Assembly: GCA_017403185.1 (NCBI GenBank)
Contig: JAFQON010000006.1
Coordinates: 1-64,000 of the forward strand
Length of the DNA: 64,000 nucleotides
Direction of reading: 5' to 3'
Source: Clostridia bacterium
GTDB lineage: Bacteria > Bacillota > Clostridia > Oscillospirales > Acutalibacteraceae
The position numbers were made by a program, and so were the translations under genes. The notes under the pieces are model-generated. The model was given only the letters and a program-made list of their open reading frames with translations, had not been told where the DNA came from and did no database searches. Positions 1-64,000 of the stretch are shown piece by piece. Within the stretch, counting starts at the first letter, position 1. Every line of letters begins with the position of its first letter.

Positions 1-276
1 AATCTGACCTGCATCAACATAATAGTCGGTGAGGATGTGGTTTGAAGCTTCGCCGTAAGTGCCGTCTGCATTTACGGTGATGTCGATTTCATAGAACTCT
101 GTGCCGAAGTATATGAACTTGTCATATGCTGCTGCGAGTGAATCGTATGAATCAATCTTTGATTCGCCTTCTGCTGCTGAAGCATCGGGTGAGGTAAGGC
201 CGCCGAGGATAGCAAATGTACCTGCAAGCATAGAGATACAGAGCACTATACTGATGACCTTTTTGAATGTGGACAT
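1..276 (-). CDS. secreted protein of unknown function (3' part beyond window)
   Basis: The first 92 codons of a gene that runs off the left edge. The start is the ATG at 276, preceded by GGGAGGAAAA at a good distance. Residues 1 to about 35 form a clear Sec signal peptide: a lysine near the N-terminus, a hydrophobic core, then an ASAAEGES-like cleavage region. The mature start (IDSYDSLAAAYDKFIYFGTEFYEID) resembles no family I can name. The 185-base gap upstream holds its promoter region, in which I see no convincing consensus promoter. Function unknown; secretion is well supported. Confidence 0.75.
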   Translation of the reverse strand, partial: MSTFKKVISIVLCISMLAGTFAILGGLTSPDASAAEGESKIDSYDSLAAAYDKFIYFGTEFYEIDITVNADGTYGEASNHILTDYYVDAGQI

Positions 277-461
277 GAAATTTTCCTCCCTTTTTTATTT
301 TTGAAATTTCCGTCTTTGCCATAAAAGATGCAACACTTTTTGAGCATTACATTCCATTTTATCGTCTAATTATTGCACATAAAATGAAATAAAGCAATAC
401 TAAAAAAGAAAATCATAAATGAAAACTGATGTTTTTGTGAAATGTTGCTAAATCCGCTGTG

Positions 462-1631
462 TTATATTCGTGCAATTCCACAACTGCGAGCTGCTTCTCC
501 GACAGCCTTCGCAACGGCGGGGCCTACCCTTTCATCAAATGCTTCGGGCAGAATATATTCTGCGCAGAGCTTTTCGTCGCTGACAAGCTCTGCAATGGCA
601 TAAGCCGCCGCAAGCTTCATTTCTTCATTGATGTCGGAAGCCCTGACATCAAGCGCGCCTCTGAATATTCCGGGGAAAGCGAGCACATTGTTTATCTGAT
701 TGGGGAAATCGCTTCTGCCCGTGCCCACAACGGCTGCACCTGCTGCAAGCGCTTCATCGGGCATGATTTCGGGAGTGGGGTTTGCCATAGCCATAACAAC
801 GGCATTTTCAGCCATTGAAGCAATCATTTCCCTGCTGACTATTCCGCCCGCCGAAACGCCGACAAACACATCCGCGCCCTTCATTGCATCGGCAAGAGTG
901 CCTGTTATCCTGTTTTTATTTGTGAAATCCGCAAGCTCATCGAATGCGGGCGAAAGGGGCTGACCCTTGCAAATTATTCCCTCACGGTCGCTCATAATTA
1001 TGTTACCCGCGCCGCAGGCGTTGAGAAGCCTTGCAATCGCCGAGCCCGCCGAGCCGGCGCCGCTCATTGCAACGGTGCATTCCTCAAGCTTTTTGCCCAC
1101 ACATCTGAGCGCATTGAGCACAGCGGCAAGCACAACAACCGCAGTGCCGTGCTGGTCATCGTGAAAAACGGGAATATCGCAGATTTCCTTAAGCCTTCTC
1201 TCAATTTCAAAGCATCTCGGAGCGGCAATATCCTCAAGGTTTATTCCGCCGAAGCTTCCGGCAAAAAGTGAAACGGCTTTTACGATTTCATCCGTATCCT
1301 TTGAGCGTACACACAAAGGGATGGCATCAATACCGGCAAATTCTCTGAAAAGCAGGCACTTGCCCTCCATAACGGGCATACCCGCCTCGGGGCCGATATC
1401 GCCCAATCCGAGCACCGCCGTGCCGTCGGTAATAACGGCAACGGTATTCCACCTGCGGGTAAGCTCATAGCTTTTGTTTATATCCTTCTGAATTTCAAGG
1501 CAGGGTGCAGCAACGCCGGGGGTATATGCAAGAGATAAATCCTGCTTGCTTTTTGCGCTTGCCCTCGCTTTTGTTTCAAGCTTGCCCTTCCACTCATAAT
1601 GAAGCCTTAACGACTCCTTCAAATAATCCAT
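462..1631 (-). CDS. NAD(P)-dependent malic enzyme
   Basis: Oxidative decarboxylation of malate to pyruvate and CO2 with reduction of NAD(P), in the cytoplasm. The 389-aa length fits the short bacterial malic enzyme class. Visible signatures are the N-terminal malic domain (LAYTPGVAAPCLEI, VITDGTAVLGLGDIGPEAGMPVMEGK, FHDDQHGTAVVVLAA) and a C-terminal Rossmann domain (AMSGAGSAGSAIARLL, then VGVSAGGIVS and AMANPTPEIMPDEA). The start at 1631 has GGAGAT seven bases upstream. It follows glycerol kinase on the same strand across about 90 bases that contain a dispersed palindromic repeat (1651-1722), so co-transcription is uncertain. Cofactor preference cannot be read from the sequence. Confidence 0.93.
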   Translation of the reverse strand: MDYLKESLRLHYEWKGKLETKARASAKSKQDLSLAYTPGVAAPCLEIQKDINKSYELTRRWNTVAVITDGTAVLGLGDIGPEAGMPVMEGKCLLFREFAGIDAIPLCVRSKDTDEIVKAVSLFAGSFGGINLEDIAAPRCFEIERRLKEICDIPVFHDDQHGTAVVVLAAVLNALRCVGKKLEECTVAMSGAGSAGSAIARLLNACGAGNIIMSDREGIICKGQPLSPAFDELADFTNKNRITGTLADAMKGADVFVGVSAGGIVSREMIASMAENAVVMAMANPTPEIMPDEALAAGAAVVGTGRSDFPNQINNVLAFPGIFRGALDVRASDINEEMKLAAAYAIAELVSDEKLCAEYILPEAFDERVGPAVAKAVGEAARSCGIARI

Positions 1632-1650
1632 TTCAATATCTCCGTAAAAA

Positions 1651-1722
1651 ATCGGTCATAGGCGAAGCCTGTCCGAAATTCTTCATTTATCATTTTTTAT
1701 TCTTCATTGTGAAGCGGAGCTT
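1651..1722. repeat. dispersed intergenic palindromic repeat, copy 1
   Basis: This gap contains ATCGGTCATAGGCGAAGCCT, which recurs at 31370-31389 and with two changes at 33738-33757. The core ATAGGC-GAA-GCCT(A/G)T folds into a short hairpin. It is followed by TCCGAAATT and an A/T-rich TTCATTTATCATT stretch resembling the tail of the 31.4-kb copy. A second hairpin, GTGAAGC-GGA-GCTTCAC, ends the element. This looks like a non-coding mobile or REP-like repeat. Confidence 0.75.
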
Positions 1723-3224
1723 CACTTTGCCCAGCCCATTGAGCATTCGACTGCTCTTTTCCAATCGGCATAGAGGGCATTCCTGCGTTCAATATCCATT
1801 TCAGCTTCAAATACCCTTGCAACCTCACGGTTGTTTTTAATTTCATCTATATCCTTCCACAGACCAACCGCAAGACCTGCAAGATATGCCGCACCGAGAG
1901 CTGTCGTTTCAACATTTTTCGGTCTGTTGACACTGCAGCGAATCATATCCGCCTGAATCTGCATCATAATATTGCTCACGCTTGCACCGCCGTCAACACG
2001 AAGCTCTGTGAAATCAATGCCCGAATCGGATTTCATGGCTTCAAGCAAATCCGTAACCTGATAAGCAATCGCCTCGAGCACGCTCCTTGCGATATGCGCT
2101 CTGTTGACGCCTCGGGTAAGACCGACAAGAGTGCCTCTTGCATACATATCCCAATACGGTGCGCCGAGACCCGTAAAGGCGGGCACAAAATATATTCCGT
2201 TCGAATCGGGAACACTTTCGGCAAGCTCGTCGCAACGTTTGGCAGTATCAATCATATGCAGCTCGTCACGGAGCCACTTGATAACCGAGCCCGCATTGAA
2301 GGCTGAGCCCTCGATTGCATATTCGACCTTATTACCTATTCCCCACGCAACACCCGTGAGAAGATTATTCTTTGATTTAACACGCTTGTTGCCCGTATTC
2401 ATCAGCAGGAAGCAGCCGGTGCCGTATGTATTTTTTGCCTGACCCGGTTCAAAACAGCCCTGGCCGAAAAGTGCGGCAGGCTGGTCACCGATTGCGCCGC
2501 AGATGGGAACCCCTTCAAGAAATTCAAGGCCGAGAATACCCTTTGCAACCCTTCCGTAAACCTTGCTTGAGGGAACAGGTTCGGGAAGAATCGACATGGG
2601 AATTCCGAGCTTTTCACAGAGGTATTTATCCCAACAGAGATTATCAACATCAAACAGCATCGTTCTTGATGCGTTCGAATAATCCGTCACATGAACGCTG
2701 CCGCCCGTGAGATTCCAGATAAGCCAGGTTTCAACCGTGCCGAAGAGAAGCCTGCCCTGCTCGGCAAGATCCCTTGCGCCCGCAACATTATCGAGAATCC
2801 ACTTGATTTTTGTGCCCGAGAAATATGCGTCAATCAGAAGCCCCGTCTTATCCTTAATATACTCTTCAAGACCCTGAGCCTTAAGCTCTTCGCAAAGCTC
2901 GGCAGTTCTGCGGCACTGCCACACAATGGCATTATAAACGGGCTTACCCGTCTGCCTGTCCCAGAGAATTGTTGTTTCACGCTGATTTGTGATGCCTATG
3001 CCCGCAATGTCGCAGGGGTTTATTCCGCCCTGCATCACGCAGGAGGAAACCGCCTGAAACTGACTGTATAAAATCGAAAGCGGGTCATGCTCAACCCAGC
3101 CTGCCTGAGGATAAATCTGCTCAAATTCATTCTGTGCTTTGCTTACAATGTTGCCCTTTTTGTCAAAAATTATAGCTCTTGAGCTTGTGGTGCCCTGGTC
3201 AAGAGCAAGAATGTATTTTGCCAT
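1722..3224 (-). CDS. glpK: glycerol kinase
   Basis: ATP-dependent phosphorylation of glycerol to sn-glycerol 3-phosphate in the cytoplasm. The sequence starts with the FGGY-kinase phosphate-1 motif ([17 protein letters not shown]) and carries [45 protein letters not shown] and the C-terminal FGGY signature region ([11 protein letters not shown]). About 500 aa, full length. I chose the ATG at 3224 (MAKYILAL) because AAAGGGTGG sits just upstream; a GTG at 3233 would add three residues and lies inside that ribosome site. It starts 17 bases after uronate isomerase ends, so the two are probably one operon. No glycerol transporter or glpF is visible nearby. Confidence 0.96.
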
Positions 3225-3240
3225 TTCATCCACCCTTTCG

Positions 3241-4641
3241 TCATTTTATTCCGAAATATTTTATTGCGTTGTTATATGAGATATCCTCGGCAATTTTACA
3301 GATCGCCTTTTCATCATAGGGATAAAGTCCGTCTGCAACCATTCCGCCGAGCAGACCGCACATTATTCTGCGGAAATACTCGTGGCGGGGATATGAAAGG
3401 AAGGAACGGGAATCTGTCACCATTCCCACAAATTTGCCGATTGCACCGAGATTTGCAAGAGCCTTCATCTGCTCTCTCATGCCGTCGATATTATCGTTGA
3501 ACCACCATGCGGAGCCGAACTGAATTTTGCTCTCCGCATCGCTGTTCTGGAAGTTGCCGAGCATTGTGCCGAGCACATAGTTATCCTTAGGATTAAGAGT
3601 AAACAGAACGGTTCTCGGAAGCTGCTCTCTGACTGCAAGGCTGTCAAGGAAGCGTGAGAGCTTGCCCGCAATTTCTTTATCGTCAATAGAATCAAAGCCT
3701 GCATCGGGGCCGATTTTTTTGAACATAAGTGTGTTGTTATTTCTCATCGGGCCGATGTGAAGCTCCATTCCCCAGTCACGCTTTGCGTATTCGGCAGCAA
3801 GGAAGGCAAGAAGTGCGGTTTTGAATTTATCCGCCTCAACAATGCTTGCTTCACCGCCGTTTTTAACCTTCGCAAAAATCGCTTCAAGCTCCTCTTCGGT
3901 TGCTTCTTCATACGGCACATATGCAAATGCGTGGTCGCTCGCACGGCAGCCCATTGATGCGAAGAACTCTATTCTCTCTTCAAGCACCTCGCAAAGCTGA
4001 GCAAAGCCGCCGATTTCTCTGCCTGCGGTTTTCTCCATGTCGGCTACCCAGCCTCTCCATGAGGGAAGGTCAATGCCGAGGGCCTTGTCGGGTCTGAATG
4101 CGGGGAGCACCTTGCATTCAAAGCCGCTTTCTGCAATAAGCTTGTGATATTCAAGGGTATCGGCAGGGTCATCCGTTGTGCACAGATGCGAAACATTTGA
4201 TTTGACTATAAGCTCCTGCGGAGTAAAGCCGCCCGCTTTGATTGCGGCATTCGCTCTCTCCCATATGCTGTCTGCACTTTCTGCGTTGAGAATATCCGTT
4301 ATTCCGAAATACCTTCTCAGTTCAAGGTGGCACCAATGATACATCGGATTGCCGATGAGATTAGGCATAATCGATGCAAATGCCCTGAATTTTTCATATC
4401 CGCTTGCATCGCCCGTTATATATTTTTCATCAACACCGCAGGAACGCATTGCACGCCACTTATAATGGTCGCCTGCAAGCCAGAGCCATGCGATGTCCTC
4501 AGGCTGCTTGTTTTCATAAATTTCCTTGGGTGAAAGATGGCAGTGCCAGTCAAAAATCGGCATTTTGTCCGCTGCTTCAAACATTTTAACGGCAGGCTCG
4601 CTGTCAAGCAAAAAATCCTTGCCCATGAATTCCTTAACCAT
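3241..4641 (-). CDS. uxaC: uronate (glucuronate/galacturonate) isomerase
   Basis: Isomerises D-glucuronate to D-fructuronate and D-galacturonate to D-tagaturonate, the first step of uronate catabolism. The amidohydrolase-fold metal motif FDWHCHLSP (H-x-H) is near residues 30-40. The family signatures [19 protein letters not shown]-like [19 protein letters not shown]-like [13 protein letters not shown] and [19 protein letters not shown] follow in order. About 466 aa, the usual size. The start is the ATG at 4641 with GGAGGGA upstream; an in-frame TTG at 4656 lies ahead of that site and is less likely. It appears to be the first gene of a uxaC-glpK transcript. No uxuA/uxuB or kdg genes are in the window. 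Confidence 0.95.
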
Positions 4642-4674
4642 CGGTAATCCCTCCAAAAATAAAGATACATAATA

Positions 4675-4702
4675 ATTGTATCATATATTATAATATTTTC
4701 AA
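4675..4702 (-). promoter_or_regulatory. sigma-A-type promoter of uxaC
   Basis: On the minus strand TTGAAA (4702-4697), a 16-nt A/T-rich spacer and TACAAT (4680-4675) lie about 35 bases ahead of the uxaC start. Five of six bases match at each element. Confidence 0.6.
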
Positions 4703-4746
4703 GTATAAAATAAGAATGTTTAAGATTTGTTTGCACCCAAAAAGGC

Positions 4747-4781
4747 GGAAGCCGCACCCGTGAAGGTGCGGCTTCCTTTTT
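4747..4781. terminator. bidirectional intrinsic terminator
   Basis: A perfect 12-bp stem, GGAAGCCGCACC / GGTGCGGCTTCC, with a 6-nt loop. T-runs flank it on both strands. It ends the minus-strand HTH gene at 4819; read on the plus strand it would also stop antisense transcription. Confidence 0.85.
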
Positions 4782-4818
4782 GAGGAGTTGTATATAAGAG
4801 GGTAAGTAGTGGTTAAAA

Positions 4819-5064
4819 TTATTCTATACCGAGCAACTCATTAACGCTCAGGTCAAGAACCTCTGAAATTGCCTTAAGCTCAAAATCAGTTACATAACGA
4901 AGCTGACCTTCAAGCTTTGAAAGACCGGATGCGTTAAGGTCAACGCCCTTTATCTGAAGCTGAGTGAGAAGATCCTTCTGCTTCATGTTGATCTCCTTGC
5001 GCCTTGCTTCTACCTTTGCGCCGATGATGTTTCTGTCACCGAGTGCCTGCTTTCTGATTCTCAT
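4819..5064 (-). CDS. small XRE-family helix-turn-helix protein
   Basis: An 81-aa predicted DNA-binding protein. I chose the ATG at 5064, which has AGGAGGTT six bases upstream. The helix-turn-helix covers about residues 14-65 (IGAKVEARRKEINMKQKDLLTQL... ASGLSKLEGQLRYVTDFELKAISEVLDLSVNELLG), the arrangement of Cro/C1-type domains. There is no effector or dimerisation domain beyond the HTH. It is a single-gene unit with its own strong terminator, divergent from murD. Such stand-alone small XRE proteins are common in Clostridia, but its target cannot be read from the sequence. Confidence 0.85.
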   Translation of the reverse strand: MRIRKQALGDRNIIGAKVEARRKEINMKQKDLLTQLQIKGVDLNASGLSKLEGQLRYVTDFELKAISEVLDLSVNELLGIE

Positions 5065-5269
5065 AAAATAACCTCCTGAAACCGTGTTATACATGATACA
5101 AAGGACCGTTCCGCATATTATACTCTCTGTATAATTATTTTTGCTTTTCTTCTCAAAAAAGCACAATCCTTGCTTCTTTTTGAGATTTTAACATACATTG
5201 AAGCAAAATGCAACAGTTTTTTGGTAAATTCAAAATTTTATGTGCAGAATTTTATTTGAAACATTATTC

Positions 5270-5298
5270 TTGATAATAGCGAAAAAGTTTGGTATAAT
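5270..5298 (+). promoter_or_regulatory. sigma-A promoter of murD
   Basis: TTGATA (5270-5275), exactly 17 nt, then TATAAT (5293-5298), about 47 bases ahead of the murD start. Near-consensus. Confidence 0.8.
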
Positions 5299-5344
5299 TA
5301 ATTGATTTATAAAGCCTCGGAAATTGCAAAGGGGATGCTTTAAA

Positions 5345-6649
5345 ATGTTTCAGCAATTGATTGAATATTTCAGCGAGCGCAATGTGCTTATTCTCGGTTT
5401 CGGCAGAGAGGGACGCTCAACCTATGATGTAATCAGGCGCAACCTGCCCGACAAGCACATCGGCATTGCGGACAGAAGGGAGCTTGAGCTTCAGGACCCG
5501 AATGTTACGCTCCACTGCGGCGAAAACTATCTTGATGCAATCGGTCAATATGACACGGTTATCAAAACTCCGGGTATGTCATTCAAAGATGTCACCGTGC
5601 CCGAAGGCGTTGAGGTGACCTGCCAGACGGATTTATTCCTGCGCTTTTCAAGGTGCATCTGCGTAGGCGTTACAGGCACAAAGGGCAAAACAACAACCTC
5701 CACCCTCATATATGAAATGGTGAAGCAATCGGGCAAAACAGCCTGCCTTATAGGCAATATCGGCGTGCCTGTGCTCGATAATCTTGCGGAGGGCGAAAGC
5801 GAAGTTGCGGTTATCGAAATGTCGTCGCATCAGCTTGAATTCACAACCGCATCACCCCATGTTGCGGTTATGACGAATATCTATCCCGAGCATCTTGACC
5901 ATTACAACGGCTTCAAGGGCTATGTTGCGGCAAAGCTCAATATCATCCGCCATCAGACGGGCTGCGACTATTTTATCTGCAACGCTCAGCAGGATTTTGA
6001 TTTGTATTATGATTTTTCTGACACCTGCGCATCGGTTATAAAGGTATTCCTTGACGGCGGCAGAGGTGACGAAGAGATTATCGCTGCGGCTGCCGCAAAC
6101 GAAAGACTCAGGGGCCTGCACAACAGGCAGAATGTGTGCCTTGCAGCAACTGCGGCAAGATGCCTCGGCGTGAGCGATGCCGATATATTGGAAGCGGTCA
6201 AGAATTTCAAAGGAATCGAAAACCGCATGGAGCCCATCGGCGAATATTACGGTATAAAATTCTATAACGACGCCATTGCAACCATCCCCCACGCCGTTGA
6301 ATGCGCCGTTGAAGCGCTCGGCGATGTGGATACACTCATTTTCGGCGGAATGGACAGAGGAATTGACTACTCGGGCTTTGAAAAGTATCTTGAGAGCAGC
6401 AAAATCAAAAATCTTATCGGTCTGCCCGATACGGGCACAAGCATCTGCACCGCTCTGCTTGAAAAAGGAAGCACAAAAAACATTGTGCTTGCAGAAGATA
6501 TGGAGCAGGCGGTTGATGCAGCATTCAGATTCACCTGCAAGGGTAAAAGCTGCATAATGTCACCCGCTGCATCGAGCTATAATGTGTATAAAGACTTTGA
6601 GCACAAGGGCAATCACTACAAAGAGCTTGTAAAAAATCACATAGAGTAA
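5345..6649 (+). CDS. murD: UDP-N-acetylmuramoyl-L-alanine--D-glutamate ligase
   Basis: Cytoplasmic ATP-dependent addition of D-glutamate to UDP-MurNAc-L-Ala in peptidoglycan precursor synthesis. Three Mur-ligase regions are visible: an N-terminal nucleotide-binding part (VLILGFGREGRSTYDVIR), the central ATP-binding domain with P-loop GVTGTKGKTTTS and ITNIYPEHLDHYN, and the C-terminal domain starting around FKGIENRME. About 434 aa. The ATG at 5345 has AAAGGGG ten bases upstream; an upstream in-frame TTG (5324) precedes that site. It is not in a dcw cluster but stands alone with its own promoter, which is unusual for murD in many genomes. Gene symbol is by family; a MurD paralogue elsewhere cannot be excluded. 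Confidence 0.9.
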   Translation: MFQQLIEYFSERNVLILGFGREGRSTYDVIRRNLPDKHIGIADRRELELQDPNVTLHCGENYLDAIGQYDTVIKTPGMSFKDVTVPEGVEVTCQTDLFLRFSRCICVGVTGTKGKTTTSTLIYEMVKQSGKTACLIGNIGVPVLDNLAEGESEVAVIEMSSHQLEFTTASPHVAVMTNIYPEHLDHYNGFKGYVAAKLNIIRHQTGCDYFICNAQQDFDLYYDFSDTCASVIKVFLDGGRGDEEIIAAAAANERLRGLHNRQNVCLAATAARCLGVSDADILEAVKNFKGIENRMEPIGEYYGIKFYNDAIATIPHAVECAVEALGDVDTLIFGGMDRGIDYSGFEKYLESSKIKNLIGLPDTGTSICTALLEKGSTKNIVLAEDMEQAVDAAFRFTCKGKSCIMSPAASSYNVYKDFEHKGNHYKELVKNHIE

Positions 6650-6655
6650 AATTTT

Positions 6656-6678
6656 CCCGCAGGGCATTGCCTTGCGGG
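6656..6678 (+). terminator. weak intrinsic terminator after murD
   Basis: CCCGCAGGG / CCTTGCGGG pairs with one mismatch and a short loop, followed by ATTTATATTT. The T-run is interrupted, so some read-through into the next gene is likely. Confidence 0.5.
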
Positions 6679-6706
6679 ATTTATATTTACGGTGTAATGA
6701 GAAAAA

Positions 6707-6737
6707 ATAATATCACCAAAAAACGGGGTGATATTAT
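6707..6737 (+). promoter_or_regulatory. 11-bp inverted repeat overlapping the ribosome site and start codon
   Basis: ATAATATCACC (6707-6717) and GGTGATATTAT (6727-6737) are perfect inverted repeats around a 9-nt loop. The right arm contains the GGTGAT ribosome site and the first two bases of the ATG at 6736. It could act as an mRNA hairpin hiding the start, or as a dyad operator on DNA. Confidence 0.6.
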
Positions 6738-8169
6738 GAAATCAATATGGAGCAAAAGTGTTGCGCTGCCGCATTTTGAAGGCCTTGAAAAGGACCTCGA
6801 AGCCGACACCGTTATAATCGGCGGAGGAATTACAGGGCTGCTGACGGCATACAAGCTGAAGGAAAAGGGCGTTGATGCCGCCATTCTTGAAGCGGCTGAA
6901 ATCTGCTCGGGGCAGACAGCAAACACAACAGCAAAAATAACCTGTCAGCACGGGCTGATTTACAAAAGGCTGACTGATGCCTTCGGCGAGAAAAACGCAC
7001 GGAAATATGCACAGTCAAACTCTCACGCAATTGACGAATACGAAAGAATTATCAGCAAAGAGGGCATCAAATGTTCCTTTGAAAGGCTGCCGTCATATCT
7101 GTATACCTTCTCAGATATCAAAGCATTGCAGCAGGAATGCGAGAGTGCAAAAAAACTCGGGATTGAGGCATATCTCACTGAAGATATCCGCCTGCCCGTT
7201 AAAATCAGGGCGGCACTTTGCTTTGAAAATCAGGCACAGTTCAATCCGCTTGAATTCGCATCGGCAATTGCCCGAAAGCTGAAGATATACGAAAACTCAA
7301 CCGCCGTGTATGACGGAAAGGGCTCCCTGACCGCAAACGGCAGAAAAATCAGGGCAAAGCATATTGTTATCGCCTCGCACTATCCGTTCATCGATTCGTC
7401 GGGACTTTATTTTCTGAAGCTGCATCAGGCACGCTCCTATGCAATTGCATTTGAGGACTGCGGCGATATCGGCGGGATGTATTACGGCATTGACCCGGGC
7501 ACGCTCTCCTTCAGGAATTACGGCGGTCTGCTGATTGCATCGGGCGGCTCTCACCGCACAGGCGAAAGCAGCGGTGACGAATTCGCATCCGTTACCGCAA
7601 AGGTGAAGGCAATATTTCCAAAAGCAGGTGAAATCGCAAGGTGGTCTGCGCAGGACTGTATGCCGCCCGATTCCGTGCCTTATATCGGCAGATACTCCGA
7701 AAAACACGGCAATTTTTATGTTGCCTCGGGGTTTCAGAAATGGGGCATGACCTCCGCCATGGTCGCCGCAGAGATAATATCGGATATAATATGCGGCATA
7801 AAGAATGAAAATGCAGATATATTCTCCCCCGCAAGAGGTGTTGCCGCCGCATCGTGTGAGCTTGTGCGCAACGGGCTTCATACCGCCGATGCACTTGTGC
7901 TCAAAAAATTAAAATCACCCTCAAAATCCGTTTCTCAATTAAAAAACGGTGAGGGTGATATTGTAAGATATAACGGAAGAACCGTTGCTGCTTATAAGGA
8001 TGAAAACGGTGTTGTGCACGCCGTAAGCCCGAATTGCACTCATCTTGGCTGCAGACTTCGCTTCAACACGGCACTCAAAAGCTGGGATTGCCCCTGCCAC
8101 GGCTCAAGATTTGATATCGAAGGCAGGGTAATTGATAACCCTGCCCTGAAAAATCTTGAAAAATATTAA
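6736..8169 (+). CDS. FAD-dependent oxidoreductase with C-terminal Rieske [2Fe-2S] domain
   Basis: A 477-aa fusion. Residues about 25-370 form a DAO/glycine-oxidase-type FAD domain: the dinucleotide motif is IIGGGITG (27-34), followed by EAAEICSGQTANTTAK and a C-terminal YIGRYSEKHGNFYVASGFQKWGMT flavin-binding segment. Residues about 390-477 are a Rieske domain with C434-T-H436 and C452-P-C-H455 as cluster ligands. This domain order is known in clostridial and actinobacterial proteins of unknown substrate. I chose the ATG at 6736 with GGGGTGAT upstream. The start lies in an inverted repeat, which suggests control of translation or transcription. It converges on and overlaps the phosphoesterase gene by 4 bases with no terminator between them. 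Confidence 0.9.
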   Translation: MKSIWSKSVALPHFEGLEKDLEADTVIIGGGITGLLTAYKLKEKGVDAAILEAAEICSGQTANTTAKITCQHGLIYKRLTDAFGEKNARKYAQSNSHAIDEYERIISKEGIKCSFERLPSYLYTFSDIKALQQECESAKKLGIEAYLTEDIRLPVKIRAALCFENQAQFNPLEFASAIARKLKIYENSTAVYDGKGSLTANGRKIRAKHIVIASHYPFIDSSGLYFLKLHQARSYAIAFEDCGDIGGMYYGIDPGTLSFRNYGGLLIASGGSHRTGESSGDEFASVTAKVKAIFPKAGEIARWSAQDCMPPDSVPYIGRYSEKHGNFYVASGFQKWGMTSAMVAAEIISDIICGIKNENADIFSPARGVAAASCELVRNGLHTADALVLKKLKSPSKSVSQLKNGEGDIVRYNGRTVAAYKDENGVVHAVSPNCTHLGCRLRFNTALKSWDCPCHGSRFDIEGRVIDNPALKNLEKY

Positions 8170-9332
8170 AGGAATCGCCTGTTATAGCGGGGCTGAATTT
8201 CAAATGTGCCGTCGGGATGAATTGTTGTGAGCGTTACGCCTTCAACCCATTCCGTTTCGGGCTTGCCGGTTTTATCGCCCATGTTGTAAACCGCATAGCC
8301 GCCGGGCAGGTTGTAGCAAAGATGAACTCCCTTGTAGATTGCGCACCAGTCGTTGACATGGTCATGACCGCAGAACACAGCCTGACCGCCCTTCTCGATA
8401 ATGGCATCAAACATTCCGCTGTTATAATATGATGAGCCGACGCTCTCATACTGCTCGCCGAAGAGAATTTCGCATTCGCCCGAGGGAGCGTATCTGCCGT
8501 TTTCAACCTCTTTGAAGGCATGATTATATTCAACAAGAGGAATATGGAAATACATGAACGCTTCGGCGTGACCGAATTCTTTGCTGAGTTTATCCGATTC
8601 GTTTTTGTAAAAGTCAATCTGTTCTGATTTGAGGAAGTCATAGCCGCTTTTGTCAGCAGGCAGACCGTATTTTTCTTTATCTCTGTCAAGGATATCTCTG
8701 CCTGAGTCAAAGAAGAAGAGCGCCTTCCTGAGTTTGCCGCCTTTGCCGAGTATGTTTACCGTGTAGTTGCCGTAGCCGAAAAGCTCCTCGGGGCCGAACT
8801 TGCAAAGACAGTGGTCATAGTCAACGAAGCTTTTCATAAGCAGCCATTTGTAGAAGCCTCTGTCCTCTCTCGTTTCGTGATTGCCGAAAACAGCGGTCCA
8901 GTAAATACCGATTTCCTCCATCATTTTGGCAAACTGAATGGCATCAATCTGCTGATATTTTGAGAGAATATTGTCACCCGTAAGCACAACAAGGTCGGGC
9001 TTGGTTTCTTTGATATGGCGCACAAAATATTCCGTTGCCTTTGTATTTATATCGTGGTCAACATCAAAATGAAAATCCGTGCTTGAAAGAATAACAAAGT
9101 CATCATCCTTGATGTTTCCGTCTTTATCAACCTTGGCAATTGTGGTAGAGTAATCATTCTGAGAGATAATTTTAACATCGGTCTCGATTTTTTCGGGATT
9201 TGCCCTGCTGCAGAAAAGGGATTTGGGCAGCTTGCCGCCGGTGATTTTATAAATACATTTTGCCGCCGCAAGGTGCACCTTCACTGCCGACTGCCTGAAA
9301 AATCCCCATACATTATATATAGCATTGCTCAT
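8166..9332 (-). CDS. calcineurin-like metallophosphoesterase
   Basis: A 388-aa hydrolase of the calcineurin-like superfamily. The metal-binding blocks are in order: SSTDFHFDVD (D-x-H), VVLTGDNIL (GD-x-x), FGNHETRED (GNHE), MYFHIPLVEY and FCGHDHVNDW (GHDH). About 80 N-terminal residues before the first block have one weakly hydrophobic amphipathic stretch but no clear signal peptide, so a cytoplasmic or membrane-associated location is likely. The substrate cannot be told from sequence. The start at 9332 has GGAGATTT upstream, and a consensus promoter lies just beyond. Confidence 0.88.
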   Translation of the reverse strand: MSNAIYNVWGFFRQSAVKVHLAAAKCIYKITGGKLPKSLFCSRANPEKIETDVKIISQNDYSTTIAKVDKDGNIKDDDFVILSSTDFHFDVDHDINTKATEYFVRHIKETKPDLVVLTGDNILSKYQQIDAIQFAKMMEEIGIYWTAVFGNHETREDRGFYKWLLMKSFVDYDHCLCKFGPEELFGYGNYTVNILGKGGKLRKALFFFDSGRDILDRDKEKYGLPADKSGYDFLKSEQIDFYKNESDKLSKEFGHAEAFMYFHIPLVEYNHAFKEVENGRYAPSGECEILFGEQYESVGSSYYNSGMFDAIIEKGGQAVFCGHDHVNDWCAIYKGVHLCYNLPGGYAVYNMGDKTGKPETEWVEGVTLTTIHPDGTFEIQPRYNRRFL

Positions 9333-9364
9333 AAAAAATCTCCTTCACTTTAAGCGGTACACTA

Positions 9365-9393
9365 ATTATATTGCCGCAGTATCTTTTTGTCAA
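9365..9393 (-). promoter_or_regulatory. sigma-A promoter of the phosphoesterase gene
   Basis: Minus-strand TTGACA (9393-9388), 17-nt spacer, TATAAT (9370-9365), 33 bases ahead of the start at 9332. A perfect consensus promoter. Confidence 0.88.
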
Positions 9394-9555
9394 CTTCAAA
9401 AAAACCTTATGAAAGTCCGTTTTATGGGACATCTCTTCCGATATAATGAAATCAAAGAAAGGGGAACGAAAAAAACTGTGATATTTTAACAGAAGAGTGC
9501 ATAAATTTTAACAGATGTTCTACACTTGATACAGCAGTTGTTGTGGTTGCGAGAG

Positions 9556-9584
9556 TTGACAATGCGTATATCTTGTGGTAGAAT
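9556..9584 (+). promoter_or_regulatory. sigma-A promoter 1 of the small membrane protein gene
   Basis: TTGACA (9556-9561), a 17-nt spacer and TAGAAT (9579-9584). Confidence 0.75.
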
Positions 9585-9624
9585 AAGGCTAAGGAAAAAT
9601 ATTCCGAAAAATCGAACATTTGTG

Positions 9625-9653
9625 TTGACAAACGAATGTTCATCTGTTATAAT
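9625..9653 (+). promoter_or_regulatory. sigma-A promoter 2 of the small membrane protein gene
   Basis: TTGACA (9625-9630), a 17-nt spacer and TATAAT (9648-9653): a perfect consensus, 48 bases ahead of the start codon. LexA-like boxes overlap it. Confidence 0.88.
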
Positions 9654-9700
9654 AAACTCACAGAACAAATGTTTAAGCGTTCTCAAAAGGAGGATTTAAC

Positions 9701-9979
9701 ATGACATTTTTAGAGATAATAAAAACTTTTTTTGAATTTGCAGCAGTAGTGCTTCTTATAGTCGGCTTCATAAACGAAAAGAAGATCGTTGCCTTTGAGG
9801 TTAAGCTTGCAAGAGCAATCCGCATTCACCTTCGCAACCACCGCCTTCGCAAGCAGAGAGAGGCTCAGAGAGCATATGCCGCAAGTGTGCAGTCAAGAGC
9901 ACCCGAGGACACCGAGGTTTACGAAGAGAAGCCCGTGCTTACGGTTATAAGCAAAAACAGCTCGCACAGAGTTGCCTGA
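9701..9979 (+). CDS. small single-pass membrane protein, probably SOS-regulated
   Basis: A 92-aa protein with AAAGGAGG at ideal spacing before the ATG. Residues about 8-24 (KTFFEFAAVVLLIVGFI) form one membrane segment. It is followed by a basic, alpha-helical stretch (residues 26-60, many Arg and Lys) that should lie in the cytoplasm, and a polar tail. I recognise no domain. Its regulation is the most informative feature: two consensus promoters and four LexA-like boxes. SOS-induced small membrane proteins in other bacteria (YneA, SidA) block cell division, and that is a possible role here. It lacks YneA's LysM domain. Function is inferred from context only. Confidence 0.75.
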   Translation: MTFLEIIKTFFEFAAVVLLIVGFINEKKIVAFEVKLARAIRIHLRNHRLRKQREAQRAYAASVQSRAPEDTEVYEEKPVLTVISKNSSHRVA

Positions 9980-10013
9980 TTTCCGCCTTTCTTTTTTAAT
10001 TTTATTGCATAAA

Positions 10014-10050
10014 TCAAAGAACCGCCGATTTCCGACGGTTCTTTGATTTT
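10014..10050. terminator. intrinsic terminator between convergent genes
   Basis: Perfect arms TCAAAGAACCG (10014-10024) and CGGTTCTTTGA (10036-10046), then TTTTTCTTTT on the plus strand. It stops the small membrane gene, and probably also pncB on the other strand, where the T-run is shorter. Confidence 0.85.
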
Positions 10051-10061
10051 TCTTTTACACA

Positions 10062-11510
10062 TTATTTTCCGTTTTTGCGAAGCAAATCGTGCTTCAAATC
10101 CCAAAGCGGCTGAGAGAGGTCAACATAATAATTATGAGGATTTTCAAATCTTGTTACCTCGTCCCAGAGAGTTGCAACCTGAGCCTTGCAGTAATCACGG
10201 ATTTCGCTTACGCTCTTTTTCTCAAAAACGCACTTGCCTTTGCAGAAGAGCGGCTCAAGAAGCTCCCTGACGGTGAAGTTTGTTACCGTTTTGCGCTTCC
10301 ATGTGAAATCGGGGTCAAAAAGCTCATAGGGCTGTGACTCATCAATTTTTTCTCTTGCAAGAGTGATGAGGTCTGCAATAGCCTTGCCTGTTTCATTGTC
10401 ATAGAGCCTGTAGGTTCTTTTGTTGCCGGGAGTGGTGATTTTGGCAACATTTTCGCTGAGCTTGATTTTTGGGATGATTTCATCGCCCTTTTCAACCGCA
10501 ACCAGCTTGTAAACACCGCCGAGCATAGGGCTCGACGAAGATGTGATGAGCCTTTCGCCAACTCCGAAGGAGTCTATCTTTGCGCCCTGCAGAAGCATAT
10601 CCCTGATGATATATTCATCCAGAGAATTCGAAGCGACAACCGCACAGTCGGGGTAACCAGCATCATCAAGCATCTGCCTCGCCTTGCGTGAAAGGTATGC
10701 GATATCACCGCTGTCAATGCGTATTCCCTTGGGGCGTTTGCCCAGAGGCTTAAGCACCTCATCAAAAGTTCTGATTGCATTGGGAATACCCGATTTGAGT
10801 GTGTTGTAGGTGTCAACAAGCAGCGTGCAGGAGTCGGGATATTCCCTTGCATAAGCCATAAAGGCATCAAGCTCACTGTCAAAAAGCTGAATCCAGCTGT
10901 GAGCCATTGTGCCCAGAGCGGGAACCCCGAACATCTCATCGCTGATTGTGCAGGCAGTGCCCGTGCAGCCGCCTATATAGGCAGCCCTTGCGCCGTAAAT
11001 TGCACCGTCGGCACCCTGAGCACGCCTTGAACCGAATTCCATAACCGCTTTACCCTGTGCAGCGCGGGAAATTCGGTTTGCTTTTGTTGCGATAAGACTC
11101 TGATGATTGATGCACAGCAGAAGCATGGTTTCAATAAACTGAGCCTGAATAACGGGGCCCTTGACCTTGACGATAGGCTCACCGGGGAATACGGGGGTGC
11201 CTTCGGGTATCGCCCACACATCACAGGCAAACTCAAAATTTGCAAGGTAGTCAAGAAAATCCTCACCGAAGCCCCTTCCTCTGAGATATTCTATATCCTC
11301 ATCGGTGAATTTCAGGTTTGCCAGATAATCAACAAGCTGCTCAACGCCCGCCATAACAACAAATCCGCCGCCGTCGGGAACCTTTCTGAAAAACATATCA
11401 AAATATGCAATCGTATCCTTAAAGTTATTTTTGAAATAACCGTTCGCCATTGTGATTTCATAAAAATCGGTGAGCATGGTGAGATTACGCTGAGGTTTTG
11501 CAAATTTCAT
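10062..11510 (-). CDS. pncB: nicotinate phosphoribosyltransferase
   Basis: Condenses nicotinate with PRPP (ATP-coupled) to nicotinate mononucleotide in NAD salvage. The 482-aa sequence has the family's N-terminal LTDFYEITMANGYF, then FGSRRAQGADGAIYGARAAYIGGCTGTA, GTMAHSWIQLF, LLVDTYNT..GI, and the phosphate-binding end of the barrel (RIDSGDIAYLSRKAR, VVASNSLDEY, FGVGERLITS). The start at 11510 has GAAGG eight bases upstream. It stands alone between terminators. The length and motif set match the Firmicutes PncB group. Confidence 0.95.
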   Translation of the reverse strand: MKFAKPQRNLTMLTDFYEITMANGYFKNNFKDTIAYFDMFFRKVPDGGGFVVMAGVEQLVDYLANLKFTDEDIEYLRGRGFGEDFLDYLANFEFACDVWAIPEGTPVFPGEPIVKVKGPVIQAQFIETMLLLCINHQSLIATKANRISRAAQGKAVMEFGSRRAQGADGAIYGARAAYIGGCTGTACTISDEMFGVPALGTMAHSWIQLFDSELDAFMAYAREYPDSCTLLVDTYNTLKSGIPNAIRTFDEVLKPLGKRPKGIRIDSGDIAYLSRKARQMLDDAGYPDCAVVASNSLDEYIIRDMLLQGAKIDSFGVGERLITSSSSPMLGGVYKLVAVEKGDEIIPKIKLSENVAKITTPGNKRTYRLYDNETGKAIADLITLAREKIDESQPYELFDPDFTWKRKTVTNFTVRELLEPLFCKGKCVFEKKSVSEIRDYCKAQVATLWDEVTRFENPHNYYVDLSQPLWDLKHDLLRKNGK

Positions 11511-11560
11511 GATTTTTACCTTCTTTTTTCACAAATTTCTGCCCTGAAGCACTGATATAA

Positions 11561-11588
11561 GAAAAAACAGGCCTGCGGGGCAGACCTG
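11561..11588 (-). terminator. intrinsic terminator of the 60-aa gene
   Basis: On the minus strand CAGGTCTGC-CCC-GCAGGCCTG (one G-U pair) runs into TTTTTTC. It lies 16 bases after the stop of the small gene. Confidence 0.8.
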
Positions 11589-11603
11589 CGAAAAACAATT
11601 TTA

Positions 11604-11786
11604 TCAGAAACCGAAGTTGATGTAAAGCCACTCGTTAACTGCTTCCCAGATGGGATTCCAAACGGGAGCAAAGAAGGTGAGAAGAGTAGCAATCCAGTCG
11701 AAATCAAGAGTTTTGATATCAAACTCTGCAAGCATTTTCATGAATGCGTAGATGAGATTTTCAAGACCTGTGGTATCGATGTTCAT
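11604..11786 (-). CDS. small hypothetical protein (60 aa)
   Basis: A 60-aa protein with AAAAGGGGG ahead of the ATG at 11786, a consensus promoter and its own terminator, so it is very probably expressed. The sequence is acidic and rich in aromatic and hydrophobic residues (FMKMLAEFDI, LDFDWIATLLTFFAPVWNPIWEAVNEWLYINFGF). The C-terminal 30 residues could form an amphipathic or membrane-inserting helix broken by prolines. I recognise no family. The strong individual regulation argues for a peptide with a role of its own. Confidence 0.7.
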   Translation of the reverse strand: MNIDTTGLENLIYAFMKMLAEFDIKTLDFDWIATLLTFFAPVWNPIWEAVNEWLYINFGF

Positions 11787-11833
11787 TGTTTTGTCCCCCT
11801 TTTTTATTATGTATACAGTTTTTCTGCACATCT

Positions 11834-11862
11834 ATTATAAACGAATATGCACAAGTTGTCAA
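11834..11862 (-). promoter_or_regulatory. sigma-A promoter of the 60-aa gene
   Basis: Minus-strand TTGACA (11862-11857), 17-nt spacer, TATAAT (11839-11834). A perfect consensus, about 48 bases ahead of the start. Confidence 0.88.
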
Positions 11863-11884
11863 CCGTCAATAAATTAACAATTTG

Positions 11885-13072
11885 TTAAGCATAATAGCTC
11901 TGACCCGCATATAAATTGTAGCTTTCATTGCCCGAAACCACGCACACGCCGAGATAACGGTAGCCGCTGTCAAGCAGATTTTTTCTGTGACCCGAGGAAT
12001 TATACCAGCCGTCAACAAAACCGAAGGCATCAAGGTAGCCTGCCGCAAGATTTTCTCCGCAGGAGGTGTATTCTATGCCGCTGTTTCGCATACGCTGAGA
12101 GCTTGTAACCCCCTCGGGAGTGTCGTGGCTGAAGTAATTCCTTTGTGACATATCCTCGCAGTGCGCCCTCACGCAGTCAGAGGCTTTGCCGCTGTATTCA
12201 AGAGCATAAAGCCCGTTGACGGCACGCAAGGCATTCGTGGTGTGAAAAATCAGCCTCTCCTGCCCTGCAAGCGAGGTGAGCTCGTGCGGATAATAATTGA
12301 AGCCGCCGAAGCTTGCTTTGAGCGCATACTCCCTGCCGCCCCGCTTTGAATCTTTGTAAACTGAAATTCTAACCTCCGAAAACTCGGTTTCGCCGCCTGC
12401 CTGCAAAGAGTAAGAGCTCTCGCCGTCGGTTATGATTGTATTTTTATCAACGGTATAAAAAGCAAACAGCCTGCCGTTAAGAAACTGAAACACCGCAAGC
12501 TCCCCGTAATTTTCGGCATAAACAAGACTTGTCACCGTGCCGCCCGTTTCAAGGGTTTCCGTCACCGTTTCGCTCGGGCTTCCGAAAGCCCCTGTGACAC
12601 TTTGCATATCGCAGCCGAAGCGGATACTCTTAAGCCCGATTATTATGCCCTCTTTGTTTTGATTGTTTGCTGTTGAAGAGGGTGCTTTGGTCGTAGGCTG
12701 AGCTGTAACGGCGGTTGTGTCAGTCACTTTAACAGTTGTATTCTTTTTTGTTGTCACAGCCTTCTGTGTTGTAGGCTCGGTCTTTGCCGTTGTTTTTGTT
12801 GAAGGCACTGCTGTTGTGCTTGCTTTGGTTTCAGTCACTCCCGTTGAAGCAACGGTTTTGTGAGTTGCCGTCACATTTCCTGTTGTTTCTTCACTTTGTA
12901 AAGCGGTTGTTTCTTCATCAATCAATTCCGTCATAACGGCTTTTTCACTCACCGCTGTTGATGAAACGGTTGACTGCGGCTCGAAGCCGATATTCTTTTC
13001 AGCCCCTGCACAGCCGCCCGACAACAGAAAAACCAGCGCAATCGCAGCTGCCTGTTTTATCTTATCTTTCAT
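11885..13072 (-). CDS. secreted CAP-domain (SCP/PR1-like) protein with Thr-rich linker
   Basis: An exported protein of about 395 aa. The N-terminus is a lipoprotein-type signal (ALVFLLSGGCAGAEK). Residues about 30-130 are a low-complexity Thr/Ser/Val linker (repeated TTAV, TTK, TTQ). Residues about 140-260 form a globular region without a recognised fold, and residues about 275-395 are a CAP domain, with NALRAVNGLYALEYS, HCEDMSQRNYFSHDTPEG, SCGENLAAGY and GWYNSSGHRKNLLD. Secreted bacterial CAP proteins are often tied to spores or the cell surface, but their activity is poorly known. The ATG at 13072 overlaps the hflX stop (ATGA), so the two are probably translationally coupled. Confidence 0.88.
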   Translation of the reverse strand: MKDKIKQAAAIALVFLLSGGCAGAEKNIGFEPQSTVSSTAVSEKAVMTELIDEETTALQSEETTGNVTATHKTVASTGVTETKASTTAVPSTKTTAKTEPTTQKAVTTKKNTTVKVTDTTAVTAQPTTKAPSSTANNQNKEGIIIGLKSIRFGCDMQSVTGAFGSPSETVTETLETGGTVTSLVYAENYGELAVFQFLNGRLFAFYTVDKNTIITDGESSYSLQAGGETEFSEVRISVYKDSKRGGREYALKASFGGFNYYPHELTSLAGQERLIFHTTNALRAVNGLYALEYSGKASDCVRAHCEDMSQRNYFSHDTPEGVTSSQRMRNSGIEYTSCGENLAAGYLDAFGFVDGWYNSSGHRKNLLDSGYRYLGVCVVSGNESYNLYAGQSYYA

Positions 13073-14319
13073 TCCACGCAATAATCCTGATACCTGTCTA
13101 TCATCGCAACATCGGCAACAAGCTCAAAATAAAGCCCGTCTGCCCTGTACTCTTCAAAATTTATAACGCTGTCCTTGCGGAGAATTGCCGCCGCACCGCC
13201 GTCGGAATAGGGTATGAGCATTTTTGCCCTTGCCCTTGTGGGCGGAAGTGCCTTTGAAACAGCATCGAGCAATTCATCAAAGCCCTTCTCTTCAAGAGCG
13301 GAAATCATAACGGAATTCGGCTCAAAAAGGATGTTTTCCTTTGCCTCGGGCTTATCGCATTTGTTGAAAACAGGAATTATCGGCTTGCCCGAGCAGCCCA
13401 GCTCCTCAAGCAGTTCATTGGTGACAGCTATATGCTCTGCGCACTCGGGGTCGGATGCGTCACACACATTGAGAATAACCTTTGCACACGCTGCCTCTTC
13501 AAGCGTTGATTTGAAGGCTTCAACAAGGTGGTGGGGCAGCCTGCGGATAAAACCTACCGTGTCGATAAGCATAACCTTTCTGCCGTCGGGCAGAGTGAGC
13601 GCCCTTGATGTGGGGTCAAGCGTTGCAAAAAGCTTATCCTGAGCAAGCACTCCCGCCTGGGTGAGGGCATTCATAAGCGTTGATTTGCCGGCATTGGTGT
13701 AGCCGACGATTACAACGGTTTCAACGCCGTCTTTTTCACGCCTTGCCCTCGCAAGCCCACGCCTCTTTTCGAGCGCATCAAATTCTTCTTCAAGCGATTT
13801 TATTCTGCGCCTGATATGACGCTTGTCCGATTCAAGCTTTGTTTCGCCGGGGCCTCTTGTGCCGATGCCGCCGCCGAGCCTTGAAAGCTTTGTGCCCTGA
13901 CCCGTAAGCCTCGGCAGGGTATAGCGAAGCTGTGCAAGCTCAACCTGAAGCTTGCCCTCGTTGCTCCTTGCCCTTTCGGCAAAAATATCGAGAATAAGAG
14001 TGGTTCTGTCAATAACCCTTATCTTTGTTGCTTTTTCAACATTACGAAGCTGCGCAGGCGAAAGCTCACTGTCCGCAATAACAAGGTCGACCTCATTGTT
14101 CTCGCAGAATTCCGCAAGCTCCTCAAGCCTGCCCGAGCCGAGAAACAGCGCATTATCAGGCTTGTCCCTCTTCTGCCACAGCCTGCCGACTACCTCTGCA
14201 CCTGCAGTTTTCGCCAACTCTTCAAGCTCGTCAAGCGACACTTCGCAATCATATTCACCCGTATCAACGGCAATAAGCACCGCCTTTTCGGGCTCCTGTT
14301 TGTTCTCGTAAAACTCCAT
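13069..14319 (-). CDS. hflX: ribosome-associated GTPase HflX
   Basis: A GTPase that binds the 50S subunit and can split stalled ribosomes, in the cytoplasm. About 416 aa with the N-terminal HflX domain (LFLGSGRLEELAEFC, VIADSELSPAQLRNVEKATKIRVIDRTTLILDIFAERA) and a glycine-rich linker (LTGQGTKLSRLGGGIGTRGPGETKLE). The G domain has G1 GYTNAGKST, G3 DTVGFIRRLPHHLVEAFKSTLEE and G4 NKCD. The start at 14319 has AGGAGAA upstream. The downstream CAP gene overlaps its stop by 4 bases, an unusual pairing for which I know no functional reason. Confidence 0.94.
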   Translation of the reverse strand: MEFYENKQEPEKAVLIAVDTGEYDCEVSLDELEELAKTAGAEVVGRLWQKRDKPDNALFLGSGRLEELAEFCENNEVDLVIADSELSPAQLRNVEKATKIRVIDRTTLILDIFAERARSNEGKLQVELAQLRYTLPRLTGQGTKLSRLGGGIGTRGPGETKLESDKRHIRRRIKSLEEEFDALEKRRGLARARREKDGVETVVIVGYTNAGKSTLMNALTQAGVLAQDKLFATLDPTSRALTLPDGRKVMLIDTVGFIRRLPHHLVEAFKSTLEEAACAKVILNVCDASDPECAEHIAVTNELLEELGCSGKPIIPVFNKCDKPEAKENILFEPNSVMISALEEKGFDELLDAVSKALPPTRARAKMLIPYSDGGAAAILRKDSVINFEEYRADGLYFELVADVAMIDRYQDYCVE

Positions 14320-14341
14320 AAATTCTCCTGAAATCAAATAC

Positions 14342-14366
14342 GGCGGGAGCAAGCCCCCGCCCTACT
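14342..14366. repeat. GTAGGGCGGGGGC-type intergenic hairpin
   Basis: GGCGGG-agcaagcc-CCCGCC followed by CTAC. Read on the minus strand it is GTAGGGCGGGGGCTTGCTCC. It resembles the GTAGGGGC hairpins at 22821-22842 and 31272-31344: same GTAGGG edge and GC-rich stem with a short loop. No adjacent T-run, so it is a repeat rather than a terminator. Confidence 0.5.
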
Positions 14367-14367
14367 T

Positions 14368-16110
14368 TTAGTTTATTTTAATGGACTCTGCTGCAATAAT
14401 TGCACCCTCACCCGAATAGGTGACTGTTACATTATCGCCCTTGTTGAGGATAACAACGGTTTCATCCTTTGATGCGGCAATCGAGAAATAAGCGGCATTG
14501 CTGTCAAGCTTGATATAGTAATAGCTGTCACCGCCCTTAACCGCCGTTCTGATTTCGCTGATTGTGCCCGTTGCAAGCTTTGCTTCAACTGCAGGCACAT
14601 CGGGAGTATCCGCAACGGGAGGCTTCTCTTCCACAACGCCCTCAATTCCGTTTGATTTGAGGGATTTTCTGTAATTTTCAAGGCAGGCGCTCAGATCACT
14701 GCTTGTTGCGCCGATTTTGTTAAACTGGTTAACATTGATAAGAGCATACTGCTGAACGATTTTGTTCTTATCCTTAAGTGACATGAAATAGGTGGGGTTG
14801 CCGTCGATATTAACGATGAGGGGGAAGGTTGCCGTGTAGCCAAGGTCTTCAACCCTACCCTGAGCTGCGCCCTGTGCCGCAGCCTCAGTACCGCCTGTTA
14901 CGGGGTAATACTGTGCTTCCTTGGTTCTCTGATTAACAAGAACAAAGCCTGTGATTGAGTTATCAGAGGTTACTGATGTAACACCGGTATACATCCATAC
15001 ATCGTTATCTTTTGCAATGTAGTTGTAGCCCTGAGTTGTGGTAACAACACCCTCCTGATTGAGGATTGAGTTCCAGAAGCCGTCAACATACTTGCCGTAG
15101 TAGTTATACTGCTCAACGATGAGATCCGAATCGTAAACTCTGTCAATCCATTCAAGGGATTTATCGGTTCTGTAGGTTTCGATATCGTGGTATACGCACT
15201 CGCCCGTTGCGGCATCAACCATAACTGCGCCGATTACATCCGTACCGCCGAAAAGACCGATTGTCTTGTCAAGCACGGGGCAAAGCCAATAGGGCTTGCC
15301 TTCATCGTTTATCTCGAAATTAGCATCGCCAAACATATATGTGGGATAGTTGAAACGAAGATGACGGCTGAGCTTTTCGTTGAAATATTCGGCTGTTGAA
15401 TATTTTACGGTAGCCTCTTTGAACTCGGTCTTTTCATCAGCCATATCGATTATAACATAACCGGGCAAGCCGTTTTTGGTGTTATAAAGCCACTTGATAA
15501 TGCTTGCATACTGAAGCGGAGCAACCTTGACGGGTGTGCCGTTGTAATTAATCTGTGTGCTTTCGGGTGAAGCGGTGAACTGTGAAACATAGCCCTTTTC
15601 GGCAAGGTCGCCGAGAGCCTTGTTTGCAAGCTCTGTTGCGGATTCATCGTCAAGCTTGGGAATATCCTTGAACGAGCCGATATCCTGAGCTTCGATTTCT
15701 TCCGTAAAGCTGCTGGTGTTAACTTCAATGATTTCATGGTATGACCTTGCTCTGAAAAATTCGCTTGACACAAGGTAGCCTATGCCGACCGTAACAACAA
15801 GCACGCCGATAATAATTCCGGGCACTATTGCTCTCTTTTTAACATAGGGAATATACTCGGGCTTTGCCATAACGCTTGAAAAAAGACCGTTGAAAACAAC
15901 ATAAGAAGCGGCAACCATACCGAGATACAGATAGAATTCATATGCTTTGAGATTGATTGCGGGCAGCATGACATAAAATGCCACAACCGCAAAAACAAGC
16001 ATACCGACAATGCTGAGCACTATCTTGAGCCCTGCCTTTTCGGGCGGAATAACAATTTCTTTTTTGCCGGAGCCTTTTTTCTTTGAAAAATCTACTTTAA
16101 TGGGATCCAT
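14368..16110 (-). CDS. large membrane-anchored protein of unknown function
   Basis: A 580-aa protein. A basic N-terminal tail (DFSKKKGSGKKE) is followed by three membrane segments at about residues 28-50, 58-78 and 95-115. A large extracytoplasmic part then runs from about 120 to 500, and a Pro/Val-rich linker near 505-520 leads to a small C-terminal beta domain of about 55 residues. The central part mentions repeated PepSY-like features (VMVDAATGECVYHDIETYR, VLVNQRTKEAQYYPVTGGTEAAAQGAA), suggesting tandem sensor-type beta domains. I do not recognise a named family. It diverges from glyA. The start at 16110 has AAGGAGATG upstream. Confidence 0.8.
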   Translation of the reverse strand: MDPIKVDFSKKKGSGKKEIVIPPEKAGLKIVLSIVGMLVFAVVAFYVMLPAINLKAYEFYLYLGMVAASYVVFNGLFSSVMAKPEYIPYVKKRAIVPGIIIGVLVVTVGIGYLVSSEFFRARSYHEIIEVNTSSFTEEIEAQDIGSFKDIPKLDDESATELANKALGDLAEKGYVSQFTASPESTQINYNGTPVKVAPLQYASIIKWLYNTKNGLPGYVIIDMADEKTEFKEATVKYSTAEYFNEKLSRHLRFNYPTYMFGDANFEINDEGKPYWLCPVLDKTIGLFGGTDVIGAVMVDAATGECVYHDIETYRTDKSLEWIDRVYDSDLIVEQYNYYGKYVDGFWNSILNQEGVVTTTQGYNYIAKDNDVWMYTGVTSVTSDNSITGFVLVNQRTKEAQYYPVTGGTEAAAQGAAQGRVEDLGYTATFPLIVNIDGNPTYFMSLKDKNKIVQQYALINVNQFNKIGATSSDLSACLENYRKSLKSNGIEGVVEEKPPVADTPDVPAVEAKLATGTISEIRTAVKGGDSYYYIKLDSNAAYFSIAASKDETVVILNKGDNVTVTYSGEGAIIAAESIKIN

Positions 16111-16192
16111 CAGTCCATCTCCTTGTAAGTGATATCATACAGTATAACCTATTTATGAAAATATTACAAGTATTTTTTGTTAACAATGCGGT

Positions 16193-16222
16193 TTGACATA
16201 TATAATAATTTTATGCTATTAT
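16193..16222 (+). promoter_or_regulatory. sigma-A promoter of glyA
   Basis: TTGACA (16193-16198), an 18-nt spacer and TATTAT (16217-16222), about 30 bases ahead of the start. Confidence 0.7.
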
Positions 16223-16252
16223 ATACAAGATATTATAAAAAGGTGTGATTTT

Positions 16253-17503
16253 ATGTTTTCAGACTACATTGATACAATCTCCGCAGTCATCAAAGCCGAC
16301 GAAGAGGTAGGTCTTGCAATGCAGGCAGAGCTCGGCAGACAGAGAAGAAACCTTGAGCTTATCGCTTCGGAAAACATCGTTTCCCCCGCAGTTATGGCTG
16401 CAATGGGCAGCGTTCTCACAAACAAATACGCTGAGGGCTACCCCGGCAAAAGATACTACGGCGGCTGCGAATGCGTTGATGTTGTTGAAAGCATCGCTAT
16501 AGAGAGAGCTAAAAAGCTTTTCGGTGCCGAGGCAGCAAATGTTCAGCCTCACTCGGGTGCACAGGCCAACATGGCAGCTTACGCTGCAATTCTTCAGCCC
16601 GGTGATGTTGTTATGGGCATGAATCTTGCTCACGGCGGCCATCTCACTCACGGCTCACCCGTCAACGCAAGCGGCAAGCTTTATAAATTTGTTCCTTACG
16701 GCGTTAACGATGACGGCTTCATTGATTATGACGAGCTTGAGAAAACAGCAAACGAGGTTAAGCCCAAGCTTATCGTTGCAGGCGCATCGGCTTACCCCAG
16801 AATCATTGACTTTGAGCGCATCGGCAAGATTGCAAAATCAATCGGTGCATACTTTATGGTTGATATGGCACATATCGCAGGCCTTGTTGCGGCAGGTCTT
16901 CACCCCTCACCCGTACCCTATGCCGATATCGTGACCACAACCACCCACAAAACACTCAGAGGTCCCCGTGGCGGTCTTATTCTTTCAACAGAGGAGCTTG
17001 CACCCGCAATCAACAAGGCTATTTTCCCCGGCAATCAGGGCGGTCCTCTTATGCACATAATCGCAGCAAAGGCGGTTTGCTTCGGCGAAGCTCTTAACCC
17101 CTCATTCAAAACCTATCAGGAAAATATTGTCAAAAACGCAGCTGCTCTTGCAAAGGGTCTCACCTCAAGAGGCATCAACCTTGTTTCGGGCGGCACGGAT
17201 AACCACCTTATGCTCGTTGACCTTCGCTCAACAGGCATCACGGGCAAGGAGCTTGAGCACAGACTTGATGAGGTATACATCACCGCAAACAAAAATGCCA
17301 TCCCCAATGACCCCGAGAAGCCCTTCGTAACAAGCGGCATCAGACTCGGCACCGCAGCGGTAACATCAAGAGGTCTTAACGAAGAGGATATGGATAAAAT
17401 TGCGGAATTCATCTATCTTTGTGCAACCGATTTTGAAAACAGTGCAGAAAAAATCAAGCAGGGTGTTAACGAAATCTGCAACCGCTATCCCATATATGAA
17501 TAA
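16253..17503 (+). CDS. glyA: serine hydroxymethyltransferase
   Basis: PLP enzyme interconverting serine plus tetrahydrofolate and glycine plus 5,10-methylene-THF. 416 aa, the normal length. Signatures: [57 protein letters not shown] and the PLP-lysine segment [14 protein letters not shown]. The ATG at 16253 has AAAAGGTG upstream. It is a single gene with its own promoter and terminator; no glycine riboswitch is visible in the short leader. Confidence 0.97.
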
Positions 17504-17517
17504 TTGATTGAAACAAA

Positions 17518-17559
17518 AAGTGACTTGCAAAGGAAAATCCGATGCAAGTCACTTGCTTT
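17518..17559. terminator. intrinsic terminator after glyA, shared with the convergent gene
   Basis: Perfect 12-bp arms AAGTGACTTGCA (17518-17529) and TGCAAGTCACTT (17543-17554), then GCTTTTTG. The minus side (CTTTTTGTTTC) could also end the gene at 17565. Confidence 0.85.
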
Positions 17560-17564
17560 TTGTT

Positions 17565-18398
17565 TTACTGAGTAACAGTTCTGTCCATTCTGAACAAATC
17601 CTTGAAGAAGGAGATGATCTTCTGGAAGAAATTGCCGTCAACCTCAACAACCTCGGTATCATAGGCTTCCGTGCCGTATGTATCTCTTACGGGAGTGCCG
17701 TCAGCGTTCTTTGCTCTTACAAAAACGGTTGATTTGCCGTCGCCGACACCCTTCACCCTGCAGCTCTTGCCGTCTGCAGAAACCTCAAGCTCAACGGAGC
17801 CGCCGTCTGCAACCCATACTACGGTTGCACCCGAGGGAAGGTTGTTAGCTTCAACGGTAAGCGCAAGCTCATCGCCGTACTTGATTTTCTTTGAGCCGGG
17901 GTTATTCTTTATCTCAACCGAAGGCTCAGTTTCGGGAGGGATGAATATGCAGGCAACCTGATGAAAAAGTCTGAATTCATTGTTTGTGTATTCCTTGCTG
18001 CATATGTTGCAGGTGAAAACCTCTCTGCAAAGCTGAATGTGGTTGTTGTAGGCGTTTTCATCCTCAAAAATCTCGGAACAACCCTTATTAGCGCACATAT
18101 TGGAATTACCCTTCTGAGGGAATGCGGGCTTCATCGGGCACACGCCGACATGGTCTGCAAGAAGCACCTGCTTGCCGAATTCCGCCTCACAATAGCTGCA
18201 GATGTATGTAATTTTCTTCGTTCCGCTGGGCTTACAAACCTTTTTGTGGACTTCGTATGCCGAGTAGTTCTCAAAAATTCTTTCGCAATCCGAGCAAGCG
18301 GTGAGTGCAAACGCCGGTGCGGAGCTGATAACAATAACCATCACGGCAAGAACAACCGCAATAATTCTCTTTGTGATTTTTCTCAATTCAATCACCAT
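17565..18398 (-). CDS. exported protein with four C2HC zinc-finger-like repeats and an Ig-like domain
   Basis: About 277 aa. Residues 8-31 are a signal peptide (RIIAVVLAVMVIVISSAPAFA). Then come four cysteine/histidine repeats with almost invariant spacing: C35-x2-C38-x12-H51-x3-C55, C67-x2-C70-x12-H83-x3-C87, C102-x4-C107-x12-H120-x3-C124 and C130-x2-C133-x12-H146-x3-C150. This is the classical C2H2/C2HC finger spacing, unlike the known bacterial Ros type (C-x2-C-x9-H). Residues about 160-255 look like a bacterial Ig-like domain (KIKYGDELALTVEANNLPSGATVVWVADGG). The start is uncertain: ATG 18407, ATG 18398 or TTG 18386 (which has GGTGAT upstream). Function unknown; metal binding or surface display is inferred. 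Confidence 0.85.
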   Translation of the reverse strand: MVIELRKITKRIIAVVLAVMVIVISSAPAFALTACSDCERIFENYSAYEVHKKVCKPSGTKKITYICSYCEAEFGKQVLLADHVGVCPMKPAFPQKGNSNMCANKGCSEIFEDENAYNNHIQLCREVFTCNICSKEYTNNEFRLFHQVACIFIPPETEPSVEIKNNPGSKKIKYGDELALTVEANNLPSGATVVWVADGGSVELEVSADGKSCRVKGVGDGKSTVFVRAKNADGTPVRDTYGTEAYDTEVVEVDGNFFQKIISFFKDLFRMDRTVTQ

Positions 18399-18450
18399 TC
18401 CTTTCATTTTTCGATTATACAATATTTGCATGAATTAATCAATAACTTTT

Positions 18451-19893
18451 TTAGAAATGACCGCCTCTGATAGCAACGGTAATCTTGTCTCCTTCAAGGT
18501 ATACCCAGCCGAGCACTTCAACAACTTTATAAAGAAGTCTGTGGAAGATTTTAAAAATGGAGTTATCGTTGTGGTCATTGTCGGTTTTAACGATTGTGAG
18601 CGAATCGAGCAGCTCGCTGTTGTCGCCCCTCATTGTCTTTATCTCCAGCGAATCGCCCGAGAAATCAAGGGTTGTGTAGGTTGTGACATCATTTTTGCCG
18701 AAGCTGTAGGCAACATAGGGCAGGTTAAGCCACTCATATTCCTCAAAGCTGTTCTGGTCACAGATTGCATTGACATTGAGGTAAACCGTGCCCTTCGGGT
18801 CGGTGTAAACTCCGCCGCTTTCAGCCTTGCCGATTGTCATGCTCTGATACATGAAGTTTGAACGGCCCTGAATGTGGCTGTGACCCGTGAGAACAAGGTC
18901 AACATCGTATGTATCAAAAATGGGGCTGAACACCGCATTGAGAAGAATCTGCGTTTCTGCGCTGAAGGCACAGAATGCGGGACCGTTGAGCGCCTGGTGC
19001 ATAACTCCTATGCGCCACTTCGCATCGGGATTCTTTTCAACTGCTTCCTTAGCCATCGCCATATGGTCCGCCGCCGATGCCGAGCAGGCATCAAACACAA
19101 GATAGAGCACATCGCCGTGACGGAACCAGAAGTCTCTGTCAAGTCCTTCAAAATATTTGCCGTAGAATTCATTGGGCATATTGGTGTAGTAATTATACAT
19201 CATGCCCTTTTTGTCGTGGTTGCCGATTGCAAGAGCCATGGGAAGCTCTCTTGTGCCCTCTGCCATAAGAAGAGTCTGCCACTCAGCAGCCGTCTGACCG
19301 GTTGATGTGTTGTCGCCGGGTGATACCAGATAGCTGATATCGGGGTTTTCTTCAAGCGCCTCAGCAAGCACATTGTTCCATGTTTTGCCGTTCAGCGACT
19401 GCACCTGCGAATCCTCGGTCTGACCGCCTATCTGAATATCGCCGATAACAACAGCCTTGTGGTCGCCGAAGCCCTTTGTTTCATATTTATAAGCATCGCT
19501 CCAGCCGTTATCGGTATACCACTGATAATAATATGTTGTGTTCTCTTCAAGGCCGCTCACGGTTACTCTGCACACAAGCTGCTCATCCGTTTCAGCCTCG
19601 GTGGTTTTGCCCGTAAACTCGGTATAATCAGTCATTGCCGCATTCTTTGCAAGGCGCACCTTGGGCGTTGCGGTTGCCTTATCGGCATGCCAGCAAAGGC
19701 TTACCTCGGTTTCATCCGAGCCCACACAAAGCATGGGAAGGGTGTTTTCATCGCTCAATGATGAATAAATGCTGTCCCACTCCGCATCCGAGAGCTTCTT
19801 TGCATCAAACGCTGCATTTGACGAAACAAACGGAGCCTGAAGCAGCATAACAAGTGCCACTGTGAGTGAAAGAATTTTTAATGCTCTTTTCAT
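18451..19893 (-). CDS. secreted purple-acid-phosphatase-like metallophosphoesterase
   Basis: About 480 aa with a signal peptide (LKILSLTVALVMLLQAPFVSSNA). Residues about 50-130 form a fibronectin-like PAP N-terminal domain (VSLCWHADKATATPKVRLA, VSGLEENTTYYYQW). A calcineurin-type catalytic domain follows with VVIGDIQIGG, LVSPGDNTST, LAIGNHDKKG, VMHQALNG and LVLTGHSHIQGRS. The ATG at 19893 follows AAGGAGGT. It is the last gene of the minus-strand series after ypeB, 37 bases downstream. An exported phosphatase or nucleotidase is likely; the substrate is not known. The last 35 residues are hydrophobic and basic and might associate with the membrane. Confidence 0.88.
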   Translation of the reverse strand: MKRALKILSLTVALVMLLQAPFVSSNAAFDAKKLSDAEWDSIYSSLSDENTLPMLCVGSDETEVSLCWHADKATATPKVRLAKNAAMTDYTEFTGKTTEAETDEQLVCRVTVSGLEENTTYYYQWYTDNGWSDAYKYETKGFGDHKAVVIGDIQIGGQTEDSQVQSLNGKTWNNVLAEALEENPDISYLVSPGDNTSTGQTAAEWQTLLMAEGTRELPMALAIGNHDKKGMMYNYYTNMPNEFYGKYFEGLDRDFWFRHGDVLYLVFDACSASAADHMAMAKEAVEKNPDAKWRIGVMHQALNGPAFCAFSAETQILLNAVFSPIFDTYDVDLVLTGHSHIQGRSNFMYQSMTIGKAESGGVYTDPKGTVYLNVNAICDQNSFEEYEWLNLPYVAYSFGKNDVTTYTTLDFSGDSLEIKTMRGDNSELLDSLTIVKTDNDHNDNSIFKIFHRLLYKVVEVLGWVYLEGDKITVAIRGGHF

Positions 19894-19930
19894 TATTATT
19901 ACCTCCTTCGGTAGAGTGAAGTGATTCACT

Positions 19931-21211
19931 TTAATCACAATATACCACATCAGGCTGATTCAGTAAAGTAATTTTTTCCATTTTTAATATTTTCAAATCC
20001 GAACAATCAATATACGCCGTGAATTTTTCATCCTTCTGTGATAAAACAGCAAAGCAGCAGAGCTTTTCTCTGCCTTCAAGCTCCGCCAAGCAGACAAAAG
20101 CTTTTTCAACCGTCAGGTCTGCCGAAAATAACCCGTTCACATCGGGAGTAACGGCAGAAGCACGAATGTCGTCACGGTAATTTTTTATATATTCCGCTGC
20201 ATCAAAAAAGGTTATTTTTCCGCTTGAAAGGCAGACGGATACCGTAACGGGTGCCGTCAGCAGCACCACGCCGTTAACCTTGGGGACAAAGTGAAAATCC
20301 GCCGTAAACTCATTCATACCGCAGCCGAGAAGCTCACCTGCAGCAAAGCCCTGATTTTTGACAAAATCCTCTGCCTTCATCAGAGCATCCCGTGCCGAAT
20401 AAACGGTCTCGCCGCAGGGCTGAGGGTTCACAAGCCTGCAAAGCAAACCGCCCGATTTGCATATTTCGACCTCGGTATCACCGTGAAAAAGCGAATAAAG
20501 CTCAAAGCCGCTCTTCTGCCCGCTCTCCCGTGTGCGCCACAGAGCCTCACCGATTCCCGCAAATTCAGCCGCCTTTTTCTTAGCATATTCAAGCGGCACC
20601 GTTTCCCTGCCCTGCAAAACGGCACAGTGTCCGTATGAGGCAGATGCCGAAGCTGCCTGAGCAAAAATTTCGCCCTCTTTTCCGTTTGAATAATCGAGGT
20701 AATCCTCAAAATACGGCTTGTTTTGAGCCGAATATACGCTGCCGTGCTCCGAGAGCGAATATTTGCCGCCCATCACCGCTGACGAAAGGTCACTGAGATG
20801 ATAATAAAGCTCCTCAGCGTAGTCCGAATACTCCGATGCGGCATTGCGTGCTTCATCGCTCCCCGAAAAGCTTTGCGACAAATCATAGGCAGCGTTCAGA
20901 AAGCGGTTCAGATTCATCGTTTTCTTGCCGTCAAAGCACGCCGCACTGCCGATTGCCGCCGCAGAGCGTGCACCCACATAGCTTGCGCTGTCCGCAACCG
21001 CATCTCCCTGAGAAACGGAAAGCAGGCTGAGCCCGCCGCTGAGCTCATGCGTATATTCGCAAAGGGAATTAAGTGCCTCAAAACGCACTTTTTCAAGAGT
21101 TTTTTCGTAAGATTCCTTTGCCATGCCTGAAAATCCGCCCGCAACCGCCGCCGCAAGGCAGAGGGTGAGCAGATACGATACCGTTCTTATGAATTTCCGC
21201 CTTTTAACCAT
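19931..21211 (-). CDS. ypeB: YpeB-like spore germination protein
   Basis: In Bacillus YpeB is anchored in the spore inner membrane and is needed to stabilise the cortex-lytic enzyme SleB. This 426-aa protein has the same plan: a basic N-terminus and single membrane anchor (about residues 8-27), a long helical N-terminal domain (ESYEKTLEKVRFEALNSLCEYTHELSGGLSLLS), then PepSY-like repeats near 200-400 (YAKKKAAEFAGI, ARDALMKAEDFVKNQGF, VEKAFVCLAELEG). No intact sleB is adjacent, which differs from Bacillus. The start at 21211 lies directly after a terminator-like hairpin whose 3' arm contains its ribosome site. It follows gpmI. Confidence 0.8.
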   Translation of the reverse strand: MVKRRKFIRTVSYLLTLCLAAAVAGGFSGMAKESYEKTLEKVRFEALNSLCEYTHELSGGLSLLSVSQGDAVADSASYVGARSAAAIGSAACFDGKKTMNLNRFLNAAYDLSQSFSGSDEARNAASEYSDYAEELYYHLSDLSSAVMGGKYSLSEHGSVYSAQNKPYFEDYLDYSNGKEGEIFAQAASASASYGHCAVLQGRETVPLEYAKKKAAEFAGIGEALWRTRESGQKSGFELYSLFHGDTEVEICKSGGLLCRLVNPQPCGETVYSARDALMKAEDFVKNQGFAAGELLGCGMNEFTADFHFVPKVNGVVLLTAPVTVSVCLSSGKITFFDAAEYIKNYRDDIRASAVTPDVNGLFSADLTVEKAFVCLAELEGREKLCCFAVLSQKDEKFTAYIDCSDLKILKMEKITLLNQPDVVYCD

Positions 21212-21212
21212 G

Positions 21213-21253
21213 AAAAAATCACCCTGCTTCCACTATAAAGTGTGCAGGGTGAT
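21213..21253 (-). terminator. intrinsic terminator overlapping the ypeB ribosome-binding site
   Basis: On the minus strand ATCACCCTGC (21253-21244) pairs with GCAGGGTGAT (21227-21218) and runs straight into TTTTTT, then C and the ypeB ATG. The AGGGTGA in the 3' arm is also the only ribosome site for ypeB. Formation of the hairpin would both terminate the gpmI transcript and hide the ypeB start. Confidence 0.7.
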
Positions 21254-21276
21254 GATAATATTATACAAGGGAAAAT

Positions 21277-22797
21277 TTATTTAACAAGCAAGCTTTCGCC
21301 TGTCATCTGTGCAGGCTGTTCAATACCCATAATGTCGAGCATTGTGGGTGCGATATCACAAAGCTTGCCGCCGTTTTCCTTAAGCTTGCAGTCATGACCG
21401 ACTACAACGAAGGGAACGGGATTTGTTGTGTGAGCGGTGAAGGGTGAGCCGTCGGGCTCATACATCTTATCTGCGTTGCCGTGGTCAGCGGTGATGAGCA
21501 TTACGCCGCCCTTTGCCGAAACTGCATCGCAGATTTTACCGACACAGGTGTCAACAGCCTCAACAGCCGCAACAGCTGCATCGAAAACGCCTGTGTGACC
21601 AACCATGTCGCAGTTAGCGTAGTTGAGGACAATCGCATCGTACATATCCGACTCAATCTTTTCAAGAAGAGTATCTGTAACGATGTATGCGCTCATTTCA
21701 GGCTGCAGGTCATAGGTTGCAACATTGGGAGAATCAATAAGAATTCTGTCCTCACCCTCATAAACGGTTTCTTCGCCGCCGTTGAGGAAGAAAGTAACAT
21801 GAGCATACTTTGTGTACTCTGCAATTCTGAGCTGCTTCATGCCCTGCTTGCTGAACACTTCACCAATGGGCATATCAATTCTCTGGGGCTTGTAAGCAAC
21901 CTCAACATTGGGCATTTCCGCCTCATACTGAGTCATGCAGACATAATAAAGGTCAAGCTTCTTTTCTCTCGCAAAGCCATCAAAATCGGGGTCAACAAAA
22001 GCTCTTGTGATTTCTCTTGCTCTGTCGGGACGGAAATTGAAGAATATAACACTGTCGCCGTCTTTAACAGCCTCAGCCTTTTCGCTTACACAGGGAACGA
22101 TAAATTCGTCTGTTACATCATTTTTGTATGATTCTTCAATCATTTCACAAGCGCAGGTGAACTTAGGACCTTTAAGCTTGGTCATTGCAACATAGGTCTT
22201 TTCAACACGGTCAAACTTTCTTTCTCTGTCCATTGCATAGTAGCGGCCTTCAACGGTAGCAATTTCGCCAACACCGATTTCAGCACACTTTTTGTAAAGC
22301 TCTGCAAGGAAATCCTTGCCTGATGTGGGAGATACATCCCTGCCATCCATAAGGCAGTGAATGAACACTTTTTCTACACCGCTGCGCTTTGCAAGCTCAA
22401 GAAGTCCGTAAAGATGAGTGTTGTGGCTGTGAACGCCGCCGTCTGAAAGCAGACCCATAAGGTGGAGTGCGGAATTATTCTTTTTGCAGTTTTCCATAGC
22501 GCCCACAAGAGCTTCGTTCTCAAAAAAATCGCCGTCATTGATTGACTTTGTGATTCTTGTAAGCTCCTGATAAACAACTCTGCCTGCGCCGATATTGGTG
22601 TGACCTACCTCGCTGTTACCCATCTGACCGTCGGGCAGACCAACATCCATGCCCGATGCGCCGATATATGTCATGGGATTTTCTGCCATTATTTTATCAA
22701 GGTTAGGTGTCTTTGCAGCAACAATTGCGTTACCGTAGTCGCTGTCGTTTCTGCCAAAGCCGTCCATAATACAAAGAAGAACGGGTTTTTTGCTCAT
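21277..22797 (-). CDS. gpmI: 2,3-bisphosphoglycerate-independent phosphoglycerate mutase
   Basis: Interconverts 3- and 2-phosphoglycerate in glycolysis. About 506 aa of the alkaline-phosphatase superfamily: N-terminal LCIMDGFGRND metal site, PDGQMGNSEVGHTNIGAGRVVYQELTRI with the catalytic serine, DGRDVSPTSGKDFL, FNFRPDRAREITRA and the C-terminal metal sites NYANCDMVGHTG and ITADHGNADKM. The ATG at 22797 follows GAAAGGATTGAGC. It is the third gene of pgk-tpiA-gpmI. The gene itself lies in a run of glycolytic genes without gapA in the window. Confidence 0.97.
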   Translation of the reverse strand: MSKKPVLLCIMDGFGRNDSDYGNAIVAAKTPNLDKIMAENPMTYIGASGMDVGLPDGQMGNSEVGHTNIGAGRVVYQELTRITKSINDGDFFENEALVGAMENCKKNNSALHLMGLLSDGGVHSHNTHLYGLLELAKRSGVEKVFIHCLMDGRDVSPTSGKDFLAELYKKCAEIGVGEIATVEGRYYAMDRERKFDRVEKTYVAMTKLKGPKFTCACEMIEESYKNDVTDEFIVPCVSEKAEAVKDGDSVIFFNFRPDRAREITRAFVDPDFDGFAREKKLDLYYVCMTQYEAEMPNVEVAYKPQRIDMPIGEVFSKQGMKQLRIAEYTKYAHVTFFLNGGEETVYEGEDRILIDSPNVATYDLQPEMSAYIVTDTLLEKIESDMYDAIVLNYANCDMVGHTGVFDAAVAAVEAVDTCVGKICDAVSAKGGVMLITADHGNADKMYEPDGSPFTAHTTNPVPFVVVGHDCKLKENGGKLCDIAPTMLDIMGIEQPAQMTGESLLVK

Positions 22798-22820
22798 TTT
22801 GCTCAATCCTTTCAAAAATA

Positions 22821-22842
22821 TAGGGGTCGAAGCCGACCCCTA
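22821..22842. repeat. TAGGGGTCG hairpin between tpiA and gpmI
   Basis: Perfect 9-bp arms TAGGGGTCG / CGACCCCTA with a 4-nt loop. It is not followed by a T-run on the minus strand within 10 bases, so it may act as an mRNA stabiliser or be one of the window's dispersed GTAGGGGC-type repeats. Confidence 0.5.
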
Positions 22843-22852
22843 TGGAACATTT

Positions 22853-23620
22853 TTATTTTGAAGCTGCCGCAACAATTGCCGCAAACTTCTCTGCAACGAG
22901 TGATGCGCCGCCGATAAGACCGCCGTCAACATCATACTGAGCAAGAAGCTCTGCTGCGTTTGCATCGTTCATTGAGCCGCCGTACTGAATAACAAACTTG
23001 TCAGCTGCATCCTTTGTGTAAAGTTCTGCAATAAGAGCGCGGATAACAGCGCAAACTTCGTTTGCCTGCTCGGGAGTAGCGGTAAGACCTGTGCCGATAG
23101 CCCACACGGGCTCATAAGCAATGATGATATTTGCAAGCTCAGCCTCCGATACGCCTGAAAGAGCAACCTTTGTCTGCATTCTTACAACCTCTGCTGTGAT
23201 GCCGAGCTCCCTCTCCTTGAGAACTTCGCCAACGCAAAGGATAACCTTAAGACCTGCGTTAAGAGCTGCTCTTACTCTGTCACGGACTGTTTCGTCTGTT
23301 TCGCCGAAATACTGACGGCGCTCTGAGTGGCCGATGATAACATAGGGAACACCTGCAGCCTTGAGCATTTCTGCCGAAACCTCGCCTGTGAATGCGCCTT
23401 TTTCTGCCCAGTGGCAGTTTTCGGCACCGATTTTGATGTTTGAGCCTGCTGCAGCTTCCATTGCTGCGTAAAGGTCGATATAGGGAGCGCAGATAACAAC
23501 ATCACAGTCTGCATCTGCAACAAGAGGCTTCATAGCTTCAATGAGAGCCTTTGTCTGCTCGGGATTGTTGTTCATTTTCCAGTTACCTGCAATAACAGGT
23601 CTGCGGAGTGATTTATCCAT
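22853..23620 (-). CDS. tpiA: triosephosphate isomerase
   Basis: Interconverts dihydroxyacetone phosphate and glyceraldehyde 3-phosphate. 255 aa, full length. The catalytic signatures are present: AGNWKMN (lysine), IIGHSERRQYFGE (histidine), IAYEPVWAIGTG (glutamate), and YGGSMNDANAAEL with VDGGLIGGASL for phosphate binding. The start at 23620 has GGAAGGAATTG upstream. It lies between pgk and gpmI. Confidence 0.98.
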   Translation of the reverse strand: MDKSLRRPVIAGNWKMNNNPEQTKALIEAMKPLVADADCDVVICAPYIDLYAAMEAAAGSNIKIGAENCHWAEKGAFTGEVSAEMLKAAGVPYVIIGHSERRQYFGETDETVRDRVRAALNAGLKVILCVGEVLKERELGITAEVVRMQTKVALSGVSEAELANIIIAYEPVWAIGTGLTATPEQANEVCAVIRALIAELYTKDAADKFVIQYGGSMNDANAAELLAQYDVDGGLIGGASLVAEKFAAIVAAASK

Positions 23621-23690
23621 TGTATTTCAATTCCTTCCGATTATATTTGTAGATTAACATTAGCAAAATTTTATCACAAATGATAACGGG

Positions 23691-23772
23691 ATTTTTGATG
23701 AGATTTGGCTTTCGCAGTGAGCGTAGCGTATCAGGATACGTGAGCGAACGAGAAAGTCAAAGGTCGCAAAAA
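23691..23772. repeat. imperfect long palindrome downstream of pgk
   Basis: A stretch bounded by ATTTTTG and CAAAAAT holds GGCTTTC ... GAAAGTC and a central CGTATC-AG-GATACG, with GTGAGCG on both sides. It abuts the pgk stop. It may fold into a long stem that separates pgk from tpiA expression, or be a degenerate mobile repeat. It has no clear T-run. Confidence 0.45.
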
Positions 23773-24984
23773 TTACTTATCATTTACTGCTTCGATGCCG
23801 GGAAGGGCCTTACCCTCAAGGAATTCGAGTGAAGCGCCGCCGCCTGTTGAGATGTGAGTCATCTTGTCGCCGAAGCCGAGGGTGTTAACTGCAGCTGCTG
23901 AGTCGCCGCCGCCGATGATTGTAACTGCATCTGTTTCTGCAAGAGCCTTTGCAACTGAAATTGTGCCCGCTGCAAGAGTGGGGTTCTCAAAAACACCCAT
24001 GGGTCCGTTCCAAACAACGGTCTTTGCGCTCTTAACTGCATCTGCATAGAGCTCTGCGGTCTTGGGTCCGATATCAAGGCCTTCAACATCTGCAGGGATA
24101 GCATCTGCTGCGTAAACTGCTGTGTCAATGGGAGCATCAATGGGGTTGGGGAAGCCTGCTGCTGTAACAACATCAACGGGAAGAAGAATCTTAACGCCCT
24201 TTGCTTCAGCCTTTGCAAGCATATCCTTGCAGTAGTCAATCTTGCTTTCATCAAGGAGTGAGTTGCCTACGCCGTAGCCCTTAGCTGCAAGGAAGGTGTA
24301 AGCCATACCGCCGCCGATGATGAGTGTGTCTGCTTTATTGAGAAGGTTTTCGATAACATTGAGCTTATCTGCAACCTTAGCGCCGCCGAGGATTGTAACG
24401 AAGGGTCTTTCGGGGTCTTCAACAGCATTGCCGAGATACTTGAGCTCCTTGCCCATAAGATAACCTACAGCTGCTTCTTCAACATAAGCTGTTACGCCTA
24501 CTGTTGAGCAGTGTGCTCTGTGAGCTGCACCGAAGGCATCGTTTACATACATTTCGCAAAGGCTTGCAAGGTCCTTTGAGAATGCTTCGCCGTTCTTTGT
24601 TTCTTCTGCACGGAAACGGGTGTTCTCAAGAAGAACAACATCGCCGTCGTTCATAGCTGCAACTGCTGCCTTTGCGTTTTCGCCTACAACTGTGTCGTCA
24701 GCTGCAAAAACAACTTCCTTGCCGAGCTTTTCGCTGAGTCTCTTTGCAACGGGAGCAAGCGAGAACTTTGCTTCGGGGCCGTTCTTGGGCTTGCCGAGAT
24801 GTGAGCAAAGGATAACCTTTGCGCCGTCATTTATAAGCTTCTGAATTGTGGGAAGAGCAGCGTTGATTCTGTTTTCGTCTGTGATAACGCCTTCCTTGAG
24901 AGGCACATTGAAATCGCAGCGAACAAGCACCTTCTTGCCCTTTGCATTAATGTCGTCAACTGTTTTTTTGTTAAGTAAGCTCAT
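23773..24984 (-). CDS. pgk: phosphoglycerate kinase
   Basis: Transfers phosphate from 1,3-bisphosphoglycerate to ADP. About 403 aa with [75 protein letters not shown] and [15 protein letters not shown] in the expected order. The ATG at 24984 follows GAAAGGATTGAAA, nearly identical to the gpmI ribosome region. It is the first gene of the pgk-tpiA-gpmI series, with 152 bases to tpiA containing a long imperfect palindrome. Confidence 0.98.
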
Positions 24985-25120
24985 TTTTTTCAATCCTTTC
25001 GAAATTTTTGTTGGAACATACTTTACCAATTATTTATTTTATAATATTATGTCAAATATTTCAAGTATTATTTATCGGCAAAACGCCGAATATAATGCGG
25101 TTTTAACGCTAATTTTCATC

Positions 25121-25149
25121 TTGACTTTACAACAGATTTTTGGTAGAAT
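25121..25149 (+). promoter_or_regulatory. sigma-A promoter of tRNA-Arg
   Basis: TTGACT (25121-25126), 17-nt spacer, TAGAAT (25144-25149), 27 bases ahead of the tRNA. Confidence 0.8.
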
Positions 25150-25176
25150 GTGTGAGTTGAACAAAACTTGATATTT

Positions 25177-25251
25177 GCCTCCTTAGTTAAATGGATATAA
25201 CAGGCCCCTCCTAAGGGTCAGTTGTGAGTTCGATTCTCGCAGGGGGTGCCA
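25177..25251 (+). tRNA. tRNA-Arg (anticodon CCT)
   Basis: The 75 bases fold as a complete tRNA. Acceptor arms GCCTCCT / AGGGGGT, D stem GTTA / TAAC, anticodon stem GGCCC / GGGTC with loop CTCCTAA (anticodon CCT, reading AGG), and T stem GTGAG / CTCGC with loop TTCGATT. A G discriminator and an encoded CCA follow. It has its own promoter and terminator. Confidence 0.95.
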
Positions 25252-25253
25252 CG

Positions 25254-25280
25254 CTCCGATGTTTTTTCATCGGAGTTTTT
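25254..25280 (+). terminator. intrinsic terminator of tRNA-Arg
   Basis: Perfect CTCCGATG / CATCGGAG arms with a T6 loop, followed by TTTTT. Confidence 0.92.
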
Positions 25281-25419
25281 GTTAATGGATATAAGAACCT
25301 GATGCTGTCGCATCAGAACCTTGTTGCTCGCTCGTTTGGGCGGAACAGAAGGTGTTATTGGTAAACTGAAGAAGTTTTGCGGATACAAGCTTGAAGGCTG
25401 TTTGAAAGGATGATATAAA

Positions 25420-27309
25420 TTGAAGCTCAGAGCACCCTCAATCCCACTTATAACCGTTGACCCTTATTTTTCGGTATGGTCGCCCGCCGATGAAATCAAT
25501 CACAGCATAACCGAGCATTGGAGCGGCAAGGGCAATTCAATCATCGGAACGGTTGAAATCGACGGTGAAAAGCTGCTTTTTCTCGGCTATCACAGAGATA
25601 TCAGGAAGATAAAGCAGGTTGCGCTCGATATTGATGCACTTTCAACAACGGCGGTTTTTGAAAACGATAAAATCACACTTACAGCAAAATTTCTCACGCC
25701 CCTTATCCCCGACGATTACCGTCTTCTCACCCGCCCCGTTTCATATCTCGAAATAAGCTGGGCTTCAAAAGACGGCGCATCGCACAATGTGAGCGTTAAC
25801 ATTGCCGCAAGCGAAGGGCTCTGCCTTGACGAGCCCAACAGCATCGAGGTTATCACCGAAAAAGTCAAAGCCGGCAGCCTCACCGCAATGAAAATGGGGA
25901 ATCCCACCCAGAATCCCCTCAACAGAAGCGGCGATCTGATAAAAATTGACTGGGGTTATATGTATCTTGCCTGCAACAGCCCCGAAGCTGAAAGCTTTGA
26001 CAGCGAAATATGGGGAGATAAGCATATCAACATCACCGCTCCGCTCGGTGAAGGGGCTCCCATTCTGTATCTCTTTGCATATGACGATATCGAGAGCATC
26101 GAATATTTCGGCAGGCATCTGCGTTCATACTGGAACAAAGACGGTCAGACAATAATCGAAGCTATCGCAGAAGCCGCCGAAGAATACACAGAGCTTGAGG
26201 TACGTTGCAATGAATTTTCCAAAAAGCTTTATGACGATGCGTTTGCCGCAGGCGGCGAAGAGTATGCAGAGCTGCTTTCGCTCGCTTACCGTCAGGTTAT
26301 CGCAGCCCATAAGCTTGTGCTTGATGAAAACGGAGAAATCCTGTTCATCTCAAAGGAATGCAATTCAAACGGCTGTGCGGCAACCGTCGATGTGTCTTAT
26401 CCGTCAACTCCGATGTTCCTTATTTATAACCCCGAGCTTGTCAAGGGCATGATGCGACCCGTTTATAAATTTGCTCTCAGCGATGCGTGGGATTTTGACT
26501 TTGCACCGCACGATGTGGGTCAGTATCCCCTGCTTAACGGTCAGGTTTACGCCAACAACCAAAAGGATATTCTCAAATGGCAAATGCCCGTTGAGGAATG
26601 CGGAAATATGCTGATTACGGAGGCAAATGTCGCTCTTGCCACAGGCTCGGCAGACTTTGCAAACGAGCATATTGACCTTCTTGAAAAGTGGAGCAGATAT
26701 CTTATTGAATACGGTGCAGACCCCGGCCATCAGCTCTGCACAGACGATTTTGCGGGCCATCTTGCCCATAACTGCAATCTCTCGCTCAAGGCAATCATGG
26801 GTCTGCAGGGAATGTCAACAATTCAGAATATGCTCGGCGATAAGGAGAAATCCGCATATTACCGCTCTGAGGCCGAGAAAATGACGGCAATCTGGATGAA
26901 AACCGCAGTCAACACCGACGGCACAACAAGGCTTGCGTTCGACCGACCCGACACATACTCGATGAAATATAATATGGTATGGGATAAGGTGTGGGGCAGC
27001 GGCCTTTTCACTCAGGAATTCATGGATGCAGAAATCGCCGATAACACGAAGCATTTCAACAAATACGGTATGCCGCTTGACAGCAGAGCGGATTACACAA
27101 AATCCGACTGGCTTGTGTGGACAGCCTCAATGGCATCATCGGACAAGGTCTTTGCCGATTACATCTCACCTCTTTGGAAGGCTTATAACGAAAGCCCGTC
27201 AAGAGTGCCGCTGAGCGATTGGTATGACACGGTGAGCGGTCAATGGGTTTCGTTCCGCCACAGAACGGTTCAGGGCGGTCTGTTTATAAGAATGCTGATG
27301 AAAAAATAA
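25420..27309 (+). CDS. glutaminase-A-like (DUF5127/DUF4965) six-hairpin protein
   Basis: A 629-aa protein whose ends match the GtaA/glutaminase-A-type family: N-terminal RAPSIPLITVDPYFSVWSPAD...TEHWSGKGNSIIG, a middle beta domain with LTRPVSYLEISW, and a C-terminal alpha-helical part (LSLAYRQVIAAHKLVLDENGEILFISKECNSNGCAATVDVSYPS, HDVGQYPLLNGQVY, MPVEECGNMLI, DDFAGHLAHNCNLS, DWYDTVSGQWVSFRHRTVQGGLFIRML). The start is a TTG at 25420 with GAAAGGA upstream. No signal peptide is visible, unlike the secreted fungal glutaminase, so it is probably cytoplasmic. Related bacterial proteins sit with glycan-degrading genes, so substrate is open. Confidence 0.88.
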   Translation: MKLRAPSIPLITVDPYFSVWSPADEINHSITEHWSGKGNSIIGTVEIDGEKLLFLGYHRDIRKIKQVALDIDALSTTAVFENDKITLTAKFLTPLIPDDYRLLTRPVSYLEISWASKDGASHNVSVNIAASEGLCLDEPNSIEVITEKVKAGSLTAMKMGNPTQNPLNRSGDLIKIDWGYMYLACNSPEAESFDSEIWGDKHINITAPLGEGAPILYLFAYDDIESIEYFGRHLRSYWNKDGQTIIEAIAEAAEEYTELEVRCNEFSKKLYDDAFAAGGEEYAELLSLAYRQVIAAHKLVLDENGEILFISKECNSNGCAATVDVSYPSTPMFLIYNPELVKGMMRPVYKFALSDAWDFDFAPHDVGQYPLLNGQVYANNQKDILKWQMPVEECGNMLITEANVALATGSADFANEHIDLLEKWSRYLIEYGADPGHQLCTDDFAGHLAHNCNLSLKAIMGLQGMSTIQNMLGDKEKSAYYRSEAEKMTAIWMKTAVNTDGTTRLAFDRPDTYSMKYNMVWDKVWGSGLFTQEFMDAEIADNTKHFNKYGMPLDSRADYTKSDWLVWTASMASSDKVFADYISPLWKAYNESPSRVPLSDWYDTVSGQWVSFRHRTVQGGLFIRMLMKK

Positions 27310-27320
27310 AATAATTTTTT

Positions 27321-27356
27321 AAGCTGCACGGGAACAAAACCGTGCAGCTTTTTTGC
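27321..27356 (+). terminator. intrinsic terminator of the glutaminase-A-like gene
   Basis: AAGCTGCACGG (27321-27331) pairs with CCGTGCAGCTT (27340-27350), then TTTTTG. Confidence 0.9.
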
Positions 27357-27439
27357 GTTTTCTTTGATTTTCGTGAACCGATGTGCTCCGCTTTGTATCT
27401 TATTATTATGATAACTTTTCAAGAAAGGAGGCTCGGTAT

Positions 27440-27904
27440 ATGAACTTAGGTAATGAAATCTTACGGGATTCCTGCCCGCAAAAATACACGGAGCAAGGCA
27501 ATCTCTTCAAAGAAACTCTTCCTGTTATATTAATGCTTGTTCTTGTGTCGCTGTGGTCAGGCAGCCTGTTCCGTGGCGGAGGCATAAGCGGAATTGCAAC
27601 GCTTGTTATCGAAATAATTTTTGTGTTTGGTATGTATGCTTTTGTATTCTTTGTCTTTAAAGGGTCAAAAAAACGCCTTGCCGAAACTTATATAAGCATA
27701 TGCGAAAACGGAGTTTGCGGTGTGTGCCCTCTCAACGGCTTCAAAAACAGAGATTTTTGCGTTTATTACGGCAGCATCACCAATGTAAAGGCAAAAAAAG
27801 ACCAGCTTTTCATTTACTCCGCAGGCAGCAAAACCGCCGTATTCACGCTTCACAACGCCTCTGCCGCAGCAGCATTGATTCAAAGCAGACTCAACAACAA
27901 ATAA
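27440..27904 (+). CDS. two-TM hypothetical protein with small C-terminal domain
   Basis: 154 aa from the ATG at 27440, which has AAAGGAGG upstream. Two membrane segments at about residues 28-45 and 55-80 are followed by a cytoplasmic domain of about 70 residues (ISICENGVCGVCPLNGFKNRDFCVYYGSITNVKAKKDQLFIYSAGSKTAVFTLHNASAAAALI). That domain has the look of a PH-like (bPH) fold, but I would not assign it. It starts a two-gene unit with the next membrane protein 10 bases downstream. Confidence 0.75.
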   Translation: MNLGNEILRDSCPQKYTEQGNLFKETLPVILMLVLVSLWSGSLFRGGGISGIATLVIEIIFVFGMYAFVFFVFKGSKKRLAETYISICENGVCGVCPLNGFKNRDFCVYYGSITNVKAKKDQLFIYSAGSKTAVFTLHNASAAAALIQSRLNNK

Positions 27905-27914
27905 GGAGAACAAA

Positions 27915-28895
27915 ATGACAGACAAACAACGAGTTGAAAAAACCTATGCCAAAATCAAAGAAAAATATCCTCATGTCACAAGCAAGGAGGAAATCGACTC
28001 CCTCGCAATAAAGCTTGACAAAAAGACAACCCTGCTAAAATGCCTCGGCTTTTTTGCAGGTGCCGTTGCAATGGCACTCCTCGGAATTCTCGCAAGCAAA
28101 AAGTTCCCTGACAGCGAGTCACCATTCTATCTTTACTTCTGTGCGGTGCTGTTCATTTTTGAAAGCTTTAAAATATTCTCAAAATATTCAAAAACCGAAA
28201 AGCTGTATAAGCCCGTTCTTAACATTACATATGAAGGCAGTCTGACAAGAGATAAAATTCTCGAGGACGGCAAAAGGACCTTCAAAAAATCGGGCGAGGA
28301 TTTTACGGTTTACAGGCTCCCCCTCTCCGATATGGAGGACAGCATAAGCGATTCCTCCGTTTTAGCAGATATGAGCCATGTGTATTATTTTCATTTTGTT
28401 CACCCTGAAACAGGCGTAACAATGCCCTGCAAGGTAAAAACAGACACATATATGAATGCTGTTATCGGCACCGAATACTATGTGGCGGTTACATCTGACG
28501 GCAAAGCGGCCGCTGCCTATCAGGCAACAAACTGGACTGTTGACCCGTCACTCAGCCCTTATCTGCGTCTGCCTCAGCCCGCACCGCAGCCCTGCCCCGC
28601 CGAAGCTGAGGTCACCGACCCGATGTACCGCCCCGAAGGCTTTCAGCTTAACACGCAGCCTGTAAAAACGCAGAAGGCTCTGCCCGTAACCGCACTTGTT
28701 TTAACCGTAGCGGCATTCATCACCCCCGTTATTGTCGCCCTGCCCGCAACCGTTGCAGCGGTTGTTCTTTCTGCAATCGCATTGACAAGGCAGAGAAGCA
28801 AGCTCTCCGTTGCGAGCTTCGTTGTGAGCGTGATATGGGCTGCAATTCTTGTAATCTCGCTTATTGCGGTAGGATCAGGCAAAATTTCTCTTTAA
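27915..28895 (+). CDS. multi-pass membrane protein of unknown function
   Basis: 326 aa with GGAG ahead of the ATG. Two membrane segments near residues 40-80 follow a charged N-terminus. A soluble region (about 90-215) contains beta-rich sequence with YYFHFVHPETGVTMPCKVKTD, a Pro-rich linker follows (about 220-250), then two C-terminal membrane segments (LPVTALVLTVAAFITPVIVALPATVAAVVLSAIAL and VASFVVSVIWAAILVISLIAV). The C-terminus resembles the DUF4190-type hairpin of Firmicutes membrane proteins. Co-transcribed with the preceding gene. Function unknown. Confidence 0.75.
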   Translation: MTDKQRVEKTYAKIKEKYPHVTSKEEIDSLAIKLDKKTTLLKCLGFFAGAVAMALLGILASKKFPDSESPFYLYFCAVLFIFESFKIFSKYSKTEKLYKPVLNITYEGSLTRDKILEDGKRTFKKSGEDFTVYRLPLSDMEDSISDSSVLADMSHVYYFHFVHPETGVTMPCKVKTDTYMNAVIGTEYYVAVTSDGKAAAAYQATNWTVDPSLSPYLRLPQPAPQPCPAEAEVTDPMYRPEGFQLNTQPVKTQKALPVTALVLTVAAFITPVIVALPATVAAVVLSAIALTRQRSKLSVASFVVSVIWAAILVISLIAVGSGKISL

Positions 28896-28904
28896 ACATA
28901 AAAC

Positions 28905-28944
28905 AGCACCCGCTGAATTTGCTCAGAGCAAATCGACGGGTGCT
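28905..28944. terminator. bidirectional intrinsic terminator
   Basis: AGCACCCG / CGGGTGCT outer arms with inner ATTTGCTC / GAGCAAAT and small bulges. A TTATTTTAATT run follows on the plus strand. It separates two convergent genes and can serve both. Confidence 0.8.
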
Positions 28945-28948
28945 TATT

Positions 28949-30082
28949 TTAATTCTTATCGGGTGAAATTGTTTTGTTGTTACCAAAGCTCACAACATAG
29001 TCCTCTTCGGTCAGCCCATCCTTGACGGGGTAATCGGTTGAGATTATCTGCGCCCCGCAGGCAAAGGCATCCTCACGCCTTTTTTCGGTTACCGAGGTGA
29101 AATTATCCGCCCTTGTGCGCACAACAAAGTTCTGTTCATATATGTATGAGCTTTTGCATTCCTCGGGGTCATTTATGAGAAGGATGGAAGCGCAGTCACG
29201 GCGTTCATCCTTCGGTCTGAGCATCGGAAACATCGCCTGAGACCTGAGCGACTTATCGAGCTTTATGTATTTCTCGGTGGTTTTGCCTTCGTGCAGAAGA
29301 ACAACCACCTTGCCGAGCATATCCCTGACCTCGCACCAATCATCCGCCTGCCTCATTGCGGCAAAGCTTTCATAGTCACGAAGCATATCGGCAGGGGTGA
29401 AAAGCTTGCTGCCAAGCCCCTCTCTGAGAAGAGAATCAAAAGCCTTCGCATAATCAACATTGAGCGCCTTCATATTCTCCATAGGCAAAAAGGTTTCTTT
29501 GGGCTCAATTATTATTGTTATCGGCAGATGACCGGGGTTGTTGTCAGACCACATTGAAATTTCCTTGAGCGTGAGCGCAAAATCATAGCATGAGGTTGTC
29601 ATCTGAATCTGCGGAACGTGCATACAGGTGAACGAAATCTCACCGTCTTTATCAAAAACCTCGATATCAAGTTCAAGGCTGTAGATTCCGCTGTTGAGCT
29701 GCTGCGTAACGGTGGGGCTTATGAAATCCGCCGTTTCGCCCGAAACATAGCCGAAGGTAAGCTCCGACAAATTGCGGTAAAGCTCCTTAAGTTCGTCAAC
29801 CGACTCCGTCTGATAGCTGTTATGAGTTGCAATATATCTGAGCTCATTGAATTTTATTCCGCCCTCAAGCTCCGCCTGCAAATCGCCGTCAAAAAATACA
29901 TTTTGGTCAACAGGCGCAATCTCACCGTTTTCATAAGCCTGCTCAAGAGCTGCGATGCGGCTCTTCTGCTCCTCAATCTCAACGGCAAGCCTTTCCGCAC
30001 CGACAGAGGGGAGCGAAAAAACCAGGCTGAGTGTTGAAACGATAAGCGGAATCAGCCTTGCAATATATCTGAGTACCGACAT
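28949..30082 (-). CDS. PI-PLC-X-like (Ca2+-dependent phosphoinositide phospholipase C family) protein
   Basis: 377 aa. The N-terminal 28 residues are a signal or membrane anchor, followed by a short coiled coil (VEIEEQKSRIAALEQAYENG). The rest has the PLC-like phosphodiesterase barrel features: ELRYIATHNSYQTE (first catalytic histidine), GIYSLELDIEVFDKDGEISFTCMHVPQ (LELD plus second histidine), ITIIIEPKE, and IISTDYPVKDG. This is the prokaryotic PI-PLC-C1-like family. It is probably exported and acts on a phosphoinositide or glycosylphosphatidyl-type substrate, though family members without proven activity exist. The start has AGAGGTGAA upstream. Confidence 0.85.
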   Translation of the reverse strand: MSVLRYIARLIPLIVSTLSLVFSLPSVGAERLAVEIEEQKSRIAALEQAYENGEIAPVDQNVFFDGDLQAELEGGIKFNELRYIATHNSYQTESVDELKELYRNLSELTFGYVSGETADFISPTVTQQLNSGIYSLELDIEVFDKDGEISFTCMHVPQIQMTTSCYDFALTLKEISMWSDNNPGHLPITIIIEPKETFLPMENMKALNVDYAKAFDSLLREGLGSKLFTPADMLRDYESFAAMRQADDWCEVRDMLGKVVVLLHEGKTTEKYIKLDKSLRSQAMFPMLRPKDERRDCASILLINDPEECKSSYIYEQNFVVRTRADNFTSVTEKRREDAFACGAQIISTDYPVKDGLTEEDYVVSFGNNKTISPDKN

Positions 30083-30112
30083 TTTATTTCACCTCTGTTT
30101 TAAATTAAAATT

Positions 30113-30141
30113 ACTTTATCACATACAGTACGGATTTTCAA
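30113..30141 (-). promoter_or_regulatory. probable sigma-A promoter of the PI-PLC-like gene
   Basis: Minus-strand TTGAAA (30141-30136), 17 nt, TAAAGT (30118-30113), 31 bases ahead of the start. Confidence 0.5.
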
Positions 30142-30149
30142 CCAAAATT

Positions 30150-31124
30150 TTAATTCTGGCAAAAAACATCCTGCTCTGTCACAAGAGGATACGCCGTCAG
30201 CCCGCTGCCGTTTAAATCCGTTTTATACATATCAACGGCTGTAATCCTGCGGTTGCCGCAGGTTGTGTAATAATAAATTCCTTTTTCAGCGTTACAGCAC
30301 GAGCTGTAGAGCGTATACTCATATTTATCGCCGCCCAGACGGTTAAGCCCTCTTTGCTGCTCAACGCTGCCGAGAATTTGAAAGAAACTGCCCACGCTGC
30401 TGTTTTCGGTTTCATCGCAAACGGAATTGAGCTTCACAAACGCAGCCCTCACAAACCTTGATGCCGATGACAAATCGCCCGGCAGACCTATCCCGCCCAT
30501 ACCGAGGCTGCAGGGCTTGAGCTCAACGGCACTGCAAAAGCGGTTTTCGGGCGGATTCGGTGTAAGATTTATATAATTGACAATGTTGTGCATATGATAG
30601 TCAAACGGCGGGTTGTTCGTGAGCACTCCCAACGTGTTTTCGTATATTTTCAGACCGTCAATCATCGGCTCAATCGTAACCGAACGGTTTTTATCTGCAA
30701 TAATCCAATGAAGCGGCGTGTGCGGAAGCACCTTGCTGAAAGAATCACTGCACAGATTTATTTTTTTGAGCTTGTATAAAGCCTCATCCGCACTTGCACA
30801 GCTGCCGAGCACAAACGGAATCAGTTCAAACGGAGCAATATTTTCTTTTTTGCAATCCTCGGGGTAATACACGGCATTATCGGGGAAGTTGAGCCCCGCC
30901 ATGCTCAGCCCCTTTTCGTTTGTCGCATCAAAATAAAGCGGATAACCGCTCTCAATCACCGCCATGCCTATGATTGAATAATGCTCTTTCATTGTTCTGC
31001 CGTTTCTGAACACAAAAGGATAGCTGCGGGGTGTGATGCAGACCTTTTCGCCGTAGCCTTGCTCAACATCAAGATTGCGCCCGAAATAAAAATCCTTTGT
31101 TTTATAAGTTATTGCAGTACACAT
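30150..31124 (-). CDS. choloylglycine hydrolase family protein (bile salt hydrolase-like)
   Basis: An Ntn-type amidase of 324 aa. The catalytic cysteine is Cys2 (MCTAITY), which becomes N-terminal after Met removal; no propeptide is present, as in bile salt hydrolases. FGRNLD supplies R16 and D19, GLSMAGLNF the oxyanion asparagine region, VLTNNPPFDYHM N170/N171 and SSASRFVRAAF R223. These match the catalytic set of clostridial choloylglycine hydrolases, so glycine- or taurine-conjugated bile acids are likely substrates; penicillin-V-acylase-type activity is the alternative. I chose the ATG at 31124 with AAAAGGAG upstream. Its promoter region overlaps one end of a MITE-like element. Confidence 0.88.
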   Translation of the reverse strand: MCTAITYKTKDFYFGRNLDVEQGYGEKVCITPRSYPFVFRNGRTMKEHYSIIGMAVIESGYPLYFDATNEKGLSMAGLNFPDNAVYYPEDCKKENIAPFELIPFVLGSCASADEALYKLKKINLCSDSFSKVLPHTPLHWIIADKNRSVTIEPMIDGLKIYENTLGVLTNNPPFDYHMHNIVNYINLTPNPPENRFCSAVELKPCSLGMGGIGLPGDLSSASRFVRAAFVKLNSVCDETENSSVGSFFQILGSVEQQRGLNRLGGDKYEYTLYSSCCNAEKGIYYYTTCGNRRITAVDMYKTDLNGSGLTAYPLVTEQDVFCQN

Positions 31125-31143
31125 AATGTAAACTCCTTTTATG

Positions 31144-31442
31144 CTTTGATTAACAGCAGATAAATTATGATGATACACAAAGCTGTTACAAATGAATAGT
31201 GAAAAATGAATAATGAATAATTAAGGGTGGGCGAAGCCCACACCCATTATAATATTCTCTCCGTTACCACAGTAGGGGCGACTCTGTGTGGTCGCCCGAA
31301 AAAACCTGCAGAAATTGCGGGCAGCCACGCAGGGCTGCCCCTACGATGTTACCGAAACAAGCATATACAATCGGTCATAGGCGAAGCCTATCCGAAATTT
31401 TTCACTTTTCATTATTCACTGTTCATTTGCTGTTAATCAAAG
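31144..31442. mobile_element. MITE-like nested palindromic element
   Basis: The gap is bounded by perfect 15-bp terminal inverted repeats CTTTGATTAACAGCA (31144-31158) and TGCTGTTAATCAAAG (31428-31442). Inside these are a second inverted pair (AAATGAATAGTGAAAAATG against CATTATTCACTGTTCATTT), a hairpin GGGTGGGC / GCCCACACCC (31225-31245), and a GTAGGGGC ... GCCCCTAC pair (31272-31344) enclosing two GC-rich stems. It also carries copy 2 of the ATCGGTCATAGGCGAAGCC repeat (31370-31389). There is no ORF. It looks like a non-autonomous insertion, or an insertion within an older one. Confidence 0.65.
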
Positions 31443-31497
31443 TATACCCAAAACCGCCCCGAAAAGCCGAAGCTTATCGGAGCGGTCTGAATTTTAA

Positions 31498-32034
31498 TTA
31501 TAAAACAAACGCCAATATCATTACAGCAATCCAGAGAACAAGCGTAATGCAGTATTTCTCGAGATATGCTCCCGCATAGGTGATTACCGTGGGGATGAAG
31601 CCGAATATTCTGCCGATTATGTTGCCCTTCTTTTGTCTGTAAAGCAAATCGTAAAGATTCATTGCGTCTTCAACAAGCGGAAAGACATTGCAGAGCATTG
31701 AAACTCCGAGATAGGTCACAAGAACATACACAACGAAAAGACCGATCGAATCATTCGGAGTGATTCCCAGAAAATAAAGATTCATAAAGCCTGCAAGGAA
31801 CATCCACACGCCGATATTGAAATTCATAAAAGAGGGGCCCGTTGCGATAAGATATGCCGCCCAGCCTTTTTTGGGGAAAGCGTGCTCAACATGGCCGCAC
31901 GCCTCATCAATCCTGAGATAGCCCGGCACCTCAACAGGCAGACCGAGAAGCTTGCAGGTGAGCTGCTCCCAGAAGCCCTTGACATAAGCTCCGGGAAAAG
32001 TAAGGATTTTTGACACTATATAAAGAGCTGTCAT
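31498..32034 (-). CDS. integral membrane protein of unknown function
   Basis: 178 aa with about four hydrophobic segments (near 5-20, 60-85, 95-120 and 155-178). Between the first two is a polar loop with EVPGYLRIDEACGHVEHAFPKKGWAAYLIATGPSF. The His/Glu pattern hints at a metalloprotease-like site, but there is no clear HExxH. The ATG at 32034 overlaps the stop of the upstream TPR gene (ATGA), so the two proteins are probably made together and may interact in the membrane. Confidence 0.75.
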   Translation of the reverse strand: MTALYIVSKILTFPGAYVKGFWEQLTCKLLGLPVEVPGYLRIDEACGHVEHAFPKKGWAAYLIATGPSFMNFNIGVWMFLAGFMNLYFLGITPNDSIGLFVVYVLVTYLGVSMLCNVFPLVEDAMNLYDLLYRQKKGNIIGRIFGFIPTVITYAGAYLEKYCITLVLWIAVMILAFVL

Positions 32035-33584
32035 ACCAGATCAAACGCTCCTTTCGTGAGAACCTCTTCAACGGTCTTTTCGCCGTTGATAATCGCCTCA
32101 ATATCAGTTGACATTGTGCCTGCTTCAAACATTGAAAGAACATATTCAACATCCGCAGCATTATCTTCCGTCATCTGGTCGCTTGTGCTCAGCAGCTTTG
32201 CACTGAGGTAAAGTGCGCCATAGAACTTCGGGTCATTGAGAGCTGCCGAATACTGCATATAATAGGCATACTGCGATTCAAGGCTGTAGGCATCCATCAT
32301 CGAGCTGAAGGCATCGGCATAATCGCCCTCTGTCATGCTTATCAATGCGCTCTGACGGTTGAATTCCGATGTTGTGAGCAGCTTGCCCTCTATGCCGTAA
32401 ACCAGATTTATCATTGCGTTATCCTGCGGTACGCTCTCCTGAAGCGCAGCCGCCTCAACACAGAGCGCCTTTGCCTCGGCATACTTGCCCGTGGAACGCA
32501 GATACTCAACTTCAAGCAGGTTGGGGTAGTATACAAGCTCGCTGTATGCCCCCGTCGCCTTGAATTCATCGACGGTTTTGCCTGCACCCTCAACATCACC
32601 GAGGCTGAGCTGAGCCATCATCTTAAGCTCGTGCGCCTCAAAGCTTGTTTTGTTGACGGCAATTATTCTGTCAAGATACTCAATCGCTTCATCGTATTTG
32701 CCTGTATCATAAAGTGCCTGAGCCATGGGCAGGAGGTAAATCCAGCCGTAATCCTCCCCTGATTTTTCGGCAGAGGCCTCAAGCGATTTGAGAAGCTCAA
32801 GCTGTGCCTGTGCAGGCTCGTAAAGCTCACAGGCAAGGGCATATTTATAATAATCAACATAAACATCGTTCATGCCTTCGGTGCCTCTCAGCGCTTCAAT
32901 CTCCTTGAGAGCAGCATCAAGCTTTATATCGCCCTCAATTGCACCGTTGAAGGTCTCCGACATTTTTGTGAATGCCGTATAGTTCTCGTCATTTGCCTTC
33001 TTGTATTTCTGCATAAAAGGCAGATTATCTGCACCGGCACCGAGATAATTCTGCGCAAAATAATAAGCATCAATCGGGCTGTAGTAATTTGCAACCGCAT
33101 CAACAATGCGCTCATTCACCTTTTCACCAACCGAAATAAAGCTTATGTTTGTGCCGAGCGTTTCGTTGGCATAGCTGTTGAAGTTTGCCGTTTCCGTGAT
33201 TGCGGAATAGTATACCTCATAAGCCATATGCCAATCGCCTTTTTTTGCATAGCTGTCGCCAAGGATAACATAGCCTGACGGTACAAGCGAAAATATCGCA
33301 ACAAAAAAAGCAAGAAGGCTCACGCCGAGAGCCGCAACACCTGCAAGCCAGCCCATAAAGGGAACTCGCCTTTTAAGCATTGCCGTTTCGCACTCAATGC
33401 AGTATTCACTGCCCTCTGCCGCTTCATTATGACCGCAGACGGAGCATATAACGGGCTCCTGTTCCTCTGCCTGTGCAACCTCGCCGTTGCTGTCAACTGC
33501 TTCTTCTGCCGCAGCCTGCTCAAGCTCCTCAGCGGAAGCTTCGGTTTCTTCTTCGGGAACGCCGTTCAAATTCTCTTTATCCAA
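32031..33584 (-). CDS. zinc-ribbon, single-TM, TPR-repeat protein
   Basis: 517 aa. An acidic, Glu/Ala-rich N-terminus (residues 1-42) leads to a short zinc ribbon (ICSVCGHNEAAEGSEYCIECE, about 46-66). One membrane segment follows (WLAGVAALGVSLLAFFVAIFSLVPSGYV, about 79-106), then a long helical region with TPR-like repeats (DSYAKKGDWHMAYEVYYSA, QALYDTGKYDEAIEYLDRIIAVNK, GDYADAFSSMMDAY). It is probably a membrane-anchored scaffold with the repeats outside the cell. It is the first gene of a two-gene operon. The start has AGGAGGAAAAG upstream. Confidence 0.82.
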   Translation of the reverse strand: MDKENLNGVPEEETEASAEELEQAAAEEAVDSNGEVAQAEEQEPVICSVCGHNEAAEGSEYCIECETAMLKRRVPFMGWLAGVAALGVSLLAFFVAIFSLVPSGYVILGDSYAKKGDWHMAYEVYYSAITETANFNSYANETLGTNISFISVGEKVNERIVDAVANYYSPIDAYYFAQNYLGAGADNLPFMQKYKKANDENYTAFTKMSETFNGAIEGDIKLDAALKEIEALRGTEGMNDVYVDYYKYALACELYEPAQAQLELLKSLEASAEKSGEDYGWIYLLPMAQALYDTGKYDEAIEYLDRIIAVNKTSFEAHELKMMAQLSLGDVEGAGKTVDEFKATGAYSELVYYPNLLEVEYLRSTGKYAEAKALCVEAAALQESVPQDNAMINLVYGIEGKLLTTSEFNRQSALISMTEGDYADAFSSMMDAYSLESQYAYYMQYSAALNDPKFYGALYLSAKLLSTSDQMTEDNAADVEYVLSMFEAGTMSTDIEAIINGEKTVEEVLTKGAFDLV

Positions 33585-33681
33585 ACGCTTTTCCTCCTTG
33601 TTTCATATAGAAAAATATTGTATCATTTTTATTTTAAAATTTCAACACCAACATAATAATTTACAGTTTGTTTACGGTTGA

Positions 33682-33710
33682 TTGAAATTATAATCGGTTT
33701 GTGATATAAT
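33682..33710 (+). promoter_or_regulatory. sigma-A promoter of the flavin reductase gene
   Basis: TTGAAA (33682-33687), 17 nt, TATAAT (33705-33710). The resulting leader of nearly 90 bases carries a dispersed repeat copy. Confidence 0.75.
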
Positions 33711-33737
33711 AAATTTGAATCCGAAACATATTATATA

Positions 33738-33776
33738 ATCGGTCATAGGCGGAGCCTATCCTTAATGTTCCTGAGG
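33738..33776. repeat. dispersed intergenic palindromic repeat, copy 3
   Basis: ATCGGTCATAGGCGGAGCCTATCC, preceded by CCGAAACA and an ATATA stretch as in copy 2. The ATAGGC / GCCTAT hairpin is perfect here. It lies in the transcribed leader of the flavin reductase gene; a TGTTCC-TGA-GGAACA hairpin follows at once. Confidence 0.7.
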
Positions 33777-33807
33777 AACACATCATTTTATACCTCGGAG
33801 GTGCTTT

Positions 33808-34302
33808 ATGAAAGAAATAAACATAAGAGAAATCGAAAAAAGCCCCGTTGAGCTTATAGCTGACGGCTGGGGGCTTGTAACGGCAGGCAGCAGCAAAAGC
33901 TTCAACACCATGACCGTAAGCTGGGGCGCAGTGGGCGAAATATGGGGCAAGGATGCCGCTTTTATCTTTATCCGCCCTCAGCGATACACCTATGAATTCA
34001 TTGAAAAAGAAGAAATTTTCACCCTCTCATTCTACGGCAGCGAACACAAGGATGCTCTGCGCCTTTGCGGCTCAAAAAGCGGCAGGGACATCGACAAGGC
34101 GGCTGCCTGCGGACTGACCCCCGTTTTCACAGACGGCGGTGTGACCTTTGAGCAGGCCGAATACACTATCGTATGCCGCAAAATGGCGTCGCAGTTTATC
34201 GACCCTGCAGGCTTTGCGGATGCTTCGATTGAAAACAACTACGCCAACAAGGATTACCACAAAATGTATATCGGCGAAATAATCAAGGTTTACAAAAAAT
34301 AA
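33808..34302 (+). CDS. flavin reductase family (FMN-binding split-barrel) protein
   Basis: 164 aa, full length for the family. The sequence has the split-barrel flavin site pattern (AGSSKSFNTMTVSWGAVGEIWGKDAAFIFIRPQRYTYEFIEKEEIFTLSFYG) and the C-terminal YANKDYHKMYIGEIIKVY. Members bind FMN and reduce it with NAD(P)H or act as small flavoproteins; the physiological partner is unknown. The ATG at 33808 has CGGAGGTG upstream. A single gene between its own promoter and terminator. Confidence 0.88.
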   Translation: MKEINIREIEKSPVELIADGWGLVTAGSSKSFNTMTVSWGAVGEIWGKDAAFIFIRPQRYTYEFIEKEEIFTLSFYGSEHKDALRLCGSKSGRDIDKAAACGLTPVFTDGGVTFEQAEYTIVCRKMASQFIDPAGFADASIENNYANKDYHKMYIGEIIKVYKK

Positions 34303-34306
34303 ATTC

Positions 34307-34332
34307 AAGGCACCTTTGCGGGTGCCTTTTGT
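34307..34332 (+). terminator. intrinsic terminator of the flavin reductase gene
   Basis: AAGGCACC / GGTGCCTT with a TTTGCG loop, followed by TTGTAATTT. Confidence 0.8.
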
Positions 34333-34358
34333 AATTTACAGAAAAATTTTCAAAAAAA

Positions 34359-34396
34359 TGTCACAATCCGTGACGCTGATTCGTGTATTGAGTGAA
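34359..34396 (+). promoter_or_regulatory. putative ECF-type promoter, autoregulatory
   Basis: TGTCACA near 34359-34365 and, about 16 nt on, TTCGTGTATTGAGTGAA (34380-34396). The same YCGTKTWWTRAGTGAA motif precedes the paralogous ECF gene at 54484, pointing to recognition by the encoded sigma factors. A GTCAC-N5-GTGAC palindrome overlaps it. Confidence 0.45.
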
Positions 34397-34419
34397 AATC
34401 CCCTTCAGGAGGTGGATGT

Positions 34420-34905
34420 TTGAAAGACAAAATAAAAATCCCGCCCGATGCCCGCCGTGCCGTTGAAGAATACGGTAACAGCCTTTACAGCCTGTGCACG
34501 GTTATGCTTCAGAATCGGGAGGATGCCAAGGATGCCGTGCAGGAGTGCTTTTTGAAATACATAACAAAAGCCCCCGATTTCTCTGATTACGGGCACGAAA
34601 AAGCGTGGCTGATTCGGGTGGCCGCAAACATATGCAAGGATATGCTCAGATGGCGTAAGCACTCAAGCTTCCTGAGCATTGACGAAATACGGAACATCGG
34701 CGTGAGCGAGGATAATGCGCAAATCCTCGGTCTGCTTGTTTCGGTTGAAGAAAAATACAGAGTGGTAATTCATCTTCATTATGTTGAGGGCTACAAAACC
34801 GATGAAATCTCTGCCATGCTCGGAATATCCCCCACCGCCGTACGCAAACGGCTGCAAAGAGGCAGGGATATGCTGCGTGAGCTCTATGAAAAGGAGGCGA
34901 TGTGA
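34420..34905 (+). CDS. ECF-type RNA polymerase sigma factor
   Basis: 161 aa. Region 2 spans about residues 20-80 (YSLCTVMLQNREDAKDAVQECFLKYITKAPDF..HEKAWLIRVAANICKDMLR) and region 4 about 100-155 (ILGLLVSVEEKYRVVIHLHYVEGYKTDEISAMLGISPTAVRKRLQRGRDML). The start is a TTG at 34420 with CAGGAGGTGG upstream. It is followed after one base by a membrane protein that is presumably its anti-sigma factor. It is paralogous to the sigma factor at 53984-54484 (shared KAP-F, HEKAWL, KD, LHYVE-YK motifs). Confidence 0.93.
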   Translation: MKDKIKIPPDARRAVEEYGNSLYSLCTVMLQNREDAKDAVQECFLKYITKAPDFSDYGHEKAWLIRVAANICKDMLRWRKHSSFLSIDEIRNIGVSEDNAQILGLLVSVEEKYRVVIHLHYVEGYKTDEISAMLGISPTAVRKRLQRGRDMLRELYEKEAM

Positions 34906-34906
34906 C

Positions 34907-35518
34907 ATGGATTATGATAAAATCAAAGCTGCCGCGGGTGAAATCCGCCTGAGCGAGAGCGAAAAGGAAGCTATCATAAACTCCTGCAGCGGCAAAAAGC
35001 GAAAATTCAACTATATACCGGTTGCAGCAATCGCCGCCGCAGCCGCAGTAATTCTCATCATCTCTGTTTCGCCCGGCTTTCTGCTGAAAGCATCATCGCC
35101 AAATGACTCCGCCGATATGCTTGTTAACAACGCCGGAGATGATTTTGATTATTACTACACCGCCGACGAAGCAGGCGACATATATGTCAACCAATCATCA
35201 AGCGCCGCCAAGGGCTCCGCTCCGCTTTTTGAAGCAGAAGGCTTTGCTGAGATTTATGCCGTTATTCCGCCCGAGTTTTCATCACTTGCAGACCCCGAAG
35301 AATATGCCGCATGGTCACAAACAACTTCCGCAGAAAACGGCATGGCTATGCTGCAGTTTATTGAGCACTTCGGAATATCTCGGGAAAGCTTTGCTGCGGC
35401 AAACGCCGAATATATCGCACGGTGCCCCGCCGAAGTTCAAAGCGGCAACAATTATTTTGATGAAAAAATTATTTTTTCGTTTGACCGTGAGCTGATTGAC
35501 AGCTTTTATTTAAAATAA
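34907..35518 (+). CDS. membrane-bound anti-sigma-factor-like protein
   Basis: 203 aa from the ATG at 34907, with AAGGAGG eight bases upstream inside the sigma gene. The N-terminal 45 residues are cytoplasmic (MDYDKIKAAAGEIRLSESEKEAIINSC), followed by one membrane segment (about 48-70) and an extracytoplasmic acidic domain. The N-terminus matches the protein at 52942-53994 (MDFDKLRESCRKI...KSRIKTNC), which also follows an ECF gene. The family has no classical zinc anti-sigma motif. The role is inferred from position and topology. Confidence 0.75.
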   Translation: MDYDKIKAAAGEIRLSESEKEAIINSCSGKKRKFNYIPVAAIAAAAAVILIISVSPGFLLKASSPNDSADMLVNNAGDDFDYYYTADEAGDIYVNQSSSAAKGSAPLFEAEGFAEIYAVIPPEFSSLADPEEYAAWSQTTSAENGMAMLQFIEHFGISRESFAAANAEYIARCPAEVQSGNNYFDEKIIFSFDRELIDSFYLK

Positions 35519-35541
35519 AAACCGCCCTCGTCTGAGGGCGG
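35515..35541 (-). terminator. intrinsic terminator of the lipoprotein gene at 35550
   Basis: CCGCCCTC / GAGGGCGG with a GTCT loop; on the minus strand TTTTTATTTT follows. The plus strand lacks a T-run, so it may not stop the anti-sigma transcript. Confidence 0.8.
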
Positions 35542-35549
35542 AAAAATGA

Positions 35550-36089
35550 TTATTCGATTATCATGTAGCCCTGTTTCGCTACCTCTTCCATAGTATAGAA
35601 TTTATACATATCATCAAATGATGAGCCATTGTAGCTGCCATTTCTCACAACAAGCATCTTCATATCCTTATCTTTGTCAATAACCTTGGCTTTATCTCTG
35701 TTTTTCCATGCTTCAAGCTCTGCAAAGTAATTTTCGGATGTATCGTAAAACATATATTTTATCTGCGTTTTGAATTCACCTTTTTTGTTGAACTCATACT
35801 TGTGGAATTCTCTTCCCCATGTTCTTTTAAGCTCAACAACAAGCTGCGTTTTCTTTTTGGTCTTGCCGACCTTTTCGATATATTCGTCAATTTCCACCTG
35901 AATTTCGGACTGCTCTGCAGCCTTTTCAGCGGCCTGCTTTGACTGCTCCGCCTCAACTGCAGCTTGGTTCTGAGCAAAATCGTCAGCAGCCTTTACAGGG
36001 TCTGTTTCAACATCTCCGCCGTTCCCCTTGCAGGCTGCAAGAGAAAAGAGAGAAACAAAAACAAGTAACATTGCAATTATCTTTTTCAC
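35550..36089 (-). CDS. lipoprotein of unknown function with a coiled-coil segment
   Basis: 179 aa. The lipobox is FSLAAC (Cys20), so it is exported and lipid-anchored. Residues about 33-75 are an Ala/Glu/Gln/Lys-rich helix likely to form a coiled coil. The C-terminal 100 residues (TQLVVELKRTWGREFHKYEFNKKGEFKTQIKYMFYDTSENYFAELEAWKNRDKAKVIDKDKDMKMLVVRNGSYNG) form a small alpha/beta domain I do not recognise. AGGAGGA precedes the ATG. It stands alone, divergent from the DUF4349 gene. Confidence 0.78.
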   Translation of the reverse strand: MKKIIAMLLVFVSLFSLAACKGNGGDVETDPVKAADDFAQNQAAVEAEQSKQAAEKAAEQSEIQVEIDEYIEKVGKTKKKTQLVVELKRTWGREFHKYEFNKKGEFKTQIKYMFYDTSENYFAELEAWKNRDKAKVIDKDKDMKMLVVRNGSYNGSSFDDMYKFYTMEEVAKQGYMIIE

Positions 36090-36228
36090 GGAATCTCCTC
36101 CTGAACTAAATAAAATTATTCAAAGTATATTATATTTGTGGCATATTTTTTGAAAAAAGTCAATACTTTTCAAGAAATTTTACAATTCCGCAAATCCGAT
36201 ATAACAATCAAAAAGAAAGGTGATAATC

Positions 36229-37119
36229 ATGAAAAAAGCTCTTGCTCTCGCACTTTGCATTATTTTCGCACTCTCATTTGCATCATGCGCAAAATCCGCA
36301 AATGACGCTGCCGCACCCGAAAACGGCTCTGTCTCTCAGAAATATTTCAGCTACACAACGGATGACATTGTTACGGAAAGCGTTGCCGACTCCTCTGCCT
36401 CAGGCAGCAAAGCTTCAGAGCTTAACGAAAAAATCATCAAAACCGTTGACCTGTCCGTTGAAACCAAGGAATACGACGCCTACATCGCCGCTCTGAGCGC
36501 AAGCGTAACCGCTGCGGGCGGCTATATTGAAAGCTCAAGTGCCGATTTCGGCAACGGCTACAGCTCAAACAGATACGCAACATACACCGTAAGAATACCT
36601 GCAGACAAGCTCGGTGATTTTCTTGTTTCGGCAGGCAAAAACGGCATAATTACAAACAAAACCGAGGAGCAGCAGAATGTCACCCTTGAATATGTTGACC
36701 TTGAAAGCCGCATTGAAGCCTACAAAACAGAAAAGCAAACACTCACGGGTCTGCTTGAAAAGGCGGAATCTCTTGACAATGTGCTTGCTATTCAGGAGAG
36801 GCTTTCAGAGGTGAATTATCAGATTGAATCCTACACCTCACAGCTCAAGGTGCTTGAAAACAGGGTAAGCTACAGCACGGTAACGCTGCGGATATGCGAA
36901 GTTGAAAGAGTGACCGAAGCTGAGCCTACTGTCTGGTCTCGCATCAAAAACAGATTTGCCGATAACCTTGATGACCTTGTGGATTGGTTCAAGGATGCGG
37001 TTGTTGAAATCGTGGGCGGACTGCCCGTGCTTGTGCCCCTTGCGGCTGTTATTGCTGCGGCAATTCTGATTCTCAGAAAAATTATCAAAAAACGCAAAGC
37101 AAAGAAAAATATAAACTGA
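36229..37119 (+). CDS. DUF4349-type lipoprotein with C-terminal membrane segment
   Basis: About 296 aa. Lipobox LSFASC near residue 20. A DUF4349 core covers about 65-235: KIIKTVDLSVETKEYDAYIAALSASVTAAGGYIESSS, RYATYTVRIPADKLGDFL, LEYVDLESRIEAYKTEKQTLTGLLEKAESLDNVLAIQERLSEVNYQIESYTSQLKVLENRVSYSTVTL. The second half of that core is a coiled-coil hairpin. A single membrane helix (about 265-283) ends in a very basic tail. The ATG at 36229 follows AAAGGTG. DUF4349 proteins are surface-located and of unknown activity. Confidence 0.88.
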   Translation: MKKALALALCIIFALSFASCAKSANDAAAPENGSVSQKYFSYTTDDIVTESVADSSASGSKASELNEKIIKTVDLSVETKEYDAYIAALSASVTAAGGYIESSSADFGNGYSSNRYATYTVRIPADKLGDFLVSAGKNGIITNKTEEQQNVTLEYVDLESRIEAYKTEKQTLTGLLEKAESLDNVLAIQERLSEVNYQIESYTSQLKVLENRVSYSTVTLRICEVERVTEAEPTVWSRIKNRFADNLDDLVDWFKDAVVEIVGGLPVLVPLAAVIAAAILILRKIIKKRKAKKNIN

Positions 37120-37122
37120 TTT

Positions 37123-37150
37123 AAAGGCGGCTTCGGCCGCCTTTATTATA
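37123..37150 (+). terminator. intrinsic terminator of the DUF4349 gene
   Basis: AAAGGCGGC-TTCG-GCCGCCTTT: a perfect stem with a stable tetraloop, followed by ATTATATT. The T-run is imperfect. Confidence 0.75.
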
Positions 37151-37245
37151 TTAAATTTGTTATATTTCTCAAAAAGAAATTATAATTATTATCTTTTTGC
37201 TATCATATAATTTAGAATAATTTATAGTGAAACGGAAAGATAGAT

Positions 37246-39423
37246 ATGGCAAAAACACTTGTTTTGACCGAAAAGCCGTCTGTTGCAAGGGATATTGCCC
37301 GTGTGCTCGGCTGCAAAAAGAACGGCAACGGCTGCATAATCGGTGACAGATACATTGTAACCTGGGCACTGGGTCATCTTGTGACCCTTGCTGACCCCGA
37401 AGCTTACGATAACAAATACAAAACCTGGCGCATGGACGATTTGCCCATGCTGCCGAAATATATGAAGCTCGTCGTTATCGGCCAGACCTCAAAGCAGTTC
37501 AAGGCGGTAAGCAGCCTGCTTGGCAGCAATGAGGTTGACAAGGTTGTTATCGCAACGGATGCGGGGCGTGAAGGTGAGCTTGTTGCACGCTGGATTATTC
37601 AGAAGGCGAACTGCAAAAAGCCAATGCTCCGCCTGTGGATTTCATCACAGACAGACAAGGCAATCAAAGAGGGCTTCGCTTCGCTCAAACCCGCTTCCCG
37701 GTATGATAATCTTTACCGCAGTGCACAGTGCAGAGCAGAGGCGGACTGGCTTATCGGTCTCAATGTGAGCCGTGCCCTCACCTGCAAGCATAACGCTCAG
37801 CTTTCCGCCGGCAGAGTGCAGACCCCGACGCTTGCAATGATTGTCAAAAGAGAGGAAGAAATCCTTAAATTCAGACCCAAGGATTATTTTACCGTCAAGG
37901 CGGATTTCGGCAATTTCTCCGCTCTGTATAAGGACAGCCGCAGTCAGGCAAGATTTTTTGATGCTGCTGCAGCTCAGGGAGTTGCCGATGATGTGAAGGG
38001 CAAAGCAGGCATTATCTCCGAGGTTAAAAAGGTTTACCGCTTCAAGGCACCGCCTGCGGCATATGACCTGACCGAGCTTCAGAGAGATGCCAACAAAAAA
38101 TACGGCTACTCCGCAAAGCAGACCTTATCGCTCATGCAGAGTCTCTATGAAACACACAAGCTGCTCACCTACCCGAGAACGGATTCACGCTATATCACAA
38201 AGGATGTCGCCGCAACCCTCGGAGAAAGGCTCAGAGCGATTGCCGTAGGTCCTTATAAGGATGCGGCAAATGCCGTTTTGCGCACAAAGCCCCTTCAGAC
38301 AAAATATATCGTAAACGATACCAAGGTCACCGACCACCATGCCATAATCCCCACGGAGCAGTATGTTGACCTCAACAAGCTTACAAGGGAAGAGAGGCAT
38401 ATATACGATCTCGTTGTTCGCCGCTTTCTCGCAGTTTTAAGTGCTCCGTTTGAGTATGACGAAATGCAGGTTACGGTCACCGTGGGCAAGCATAAATTTT
38501 ACACAAAGGGTCAGGCTGTGAAATCCGCAGGCTGGAAGGCACTCTATGATTCATCTCTCTCGGATGACGAGGATGACAGCGATGATATTTCATCGCAGAC
38601 CCTTCCCCCTCTTGTGCAGGGCTCATCCGTATCTGTTGCCAATGTGCGCATCTGTGCGGGCAAAACAGCTCCCCCTGCAAGATACACCGAAGCTACCCTG
38701 CTCACCGCAATGGAAAACCCGACGGGGCAGGTTGACGACGGTTCGCTCAGGGATGCGCTCAAAACTGCAGGCGGTCTCGGCACCCCCGCAACAAGAGCTG
38801 ATATTATAGAAAAGCTTTTTGACTCCTTCTGCGTTGAACGCAGGGGCAAAGAGATATTCCCCACTTCGAAAGGGAAACAGCTTATAGATATTGTACCGCC
38901 CGACCTCAAATCCGCTGAGCTGACCGCAAGGTGGGAGCAAAGGCTTTCACTTATTGCAAAGGGCAGTGCGGACAGCAAAAAATTCATTGAAGAAATGCGA
39001 GCATACGCCACCTCGCTTGTAAGCAGCGTAAAATCAAGCGAATCAAAATACAAGCACGACAACATGACCCGTGAACCCTGCCCCGAGTGCGGCAAATACC
39101 TGCTTGAGGTTAACGGCAAAAAGGGCAAAATGCTTGTTTGTCAGGACAGGGAGTGCGGCTTCCGAAAGAGCATTTCGGTTGTCACGAATGCACGCTGCCC
39201 CGAATGCCACAAGAAGCTTGAAATGAGGGGCGAGGGTGATAAGAAATCATTCTTCTGCGTCTGCGGCTACAGAGAAAAGCTCTCTGATTTTGAAAAAAGA
39301 AAAGAGAGTGCTGGCGCAGGCAAAAGGGATGTTGCAAAATATATGCAGCAGCAGTCAAAGCAAAAAACGGCAAGCAATCCGCTTGCAGACCAACTTGCAA
39401 AATGGATGGAGGAAAACAAATGA
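37246..39423 (+). CDS. topB: DNA topoisomerase III (type IA)
   Basis: 725 aa. TOPRIM domain with VLTEKPSVARDIAR and ATDAGREGE, then the central domain with SAGRVQTPTLAMIV, the catalytic tyrosine in LLTYPRTDSRYIT, and PTEQY. The active-site DxD-like TOPRIM residues are intact. The C-terminus carries two zinc ribbons (CPECGKYLLEVNGKKGKM..C..CGF and CPECHKKLE..FFCVCGY) and a basic tail, typical of chromosomal rather than some plasmid TopB forms. An acidic insert (DDEDDSDD) lies near 445-453. The ATG at 37246 has only GGAAAG upstream. It is the first gene of a four-gene overlapping unit. Confidence 0.95.
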   Translation: MAKTLVLTEKPSVARDIARVLGCKKNGNGCIIGDRYIVTWALGHLVTLADPEAYDNKYKTWRMDDLPMLPKYMKLVVIGQTSKQFKAVSSLLGSNEVDKVVIATDAGREGELVARWIIQKANCKKPMLRLWISSQTDKAIKEGFASLKPASRYDNLYRSAQCRAEADWLIGLNVSRALTCKHNAQLSAGRVQTPTLAMIVKREEEILKFRPKDYFTVKADFGNFSALYKDSRSQARFFDAAAAQGVADDVKGKAGIISEVKKVYRFKAPPAAYDLTELQRDANKKYGYSAKQTLSLMQSLYETHKLLTYPRTDSRYITKDVAATLGERLRAIAVGPYKDAANAVLRTKPLQTKYIVNDTKVTDHHAIIPTEQYVDLNKLTREERHIYDLVVRRFLAVLSAPFEYDEMQVTVTVGKHKFYTKGQAVKSAGWKALYDSSLSDDEDDSDDISSQTLPPLVQGSSVSVANVRICAGKTAPPARYTEATLLTAMENPTGQVDDGSLRDALKTAGGLGTPATRADIIEKLFDSFCVERRGKEIFPTSKGKQLIDIVPPDLKSAELTARWEQRLSLIAKGSADSKKFIEEMRAYATSLVSSVKSSESKYKHDNMTREPCPECGKYLLEVNGKKGKMLVCQDRECGFRKSISVVTNARCPECHKKLEMRGEGDKKSFFCVCGYREKLSDFEKRKESAGAGKRDVAKYMQQQSKQKTASNPLADQLAKWMEENK

Positions 39424-41039
39424 AGCGTTTTCTCTCTCTGATTCTTGCCGCCGTGCTCATTTTTTCGCTCACCTCATGCTCGGGCGGCGACAACAAGGCG
39501 ATAGCCTACAGCCTGAGTGCATCCCCGGTTACGCTTGACCCGCAGTTTGCAACGGACTCCAACGCCCACCTTATTATAAACAACACCTTTGAAGGGCTTT
39601 TACGCCTCTCTGCCGACGGCGAAATCATCCCCGGCATTGCCGAAAGCCACAGCATTTCCTCAGACAGGCTCACCTACACCTTCAATCTCAAGAAGGGCAC
39701 GGAATGGTATTGCCCGAACTCACTCAAGAGCGAATTCGGCGATGAATTTTACAAAAGGTTTTCAAAAGAAAAGGTCACCGCAAAAGATTTTGTGTTTGCC
39801 ATGCAGAGAGCGGTATCACCCGCCACAAATTCACCGAGTGCACACAGGCTTTTTGTTATAGAAAATGCGGTTGAAATTCATTCGGGCAAGGCGGATGTGT
39901 CATCGCTCGGTGTCACTGCGCCCGACGATTATACACTTATCATTAAGCTGCGTGAGCCGTGTGACGATATGCTTGAAAGGCTCACCGAAAGCGTGTTCAT
40001 GCCCTGTAACGAGGATTTCTTCAACACCATGAACGGCAGGTACGGCCTCACTCACAGACATATTCTCTGCAACGGTCCGTTTTATGTGAGCGCATGGGAT
40101 AAGGAAGGCTCGCTCTCTATAAGAAAAAACAAGTATTACTCGGGCAGTCAGGCTGTTATGCCGAGCTCCGTTAACTTTGATTTTGACTACAGCATTCAGA
40201 CCATAGCTGATAAGATTTCAACCGCAACGGTTTCGGCTGCAATCCTTCCGCCCGACTGCGCAACCCCAGAGAATTCGGTGGTTGTGAAAGAAAATCCCAA
40301 TTCCGTTTTCGGATTTGTGTTCAACTGCACCGACCCGAAATTAAAAAACACCAATCTCAGGCTCGCTCTTTGCAGCTCGATTGACCGCAGTCTGTTCGGC
40401 GAGAATTCAGACAGCACAGTGCCTATGAGCGGCTTTGTGCCCAAAAGCTGCACCTTCGGCGCTCAAAGCTACAGAGATGCAGTGGGCGTGCAGACCCCGC
40501 ACATTGAAACAGACAACACGGCTGCTGCCGCATATTGGGATAAGGCTCTTTCAGAGCTTGAGGCTTCAAAGGTTTCTCTGACCGTGCTCTGCCCCGAGTG
40601 GGCAGCGGATTCCGTTCGCCGCCAGCTCCAGATATGGCAGCAGATAATGGGCATAAGCCTTGCAGTGACAATTGAGGTAAAAGCTCCCGAGGAAATTCAG
40701 TCCGCCGTAAGCTCAGGCGATTTTCAGCTTGCACTTGCGGGAATTGAGTCCTCCCATGACAGTACGGTGGATTTTCTCGCTTCATTCAGAAACGGCGGCG
40801 TTTTCCGCTTTGACGCGGGTGAATACGGCATGATAATTGACCGTCTGCTCACTGTTGAGGATGAAAAAGAGCTTCTCAGCGGCTGCTACACGGCAGAGAA
40901 TTATCTGCTTCAAAATGCGGTCTGCTACCCTCTTTACAACCGCTCAAGCCGCTTTGTGATGCACGATGAAATTGAAGGCATCACCATCATAAATTCCGAA
41001 AGCAGCGTTTCATTTATCGGCGTTAAGAGGTTTGACTGA
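39420..41039 (+). CDS. peptide ABC transporter substrate-binding lipoprotein (SBP family 5)
   Basis: About 539 aa. Signal with lipobox SLTSC (Cys at about 18). Family-5 features are clear: the N-terminal LSASPVTLDPQFATDSNAHLIINNTFEGLLRLSADGEIIPGIAESHSISSDRLTYTFNLKKGTEW, then VTAKDFVFAMQRAVSPATNSP and FYVSAWDKEGSLSIRKNKYY. It would bind an oligopeptide outside the cell. No permease or ATPase genes are adjacent, so it is an orphan binding protein. Its ATG overlaps the topB stop (ATGA), with TGGAGGAAAA upstream. Confidence 0.9.
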   Translation: MKRFLSLILAAVLIFSLTSCSGGDNKAIAYSLSASPVTLDPQFATDSNAHLIINNTFEGLLRLSADGEIIPGIAESHSISSDRLTYTFNLKKGTEWYCPNSLKSEFGDEFYKRFSKEKVTAKDFVFAMQRAVSPATNSPSAHRLFVIENAVEIHSGKADVSSLGVTAPDDYTLIIKLREPCDDMLERLTESVFMPCNEDFFNTMNGRYGLTHRHILCNGPFYVSAWDKEGSLSIRKNKYYSGSQAVMPSSVNFDFDYSIQTIADKISTATVSAAILPPDCATPENSVVVKENPNSVFGFVFNCTDPKLKNTNLRLALCSSIDRSLFGENSDSTVPMSGFVPKSCTFGAQSYRDAVGVQTPHIETDNTAAAAYWDKALSELEASKVSLTVLCPEWAADSVRRQLQIWQQIMGISLAVTIEVKAPEEIQSAVSSGDFQLALAGIESSHDSTVDFLASFRNGGVFRFDAGEYGMIIDRLLTVEDEKELLSGCYTAENYLLQNAVCYPLYNRSSRFVMHDEIEGITIINSESSVSFIGVKRFD

Positions 41040-41470
41040 TGAAAAACAAAAATCTCTGCACAGCCGTTTCGTGGACGGCTGTTATCACCTGCATGGTGAT
41101 AATATTCTGTTTGTCGCATCAGACCGCAGGCGACTCTCAAAGCCTGAGCGACAGATTTGCCTTTCTTCTCAAGCTTCCCTTCGGAAGCTTCATTGTCAGG
41201 AAGGGTGCGCATTTTCTTGAATTTGCAGGACTTTGCACGCTTGTTTGCAATGCACTTTACCGCTCTTTCGGTTATTTCAGGCCGATTCTTTCCTTTGCGC
41301 TGACTGCAGCCTATGCGGCAAGCGATGAATTTCATCAGCTTTTCATCGAGGGCAGAGCCTGCCGTATTTTTGACTGGTTTGTTGACTGCTCGGGCACATT
41401 GGCAGCGCTGTTGGTGCTTTATATCATTGCAGTTATTATCCGCAAAAAGAACAGGAGGAGTTTGCGTTGA
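41039..41470 (+). CDS. VanZ-like membrane protein
   Basis: 143 aa with four hydrophobic segments. The VanZ-like signature is visible: SHQTAGDSQSLS near the first loop, IVRKGAHFLEFAGLCTLV, and AAYAASDEFHQLFIEGRACRIFDWFVDCSGTL with the conserved D-E-x-H-Q, R and D residues. VanZ homologues lower teicoplanin susceptibility in enterococci, but most chromosomal members have no assigned role. No other glycopeptide-resistance genes are present. Start and stop overlap both neighbours by 1 to 4 bases. Confidence 0.88.
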   Translation: MKNKNLCTAVSWTAVITCMVIIFCLSHQTAGDSQSLSDRFAFLLKLPFGSFIVRKGAHFLEFAGLCTLVCNALYRSFGYFRPILSFALTAAYAASDEFHQLFIEGRACRIFDWFVDCSGTLAALLVLYIIAVIIRKKNRRSLR

Positions 41471-42771
41471 CAGATAATGAAAAAATTTTGGTTGCAGGCT
41501 GTGCAGCAGGTGCTGCGGCGGCAACAGTGCCCGCCGTTTACGGCTTTGTCAGGGCAACCGCAAGGCAGCCGATTACCGACAGGGATTTTCTTCGTGCCGA
41601 AAACGGAGAATTCATTTCGGAATGCGGTGCACATATGAGCCTGAGAGGAATAAATCTCAATGACGATTTGTTCGGCTTCACTAAGGCAGACCTTGACGGC
41701 AATGCAGCGGACTATGATGTTTTTGCCGCTCTTGAGGCTCGTTTCGGCACCTACGGCGCACGGTTGCTTGTCAGCAAATATAACGAAAACTTCATAACCC
41801 CCTCCGATATCAAAAAAATCGCAAAGCTCGGCGCAAACTGCGTGAGAATTCCGCTCAGATACAAATATCTTCTTTCAAAGAAGAATTGCAAGGGCGATAT
41901 AGATTTTGAGCGCCTTGACAAAATCGTTGAAAAATGCAAAAAAGCAGGCATTTATGTTATTCTTGACCTTCACTCTGCCCCGGGCTTCCAGAATACGGAT
42001 TCCGCCTGCGGCACGGGTGACAGCTCCGTGCTTTTCAGCTCATCAAAAGACGGCTTTGAGGCAAGGAATGCCACGGTCAGGCTGTGGGCTCAGATTGCGG
42101 CGCACTATAAGGATGAGCCTGCAATCGCCGCCTATGACCTGCTCAACAGGCCCCTCAACCGCATTGCGGAGTGGGAAAGCAACCTTGACACCCTTCACAA
42201 ATTCTACAGAAGGCTTCTCAAGGCAATCCGAAGCGTTGATGAAAAGCATATTATTATTCTTGAAGCGGCGGGTGCGCCCGACACCCTGCCCGATGCAGAA
42301 AAATTCAAGGGCGAAAACATTGCCTACGGCCTGTATTCTCACTTTCACACCACATATGAAATTGAGTCGCTTCTCAACGGCGTGAAGGCATTATCTTCAA
42401 GCGGAGTGCCCTTTGTCGTGTGCAAGCTCAGGGCTGATGACAACCTTGACTCCTCTCTCGAAGCACTCAATGACAACGGCATTTCGTGGCTTGCGGGCGA
42501 CTACAAGGGCGAAGGGCTGAAGGCGGCATATCTTTACGGCGGCACTGCAGCCGAAAATGCCGACCTCGATGCCGATACCTATGATGAAATCGAGAAAAAA
42601 TGGTCAAAGCCGCTTGCAACAAAAAATTACACCCTCAACAAGGAAATGGCAGCTGTGCTGAAAAAAGCATTCAAAGACAGCATTGTGCTGCCTGATAAAG
42701 AAGAAAAGACAACGGCTCCGAAATTCAGAGTCAAGCTTGGGGCAAGAATCATCTACGGTAAAACGGTATAA
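41467..42771 (+). CDS. GH5-family-like protein, predicted catalytically inactive
   Basis: 434 aa. An N-terminal hydrophobic segment (about 8-28) looks like a membrane anchor. Residues about 48-380 match a GH5 (beta-1,3-glucanase/endoglucanase-type) barrel: MSLRGINLNDDLFGFTK, LGANCVRIPLRYKYL, DFERLDKIVEKCKKAGIYVILDLHSAPGFQN, and RLWAQIAAHYKDEPAIAAYDLLNRPL. The acid/base motif NEP is here N227-R228-P229, and the nucleophile motif (G-E-F-G) reads C-K-L-R at 319-322. Both catalytic glutamates therefore appear lost. The start is TTG at 41467 with AGGAGGAG upstream, overlapping the vanZ stop. It may be a carbohydrate-binding pseudoenzyme. Confidence 0.8.
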   Translation: MTDNEKILVAGCAAGAAAATVPAVYGFVRATARQPITDRDFLRAENGEFISECGAHMSLRGINLNDDLFGFTKADLDGNAADYDVFAALEARFGTYGARLLVSKYNENFITPSDIKKIAKLGANCVRIPLRYKYLLSKKNCKGDIDFERLDKIVEKCKKAGIYVILDLHSAPGFQNTDSACGTGDSSVLFSSSKDGFEARNATVRLWAQIAAHYKDEPAIAAYDLLNRPLNRIAEWESNLDTLHKFYRRLLKAIRSVDEKHIIILEAAGAPDTLPDAEKFKGENIAYGLYSHFHTTYEIESLLNGVKALSSSGVPFVVCKLRADDNLDSSLEALNDNGISWLAGDYKGEGLKAAYLYGGTAAENADLDADTYDEIEKKWSKPLATKNYTLNKEMAAVLKKAFKDSIVLPDKEEKTTAPKFRVKLGARIIYGKTV

Positions 42772-42772
42772 C

Positions 42773-42803
42773 AAACGGGGCTGCAAAACAGCCCCGTTTT
42801 TCA
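42773..42803. terminator. bidirectional intrinsic terminator
   Basis: AAACGGGGCTG / CAGCCCCGTTT with a 5-nt loop, followed by TTCATTTT on the plus strand. The symmetric A/T tracts let it serve the GH5-like gene and the convergent XRE gene. Confidence 0.88.
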
Positions 42804-43334
42804 TTTTACTCCGTATTTTTTTGCATAGTCTAAAACAATATTTCTGAAATGCTCATATTTAAAATTGTTTTTGACATCCGTGAGGTCAACATATGAGCCC
42901 GACTTAATATTCTGAATAACAGCCTCGGCAACAAAGCACTCAAACGCTCTCTCGTCTTTGAAGCATTCCTCAATATCGGTGTTCATTTTTTCGTTTATCC
43001 CTTCGACGGCACAACGGTATATGAGATTATCCCTGCCGAGAAGTCTGCCGCACCTTTCAATGCAGGCAATGCCCTCCTTCATATCCGAAACAGTGATTTT
43101 TCCCCTATAGTTAACGGCCTTCTCGCCACCCGTGAGAATGTTATCCACCGAGGTTTCAAGAACATTCGCCAAATCCACAAGTACACCTGCATCGGGCAGT
43201 GCCTCACCTCTCTCCCATTTACTGACCGCCTGAAACGAAACGCTCAGCCTTTCGCCAAGCTGTGCCTGAGTGAGCCCTTTTGCTCTTCTTAATGATATAA
43301 TCTGATTCCCGACCTTTTCTGTATTAACCGACAT
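42801..43334 (-). CDS. XRE-family transcriptional regulator
   Basis: 177 aa. An HTH_3 domain occupies residues about 8-62 (VGNQIISLRRAKGLTQAQLGERLSVSFQAVSKWERGEALPDAGVLVDLANVLETSVDNIL). The C-terminal 110 residues form a helical domain (MKEGIACIERCGRLLGRDNLIYRCAVEGINEKMNTDIEECF) without a known ligand. The SFQAVSKWERGE recognition helix is nearly that of the regulator at 59000-60094 (SYQSVSKWERGE). A 12-bp palindrome TAAAGCGCTTTA lies 25 bases ahead of the start, with AGCGCT core like the one before the paralogue. GGGAGAA precedes the ATG. Confidence 0.9.
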   Translation of the reverse strand: MSVNTEKVGNQIISLRRAKGLTQAQLGERLSVSFQAVSKWERGEALPDAGVLVDLANVLETSVDNILTGGEKAVNYRGKITVSDMKEGIACIERCGRLLGRDNLIYRCAVEGINEKMNTDIEECFKDERAFECFVAEAVIQNIKSGSYVDLTDVKNNFKYEHFRNIVLDYAKKYGVK

Positions 43335-43358
43335 AATAATTCTCCCGAATAATTTATT

Positions 43359-43370
43359 TAAAGCGCTTTA
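43359..43370. promoter_or_regulatory. palindromic operator candidate of the XRE gene
   Basis: A perfect 12-bp palindrome, TAAAGCGCTTTA, between a TATAATATAAT stretch and the ribosome site. The analogous site AACAGCGCTGTT precedes the other XRE gene at the same distance. Confidence 0.55.
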
Positions 43371-43461
43371 TGATTATATTATATCGGGCACATACAAGCT
43401 TTTCAATAATCTGTTAATTGAATAATTCCGCCGTTTTCTCAACCGCCCATAAATGTTTAAA

Positions 43462-43486
43462 CCCCCTCGGGACAATCCCAAGGGGG
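43462..43486 (-). terminator. intrinsic terminator of the zinc-ribbon gene
   Basis: On the minus strand CCCCCTTGGGA pairs with TCCCGAGGGGG (one G-U), followed by TTTAAACATTT. Confidence 0.7.
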
Positions 43487-43517
43487 CTTTCTTTAAGCAT
43501 AATTATAAAGTCAGAGC

Positions 43518-43796
43518 TTATGCCTGCTCCTGCTTCTTTGCGAAGCACTCGCTGCAGTAAACAGGTCTGTCCTCACGGGGCTTAAAGGGAACCTTTGCAA
43601 CTCCACCGCAGGAATCACATGTTGCTTCAAACCACTCACGCTCGCCACGGGCAGCATTCTTGCGTGCATCACGGCATGCCTTGCAGCGCTGGGGCTCGTT
43701 TACAAAGCCTTTTTCAGCATAGAATTCCTGTTCGCCTGCAGTGAAAGTGAATTCATTGCCGCATTCCTTACAGATGAGAGTCTTGTCTTCGTACAT
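43518..43796 (-). CDS. small zinc-ribbon protein (zf-trcl type)
   Basis: 92 aa with four CxxC pairs: C9/C12, C38/C41, C60/C63 and C81/C84, suited to two zinc ribbons. The first half (KTLICKECGNEFTFTAGEQEFYAEKGFVNEPQRCKACRDARK) is the characteristic 'probable zinc-ribbon' domain widespread in Clostridia; the second half repeats the idea with EATCDSCGGVAKVPFKPREDRPVYCSECF. Such proteins may bind nucleic acid, but no function is established. The ATG at 43796 has CGAGGT upstream. The gene's leader contains a tRNA-like sequence. Confidence 0.85.
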   Translation of the reverse strand: MYEDKTLICKECGNEFTFTAGEQEFYAEKGFVNEPQRCKACRDARKNAARGEREWFEATCDSCGGVAKVPFKPREDRPVYCSECFAKKQEQA

Positions 43797-43828
43797 TGTT
43801 TTTAACCTCGCTTGAAAAATATTTGTTT

Positions 43829-43892
43829 CGCCCTTGGACGGATTCGCACCGCCACCTTTGATAATCAACGCTCTGCTTTAAGCTACGTGGGC
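43829..43892 (-). other. tRNA-like sequence lacking an anticodon loop
   Basis: The 64 bases follow the tRNA plan. Acceptor arms are GCCCACG / CAAGGGC (5 of 7 pairs) with a G discriminator; TA; D stem GCTT / GAGC; and T stem GGCGG / CCGTC with loop TGCGAAT. Between the D and T arms only 15 bases remain instead of about 22. They read TTGAT-T-ATCAA, an arm with no loop, then AGGT. No CCA follows. It resembles tRNA-Arg with the anticodon deleted. It may be a tRNA pseudogene or a tRNA-mimicking leader element of the zinc-ribbon gene 32 bases downstream. Confidence 0.45.
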
Positions 43893-43917
43893 ATATAAAT
43901 ACTCGTTGGGAGTATTG

Positions 43918-44496
43918 TTAACTTAGCTTGAGCCTCATTTTTTTGCGTATTCTCTGCAGGGCGTTGTCAACCGCCTTTTCACTGCAGCCGAGCATTGCCG
44001 CAATCTGAGAATAGCTCTTATCCTGAAGCCTGAGGTCAACCACCTGCTTTTCAAAGCCGGATAAGCCCTTGTCAAGCAAGCCTGCAAGATATTCCGTTTC
44101 ATCTTTCTCGGTGATTATTTCAACGGGGTCTGTTGAGGTGTCGCTTCTCTCTGCCGCCTCTGTTTCGTATGACACGGCATTTGAAAGCGCAGCGTTTTTG
44201 TTGTTGAAATTCACACGCACGGCAGATATGATTCTGTTGTTTATGCACGCTTCGGCATAAGCCTTGAATGATGCACCCTTTGAAATATCAAAGGTTTTGA
44301 CCGCATCAAGAAAGCCGAGCATGCCCTCCTGAACCAAATCCTCACCCGAAATTCTTGCGTTTGCGAAGCCCGATGCCTTCGCCTTGGCAATGGGGGTAAC
44401 AATTGCAATAAGCAGTGCCATTGAAGCATCGTCACCGTTGGCGGCACGAACCGCCAGCTCCTCATCACTCAAAGTTTTTTTGCTGTTTTCGCACAT
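43918..44496 (-). CDS. sigma-70 family factor, SigH-like
   Basis: About 192 aa. Region 2 (EELAVRAANGDDASMALLIAIVTPIAKAKASGFANARISGEDLVQEGMLGFLDAVKTFDISKGASFKAYAEACINNRIISAV) and region 4 (LSGFEKQVVDLRLQDKSYSQIAAMLGCSEKAVDNALQRIRKKM) match the SigH/Sig-30-like group of Firmicutes, with a degenerate linker between. SigH starts sporulation in Bacillus, and spore genes elsewhere in the window fit. No anti-sigma gene is adjacent. The ATG at 44496 follows GAGGT. Paralogues of SigH are common in Clostridia, so I give no symbol. Confidence 0.88.
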   Translation of the reverse strand: MCENSKKTLSDEELAVRAANGDDASMALLIAIVTPIAKAKASGFANARISGEDLVQEGMLGFLDAVKTFDISKGASFKAYAEACINNRIISAVRVNFNNKNAALSNAVSYETEAAERSDTSTDPVEIITEKDETEYLAGLLDKGLSGFEKQVVDLRLQDKSYSQIAAMLGCSEKAVDNALQRIRKKMRLKLS

Positions 44497-44527
44497 AGGG
44501 ATACCTCGCAAAATCCTCTTACAAAAT

Positions 44528-44556
44528 ATAATAAGCTATTTTTTGAATTTTGTCAA
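44528..44556 (-). promoter_or_regulatory. sigma-A promoter of the SigH-like gene
   Basis: Minus-strand TTGACA (44556-44551), 17 nt, TATTAT (44533-44528), 31 bases ahead of the start. Confidence 0.8.
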
Positions 44557-44721
44557 CAACAATTTTGCTGAAATGTCAATTATTTTTAGTGAATAGTGAC
44601 GAAACGGCAGTTTTTTTCAATATATTGTGTTTTTCTTGTGCGGAAATTTGAGTTGAACTCCATAATTTTATATGTAATAAATTAAAAACTCAACATAAAA
44701 ATAAAAATCGGAGGGATTTTG

Positions 44722-45285
44722 ATGACTCGCAATTCAAAAAAACAATGGCAGCTTGTTACACTTCTCGCATTTGACCTTGCGATGCTGATTTTAATTTCAT
44801 CACTGACGGGCACCAAAGGCAGCGCAATGCACATCGGCTCCGACGGAGAAAGAGTTTTTCAGCTTCAGCAGCGGCTGAGTCAGCTCGGATTATACAGCGA
44901 AGAATGCGACGGAATATACAGCCTCAAAACACGCTCCGCCGTGAAAAACTTTCAGAAAAGCAAGCATATTGAAGCAACGGGCAAAACAGACTATGAAACA
45001 CTCAGTGCAATGGGGATAGATTCTCGCACCGCCCTCTGCTTCTCAACCGAAGCCGAGCTTCTTGCAAGATGTATCAGCCAAAGCGGCTGCATAAGCTACA
45101 GCGATATGCTTAACAAGGGGATTGAAATTCTTGAGCAAGCATCGGGGCTCACCTCTCTGGGCGAATTTGCGGCAAACATCTGCACCGATACATCGGATTT
45201 TTTCGGCGAGCCGTCATGCCGGGCATATTCAGCGGCGGTGCAGGCAATGAGACTCTTCTCTCAGCAGACCCACGGCCTCTTTTGA
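44722..45285 (+). CDS. peptidoglycan-binding protein resembling SleB, probably without lytic activity
   Basis: 187 aa from the ATG at 44722, which has CGGAGGGA upstream. An uncleaved or cleaved signal segment lies at about 10-30. A PG_binding_1 domain follows (IGSDGERVFQLQQRLSQLGLYSEECDGIYSLKTRSAVKNFQKSKHIEATGKTDYETLSAMG). The rest lines up loosely with the SleB hydrolase domain (TEAELLARCIS...RAYSAAVQAMR), but the EARGE motif that carries the catalytic glutamate reads SGCIS. The organism has YpeB, the partner of SleB, so this could be a non-lytic relative. It overlaps the convergent symporter gene by 57 bases. Confidence 0.75.
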   Translation: MTRNSKKQWQLVTLLAFDLAMLILISSLTGTKGSAMHIGSDGERVFQLQQRLSQLGLYSEECDGIYSLKTRSAVKNFQKSKHIEATGKTDYETLSAMGIDSRTALCFSTEAELLARCISQSGCISYSDMLNKGIEILEQASGLTSLGEFAANICTDTSDFFGEPSCRAYSAAVQAMRLFSQQTHGLF

Positions 45286-46572
45286 GAGAAGCAAAAGCGC
45301 AAAAATATTGGGCACTGCCATAAGACCGTTCAATGTATCAGATATACTCCAAACCGAGTCAAAGCGTATAACGCTGCCTGCAAAGGCGGCGGCAACATAT
45401 ATCATATTATAAATTCTGCCGCTTTTTTCGCCGAAAAGATATTCTGCACCACTCTTGCCGTAATACGACCACGCAACAAGCGTTGCAAATGCAAAAAGGC
45501 AGATGCAGGCGTTGAGAAAATATCCCCCCGACCTGCCGAAAACGCTTTCAAAAACTGCTGTGCACAGCTCAACGCCGTTAAGGCTTGTATCAGGCGACCA
45601 CACACCGCTTGTGAGAATGGCGGCGCCCGTTACCGTGCACATGAAAACCGTGTCAATAAACACCTCAAGAATGCCCCATTTGCCTTGCTCGGCAGGGCTT
45701 TCACAGTCTGCAGCAGCATGGATAATCGCACTGCTTCCGAGCCCCGCTTCATTTGAAAAAACGCCCCTTGAAATGCCGTAGCGAGCCGCCTTTGACATGC
45801 CGAAGCCCGTTACCGCCTTCACGGTAAAAGCCTCTTTTATAACCGATTTAACACACGGCACAATATTTGCGGCATTCTTGCCGATAATTATAAAGCAGGC
45901 AACAACAAACGCTGCCGAGAGCACGGGAATAAGCTTCTCCGATATGGCGGAAATACGCTTTAAACCGCCCGAAACCGAGATTGCAACAAGCACAGCAATT
46001 ATAATTCCCGATATCAAGGGCGGCACGCTGAAGCCCGACAGCCCCTGAGCAACGGAATTCGCCTGAGTCATGTTGCCCATTCCGAGTGATGCACCCGTGA
46101 GCAAAACGGCATAAGCCCCCGCAAGCCCCTTCATGCCGAGCCCGTGCCCTATATAGTACATAGGACCGCCCTTGAAAATACCGTTTGAATCCTTTACTCT
46201 GTATTTTACGCCCAGAATATTTTCACAGCAGCAGGTCATCATTCCGAGCACGGCGGAAATACACATCCAGAAAAGCGAGCCCGCCCCGCCTGAGCACAGT
46301 GCCGCCGCCACACCCACAATGTTGCCCGTGCCCAGACAGGCGGCAAGCGCCGAAGTGAGAGCACCGAGCTGAGAAATCGAGCCGTCGGAGGCGGTCTTTT
46401 TCTTCCTTCTTTTGAAGGCGGAAAGGAGAGTTGAGCCTACCCAGTCACCCACACCGAAAATCTGATAAAACCCTGTCCTTGCCGAGAGATAAAGCCCTGT
46501 GCCGAGAAACACCGCAAGCATCGGCGGCCCCCACACAAACGCACTTATTGCGGAATTTACCGTATGAAACAT
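45229..46572 (-). CDS. sodium:alanine/glycine symporter (AGCS family)
   Basis: 447 aa with about ten membrane helices. Signatures: GPPMLAVFLGTGLYLSARTGFYQIF, LGALTSALAACLGTGNIVGVAAALCSGGAGSLFWM, FKGGPMYYIG, and RYGISRGVFSNEAGLGSSAIIHAAAD. It would import alanine or glycine with Na+. The ribosome site AGGTGA is in the 3' arm of a 12-bp hairpin that is also an intrinsic terminator for the upstream gene. A second AGCS gene lies at 57494-58894. The 3' end overlaps the PG-binding gene on the other strand by 57 bases. Confidence 0.93.
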   Translation of the reverse strand: MFHTVNSAISAFVWGPPMLAVFLGTGLYLSARTGFYQIFGVGDWVGSTLLSAFKRRKKKTASDGSISQLGALTSALAACLGTGNIVGVAAALCSGGAGSLFWMCISAVLGMMTCCCENILGVKYRVKDSNGIFKGGPMYYIGHGLGMKGLAGAYAVLLTGASLGMGNMTQANSVAQGLSGFSVPPLISGIIIAVLVAISVSGGLKRISAISEKLIPVLSAAFVVACFIIIGKNAANIVPCVKSVIKEAFTVKAVTGFGMSKAARYGISRGVFSNEAGLGSSAIIHAAADCESPAEQGKWGILEVFIDTVFMCTVTGAAILTSGVWSPDTSLNGVELCTAVFESVFGRSGGYFLNACICLFAFATLVAWSYYGKSGAEYLFGEKSGRIYNMIYVAAAFAGSVIRFDSVWSISDTLNGLMAVPNIFALLLLSKEAVGLLREESHCLHRR

Positions 46573-46607
46573 AAAAAGTCACCTCATTCGATGATATGAG
46601 GTGACTT
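46573..46607 (-). terminator. intrinsic terminator overlapping the AGCS ribosome-binding site
   Basis: On the minus strand AAGTCACCTCAT pairs perfectly with ATGAGGTGACTT (12 bp, 8-nt loop), then TTTTT A, and the symporter ATG 3 bases later. AGGTGA in the 3' arm is the symporter's ribosome site with 6-nt spacing. Confidence 0.75.
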
Positions 46608-46616
46608 GAGGTTTTA

Positions 46617-47231
46617 TTATTTTTTAACGGGGTCAACAATTTTGAATGAAAAATGATATGTGTCAACATAGCTCTGAAGCTTTGTTGCACTGCTCTTGAG
46701 GTGAATGGTCACTTTGGGGCAGGCATCAAAGGTGAAGGTGCCGATGCTCTCGGGGTCGCCCCTGAACTGAGCGGTCTTGAGCTTGTCGCAATAATAAAAT
46801 GCGTAGTCGCCGAGATTCACAAGGCTCATGGGCATATCAGCCTGAAGCAGATTCTTACACTCCGAGAAAGCGTAAGCACCGATATCCGTGAGCAGCTTTG
46901 AGCGGTTCATCAGCGCATTTTTTATTGAGCTGTTTGCAAACGCATACTCTTCAATCGTTGTGAGAGTGTCGGGAGTATAAACCTTTCTGATGCACTGAAC
47001 ATCCTTGAAGGCTTCCTTGCCGATAACGGTAACCGTGTATTCATCAATTGCAGACGGAATTTCAAGCACTGCAACCTCCTGAGTGCCGATATACTTGGTT
47101 ATTTTTGCGGTATTATCCTCAAGAACAACATATTCGTAGTCACCCCACTGAATAGGCTTGTCTGACTTGCAGGAACAGAAAAGAGTGAGCATTGTTGCAA
47201 AAATCATCACGATAGATAAAGCTTTTTTCAT
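46617..47231 (-). CDS. BspA-type leucine-rich-repeat lipoprotein
   Basis: 204 aa. Lipobox TLFCSC (Cys21). The rest is built from LRR_5 repeats: YTVTVIGKEAFKDVQCIRKVYTPDTLTTIEEYAFANSSI, LLTDIGAYAFSECKNLLQADMPMSLVNLGDYAFYYCDKLKTAQF, SIGTFTFDACPKVTIHL. BspA-type repeats occur on surface proteins that bind host or bacterial partners. The ATG at 47231 has AAAGGAT upstream. A terminator hairpin separates it from the symporter. Confidence 0.88.
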   Translation of the reverse strand: MKKALSIVMIFATMLTLFCSCKSDKPIQWGDYEYVVLEDNTAKITKYIGTQEVAVLEIPSAIDEYTVTVIGKEAFKDVQCIRKVYTPDTLTTIEEYAFANSSIKNALMNRSKLLTDIGAYAFSECKNLLQADMPMSLVNLGDYAFYYCDKLKTAQFRGDPESIGTFTFDACPKVTIHLKSSATKLQSYVDTYHFSFKIVDPVKK

Positions 47232-47268
47232 AATAAAAATCCTTTCGGTTTTGTTTTGGTTTTATCAA

Positions 47269-48114
47269 TCAGAGCCCTGCAATATCGCAGTTCCTCTGAT
47301 GACCGCTCCATGTTTCGGCATAGAGATAGTTGCCGTCGCTATCCGTAACAAAATAATAATAATCCGTGTTTTCGGGATAAAGAGCCGCATTGATTGCATC
47401 CATACCCGGATTTGTTATGGGGCCCGCAGGCAAGCCTTCACAGCTGTAGGTATTATACAAATCAACGAGCTCATCATATCTTGCTTCGTCAACATACTGC
47501 TTCACATAATCCCTGAGATAGAAGGTTGCAACATCACATTGCAGCTTCGGGAAGCTGCTGCTGCCCAGCCTGTTATGGATAACCGACGAAACCTTGCCCA
47601 TTTCGGCAGGATTGCCCGCCTCCTCCTGAATTATTGAGGCAAGAGTAAGAATTTCATCAACTGTGTAACCGAGCTCCTCGCACCGGGCAATGATATCCTC
47701 ATCAAGCTTCGTCTGCGTGTTGCTCAGAAAACGGCGCATCGCCGCAGGCGCACCCTCATTGCGGTAAAATTCATAGGTATCGGGGAAAACATAGCCCTCA
47801 AGCAGGAAGGCTCTCTCCTCTGGATTATGAATTTCAAAGCCACTGCCCTCGATATTGAGAGAATCGTTTGCCGCTGACAGGAATTCATCGGCAGAGCAAA
47901 CACCGTTTTCTTCAAGAAGTGACGCAATCTGCGACACGGTTGAGCCTTCGGGGAAGGTCACCCTGACAACATTTGAGGTTGTGGGCTCGGTGGGCTCAGG
48001 CTGCTTGGGCGAAAGGAACGAGCATGAGCACAGACCAAACAGCACCGCCACGCCAAAAACAATCGCCGCTGCGGATTTTATTCGCTTTTTAATTACATTT
48101 TTCATATTGCCCAT
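47269..48114 (-). CDS. mltG: endolytic murein transglycosylase MltG (YceG-like)
   Basis: 281 aa. An N-terminal hydrophobic segment ends in LFGLCSCSF, either an anchor or a lipobox. A LysM-like subdomain (VRVTFPEGSTVSQIASLLEENGVCSADEFL) precedes the YceG core: LLEGYVFPDTYEFYRN, ILTLASIIQEEAGNPAEMGKVSSVIHNRL with the catalytic glutamate, LQCDVATFYLRD, and NTYSCEGLPAGPITNPGMDAINAALYPENTDYYYFV. MltG cuts nascent glycan strands and sets their length. The start is uncertain between 48114 and 48105; neither has a strong ribosome site. Confidence 0.9.
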   Translation of the reverse strand: MGNMKNVIKKRIKSAAAIVFGVAVLFGLCSCSFLSPKQPEPTEPTTSNVVRVTFPEGSTVSQIASLLEENGVCSADEFLSAANDSLNIEGSGFEIHNPEERAFLLEGYVFPDTYEFYRNEGAPAAMRRFLSNTQTKLDEDIIARCEELGYTVDEILTLASIIQEEAGNPAEMGKVSSVIHNRLGSSSFPKLQCDVATFYLRDYVKQYVDEARYDELVDLYNTYSCEGLPAGPITNPGMDAINAALYPENTDYYYFVTDSDGNYLYAETWSGHQRNCDIAGL

Positions 48115-48162
48115 TTTACCACATAGTCACAAGAAAATCAAGTAAACATATAATGAACAAAA

Positions 48163-48185
48163 AGCCGAGGCACTGAGCCTCGGCT
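48163..48185 (-). terminator. intrinsic terminator of the Thr-rich surface protein gene
   Basis: AGCCGAGGC / GCCTCGGCT with a 5-nt loop; TTTTTG follows on the minus strand. Confidence 0.85.
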
Positions 48186-48205
48186 ATTCTGACTTATTTA
48201 AGGAA

Positions 48206-48682
48206 TCAGTCTTCCTTCTTTGTCTTGATTACTGCAACTGTGCCTGCTGCAAGAACAGCAAGAGCGATTGCGGGAACAACGATGCCGCTGCCTGTTGAGG
48301 GGATTGTTGTGTCAACCGCTGCGGGCTTCTTTGTTGTTGTCTTGTTTTCGCTGCCCTGGCCTTCATATGCTGTTTCGCCGGGCTTGAGAGTAGCTGTTAC
48401 ATCAGCTGCGGTTGTAGCTGTTGTGCCTTCAGCCTTCTGTGTTGTTGTTGATGTGCCGCTTGCTGCAACGGTTGTGGTTGTTGTGTCAGCCTTTTCTGTT
48501 GTGGTTGTTGTGGTGTCAAAACCGTCAGTAACATCGTCACCCTTTGCTGTGGTCTCTGTTGCAGCCTGAGTTGCCTGTGTAGCCTCAGTTGACTCTGCTG
48601 TTGTGGTCTCAGCAAAAGCTGATGTTGCGAATGCGCAAACTGCGAAGAGCATTGCGAGCATTAAAGCGATTGTCTTTTTCAT
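48206..48682 (-). CDS. Thr-rich secreted protein with sortase-like C-terminal signal
   Basis: 158 aa. Signal peptide (LMLAMLFAVCAFATSAFA), then a low-complexity Thr/Ala/Val/Glu domain (runs of TTTTTT, TTTQ, TTAA) typical of extended, possibly O-glycosylated cell-wall stalks. The C-terminus has IPSTGSG, a hydrophobic helix (IVVPAIALAVLAAGTVAVI) and KTKKED. That is the layout of a sortase substrate, with IPSTG in place of LPXTG. The start at 48682 has AAAGGAT upstream at long spacing. A sortase gene is not in the window. Confidence 0.8.
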   Translation of the reverse strand: MKKTIALMLAMLFAVCAFATSAFAETTTAESTEATQATQAATETTAKGDDVTDGFDTTTTTTEKADTTTTTVAASGTSTTTQKAEGTTATTAADVTATLKPGETAYEGQGSENKTTTKKPAAVDTTIPSTGSGIVVPAIALAVLAAGTVAVIKTKKED

Positions 48683-48749
48683 TGTTGAATACCATCCTTT
48701 GTAAAAATTTGTTTTTTCGACTTTTGTCATTAAGCAAAATACAATGACC

Positions 48750-48778
48750 ATTTTACACATTAAAGCTCTGTTTGTCAA
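48750..48778 (-). promoter_or_regulatory. sigma-A promoter of the Thr-rich protein gene
   Basis: Minus-strand TTGACA (48778-48773), 17 nt, TAAAAT (48755-48750). It would give a leader of about 60 bases. Confidence 0.82.
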
Positions 48779-48893
48779 GTGACGATATTTACCAAAATGA
48801 ATATTAAGAAAACTTTAATAATTGTTAATGATACTGTATTTTCATAAAGTCGGAGCTAAAAATAATATAAATATATATGAAAGGAGCGTTTTT

Positions 48894-49070
48894 ATGTCCT
48901 TTAATTTTCCCGATAACAAAAAAGAGAACAAAGCTCAGTGGCACTTTCTTAACAAGAAGGGTCAGCCCGATTATGACGCCGAGGAAGGAATTACCTCGGA
49001 TGTGCTCGGCAGCTATACCGGCACCACTTATGATGACCTCAACCCCGTTCAGGATGCCGACGACCTTTAA
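48894..49070 (+). CDS. small acidic hypothetical protein (58 aa)
   Basis: 58 aa with GAAAGGAG ahead of the ATG. Sequence is polar and acidic (NFPDNKKENKAQWHFLNKKGQPDYDAEEG...), without membrane segment or metal motif, and ends in DADDL. I recognise no family. Codon use matches its neighbours, and the ribosome site is strong, so it is likely real. It may be an intrinsically disordered peptide. Two unusual hairpins follow the stop. Confidence 0.65.
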   Translation: MSFNFPDNKKENKAQWHFLNKKGQPDYDAEEGITSDVLGSYTGTTYDDLNPVQDADDL

Positions 49071-49075
49071 GCAGG

Positions 49076-49166
49076 GTCGGCGGGGGCGTACTGTGCCCGT
49101 ACGCCCCGCCTGCACTACCATCTGTTTTTCCCCTGGGTTCATATTCTTTCCCCAAAGAATATGAAC
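49076..49166. repeat. two strong hairpins in the 49.1-kb intergenic region
   Basis: GGCGGGGGCGTAC / GTACGCCCCGCC (about 49078-49111, one unpaired G) lies just after the 58-aa gene. A perfect 13-bp inverted repeat, GTTCATATTCTTT / AAAGAATATGAAC with a CCCC loop, is at 49137-49166. Neither is followed by a T-run. A weaker AACCG/CGGTT hairpin ahead of 49212 may end the beta-propeller gene. Confidence 0.6.
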
Positions 49167-49211
49167 TGTATGAAAACCGTTATCTCATCCATCCTGAGAT
49201 TGCGGTTTTTA

Positions 49212-51275
49212 TTATCTTATCGCCTGCGATGAAATAACAGTGCAGTCTTCAATTGAGAATGCAACCACTCTCTCGCCCGAAACGGTGTAAAGAGTGCCGT
49301 CAATGCAGGTTCCTCTCACGGCGGCATCGCCGGTGTAAGAGGTGTCATGATTGTATGTGCCGATGGGTGAAATCACGCCTTCGGAAACATCAAAAAGAAT
49401 ATACGCCGAAATTTCCGTGCCTGCGGAGGGATTGCGGTTAACAATCGGCAAACCGAAAATCTTTTTATCCGTATCAAGCATAACACTGCGGCTGTCCGCT
49501 TCGGAAAGAAGCGAGAAATCACCTTCAAGAGTGTAAACCGATGCGTTTTTGGGATTTTCAGGGTCGCTGACATCGAAAAGCGAAATGTTTATCGTGTCTT
49601 CAGTTACCGCTCCGATGCCGAGAAGCGCAGTACCCGAAATCTCATAAAGCTCTTTTGAGAAGCCTTCGGTTGAAATGGTGCCTGCCGCAACGGGCTTCGA
49701 CGGGTCTGAAATATCAATAATTACCGTTTCTTCATTTTCGCCGCCTGCAACAAAATACGCATTGCTGCCGATGTGCTTGACGCTCTTTATTTTGTCACCG
49801 GGCAGAATTTCCGTAAGTCCGCTCACAAACTCCATTTTTTCATTGAGAATATAGAAGCTGTTTGAGCCGCTCTCAGCCGTTGCCGCTCTGAGATATCCGC
49901 TTTTTTCGTCAACGGATATTCCGCCTGCAAGGGAGCCCTTGACTATATATGAACCCGAAAATGCTATTGACGAGCCTGTGATGTTGAAGCGGTAAATTTC
50001 AGTAAGTGAGCTGTGCTCACCGTTTTTGTCGGCATCAACCGAAACGAAGCCTCTTGCAACCGCAACGGTGTGCGCCGAGCAATAAATCTCCTTGCCGCAG
50101 CCAAGCACTGCAAGCTTGCCCACGGGTGCCTGATAATCGGTAATATCCGTAACGGTAATGAAAAGATACGAAGCTTCAGGGTCATTGACCGCTATGAATA
50201 TCTCCTCAGCACTCAGCTTTGTGACGCTGCCGTCAATGCTGTATGAAGGAATAACACCGCTTGCCTCAAGATCGGCTTTCGCCGAAACTGCAGGAATGGA
50301 CTTTTCCGTTACAAGGCTCAGACTGTTTTCATAAAGACCCGAGGTGACATATCTGCCGTCCTGAATATGCTCACGAAGCTTTTTCGGAGCCGTCGGGTCT
50401 GAGATATCGTAATGCACCGCAACAGTCGAAACGCTGTCAAACGCAGCCGAGCCGCTCATTGAGTAGCTGTAGCGGTTGAGCAAAGCGATAAGCTTGTTGT
50501 TCTTGAGATAAATTTCAATACATTCGTCAACCGTGCTTGAATCAGCGCCGTCTGAAAGAACAAGGGTTGAAACAACCTGCATCTGCTCTGCGGGAACAGC
50601 CTTCACTATTTTAATCTGTTCAAGAGTTGTGCCTGTTTTTTCGTCAACACCCGTCGTTACGATATAAAGATATTCGCCGTCGTTCTTAACGATATCCGCC
50701 CTGAAATCGCCGTATGAAACAACTCCTTCTGCAGCGGCAGGCACGGTTTCCACCGTGTATTTGTCGCTGTCGGAAGGCAGCTTTGACTGAGCTACATATT
50801 CGCTGTATCCCTCGATAAGGCGGTCAACAACTCCCTTTGTGACAGAATCGGTCGGGCTCTTCACATCGCCTTCGCCGGGCTTGCGGTTCTTGCCGTCTGA
50901 AGATTTGCTGCCGAGAATCTCTCTGACAGCCTTCTCGATATCCTCATAGCTTCTTGCGTTCTTGACGGGCTCAACGCTTTCGTAGCCCTTGTAGAACGAA
51001 TCCGTTTTTATAATCTTTACCCCGCCCGAATTAACATAAAGCGCAGCAATAATAACAACCGCAATCACTGCGGCAGCTGCCGTAATCCGTCTTAATACAA
51101 CTATGTTCCTTTTGTTTCCCGTTTTTAAAGAAAAATCCTTTTCACTCTTGTCACTGCTCTTAAGCATTGTGACAACACTTTCTTTTTGAAGCCTGAGAGG
51201 CACCTTCGCCGTTTCAGAGCTTTTTGCAAGCTCCTCACGAAGCATATCCATGGTTTGCTTATCCGTTTTCTTCAT
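49212..51275 (-). CDS. membrane-anchored beta-propeller protein, probable ECF partner
   Basis: 687 aa. A cytoplasmic N-terminus of about 60 residues (MLREELAKSSETAKVPLRLQKESVVTML) is followed by one membrane helix (ITAAAAVIAVVIIAALYV, about 66-84). The large extracellular part begins with a linker and continues as the bacterial secreted beta-propeller domain: repeated motifs such as GEYLYIVTTGV, VAVHYDISDPTAPKKL, LFITVTDITDYQAPVGKLAVLG, IIDISDPSKPVAAGTISTEGFS and NISLFDVSDPENPKNAS. It follows an ECF sigma gene by 4 bases, so the cytoplasmic part may be an anti-sigma domain and the propeller its sensor. The start has GGATG upstream. Confidence 0.88.
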   Translation of the reverse strand: MKKTDKQTMDMLREELAKSSETAKVPLRLQKESVVTMLKSSDKSEKDFSLKTGNKRNIVVLRRITAAAAVIAVVIIAALYVNSGGVKIIKTDSFYKGYESVEPVKNARSYEDIEKAVREILGSKSSDGKNRKPGEGDVKSPTDSVTKGVVDRLIEGYSEYVAQSKLPSDSDKYTVETVPAAAEGVVSYGDFRADIVKNDGEYLYIVTTGVDEKTGTTLEQIKIVKAVPAEQMQVVSTLVLSDGADSSTVDECIEIYLKNNKLIALLNRYSYSMSGSAAFDSVSTVAVHYDISDPTAPKKLREHIQDGRYVTSGLYENSLSLVTEKSIPAVSAKADLEASGVIPSYSIDGSVTKLSAEEIFIAVNDPEASYLFITVTDITDYQAPVGKLAVLGCGKEIYCSAHTVAVARGFVSVDADKNGEHSSLTEIYRFNITGSSIAFSGSYIVKGSLAGGISVDEKSGYLRAATAESGSNSFYILNEKMEFVSGLTEILPGDKIKSVKHIGSNAYFVAGGENEETVIIDISDPSKPVAAGTISTEGFSKELYEISGTALLGIGAVTEDTINISLFDVSDPENPKNASVYTLEGDFSLLSEADSRSVMLDTDKKIFGLPIVNRNPSAGTEISAYILFDVSEGVISPIGTYNHDTSYTGDAAVRGTCIDGTLYTVSGERVVAFSIEDCTVISSQAIR

Positions 51276-51279
51276 CTTT

Positions 51280-51828
51280 TCATCCCCCTTTCCCTTTATT
51301 CTCGCCGCTTAGTGACTCCCTGAGCTTTTTGAGTGATCTTTTAAGTTTGGAGCGCACCGTTGACGGCGGACAGTCTAAAATATCGGCTATCTCGTGGCTT
51401 TTGTAGTTGCCCAGCACGCTGAGCAAAACAATCTCCCTTTCTTCATGCGAAAGGGCTTCAAGCGCCGTGCGAAGCTCAACTGAAAGCTCAATGCTCTCAA
51501 AGCCTGCAGGCTCTTCGTATCCCCCGTTTTCGTCATCGAGATAGACCAAGGACTTCTTTTTTTCATTTTCTGTATAGTATCTTTTGCACGAGGCACAAAG
51601 AATCTTGAAAAGCCAGCCTTTGAACGCCTTCGCATTTTTCAAGGATTTTATCTGCCTGAATGCAGACAGCACCGCATCCGACACTGCATCCTGAGCAAGG
51701 CTTTCGCTGCCCGTGACATAGCAGGCGTAGCAGTACATTTCTTTGTAGTATAGCTCATAAAGCTCGCCGAAAGCATCGGCATTGCCTGATTTTGCAAGAG
51801 TAACAAGTTCGTGTATCTGAGCGCTCAA
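51280..51828 (-). CDS. ECF-type RNA polymerase sigma factor
   Basis: 182 aa. Region 2 at about 15-80 (NADAFGELYELYYKEMYCYACYVTGSESLAQDAVSDAVLSAFRQIKSLKNAKAFKGWLFKI) and region 4 at about 115-172 (LRTALEALSHEEREIVLLSVLGNYKSHEIADILDCPPSTVRSKLKRSLKKLR). The start is a TTG with AAGGAGG upstream; there is no nearby ATG. The downstream partner is the beta-propeller protein. A possible ECF-type promoter, TGCAAC about 15 nt before CGACAC, lies at 51855-51885 on the minus strand. This factor belongs to a different subgroup from the two paralogous ones in the window. Confidence 0.92.
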   Translation of the reverse strand: MSAQIHELVTLAKSGNADAFGELYELYYKEMYCYACYVTGSESLAQDAVSDAVLSAFRQIKSLKNAKAFKGWLFKILCASCKRYYTENEKKKSLVYLDDENGGYEEPAGFESIELSVELRTALEALSHEEREIVLLSVLGNYKSHEIADILDCPPSTVRSKLKRSLKKLRESLSGENKGKGG

Positions 51829-51975
51829 ATTCGACCCTCCTTACCACTCTCAATTAATAAGTGTCGCAAAGTATGATTTTTGTTGCATGAAAAATAAAAA
51901 TTTTTTGCTTTTTTTAATTTTAATCACTCGGGATATAATATACATTAATTAATAATATAAAGCAAGGTGTTATTT

Positions 51976-52911
51976 GTGAAGAAATCAATGTTAATTTTTG
52001 CTTTGGCGGCGGTTATTATGCTCTCAGGCTGCACGGGAAGAGATACGCTTGAAGAGACCGACGCTAACGCCCCTGTAACCGTTGAGGATATCCGCACAAC
52101 CGCCGAAACAAGCCGTGCAGAAAACGCAGGCATGACCTCGGCGCTCACGGGCAGAAGAATTCTGCCACCCGCAAGCTTTAAGGCAAACGACCCCGACAAC
52201 AGCCGCAACCTTTCAACAAAAAGAATCGAGCACAGCTACGGTGTTGCAAAGAATTCCATGCCGCATCAGATTTCGGTTGACAACCAAAAATATTTTGAAG
52301 CAACAGGCTATAAGGCGGTGTGCTATGACACCAAATCGAGCGAAAAGGTGCTATATCTCACCTTTGACTGCGGTTGGGAGAACGGCTACACCTCAAAGTG
52401 CCTTGATGTTCTCAAGGAGAAAAAAGTGCCTGCCGCATTCTTCTGCACCCTTGACCATATCGAATCCACGCCCGACCTTATAGCAAGAATGATTAACGAG
52501 GGGCATATTGTGGGCAACCACTCGGCAAATCACGCCGATTTCACTGAGATTTCACGGCAGAAAATGGCGGATGAGCTGCTTGAATGTGACAATTATCTGC
52601 GCAAAAACTTCGGCTATGCCACAAGCTTTTTCCGCTTCCCCGAGGGTGCATACAACGAAAATTCGCTTGAACTGATTGACTCAATGGGCTACACGAGCGT
52701 TTTCTGGTCATGCGCCTATGCGGACTGGGATGTGAACGCTGCAAAAGGCGGCGACTACGCCTTTGAAACCGTCACCGCCCGCCTACACCCTGGTGCAATT
52801 ATTCTGCTCCACTCCGTTTCGCCCGATAATGCCGAAGCGCTCGGCAGAATTATCGACTTCGCCCGCCAGAACGGCTACGAATTCAAAGCATTGACGGAGT
52901 ATAAGTTTTAA
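51976..52911 (+). CDS. polysaccharide deacetylase, PdaA-like
   Basis: About 311 aa with a GTG start at 51976 and AAGGTG upstream. Lipobox LSGC near residue 17. The NodB-type domain closely follows Bacillus PdaA, the muramic-delta-lactam deacetylase of spore cortex: LYLTFDCGWENGYTSKCLDVLKEKKVPAAFF, INEGHIVGNHSANHADFTEISRQKMADEL with the His metal ligands, FFRFPEGAYNENSLELIDSMGYTSVFWSCAYADWDVNAAKGGDYA, and HPGAIILLHSVSPDNAEALGRIIDF. The usual TFDDG is TFDCG here (PdaA itself has TFDNG). This supports spore formation. Confidence 0.88.
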   Translation: MKKSMLIFALAAVIMLSGCTGRDTLEETDANAPVTVEDIRTTAETSRAENAGMTSALTGRRILPPASFKANDPDNSRNLSTKRIEHSYGVAKNSMPHQISVDNQKYFEATGYKAVCYDTKSSEKVLYLTFDCGWENGYTSKCLDVLKEKKVPAAFFCTLDHIESTPDLIARMINEGHIVGNHSANHADFTEISRQKMADELLECDNYLRKNFGYATSFFRFPEGAYNENSLELIDSMGYTSVFWSCAYADWDVNAAKGGDYAFETVTARLHPGAIILLHSVSPDNAEALGRIIDFARQNGYEFKALTEYKF

Positions 52912-52945
52912 AAAAATCTCCGACTTCGTGTCGGAGATTTTTTAA
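52912..52945. terminator. bidirectional intrinsic terminator
   Basis: ATCTCCGAC / GTCGGAGAT with a TTCGT loop, A6 on one side and T6 on the other. It lies between the convergent pdaA-like and anti-sigma-like genes. Confidence 0.88.
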
Positions 52946-53994
52946 CTCAGCCAATCTTTAATTGTTACAAAATCAATCATTTCGAGATATTTTTCAAGCT
53001 CTTCAAGCGGCATCTCTGTTGTTATCGCACTCATTTCCTGCCCGCAAACGGTAATATCCATTCTGTAGCCCTTCCACGCAAAATTCTCAAATCTATACAG
53101 CCATCTGCGAGAATATATCTTTATTGTGGCATTATCTCTCTGAATAGTTTTTTCATACCTGTATTTATTTGAATCCTTATAATAATAATCCGCCTTATAG
53201 GTTTCATTTATATCAAATCTTATTTTGCTTGTTTCACTGAAATCCATACCCAAATCAATTTTTTCGTGAGTAGGTTCATAATACATCCAGCATATCTCAG
53301 CCATATCCTCGGGTGCAACAGGAATATACCATTCCCTCTGTGTAAACTCAAGATATTCCCCGGCATTCATGGAATGGAAATAACCTCCCTGAAGCATAGA
53401 CTGATTTTCCGCTAAAAACAGGTCAAAATCTTCTTGACTCATCGTTTCAGCCGCTTCTTTTGCTATTATCAAATTTTCTCTGTTACTCATTTCAAGATAT
53501 AAAGGCCGTACATAAGACAGATCATCCGAACCCGTGTTTGCCGCATGCTCACCGTTCGGAAACACAAAAGGATTTGTAACAAACTCTGTTGTTTGTTCAG
53601 GAACGGTGCTTTCAGTTGACTGCTGAGATTGCGTCTGTGTTTTACTGCTCATTTCTGTTTCGTCAATATTCGCCCTTGTTGTTTCAAAAATCCGATCAGC
53701 CGTAAGCTTTGCGGTGCTGAGAATTTCTGCAAACTTGTTTTCATTCTCCGCTTTGGAAGCATCTGCCCTGTCTGATGCAGCAGGCAGCTTTCTTTCAAAA
53801 ATGCCGCTGTATGTTAACCCTATCCCCAAAAGGAGAAGGATACAACAAACGCATACCGCAACCAGCCTGCCATCCGTTCGGCTTCGCTGCTTTTCATCGG
53901 CATTTGCCGCTTTGCAATTTGTTTTGATGCGACTTTTCATCTCAGGCGGCATGCTGATTTTTCTGCACGACTCTCTGAGTTTATCAAAATCCAT
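52942..53994 (-). CDS. membrane-bound anti-sigma-factor-like protein
   Basis: 350 aa. The N-terminal 42 residues (MDFDKLRESCRKISMPPEMKSRIKTNCKAANADEKQ) match the N-terminus of the protein at 34907-35518. One membrane segment (about 43-62) follows, then a Ser/Thr/Gln-rich linker (about 70-145) and an extracellular domain of about 200 residues with EEDFDLFLAENQSMLQGGYFHSMNAGEYLEFTQREWYIP and TVCGQEMSAITTEMPLEELEKYLEMIDF. It begins inside the ECF gene (11-base overlap), so it is probably coupled to it and regulates it. Its last base region overlaps the shared terminator. Confidence 0.8.
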   Translation of the reverse strand: MDFDKLRESCRKISMPPEMKSRIKTNCKAANADEKQRSRTDGRLVAVCVCCILLLLGIGLTYSGIFERKLPAASDRADASKAENENKFAEILSTAKLTADRIFETTRANIDETEMSSKTQTQSQQSTESTVPEQTTEFVTNPFVFPNGEHAANTGSDDLSYVRPLYLEMSNRENLIIAKEAAETMSQEDFDLFLAENQSMLQGGYFHSMNAGEYLEFTQREWYIPVAPEDMAEICWMYYEPTHEKIDLGMDFSETSKIRFDINETYKADYYYKDSNKYRYEKTIQRDNATIKIYSRRWLYRFENFAWKGYRMDITVCGQEMSAITTEMPLEELEKYLEMIDFVTIKDWLS

Positions 53995-54484
53995 TAAAAT
54001 CCAACTCCTTCCTTATATTTTCTTCAAGTAACTTACGCCCTTTTTGCAGCCGCATTTTTACCGCAGACGGAGTTTTTCCTATAATTTCCGCGATTTCTTT
54101 CACCTTGTAATCTTCAACATAGTGGAGGGTCAGCACTATTCTGAACTTTTCGGGAACCTGTGCAAGAATATCGGTTATCGAATCAGTAAACGCATCGAAA
54201 TCTGCGCCTTCATCAATCTGCGGTTTTGAAAGCTGCATTTTTCTTGACCTGAATATATCTTTGCATTTATTGTTGGCAACCTTTAAAAGCCAGGCTTTTT
54301 CATGCTCGGCATTTTTGAATTCGGGGGCTTTTTGTATATACTTCAAAAAAGTTTCCTGAACGGCATCCTCTGCATCAGCTTCATTTTTGAGCATAATAAG
54401 GCAAACCCTGAAAAGCATATCGCCGTAAATATCAATGGCTTTTTCAATGCCGAGTACATTATCTTCGGAGACCTGATGCATCAT
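53984..54484 (-). CDS. ECF-type RNA polymerase sigma factor
   Basis: About 166 aa. Region 2: GDMLFRVCLIMLKNEADAEDAVQETFLKYIQKAPEFKNAEHEKAWLLKVANNKCKDIFRS. Region 4: ILAQVPEKFRIVLTLHYVEDYKVKEIAEIIGKTPSAVKMRLQKGRKLLEENI. It is clearly related to the factor at 34420-34905, and each is followed by a related membrane partner. I chose the ATG at 54484 (a second ATG follows at once) with AAGGGGG upstream; a TTG at 54490 is possible. The motif TCCGTTTTATAAGTGAA (54512-54496) just upstream is shared with the paralogue. Confidence 0.92.
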   Translation of the reverse strand: MMHQVSEDNVLGIEKAIDIYGDMLFRVCLIMLKNEADAEDAVQETFLKYIQKAPEFKNAEHEKAWLLKVANNKCKDIFRSRKMQLSKPQIDEGADFDAFTDSITDILAQVPEKFRIVLTLHYVEDYKVKEIAEIIGKTPSAVKMRLQKGRKLLEENIRKELDFNGF

Positions 54485-54495
54485 TTTCAACCCCC

Positions 54496-54512
54496 TTCAC
54501 TTATAAAACGGA
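54496..54512 (-). promoter_or_regulatory. putative ECF-type promoter motif, shared with the 34.4-kb ECF gene
   Basis: TCCGTTTTATAAGTGAA against TTCGTGTATTGAGTGAA at 34380-34396: 12 of 17 positions agree. TTGACCA lies about 15 nt further upstream. Confidence 0.45.
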
Positions 54513-54542
54513 TGAAACTGCTTTTTGGTCAATTATTTTATA

Positions 54543-54605
54543 AAAAAATAAAGATTCTTCACTTTCACTCAAATATTTCATTATGAGCTTAAGCGAAGAA
54601 TCTTT
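54543..54605 (-). terminator. intrinsic terminator of the acyltransferase gene
   Basis: On the minus strand AAAGATTCTTC pairs with GAAGAATCTTT across a 34-nt loop, followed by ATTTTTTTA. The loop is unusually long. Confidence 0.65.
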
Positions 54606-54609
54606 TGTT

Positions 54610-55560
54610 TTAATAACCGTATTTCTTTCTGTAGGTTTCTCTGTCGCAGCGGGTGACGATTTTTTCGCCGTCAAAAATCAGGATGCAGTAGGCGTTGCCC
54701 GCTTTTTTGCCCTTGTCAAACCACTCTGCAAATGCTTTTTGCATTGATGTTTCTCTCGGAAGTTCTGCAGGGCGAAGGCTGCTTTTTCCAACGCCGAAAA
54801 TTCTCCAGCCGTCACCGAAATCATAGGTCTGCCTGATATCAAGAGGCTGAAAATCAAGAAGAAAATCGCTTGTGTTTGAGTTCTCGGGCAGGATGTTGAG
54901 GTTGTCGGGGTAGAGAAGCCATGAGTTGCAGCAAATTACAATGTGTTTGCCGTCAAATCTGTCTTTGAAAAACTCAAAGGCTTTTTTATATGTATCCATT
55001 CTGGTTTCATAGGTGAGAGGCTCTCTGTGCGACGGAATATGAAGACCGAGGCAGAAATCGTCTTCTTTTATGTAAATGCCGTTTTCTTCATAGAATTCCT
55101 CGCCGAAATCTGAAAGGTCAAACTGAAATCTGCCGATACCGAAGCGTTCAAGGGTATAGAAGCTCATAAACCAGCCTTCAACAAAGGTGCCCCATACATC
55201 GTAATTCTCTTTACACTCAAGCATCTTTGATTTCAGGTCAAGCACTGAGGTCCAATAAATCTCCTCTGAGATGCCCTGCTTTTTGTAAGCTGCAAGAAGG
55301 GGCTTTGTGCAGTTAAGAAGAAGCACAAGGTGCACGGTGTACTCATGCTCACCGATAAGCTCCGCAAGAGCCTTGGTCTTATCTCTGAATTCGCCGAAGT
55401 TCTTCTTCTGAATCCAGTATTTTTTATACATTGACTCATAGATTTTGTTTGCCTTCTCGTTTGCAAGAATATTTTCTTCTGCTTTGATTATCGCCTCTCT
55501 TGCCTCGGCGGGATAATCGTGCCTTTCCATAACAAGCAAAGCGTGATTGTAATTTTTCAT
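54610..55560 (-). CDS. acyltransferase-domain protein (NAT_N / GNAT-like C-terminal)
   Basis: 316 aa. The N-terminal half is helical (HALLVMERHDYPAEAREAIIKAEENI, ALAELIGEHEYTVHLVLLLNC). The second half carries WFMSFYTLERFGIGRFQFDLSDF, LHIPSHREPLTYE, IVICCNSWLLYPDNLNILPENSNTSDFLLDF and DIRQTYDFGDGWRIFGV. This is the pattern of the Firmicutes/Actinobacteria 'acyltransferase domain-containing' family with a GNAT-like fold. The substrate is unknown. The ATG at 55560 follows GAGGTGA. Single gene. Confidence 0.78.
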   Translation of the reverse strand: MKNYNHALLVMERHDYPAEAREAIIKAEENILANEKANKIYESMYKKYWIQKKNFGEFRDKTKALAELIGEHEYTVHLVLLLNCTKPLLAAYKKQGISEEIYWTSVLDLKSKMLECKENYDVWGTFVEGWFMSFYTLERFGIGRFQFDLSDFGEEFYEENGIYIKEDDFCLGLHIPSHREPLTYETRMDTYKKAFEFFKDRFDGKHIVICCNSWLLYPDNLNILPENSNTSDFLLDFQPLDIRQTYDFGDGWRIFGVGKSSLRPAELPRETSMQKAFAEWFDKGKKAGNAYCILIFDGEKIVTRCDRETYRKKYGY

Positions 55561-55624
55561 TTTCTTCACCTCACGGGTACATTATATATGGTATTATATA
55601 ATATACAAACTGAGAATGCAACAA

Positions 55625-55645
55625 AAAAACCGCCCGAAGGCGGTT
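55625..55645 (-). terminator. intrinsic terminator of cysK
   Basis: AACCGCC-TTCG-GGCGGTT on the minus strand, followed by TTTTTTT. Confidence 0.92.
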
Positions 55646-55651
55646 AATTTT

Positions 55652-56578
55652 TCATCTGAAAAGCGGGGTTGAGAAATATCTCTCCGCCGTGTCGGGGAGA
55701 ACGGTGACAACCGTTTTGCCCTTGCCGAGCTTTTTGGCAAGCCTGAGCGCCGCCGCAACATTTGTGCCGCTGCTGATACCGCACATAATGCCCTCTTTTG
55801 ATGCAAGATCCCTTGAGGTCTGCAGTGCTTCATCATCCTTGACGATGCACACATCATCAAAAATATTGCAGTTGAGAATTTCGGGGATAAGCCCGTCGCC
55901 AATGCCCATCTGCACATGAGTGCCGATTGAGCCGCCCGAGAGAATCGCCGCATTTTCGGGCTCAACTGCCCAGATTGTCATATCGGGGTTGTGCTCCTTA
56001 AGCACCTCGCCAATGCCCGTGATTGTGCCGCCAGTGCCTATGCCTGAGCAAAAGCCGTGAATGGGGCCGCCGACCTGCTCAAGGATTTCAATGGCGGTAA
56101 CAGACCTCTGCACTGCGGGGTTTGCGGGATTTTCAAACTGCTGAGGCACAAAAACATTCTTATCCTCTGCCTTCATCTTCATTGCAAGTGCAAGGCAATC
56201 CTCAATGCAGGCACCGATATTGCCCGCATCATGCACAAGAATAACCTCGGCCCCGTAGTGCTCAACAAGCTTTCGCCTTTCTTCGCTTACGGAGTCGGGC
56301 ATGATAATTTTAACCTTGTAGCCCTTGACTGCACCTACAAGCGCAAGACCTATGCCCTGATTGCCGCTTGTGGGCTCAACGATAACCGTGTCGGAATTGA
56401 GAAGCCCCTTTTGCTCCGCATCAAGAATCATGTTGAGTGCGGTGCGTGTTTTGATTGAGCCGCCCACATTCAGACCCTCAAACTTAACAAGAATCTCGGC
56501 ATCATCGGGGTCGGTCATATGCTGAAGTCTTATAATGGGAGTGTTACCCATCGCATCAAGTATTGTATTAAAAACCAT
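55652..56578 (-). CDS. cysK: cysteine synthase family protein (O-acetylserine sulfhydrylase)
   Basis: 308 aa. PLP-dependent formation of cysteine from O-acetylserine and sulfide. Signatures: MGNTPIIRLQHM, VGGSIKTRTALNMI with the PLP lysine, VEPTSGNQGIGLALVGAVKGYKVKIIMP, FCSGIGTGGTITGIGEVLKE and the C-terminal VVTVLPDTAERYFSTPLF. The PLP-lysine context is SIKTR where many homologues have SVKDR, and the substrate loop is TSGNQG rather than TSGNTG; E. coli CysK itself has SVKCR, so this variation alone does not change the assignment. No serine acetyltransferase is adjacent. AAAGG precedes the start at long distance. Confidence 0.92.
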   Translation of the reverse strand: MVFNTILDAMGNTPIIRLQHMTDPDDAEILVKFEGLNVGGSIKTRTALNMILDAEQKGLLNSDTVIVEPTSGNQGIGLALVGAVKGYKVKIIMPDSVSEERRKLVEHYGAEVILVHDAGNIGACIEDCLALAMKMKAEDKNVFVPQQFENPANPAVQRSVTAIEILEQVGGPIHGFCSGIGTGGTITGIGEVLKEHNPDMTIWAVEPENAAILSGGSIGTHVQMGIGDGLIPEILNCNIFDDVCIVKDDEALQTSRDLASKEGIMCGISSGTNVAAALRLAKKLGKGKTVVTVLPDTAERYFSTPLFR

Positions 56579-56693
56579 TTTGAAAAGACCTTTCTTCGGT
56601 AGTTATCCAATCATACGGTTTGATATTATATCATATGTAAAAGGCTTTTTCAATGACATAAAAATTGTACTTTCGAAAAAACTTTTGTGAATT

Positions 56694-57497
56694 TTAGACT
56701 ATTTGCACAAGACCCGTTGAGATATATTCAAGCCTGCCGCCCATTATGCGCTTAAGATAATCATACTGCTCAACGCCCGTGCAATGAGCGGTGTAATACA
56801 TTGTATTATTCTTCATCAGAATTTCCGCCGTTTCGTCAAGCACCTTTCGGTCATCCGTGCCCGGGTCAAGCTTTGAGAGGTGAAAGCCGCCGATGAAAAC
56901 ATCGGGCTTAAACCATTCGGCGATATTCAGCAAGCCCTTGTGCGAGCAGCCGCTGAAAAGAATTTTTCTGCCGTTTTTGTTTATTAGCAGATATTGCTCG
57001 TGAAGAAAATCGTCGGGCTGTATCACGCCGTCACGCTCAATGCCGAGACCATACGGATTCGTCGGATATTTTCTCGGCAGCAGGTTGCAGGAATGCAGGC
57101 TAAGCTCCTCATCAATCACGAGCTCATCCTCAACAAAAGCAAGCCTTTCCGTGCCCTGCAGGCTCTTGTCAAGCCCGATGTATTTTTCACTGCCGTTGTA
57201 ATGCTTGCCGAAGGCATTTTTGCTCATAAAAACACTTGCTTTTTTGTTGATTTCAAGGAATTTTTCAATTCCGCCGCCATGGTCATAGTGACCGTGTGAC
57301 AATACAGCAACATCAACCGCCGCCAAATCAACGCCCAATTTTCGGGCATTTTCGGCAAACGCAGCCGTCTGACCCATATCAAAGAGGATTTTATGCTTTT
57401 CTGTTTCAATATAAAGCGACAGCCCATGCTCTGCAATAAGATTTTCGTTTTCGGTTGTGTTTTCGGTCAAAACCGTGATTTTTATGTTACTTATCAT
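56694..57497 (-). CDS. MBL-fold metallohydrolase (COG1237-like)
   Basis: About 267 aa. The metallo-beta-lactamase signature VLSHGHYDHGGGIEKF (HxHxDH) is near residue 78. N-terminal LSLYIETEKHKILFDMGQTAAFAENARKLGVDL and C-terminal ILFSGCSHKGLLNIAEWFKPDVFIGGFHL, YYTAHCTG match the group often annotated as related to 7,8-dihydropterin-phosphate synthases. The substrate is unknown. The ATG at 57497 overlaps the symporter stop (ATGA), so the two are likely coupled. Confidence 0.9.
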   Translation of the reverse strand: MISNIKITVLTENTTENENLIAEHGLSLYIETEKHKILFDMGQTAAFAENARKLGVDLAAVDVAVLSHGHYDHGGGIEKFLEINKKASVFMSKNAFGKHYNGSEKYIGLDKSLQGTERLAFVEDELVIDEELSLHSCNLLPRKYPTNPYGLGIERDGVIQPDDFLHEQYLLINKNGRKILFSGCSHKGLLNIAEWFKPDVFIGGFHLSKLDPGTDDRKVLDETAEILMKNNTMYYTAHCTGVEQYDYLKRIMGGRLEYISTGLVQIV

Positions 57498-58894
57498 TTC
57501 CAGCAATCAACCTCATGGGGGAGCCAAATATCCTTCGCTTTGAAATCAAGAGCGGCACCCGATTTTTTCTTTTTCTCATAATCCTTGAGGGCACTCAGTG
57601 CATATTTGCTGAGTATGACGATGACGGGAATGTTTATCAGCGTCATTCCGCCCATAAGTATATCGGCAATATCCCAGAGAAGCCCCGCACTAAGACCCGA
57701 GCCTACAAAAATCGCAGCTGAGAGGATTATATGAATAACCGTCATTGCACCCTTGCCGAGCTCTCTTTTTGCAATGTGAGTTATGCCTTTGTCAACATAG
57801 TAAAGGTTGCCCAGAAGAGTTGTGAATGCAAAAAGAATCATTGCAACGGTTATGAAAACGGGGCCGAAGCCGCCGAGCGTTACACGAAGAGATTCCTGAA
57901 CATATGCCGCACCCGAGATTTCCTCAGAAGGCTCAACGCCCGAGCACATACACAGGAATGCCGTTGCCGAGCAAATAAGAATCGTATCAATAAACACTGA
58001 AAGCACCTGAACAAGACCCTGCTTGACAGGATGGCTCACCTCGGCAGATGCCGATGCGTTGGGTGCTGAGCCCACGCCTGCTTCGTTGCTGAAAAGGCCT
58101 CTTTTTATTCCGTACATAATGCACGAGCCGCCGAAGCCGCCGAAAATCGCCTGAAAATCAAATGCTTCTTCAAAAATTCTCACAAAAACCGAAGGCAGCA
58201 GCCTGATATTCATTATAACCACGATTAATGCCACAACCACATAAGCCGTGCCCATAATCGGAACAAGCAGCTCCGTTATTTTGACAATTCTTTTGCCGCC
58301 GCCGAGAAGGCAGTAGCATACGAGCGCCGCAACGATAAAGCCGATAATCCATGGCGTTGTTTTTTCATCATAAAAGCTGTATGCGGAGAAGGTTGACTGC
58401 AGATTATAAGATGCAAGCATATTGAAGCCGAAGCCGTATGTAAAAACAAGCAAAACAGAAAACACAACTGCAAGAAATCTGTTTTTGAGAGCAGTTTCAA
58501 TGTAGTATGCAGGACCGCCGTAGCAGCCGTCAGCACCTTTTTTCTTATAAATCTGAGCAAGCGTGCTCTCGATAAATGCGGAAGAGCTGCCGATAATTGC
58601 AATGAGCCACATCCAGAAAACCGAACCGAAGCCGCCTATACATAAAGCGGTTGAAACACCGATAATGTTGCCCGTGCCGACTCTTGATGCAGTTGAAATC
58701 ATCAATGCCTGAAACGACGAAACTCCGTTGCTGCTCTTTTCTGTCACTGCACGAAGCTGATCCTTGAAAAGCCTGAACGGCAGAAACTTTGTTCTTACCG
58801 TAAAGTAAAGACCGCCCGCTATCAGCACAATAATAAGTATGTAGCTGTAAAGAAGATTGCTCACCGATGAAATAAAATCACTGAATGCCGCCAT
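57494..58894 (-). CDS. sodium:alanine/glycine symporter (AGCS family), second copy
   Basis: 466 aa with about ten membrane helices. Family motifs: GLYFTVRTKFLPFRLFKDQLRAV, ISTASRVGTGNIIGVSTALCIGGFGSVFWMWLIAIIGSSSAFIESTLAQIYK, YGGPAYYIETAL, and YGIKRGLFSNEAGVGSAPNASASAEVSHPVKQG. It differs enough from the gene at 45229 to be of another subgroup (GTGNIIGVSTAL against GTGNIVGVAAAL). Na+-coupled import of alanine, glycine or a related amino acid is likely. It has its own consensus promoter. Its stop overlaps the MBL gene. Confidence 0.93.
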   Translation of the reverse strand: MAAFSDFISSVSNLLYSYILIIVLIAGGLYFTVRTKFLPFRLFKDQLRAVTEKSSNGVSSFQALMISTASRVGTGNIIGVSTALCIGGFGSVFWMWLIAIIGSSSAFIESTLAQIYKKKGADGCYGGPAYYIETALKNRFLAVVFSVLLVFTYGFGFNMLASYNLQSTFSAYSFYDEKTTPWIIGFIVAALVCYCLLGGGKRIVKITELLVPIMGTAYVVVALIVVIMNIRLLPSVFVRIFEEAFDFQAIFGGFGGSCIMYGIKRGLFSNEAGVGSAPNASASAEVSHPVKQGLVQVLSVFIDTILICSATAFLCMCSGVEPSEEISGAAYVQESLRVTLGGFGPVFITVAMILFAFTTLLGNLYYVDKGITHIAKRELGKGAMTVIHIILSAAIFVGSGLSAGLLWDIADILMGGMTLINIPVIVILSKYALSALKDYEKKKKSGAALDFKAKDIWLPHEVDCWK

Positions 58895-58930
58895 AATTAA
58901 CCGTCCTGTTCACCAAATATAATCTTTAGA

Positions 58931-58959
58931 ATTATATATGAAATAACGGATATTGTCAA
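58931..58959 (-). promoter_or_regulatory. sigma-A promoter of the second AGCS gene
   Basis: Minus-strand TTGACA (58959-58954), 17 nt, TATAAT (58936-58931). A perfect consensus, 36 bases ahead of the start. Confidence 0.88.
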
Positions 58960-58968
58960 ATCAAGGCA

Positions 58969-58995
58969 AAAAAGGGGCTGTTGATACAGCCCCTT
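58969..58995 (-). terminator. intrinsic terminator of the XRE/TPR regulator gene
   Basis: AAGGGGCTG / CAGCCCCTT with a 6-nt loop, then TTTTG on the minus strand. It lies just upstream of the symporter promoter. Confidence 0.85.
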
Positions 58996-58999
58996 CAGA

Positions 59000-60094
59000 T
59001 TATTTGATGATGTCAATTATTGCCTTGAACTCGTCTGTTGCTCTGAATTCATCCGAAAGAGGGTATCCTTCGAGCAGTGCATCCCTGATTGAGTGTGCAA
59101 TGTTGTCGCTGCCGCCCTTGAAGGCTGTTGCTTTGTTGAATTCAAGCCCCTCAACAAGATATGATGTGTGGGTTGTAACCTCGGGCATCGCCTCATACTC
59201 AACAGCAAGCTCAGCTTCCTTTCTGAAAGCTTCAAGCGCACCCTTATCATCACCGTTATTGTGCCTGATAACGCCGAGATAGCCGTAGTTGAAAATCATC
59301 AGATACCAGCTTCGTCCGTAGTCACCGTCAGGCATAACTGCATTCACAAAATCAAGATACGCCTCAATCGCATTGACATCACGCTCAAGAATACAGCTTG
59401 CCTTGCGGTTTATCATCTCGCCGAGAAGCTGAACCAATGCAGAAAAGCCGCTTGCGCACGCCATATATCTTTTTTCACTGTCATGAGGATAAAGCATCAT
59501 AGCCTTGATTTCTCTTGCATCATTCATCAAAGGCATTTCAGCGAGAATGGCATCAACAGCCGAAATATCCACACCGCTGCTTTCAATTCTGCTGAGCGAT
59601 TCAAGATAGCTGCACATTGTGCTTTTAGCCCTGACTCTGATAGAGTCATCCGTGCAGTAATTCTGAATGATTTCATACACTCTTTCTGCCTCTTCTCTTG
59701 ATTCAAGAAGCTTTTCGGGTTCATTATATCCATAAGAAACAAGAGTTGACAAATAGCATGAAAGCAGTTTGTAGTTGCCGGGGAATTCGGTTGTTGCCTG
59801 CTTCATAAGTGCCCTCGCCTCTTCATTATCCTTGAGAGAAAGCTCTTTAAAGCTATCAAGATAATTTTTGATTTTATTCTCCTGCTCAATTGTTTTTATT
59901 CCGAGAATTGTATCCGTTGTTACGCCGAAAAATGAAGCAATCGCAGGCACAAGAGTAATATCGGGGTAGCTTTCGCCTCTCTCCCACTTGCTTACACTCT
60001 GATATGACACATTGAGAAACTTTGCGAGCATTTCCTGAGTAAGATCTCTCTCCTTGCGAAGTTTTTTGATGTTTTCTCCGATATAAAGTGACAT
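59000..60094 (-). CDS. XRE-family regulator with helical (TPR-like) C-terminal domain
   Basis: 364 aa. HTH_3 at residues about 4-60 (GENIKKLRKERDLTQEMLAKFLNVSYQSVSKWERGESYPDITLVPAIASFFGVTTDTILGI). The remaining 300 residues are helical with TPR-like repeats (ALMKQATTEFPGNYKLLSCYLSTLVSYG, GALEAFRKEAELAVEYEAMPEVTTHTSYLVEGLEF). This layout occurs in Clostridia and in peptide-responsive regulators, though a ligand is not evident. The ATG at 60094 has CGGAGGT upstream. The 12-bp palindrome AACAGCGCTGTT lies 29 bases ahead of the start. Its relation to the paralogue at 42801 is described there. Confidence 0.9.
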   Translation of the reverse strand: MSLYIGENIKKLRKERDLTQEMLAKFLNVSYQSVSKWERGESYPDITLVPAIASFFGVTTDTILGIKTIEQENKIKNYLDSFKELSLKDNEEARALMKQATTEFPGNYKLLSCYLSTLVSYGYNEPEKLLESREEAERVYEIIQNYCTDDSIRVRAKSTMCSYLESLSRIESSGVDISAVDAILAEMPLMNDAREIKAMMLYPHDSEKRYMACASGFSALVQLLGEMINRKASCILERDVNAIEAYLDFVNAVMPDGDYGRSWYLMIFNYGYLGVIRHNNGDDKGALEAFRKEAELAVEYEAMPEVTTHTSYLVEGLEFNKATAFKGGSDNIAHSIRDALLEGYPLSDEFRATDEFKAIIDIIK

Positions 60095-60122
60095 AATATT
60101 TACCTCCGAAAATAATTTGTTC

Positions 60123-60134
60123 AACAGCGCTGTT
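60123..60134. promoter_or_regulatory. palindromic operator candidate of the XRE/TPR gene
   Basis: A perfect 12-bp palindrome, AACAGCGCTGTT, just downstream of a TTGTAT-N17-TATTAT promoter (60172-60144, minus strand). Its placement suits autorepression. Confidence 0.6.
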
Positions 60135-60246
60135 TGCAAGTTAATAATAACCCGAAAAAACAAAAAATACAATAACGCCGTCATTGAGCAAACTCAACCG
60201 CAGGGCGAGAATTCAACAGGCAGTTTTCAATCGGTTTTTTACAGTC

Positions 60247-60273
60247 AAAAACGGCCTGCATTATGCAAGCCGT
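60247..60273 (-). terminator. intrinsic terminator of the NanA-like gene
   Basis: ACGGCTTGCA-TAA-TGCAGGCCGT (one mismatch) on the minus strand, then TTTTGAC. Confidence 0.78.
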
Positions 60274-60286
60274 TCTTTGTTTCCGT

Positions 60287-61213
60287 TTATTTAATCCACT
60301 CTTTTTTTGCGCTTTCAACAAGCGATACAACCTTATCCACGATTGCATCGTCGCCCTCTTCAAGGTTAAGCAGCGGAGCTCTTACGCCGCCAAGCTCAAG
60401 GCCGTACATCTTTTTGATTGCAGCCTTTGCGGTTGCATACATATTGCCCTTGGTTGAGCACATGGTATAAATCACTTCGTCGATATCATCCTGAAGCCTG
60501 CCTGCGCTTGCAACATCGCCCGCTCTGACAAGCTGATCGAGCTTGACAAAAAGCTCGGGCATAACACCGTATGTGCCGCCGATACCGCCGTCTGCGCCGA
60601 TGATTCTGCCGCCTGCAAACTGCTCATCGGGGCCGTTGAACACAACAATCTCCCTGCCGTCAAGCTTTGCCTGCCTTTTGAACATCTGAATATCCTGAAT
60701 GGGCATTGACGAATTCTTGACACCGATAACCTTCGGATTCTTGAGCATTTCATCAAAAAGGCTCAGTGTGAGGGCAACACCCGCAAGCTGAGGAATATTA
60801 TAAATCACAAAATCCGTGTTGGGAGCCGCAGCCGAGATATCATTCCAATATTTTGCTATTGCCTTTTCGGGCAGCCTGAAATAAATAGGCGGAATTGCAG
60901 CGATGGCGTCAACGCCAAGCGACTCTGCATGACGGGCAAGCTCACAGCTGTCCTGCGTGTTGTTGCAGGCAACATGGGCAATAATCGTAATTCTGCCCTT
61001 TGCAGCCTCCATAACCGCTTCAAGGGTCTGCTTTCTCTCCTCAACGCTAAGATAAATGCACTCGCCCGATGAACCGCCCACATAAAGACCTGCCACACCC
61101 TTTTCAATCAGATGCTCAACAAGCTTTTTGGTTGCCTTGGCAGATACATTGCCGTTGCTGTCATAGCAGGCATAAAATGCAGGAATAATTCCCTTGTACT
61201 TATCAAGACTCAT
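60287..61213 (-). CDS. N-acetylneuraminate lyase / DHDPS-family aldolase
   Basis: 308 aa, a (beta/alpha)8 class I aldolase. The sequence has GGSSGECIYLSVEERKQTLEAV, FVIYNIPQLAGVALTLSLFDEML, GVKNSSMPIQDIQMF with the Schiff-base lysine, and VFNGPDEQFAGGRIIGADGGIGGTYGVMPELF. YNIPxLxGVxLT and NGxDE...GADGGIGxTY are those of sialic acid lyases (NanA) rather than dihydrodipicolinate synthases, so cleavage of N-acetylneuraminate to ManNAc and pyruvate is the best guess. AGGT precedes the start. It lies 83 bases after a Gfo/Idh/MocA gene on the same strand, possibly a sialic acid unit. nanE, nanK and transporters are not in the window. Confidence 0.87.
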   Translation of the reverse strand: MSLDKYKGIIPAFYACYDSNGNVSAKATKKLVEHLIEKGVAGLYVGGSSGECIYLSVEERKQTLEAVMEAAKGRITIIAHVACNNTQDSCELARHAESLGVDAIAAIPPIYFRLPEKAIAKYWNDISAAAPNTDFVIYNIPQLAGVALTLSLFDEMLKNPKVIGVKNSSMPIQDIQMFKRQAKLDGREIVVFNGPDEQFAGGRIIGADGGIGGTYGVMPELFVKLDQLVRAGDVASAGRLQDDIDEVIYTMCSTKGNMYATAKAAIKKMYGLELGGVRAPLLNLEEGDDAIVDKVVSLVESAKKEWIK

Positions 61214-61296
61214 ATTTTTACCTCCAAATCATTTACAAATACGATTAAAGTATACTCCTCCGTTTGCGGTTAGTCAACCGTATGTATCAACTATTT

Positions 61297-62301
61297 TCAA
61301 AATTCATAATCCGGCTTGACGGGTTTGCCCGTTGCGGCGGACTCAACAATTGCAAGGCACACCGCAACCGTCTTTGCGCCCTCTCTCGCATCTGTTGCAA
61401 CAGGCTTGTCGTTGATAATTGCATCTGCAAAAACCTCAAACTCCCTTGCCGCATTGTGGTTGTTGACCTCAACCTCAATTATTTCGGGCTCCTTGGTGAC
61501 GCCCTCTTCGTCAACGGTGAAAAGGGTCATTGCGGGCGATGTGTTGTCGCAGATAAGCGTTCCCTTTGTGCCGTAAATGCAGGTGCGCATGGTGTAATCA
61601 CGCTTGCAGCCCGTTGAAACAAACACCTTGCCTGCAACATCCTCGCCAAACTTCATTATTGCAATTGTTGCGTCATCATAATCCACCATAGGCAGAAGCT
61701 TATGTGTGCCGTAGGCGAAAACCTCCTGCGGGTCACCCGCAATCCAACGGATAAGGTCAATTGCGTGGCAGCCGCCGCCGATAACGCCGTGACGCTTCGG
61801 GTCTGAACGCCAATCATCGCAAAGCTTCATGTAATCGTGTGCATACTCCGACTCAATAAAATAAATTTCACCGATAGTGCCCGATTCAACAATCTCCTTT
61901 GCCTTTTCAAACGCAGGCGTGAAGCGGCAAATCTGACCGACCATGAATTTGCCATCGGATTCATCCGCAGCCTTCACGATCTCATTGATATCTTCACGGG
62001 TGAGGGCAAGCGGCTTTTCGCAAAGCACATTCTTGCCTGCACGCAGAAAATCGCACGAAACTTTTTTGTGCTGCTGATCGGGAATTGCAACGGTAACAAT
62101 ATCAATATCCGCATCAATAATATCATTATAATCGGTGTAGCGCTTCTCTTCGGGGATGTTGTATCTTTCGCCCGCAAAGCGAAGATTTTCTTCATTGCTG
62201 TCGCAAAGTGCGGTGATTTCAGCCCCATAGCTCATTGCGCCCTCAACATGGCACATACCGAATTTCATGCCGATATTGGCAACCTTCAGTTTCTTTTCCA
62301 A
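61297..62301 (-). CDS. Gfo/Idh/MocA-family oxidoreductase
   Basis: 334 aa. The N-terminal Rossmann domain begins KLKVANIGMKFGMCHVEGAM (a G-x-K-F-G variant rather than the usual GxGxxG) and continues with ITALCDSNEENLRFA, DADIDIVTVAIPDQQHKKVSCDFLRAGKNVLCEKPLALTREDI, the EKP motif. The C-terminal domain holds FMVGQICRFTPAFEKAKEIV and GVIGGGCHAIDLIRWIAGDPQEVFAYG. It would oxidise or reduce a sugar or sugar derivative with NAD(P). Next to a sialate-lyase-type aldolase, a role in handling sialic acid derivatives is plausible. GGAGAGA precedes the start. Confidence 0.9.
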   Translation of the reverse strand: MEKKLKVANIGMKFGMCHVEGAMSYGAEITALCDSNEENLRFAGERYNIPEEKRYTDYNDIIDADIDIVTVAIPDQQHKKVSCDFLRAGKNVLCEKPLALTREDINEIVKAADESDGKFMVGQICRFTPAFEKAKEIVESGTIGEIYFIESEYAHDYMKLCDDWRSDPKRHGVIGGGCHAIDLIRWIAGDPQEVFAYGTHKLLPMVDYDDATIAIMKFGEDVAGKVFVSTGCKRDYTMRTCIYGTKGTLICDNTSPAMTLFTVDEEGVTKEPEIIEVEVNNHNAAREFEVFADAIINDKPVATDAREGAKTVAVCLAIVESAATGKPVKPDYEF

Positions 62302-62371
62302 AACCGTTCTCTCCTTTGAATTTCAATGAAATTATATTACACCAAACGCAGACTGCTGTCAACACGGTTCA

Positions 62372-63115
62372 TTATTTTATACCTTTATATATATAATACG
62401 GCTTGCTGAATATATAACTTCCGTCGCTCTGCGCCTGTTTCAGATTACCGATAAATTCTTTGTATTCCTCTTCGCTTAATGCACCTGTGTTCTCTTCAAA
62501 AAGCCATGCGATATCCTTGCTCAGCTCATAGCCGAAGGTGCCTTCTTTATATTCTGTTTCAACCACATTATGAACGCTCACTGTGCTTTCAAACAGCTTG
62601 CTTTTATTGAAAATTCCGTGCATCCTTCTGCCAATCCAGCTGTCAAGGTCATCCATCCAAGGCTGCTTTGTCACAGCATAAGCGTGAACAGCCTTTGAAA
62701 TCAGCTCTTTGTTTTCGCCGTTATATGCAACGCTGTCCCAGTCACAGTTAACGCAAATCACAGTTCCGCCCGGCTTCAGAATCCTGTGAATCTCCCTGAC
62801 AAGAAAAGCCTTGTCCGATACGCATTCAAACATATCCTTGGTAAAAACAAAATCGAATGTATCATCGGCAAACTCAAGCTTCTCCGAGCAATTCATCACC
62901 TTGAGAATAATCGGCTTTTTATATTTAACATTCTTAAAGCCCTTGTCGTTTATATCAACACCTACGGCTGATTTGATTTTGCCCGGAAAAGCCTGCTGTA
63001 ATTTCACAAGAAAGCCCGCATCACGGCAGCCCAAATCCGCAACAACCGCATTATCGGGCAAGCTGATTTGTTCAAAAATTTCTTTGACTAACGATGAATA
63101 TTTATTACTGTTCAT
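62372..63115 (-). CDS. class I SAM-dependent methyltransferase with attenuator-type leader
   Basis: 247 aa. Motif I is VVADLGCRDAGFLVKL, followed by SAVGVDINDKGF (acidic loop), ADDTFDFVFTKDMFECV and REIHRILKPGGTVICVNCDWD. This is a methyltransf_11/25 core, with a helical C-terminal part (about 150-247) that probably binds the substrate. The substrate is unknown; it has no Erm or RlmA signature that I can recognise. It has AGGAGGTAA at ideal spacing. The 190-base leader contains an 11-codon ORF ending in five arginines and an intrinsic terminator 18 bases before the ribosome site. That arrangement suggests expression induced by ribosome stalling. Confidence 0.88.
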   Translation of the reverse strand: MNSNKYSSLVKEIFEQISLPDNAVVADLGCRDAGFLVKLQQAFPGKIKSAVGVDINDKGFKNVKYKKPIILKVMNCSEKLEFADDTFDFVFTKDMFECVSDKAFLVREIHRILKPGGTVICVNCDWDSVAYNGENKELISKAVHAYAVTKQPWMDDLDSWIGRRMHGIFNKSKLFESTVSVHNVVETEYKEGTFGYELSKDIAWLFEENTGALSEEEYKEFIGNLKQAQSDGSYIFSKPYYIYKGIK

Positions 63116-63130
63116 TTGATATTACCTCCT

Positions 63131-63171
63131 GAATAAAAATTACTGTTAACAGCTGTATGCCGTTAACAGTA
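63131..63171 (-). terminator. leader (attenuator) terminator of the methyltransferase gene
   Basis: On the minus strand TACTGTTAAC (63171-63162) and GTTAACAGTA (63150-63141) form a perfect 10-bp stem with an 11-nt loop, followed by ATTTTTATT. It lies between the leader ORF and the methyltransferase, 18 bases ahead of the ribosome site. Confidence 0.82.
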
Positions 63172-63189
63172 AAACAAAAGGCAAACTTT

Positions 63190-63273
63190 TCTCTGTCACT
63201 CCGTCGGGCACACAGCATTTAAGGCCTGTACCCTGATAAGATACAAGCTATCTTCGTCTGCGTCGAACAGAGA
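63190..63273 (-). other. structured leader region of the methyltransferase mRNA
   Basis: TCTCTGT (minus, 63273-63267), within the leader ORF, can pair with ACAGAGA (63196-63190). Inside that helix are AGATA-GCTTG-TATCT, overlapping the leader stop codon, and a GGGTACAG ... CTGTGTGCCC hairpin. A ribosome on the arginine codons would break the outer and first inner helices. Confidence 0.5.
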
Positions 63274-63283
63274 TAAAGAACAT
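63248..63283 (-). CDS. leader peptide MFFISVRRRRR (11 aa)
   Basis: A short ORF with GGAGGA eight bases before its ATG at 63283, ending TAG at 63250-63248. It encodes MFFISV followed by five arginines (CGA CGC AGA CGA AGA). It is too short for ORF callers. Its strong ribosome site, the Arg run at the end, and the terminator downstream match leader peptides that sense ribosome stalling. Macrolides are known to arrest translation at (R/K)-x-(R/K) motifs, several of which overlap here. Arginine-tRNA shortage is an alternative signal. Confidence 0.72.
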   Translation of the reverse strand: MFFISVRRRRR

Positions 63284-63312
63284 ACCGAATTCCTCCATTG
63301 AAATTTTAGGTT

Positions 63313-63341
63313 ATTATACTTCAAAGCAGGCAAAAATGCAA
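63313..63341 (-). promoter_or_regulatory. promoter of the methyltransferase leader transcript
   Basis: Minus-strand TTGCAT (63341-63336), 17 nt, TATAAT (63318-63313). The -10 is perfect and the -35 moderate. It lies 30 bases ahead of the leader-peptide start. Confidence 0.65.
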
Positions 63342-63357
63342 GGGTTATTTTGCTGCG

Positions 63358-64000
63358 CTATCTATCCAAATCGCTTAAAATCTGATTAATTTGCTGAATA
63401 TCAATCTTTCTTTTATCGCCCTTAACAGCAACCGTCATATTTGATGTTTTGAATATTTCATTTGCCGCTTGCATAATCTGCTGTTTGCTGATACCGTTAA
63501 GCCTTCCGAATTTTTCATCAGAAAAATCAATCGGTTCTGTTTCTAAAATATAATTGTAATATCCTATACTCCAATTTAGATTATCAATATTATCAGCCGT
63601 CTTTTTCCATGATGCCAACTCGCTCTGAAGGTTTGCTTCAAAATTAAAATCACCTGTTTTCAGCCTTTTAAGCGTTTTTACAATATTTTCAAATGCTTCA
63701 GGCAAGCATTCATCAGCAACTTCAAACCTGACAGAAATGTTGCTCACATCATTATACTGCTCATAAACGGGATCATATGAATAAATAAGCGGGCTGTCTT
63801 CTGACAGAAAACGGTAAAACAACGCCTTGTCACCTTTAAACAAGACAGCATAAATCAGATCATGAACTCCGCCTTTGTATTTTGCTGTTTCCACATCAAA
63901 ACCTATCTTCACATAATGCCAATAATCTTGTTTTACCAATAATTCTGTGCTTCTGTTGAAAAACCTTTCTGTATTTTTCACTTTGTTTTCAAAGAAACTT
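63358..64000 (-). CDS. M16-family peptidase, C-terminal part (5' part beyond window)
   Basis: The reading frame is open to the right edge, so the true start is outside. The visible 213 residues look like the C-terminal domain of insulinase-like (M16) metallopeptidases: VKNTERFFNRSTELLVKQDYWHYVKIGFDVE, GGVHDLIYAVLFKGDKALFYRFLSEDSPLIYSYDPVYEQYNDVSNISVRFEVA, and the final FGRLNGISKQQIMQAANEIFKTSNMTVAVKGDKRKIDIQQI. M16 proteins have an N-terminal HxxEH zinc site, not visible here, and a structurally similar second half. It may also be an inactive partner subunit. A 242-base gap to the methyltransferase gene holds that gene's promoter and leader. Confidence 0.75.
   Translation of the reverse strand, partial: SFFENKVKNTERFFNRSTELLVKQDYWHYVKIGFDVETAKYKGGVHDLIYAVLFKGDKALFYRFLSEDSPLIYSYDPVYEQYNDVSNISVRFEVADECLPEAFENIVKTLKRLKTGDFNFEANLQSELASWKKTADNIDNLNWSIGYYNYILETEPIDFSDEKFGRLNGISKQQIMQAANEIFKTSNMTVAVKGDKRKIDIQQINQILSDLDR

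Follow-up and report, generated by a model that had tools for sequence, protein, structure and literature searches.

A putative arginine-codon transcription attenuator ahead of a SAM-dependent methyltransferase gene in Clostridia

The minus strand of the window (the whole 64,000-nt stretch of DNA analyzed here) carries a SAM-dependent methyltransferase gene together with an upstream RNA that, judged from its sequence and folding, is very likely a trp/his-type transcription attenuator that depends on the ribosome, sensing the charging of tRNA-Arg and controlling the methyltransferase gene. In the modeled mechanism, a leader without a ribosome would pair its ORF with a downstream segment (1') and its Arg codons with part of segment 3, and the terminator would form. 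When Arg-tRNA is charged, translation would continue to the stop codon, where the ribosome would lie over segment 2, allowing helix 2':3 and again the terminator to form. When Arg-tRNA is short, the ribosome would wait at the start of the Arg run, its A site occupied by Arg-1 or Arg-2 (the first or second Arg codon), blocking segment 1 and leaving segment 2 free; helix 2:2' would then form, followed by 3:4, and the terminator would be broken, an outcome modeled for a little over half of the leaders. As a tentative hypothesis, the methyltransferase may answer whatever lowers Arg-tRNA charging.

The sequence-only reading had listed a promoter, a ribosome-binding site, an 11-codon ORF ending in five arginines, helices overlapping this ORF, an intrinsic terminator, an AGGAGGT and a methyltransferase, and all of these are present in the minus-strand sequence. 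A promoter-like TTGCAT-17 nt-TATAAT lies at 63313-63341 (TATAAT at 63318-63313), with a perfect -10 box and a -35 box (TTGCAT) that matches only 3 of 6 consensus positions, which is why the promoter is missing from a consensus scan; a TATAAT-like box at the equivalent place is visible in many relatives. The Shine-Dalgarno sequence GGAGG (63292-63296) precedes the leader ORF MFFISVRRRRR (63248-63283), whose 11 codons are ATG TTC TTT ATC TCT GTT followed by the putative sensing codons CGA CGC AGA CGA AGA (63251-63265) and the stop codon TAG. About 75 nt of helix-forming sequence separate the leader ORF from the intrinsic terminator (stem-loop at 63140-63172, U-rich tail at 63131-63139), for which the terminator scan gives 14 pairs and then a ATTTTTATT tail, a longer stem than the 10 bp reported earlier. 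The Shine-Dalgarno sequence AGGAGGT (63124-63130) and the gene for a 247-aa methyltransferase with a class I fold (62372-63115; Pfam and fold model) follow. The leader strand folds at -62.6 kcal/mol compared with -43.3 ± 3.7 kcal/mol for shuffled sequences (z -5.3; 0/200 as low). A tRNA search of the window detected a single one, a tRNA-Arg (CCT) at 25177-25251.

Within the leader, several segments have alternative partners. Segment 1 (63263-63280) runs from leader codon 2 to Arg-1 and, according to own-versus-swapped pairing, would be the partner of segment 1' (63186-63205) when the ribosome is absent. Segment 2 (GCUUGUAUCU, 63239-63248), which overlaps the stop codon by its first base only, pairs in the predicted open state with segment 2' (GGGUACAGGC, 63224-63233), which in the closed state pairs with segment 3 (GCUGUGUGCC, 63207-63216). 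Segment 3 can also pair with segment 4 (GGCAUACAGC, 63152-63161), part of the terminator loop and inner stem, to form the putative antiterminator. These helices are mutually exclusive: 2:2' and 2':3 compete for 2', 2':3 and 3:4 compete for 3, and 3:4 and the terminator compete for the loop and inner stem. In the folds, CGCA of the Arg codons pairs with UGUG of segment 3, and the ORF start pairs with 1' downstream of segment 3.

One scan of genome contigs identified 29 methyltransferase loci, 54 to 83% identical, in Clostridia/Oscillospiraceae MAGs; the record titles of 21 name goat, sheep, cattle, deer or buffalo gut, seven name no host, and one locus is from Candidatus Onthovicinus excrementipullorum. 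Conservation of the leader ORF and its Arg run among homologs had been proposed as a check on the regulatory claim, and a leader ORF stands ahead of the methyltransferase in 28/28 loci with enough upstream DNA, the count leaving out L015, which has just 83 bases ahead of the methyltransferase start. GGAGG, GAGG or GGAG is visible ahead of the leader ORF in aligned relatives, and the short ORF with a Shine-Dalgarno sequence expected of an amino-acid attenuator is present by both sequence and conservation, its translation being putative. The leaders mostly read MFFIS/T-I/V-RRRRR, the outliers being MFSLIIRRRRQ (L040) and MTLSIIRCRRR (L039). In a set of 41 leaders that counts one sequence twice (L039 = L067), 26 leaders contain five Arg codons, 12 contain four, one contains three and two contain one; the Arg run of three to five codons is retained in 39/41 while the N terminus and ORF length vary, the pattern expected if the codon run is what an attenuator reads. 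CGA makes up 80 of the 183 Arg codons among the last six codons of these leaders and 23 of the 638 Arg codons (3.6%) in a set of 42 long ORFs from the window. The two single-Arg leaders, RHIH with CGA (L072, ahead of ArgS in genome G251) and RHIM with CGG (L068, ahead of a GNAT gene in genome G344), may have shifted in specificity.

Across 29 leaders, helices 2:2', 2':3 and 3:4 are paired in 99.7%, 100% and 98.6% of cells, respectively. The terminator, the conservation of which had likewise been put forward for checking, is paired in 99.4% of cells, with 4/12 pairs changed on both sides, and compensatory changes are few in 2:2' and 3:4 (one pair each). Swap tests on 17 divergent leaders gave -12.7 kcal/mol for ORF:1' with its own partner versus -8.6 kcal/mol with a swapped one (0/5000 permutations as low, L072 being an exception), and for 2:2' and 3:4 the permutations as low numbered 0/5000 and 1/5000. 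For 2':3, which is almost invariant, the test is weak (210/5000). The 3:4 swap test fails for L072 and L076, where the fixed test window excluded segment 4; a wider one gave -14.0 kcal/mol for L072 (1/500 shuffles as low) and only -8.6 kcal/mol for L076 (46/500). In the 64,000-nt window itself, 3:4 reaches -18.4 kcal/mol with 0/500 shuffles as low. The ArgS-linked leaders have wholly different terminator stems, and the loop still keeps a partner for segment 3, with 3:4 at -14.0 to -17.9 kcal/mol and at most 1/500 shuffles as low. Pairing counts, swap tests and shuffle tests together describe a terminator facing an exclusive antiterminator, as in amino-acid attenuators.

The distribution of the RNA was followed with a covariance model (R1) searched in whole genomes; the genome samples overlap, and stricter filters above 40 genomes lose weak matches. 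Within the genus, the RNA and a full-length methyltransferase occur in the same 7/45 genomes, protein matches at E 1e-3 being found in 11/45, of which the seven full-length ones show 77 to 100% identity and the others score 18 to 23 bits. Within the family, the RNA was detected in 25/398 genomes, in 23 ahead of the methyltransferase, in one ahead of the GNAT gene (L068, G344) and in one ahead of ArgS (L072, G251). The methyltransferase was found in 12/200 family genomes; R1 matched in 11 of these, and the remaining one, G214 (L118), has a diverged RNA copy of 24.9 bits. Flanking ORFs of at least 100 aa within 3 kb mostly differ between loci, the largest non-methyltransferase cluster comprising seven entries in 6/28 loci. 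Leader and methyltransferase co-occur amid different flanking genes and therefore appear to have been gained or lost jointly. This arrangement bears on the simplest alternative, that the terminator simply ends transcription of the upstream peptidase gene, lies beside a chance small ORF and regulates nothing. An M16-like gene does end close to the attenuator, at 63358, but leader ORF, helices and methyltransferase are conserved jointly where the flanks mostly differ, and 3:4 is kept despite different terminator stems, so that a chance ORF is scarcely credible.

The RNA also precedes genes of other kinds. Within the order it was found in 3/394 genomes, namely the window and two ArgS loci, L073 (G786, leader MFNSLSIRRRR) and L074 (G690, leader MNHFISLSTRRRR, which has an Arg run); a search of the family of G786 returned the same two genomes, G786 and G690, among 63. 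Within the class, 3/391 genomes matched, namely the window, L075 and L076. L075 (G1157, E 3e-4) was set aside as a chance match, the helix being present and no leader ORF seen. At L076 (G1126, 1501-1650) the leader MKIYKLNGNKHHHKI, containing His-His-His, lies ahead of a gene for a basic-amino-acid-type ABC binding protein, and this locus is likely a histidine version of the switch. A class-wide pattern search matched 8/381 genomes: the window; G1126 (L076) and G927 (L107), which belong to one genus and share an identical His-type core of the same architecture; and five others, around the level of a reversed-pattern control (at least four genomes among the matches listed). No methyltransferase ortholog was found in the genomes with the ArgS, GNAT or His versions (seven searched; best match 31 bits), and no R1 match was found upstream of ArgS in 15 methyltransferase genomes with at least 1.39 kb upstream each. 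Sixteen methyltransferase genomes have one ArgS each above the cut-off, G228 covering only 66 bases upstream of it.

The ArgS proteins of G786, G690 and G251, each taken over its full reading frame, all score above the TIGR00456 cut-off. They form one clade at 49 to 56% mutual identity; identity falls to 28 to 31% against the remaining ArgS detected in G786 and G690, and to about 24% against the ArgS of the window's family. In the genus of G786 an ordinary ArgS is present in 24/24 genomes and the second type also in 3/24; the third of these second-type genes (G610, L122) has a promoter-like site near its start and no attenuator. In G251, whose genome is 87% complete, no second ArgS was found above the cut-off. 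The second-type ArgRS proteins (L097, L098 and L096) carry the motif HLGDWGLPMGL versus HLGDWGTQFGK in the other ArgS of G786 and G690, possibly a changed active site. In the ArgS-linked copies, the downstream gene acts on the amino acid that the leader would sense, a further feature of amino-acid attenuators.

To model the effect of ribosome position, pairing was forbidden under a ribosome footprint and 39 distinct methyltransferase leaders were refolded. The terminator formed in 39/39 leaders with no ribosome and in 39/39 with the stop codon in the A site. With a footprint of -16..+11, 3:4 formed in 22/39 leaders with Arg-1 in the A site (17/39 staying terminated), in 24/39 at Arg-2, in 1/39 at Arg-3 and in none from Arg-4 onward; two open leaders at each of Arg-1 and Arg-2 also retain a hairpin where the terminator lies. 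With three alternative footprints, 19, 20 or 23 of the 39 leaders opened at Arg-1, 22, 2 or 6 at Arg-2 and 3, 0 or 0 at Arg-3. A ribosome one codon ahead of the Arg run already opened 16 to 18 of 39 leaders (16/39 with the -16..+11 footprint), and one placed five codons ahead opened 6/37. The modeled opening zone is centered on the start of the Arg run and is not confined there. Outside the methyltransferase group, the GNAT leader opened (1/1), the ArgS leaders opened in 1/3 and the His leader stayed closed (0/1). In these folds the position of the ribosome selects the state of the leader, as an amino-acid attenuator would require; because they are equilibrium folds, they support the logic of the switch and not its efficiency. 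Together with the conserved leader, the footprint folding supports the earlier proposal of a ribosome-dependent attenuator in which the Arg run would be the stalling site.

The methyltransferase matches Pfam Methyltransf_11 (E 9.9e-15), and Pfam shows methyltransferase domains only. The best 25 of 26 matched NCBIfam families all fall below cut-off with no Erm among them, and the description of the protein as not a recognizable Erm therefore holds for the Pfam and NCBIfam matches listed. Similarity to the 23S rRNA methyltransferase RlmA is weak (22 bits against an NCBIfam cut-off of 303; E 9e-4 to the RlmA structure 1p91) and does not exceed the similarity to UbiE, ArsM or phosphoethanolamine methyltransferases. 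A 2-ketoarginine methyltransferase (TIGR04543) was considered and rejected at 18.9 bits versus a cut-off of 425. The AlphaFold model is of moderate quality (pLDDT 73, with much higher values in its first half), and its best Foldseek matches, generic class I methyltransferases, are the peptide C-terminal methyltransferase LahSB, at the top, and a Methanosarcina methyltransferase, with TM scores of about 0.5 to 0.55; the Methanosarcina protein is matched at the sequence level as well (residues 7 to 236). The modeled structure fits a small-molecule or peptide enzyme, the matches being too weak to name a substrate, and the methyltransferase has no known link with arginine.

Macrolide-inducible leaders such as those of ermK, msrD and bmrC combine a short ORF and a terminator/antiterminator ahead of an accessory gene and respond to drug-dependent arrest of the nascent chain. 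The present RNA resembles them in short ORF, terminator/antiterminator and accessory gene; unlike it, they are not known to have an amino-acid codon run matched to an aminoacyl-tRNA synthetase gene. A macrolide, ketolide or other ribosome-targeting drug could accordingly be imagined to arrest the ribosome on the Arg run and open a resistance methyltransferase; the anatomy is that of leaders of this type (see also PMC4191407 and PMC10314930) and by itself would suit a drug-stalled ribosome equally well. The patchy occurrence of the methyltransferase (7/45 genus genomes) and its weak domain similarity to RlmA would also be in keeping with resistance. A Gram-positive relative of RlmA confers tylosin resistance, but the methyltransferase is no closer to RlmA than to the other enzymes named above. 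In macrolide-dependent +X+ (R-x-R) arrest, x occupies the P site and R/K the A site. Here this corresponds to Arg-3 in the A site, at which 36 to 39 of the 39 leaders fold closed, so that by folding the arrest motif is not at a position that opens the gene. ArgS genes sit behind the same RNA, and the His-run version lies ahead of a transporter gene. Sensing of macrolides or ketolides was rejected on the ArgS linkage and the A-site position, and ribosome drugs at large appear improbable as inducers.

The sequence-only reading had named a ribosome-targeting drug or a shortage of arginyl-tRNA as the inducer. The second half of that claim is favored by the same RNA standing ahead of ArgS in three genomes, two of them with Arg-run leaders, and by the His-run version. 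The first half finds no support: leaders mostly fold closed at Arg-3, and of the linked genes scanned (the window methyltransferase and five others) none reaches a curated ribosome-protection or rRNA-methylation model. We infer that arginine limitation would be the natural inducer, because an Arg run is what the leader holds and ArgS genes lie behind the same RNA.

Shortage of charged tRNA could also mean loss of the tRNA itself. Colicin D cuts tRNA-Arg, and the leader might sense destruction of tRNA-Arg by colicin D-type anticodon nucleases or other toxins, the methyltransferase modifying or protecting tRNA-Arg. The sensor would be unable to tell missing from uncharged tRNA, and a patchy gene with changing neighbors would suit a defense gene. 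Nevertheless, a spare ArgS is not obviously useful against tRNA cleavage, and the protein shows only Pfam methyltransferase domains, its best fold matches (from a moderate model, pLDDT 73) being small-molecule or peptide methyltransferases; we consider this explanation more improbable still than a ribosome drug. A match to part of the mad2 model at 39 bits was all that a search for membership in defense systems returned.

Returning to a sensor of Arg-tRNA charging, we speculated that the methyltransferase counters the cause of low charging, be it inhibition of ArgRS, an analogue of arginine or damaged tRNA-Arg, a tentative hypothesis. A wider and similarly doubtful possibility is that one such sensor RNA has been placed ahead of several protective genes (a distant second ArgRS, a GNAT and a new SAM methyltransferase family), forming an arginine counterpart of inducible synthetase-inhibitor resistance. 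One would then expect herbivore guts to contain a compound still to be discovered, either an analogue of arginine or one aimed at ArgRS, made by microbes or taken in with the host's plant diet, that the methyltransferase inactivates or renders harmless. The forage-plant arginine analogues canavanine and indospicine are possible triggers; PMC8226729, as far as its partial text goes, deals with the breakdown of indospicine by rumen bacteria. Were this protective reading true, the RNA would be a marker for genes answering attacks on arginine charging. Through the RNA, an uncharacterized methyltransferase family gains a likely physiological trigger, and the RNA is well defined and searchable.

In trp/his attenuators a leader ORF, alternating helices and an intrinsic terminator are combined, and a stalled ribosome opens the downstream genes. 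The present RNA shares these elements and the predicted opening by a stalled ribosome, and differs in its Arg codons, in the ORF:1' helix that in the model closes the untranslated leader, and in a downstream gene that is not biosynthetic. Vecchione and Sello (2010, cited in PMC4787780) reportedly described a ribosome-mediated attenuation of an auxiliary, indolmycin-resistant TrpRS gene in Streptomyces. The likeness to the ArgS-linked copies lies in a second, distinct synthetase under a leader peptide reading the charging of its own tRNA; that system concerns Trp and actinobacteria, whereas here it is Arg, clostridia and mostly a methyltransferase in place of the synthetase. A T-box was rejected, with no match to the Rfam T-box in the window and none at gathering score in 20 loci; more generally, only tRNAs reached gathering score in Rfam, the best other match being 15.6 bits, far below gathering.

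Leader-peptide attenuation was presented in 2010 as new to Firmicutes, with His leader peptides upstream of hisS paralogs in bacilli (Naville and Gautheret, partial text of PMC2965389). Those leaders resemble the present one as Firmicute runs of one codon, acting by transcription attenuation ahead of aminoacyl-tRNA synthetase paralogs; they concern histidine, bacilli and other genes, the likeness drawn here being one of architecture and gene context. Two leaders that read arginine are closer in what they sense. According to the available part of PMC6386406, pausing of the ribosome on consecutive Arg codons in the Salmonella orf34/speF leader refolds the RNA and favors downstream expression. 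Arginine sensing through adjacent Arg codons of a leader ORF, with a pause favoring the expressed state, is what is proposed here as well. That leader differs in having two Arg codons in a 34-codon ORF, in acting through Rho, masking of the RBS and RNase G decay, and in belonging to gammaproteobacteria, and as described there it works without the intrinsic terminator switch of the present RNA. In Staphylococcus aureus, the small leader ORF rbfL likewise reads arginine limitation through rare Arg codons, but it acts on translation initiation, represses, and is described without a terminator switch (partial text of PMC13009471). Thus the known arginine-sensing leader ORFs, as far as these two sources cover them, act via Rho, RBS masking and decay (speF, PMC6386406) or via translation (rbfL, PMC13009471). 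No arginine-specific attenuator with an intrinsic terminator was among the literature matches listed for attenuators, for leader peptides that concern arginine and for ArgRS duplication (the best 15 of 79 for one topic), and the strings MFFISVRRRRR, MFFISIRRRRR and MFFITIRRRRR did not occur in the literature searched for them.

Carriage of the methyltransferase on mobile elements was also considered. Plasmid or phage carriage gave no match by DNA and only relatives of 22 to 28% identity by protein (four plasmid records and one phage record), and a search for carriage on viral contigs found none. A repeat-like insert of about 65 nt (...CTTTGATTTCGT..TGGGTCGGGTTCT...) separates the terminator from the methyltransferase start in 3/28 readable loci (L017 at 1947-1973, L027 at 1331-1357 and L038 at 908-934) and in the truncated L015 (31-57), where it stands directly ahead of the methyltransferase start; the window is without it. 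The insert is also seen in L006, L007, L045, L046 and L054, which are copies of loci already listed, and it could be an extra regulatory step or a small mobile repeat.
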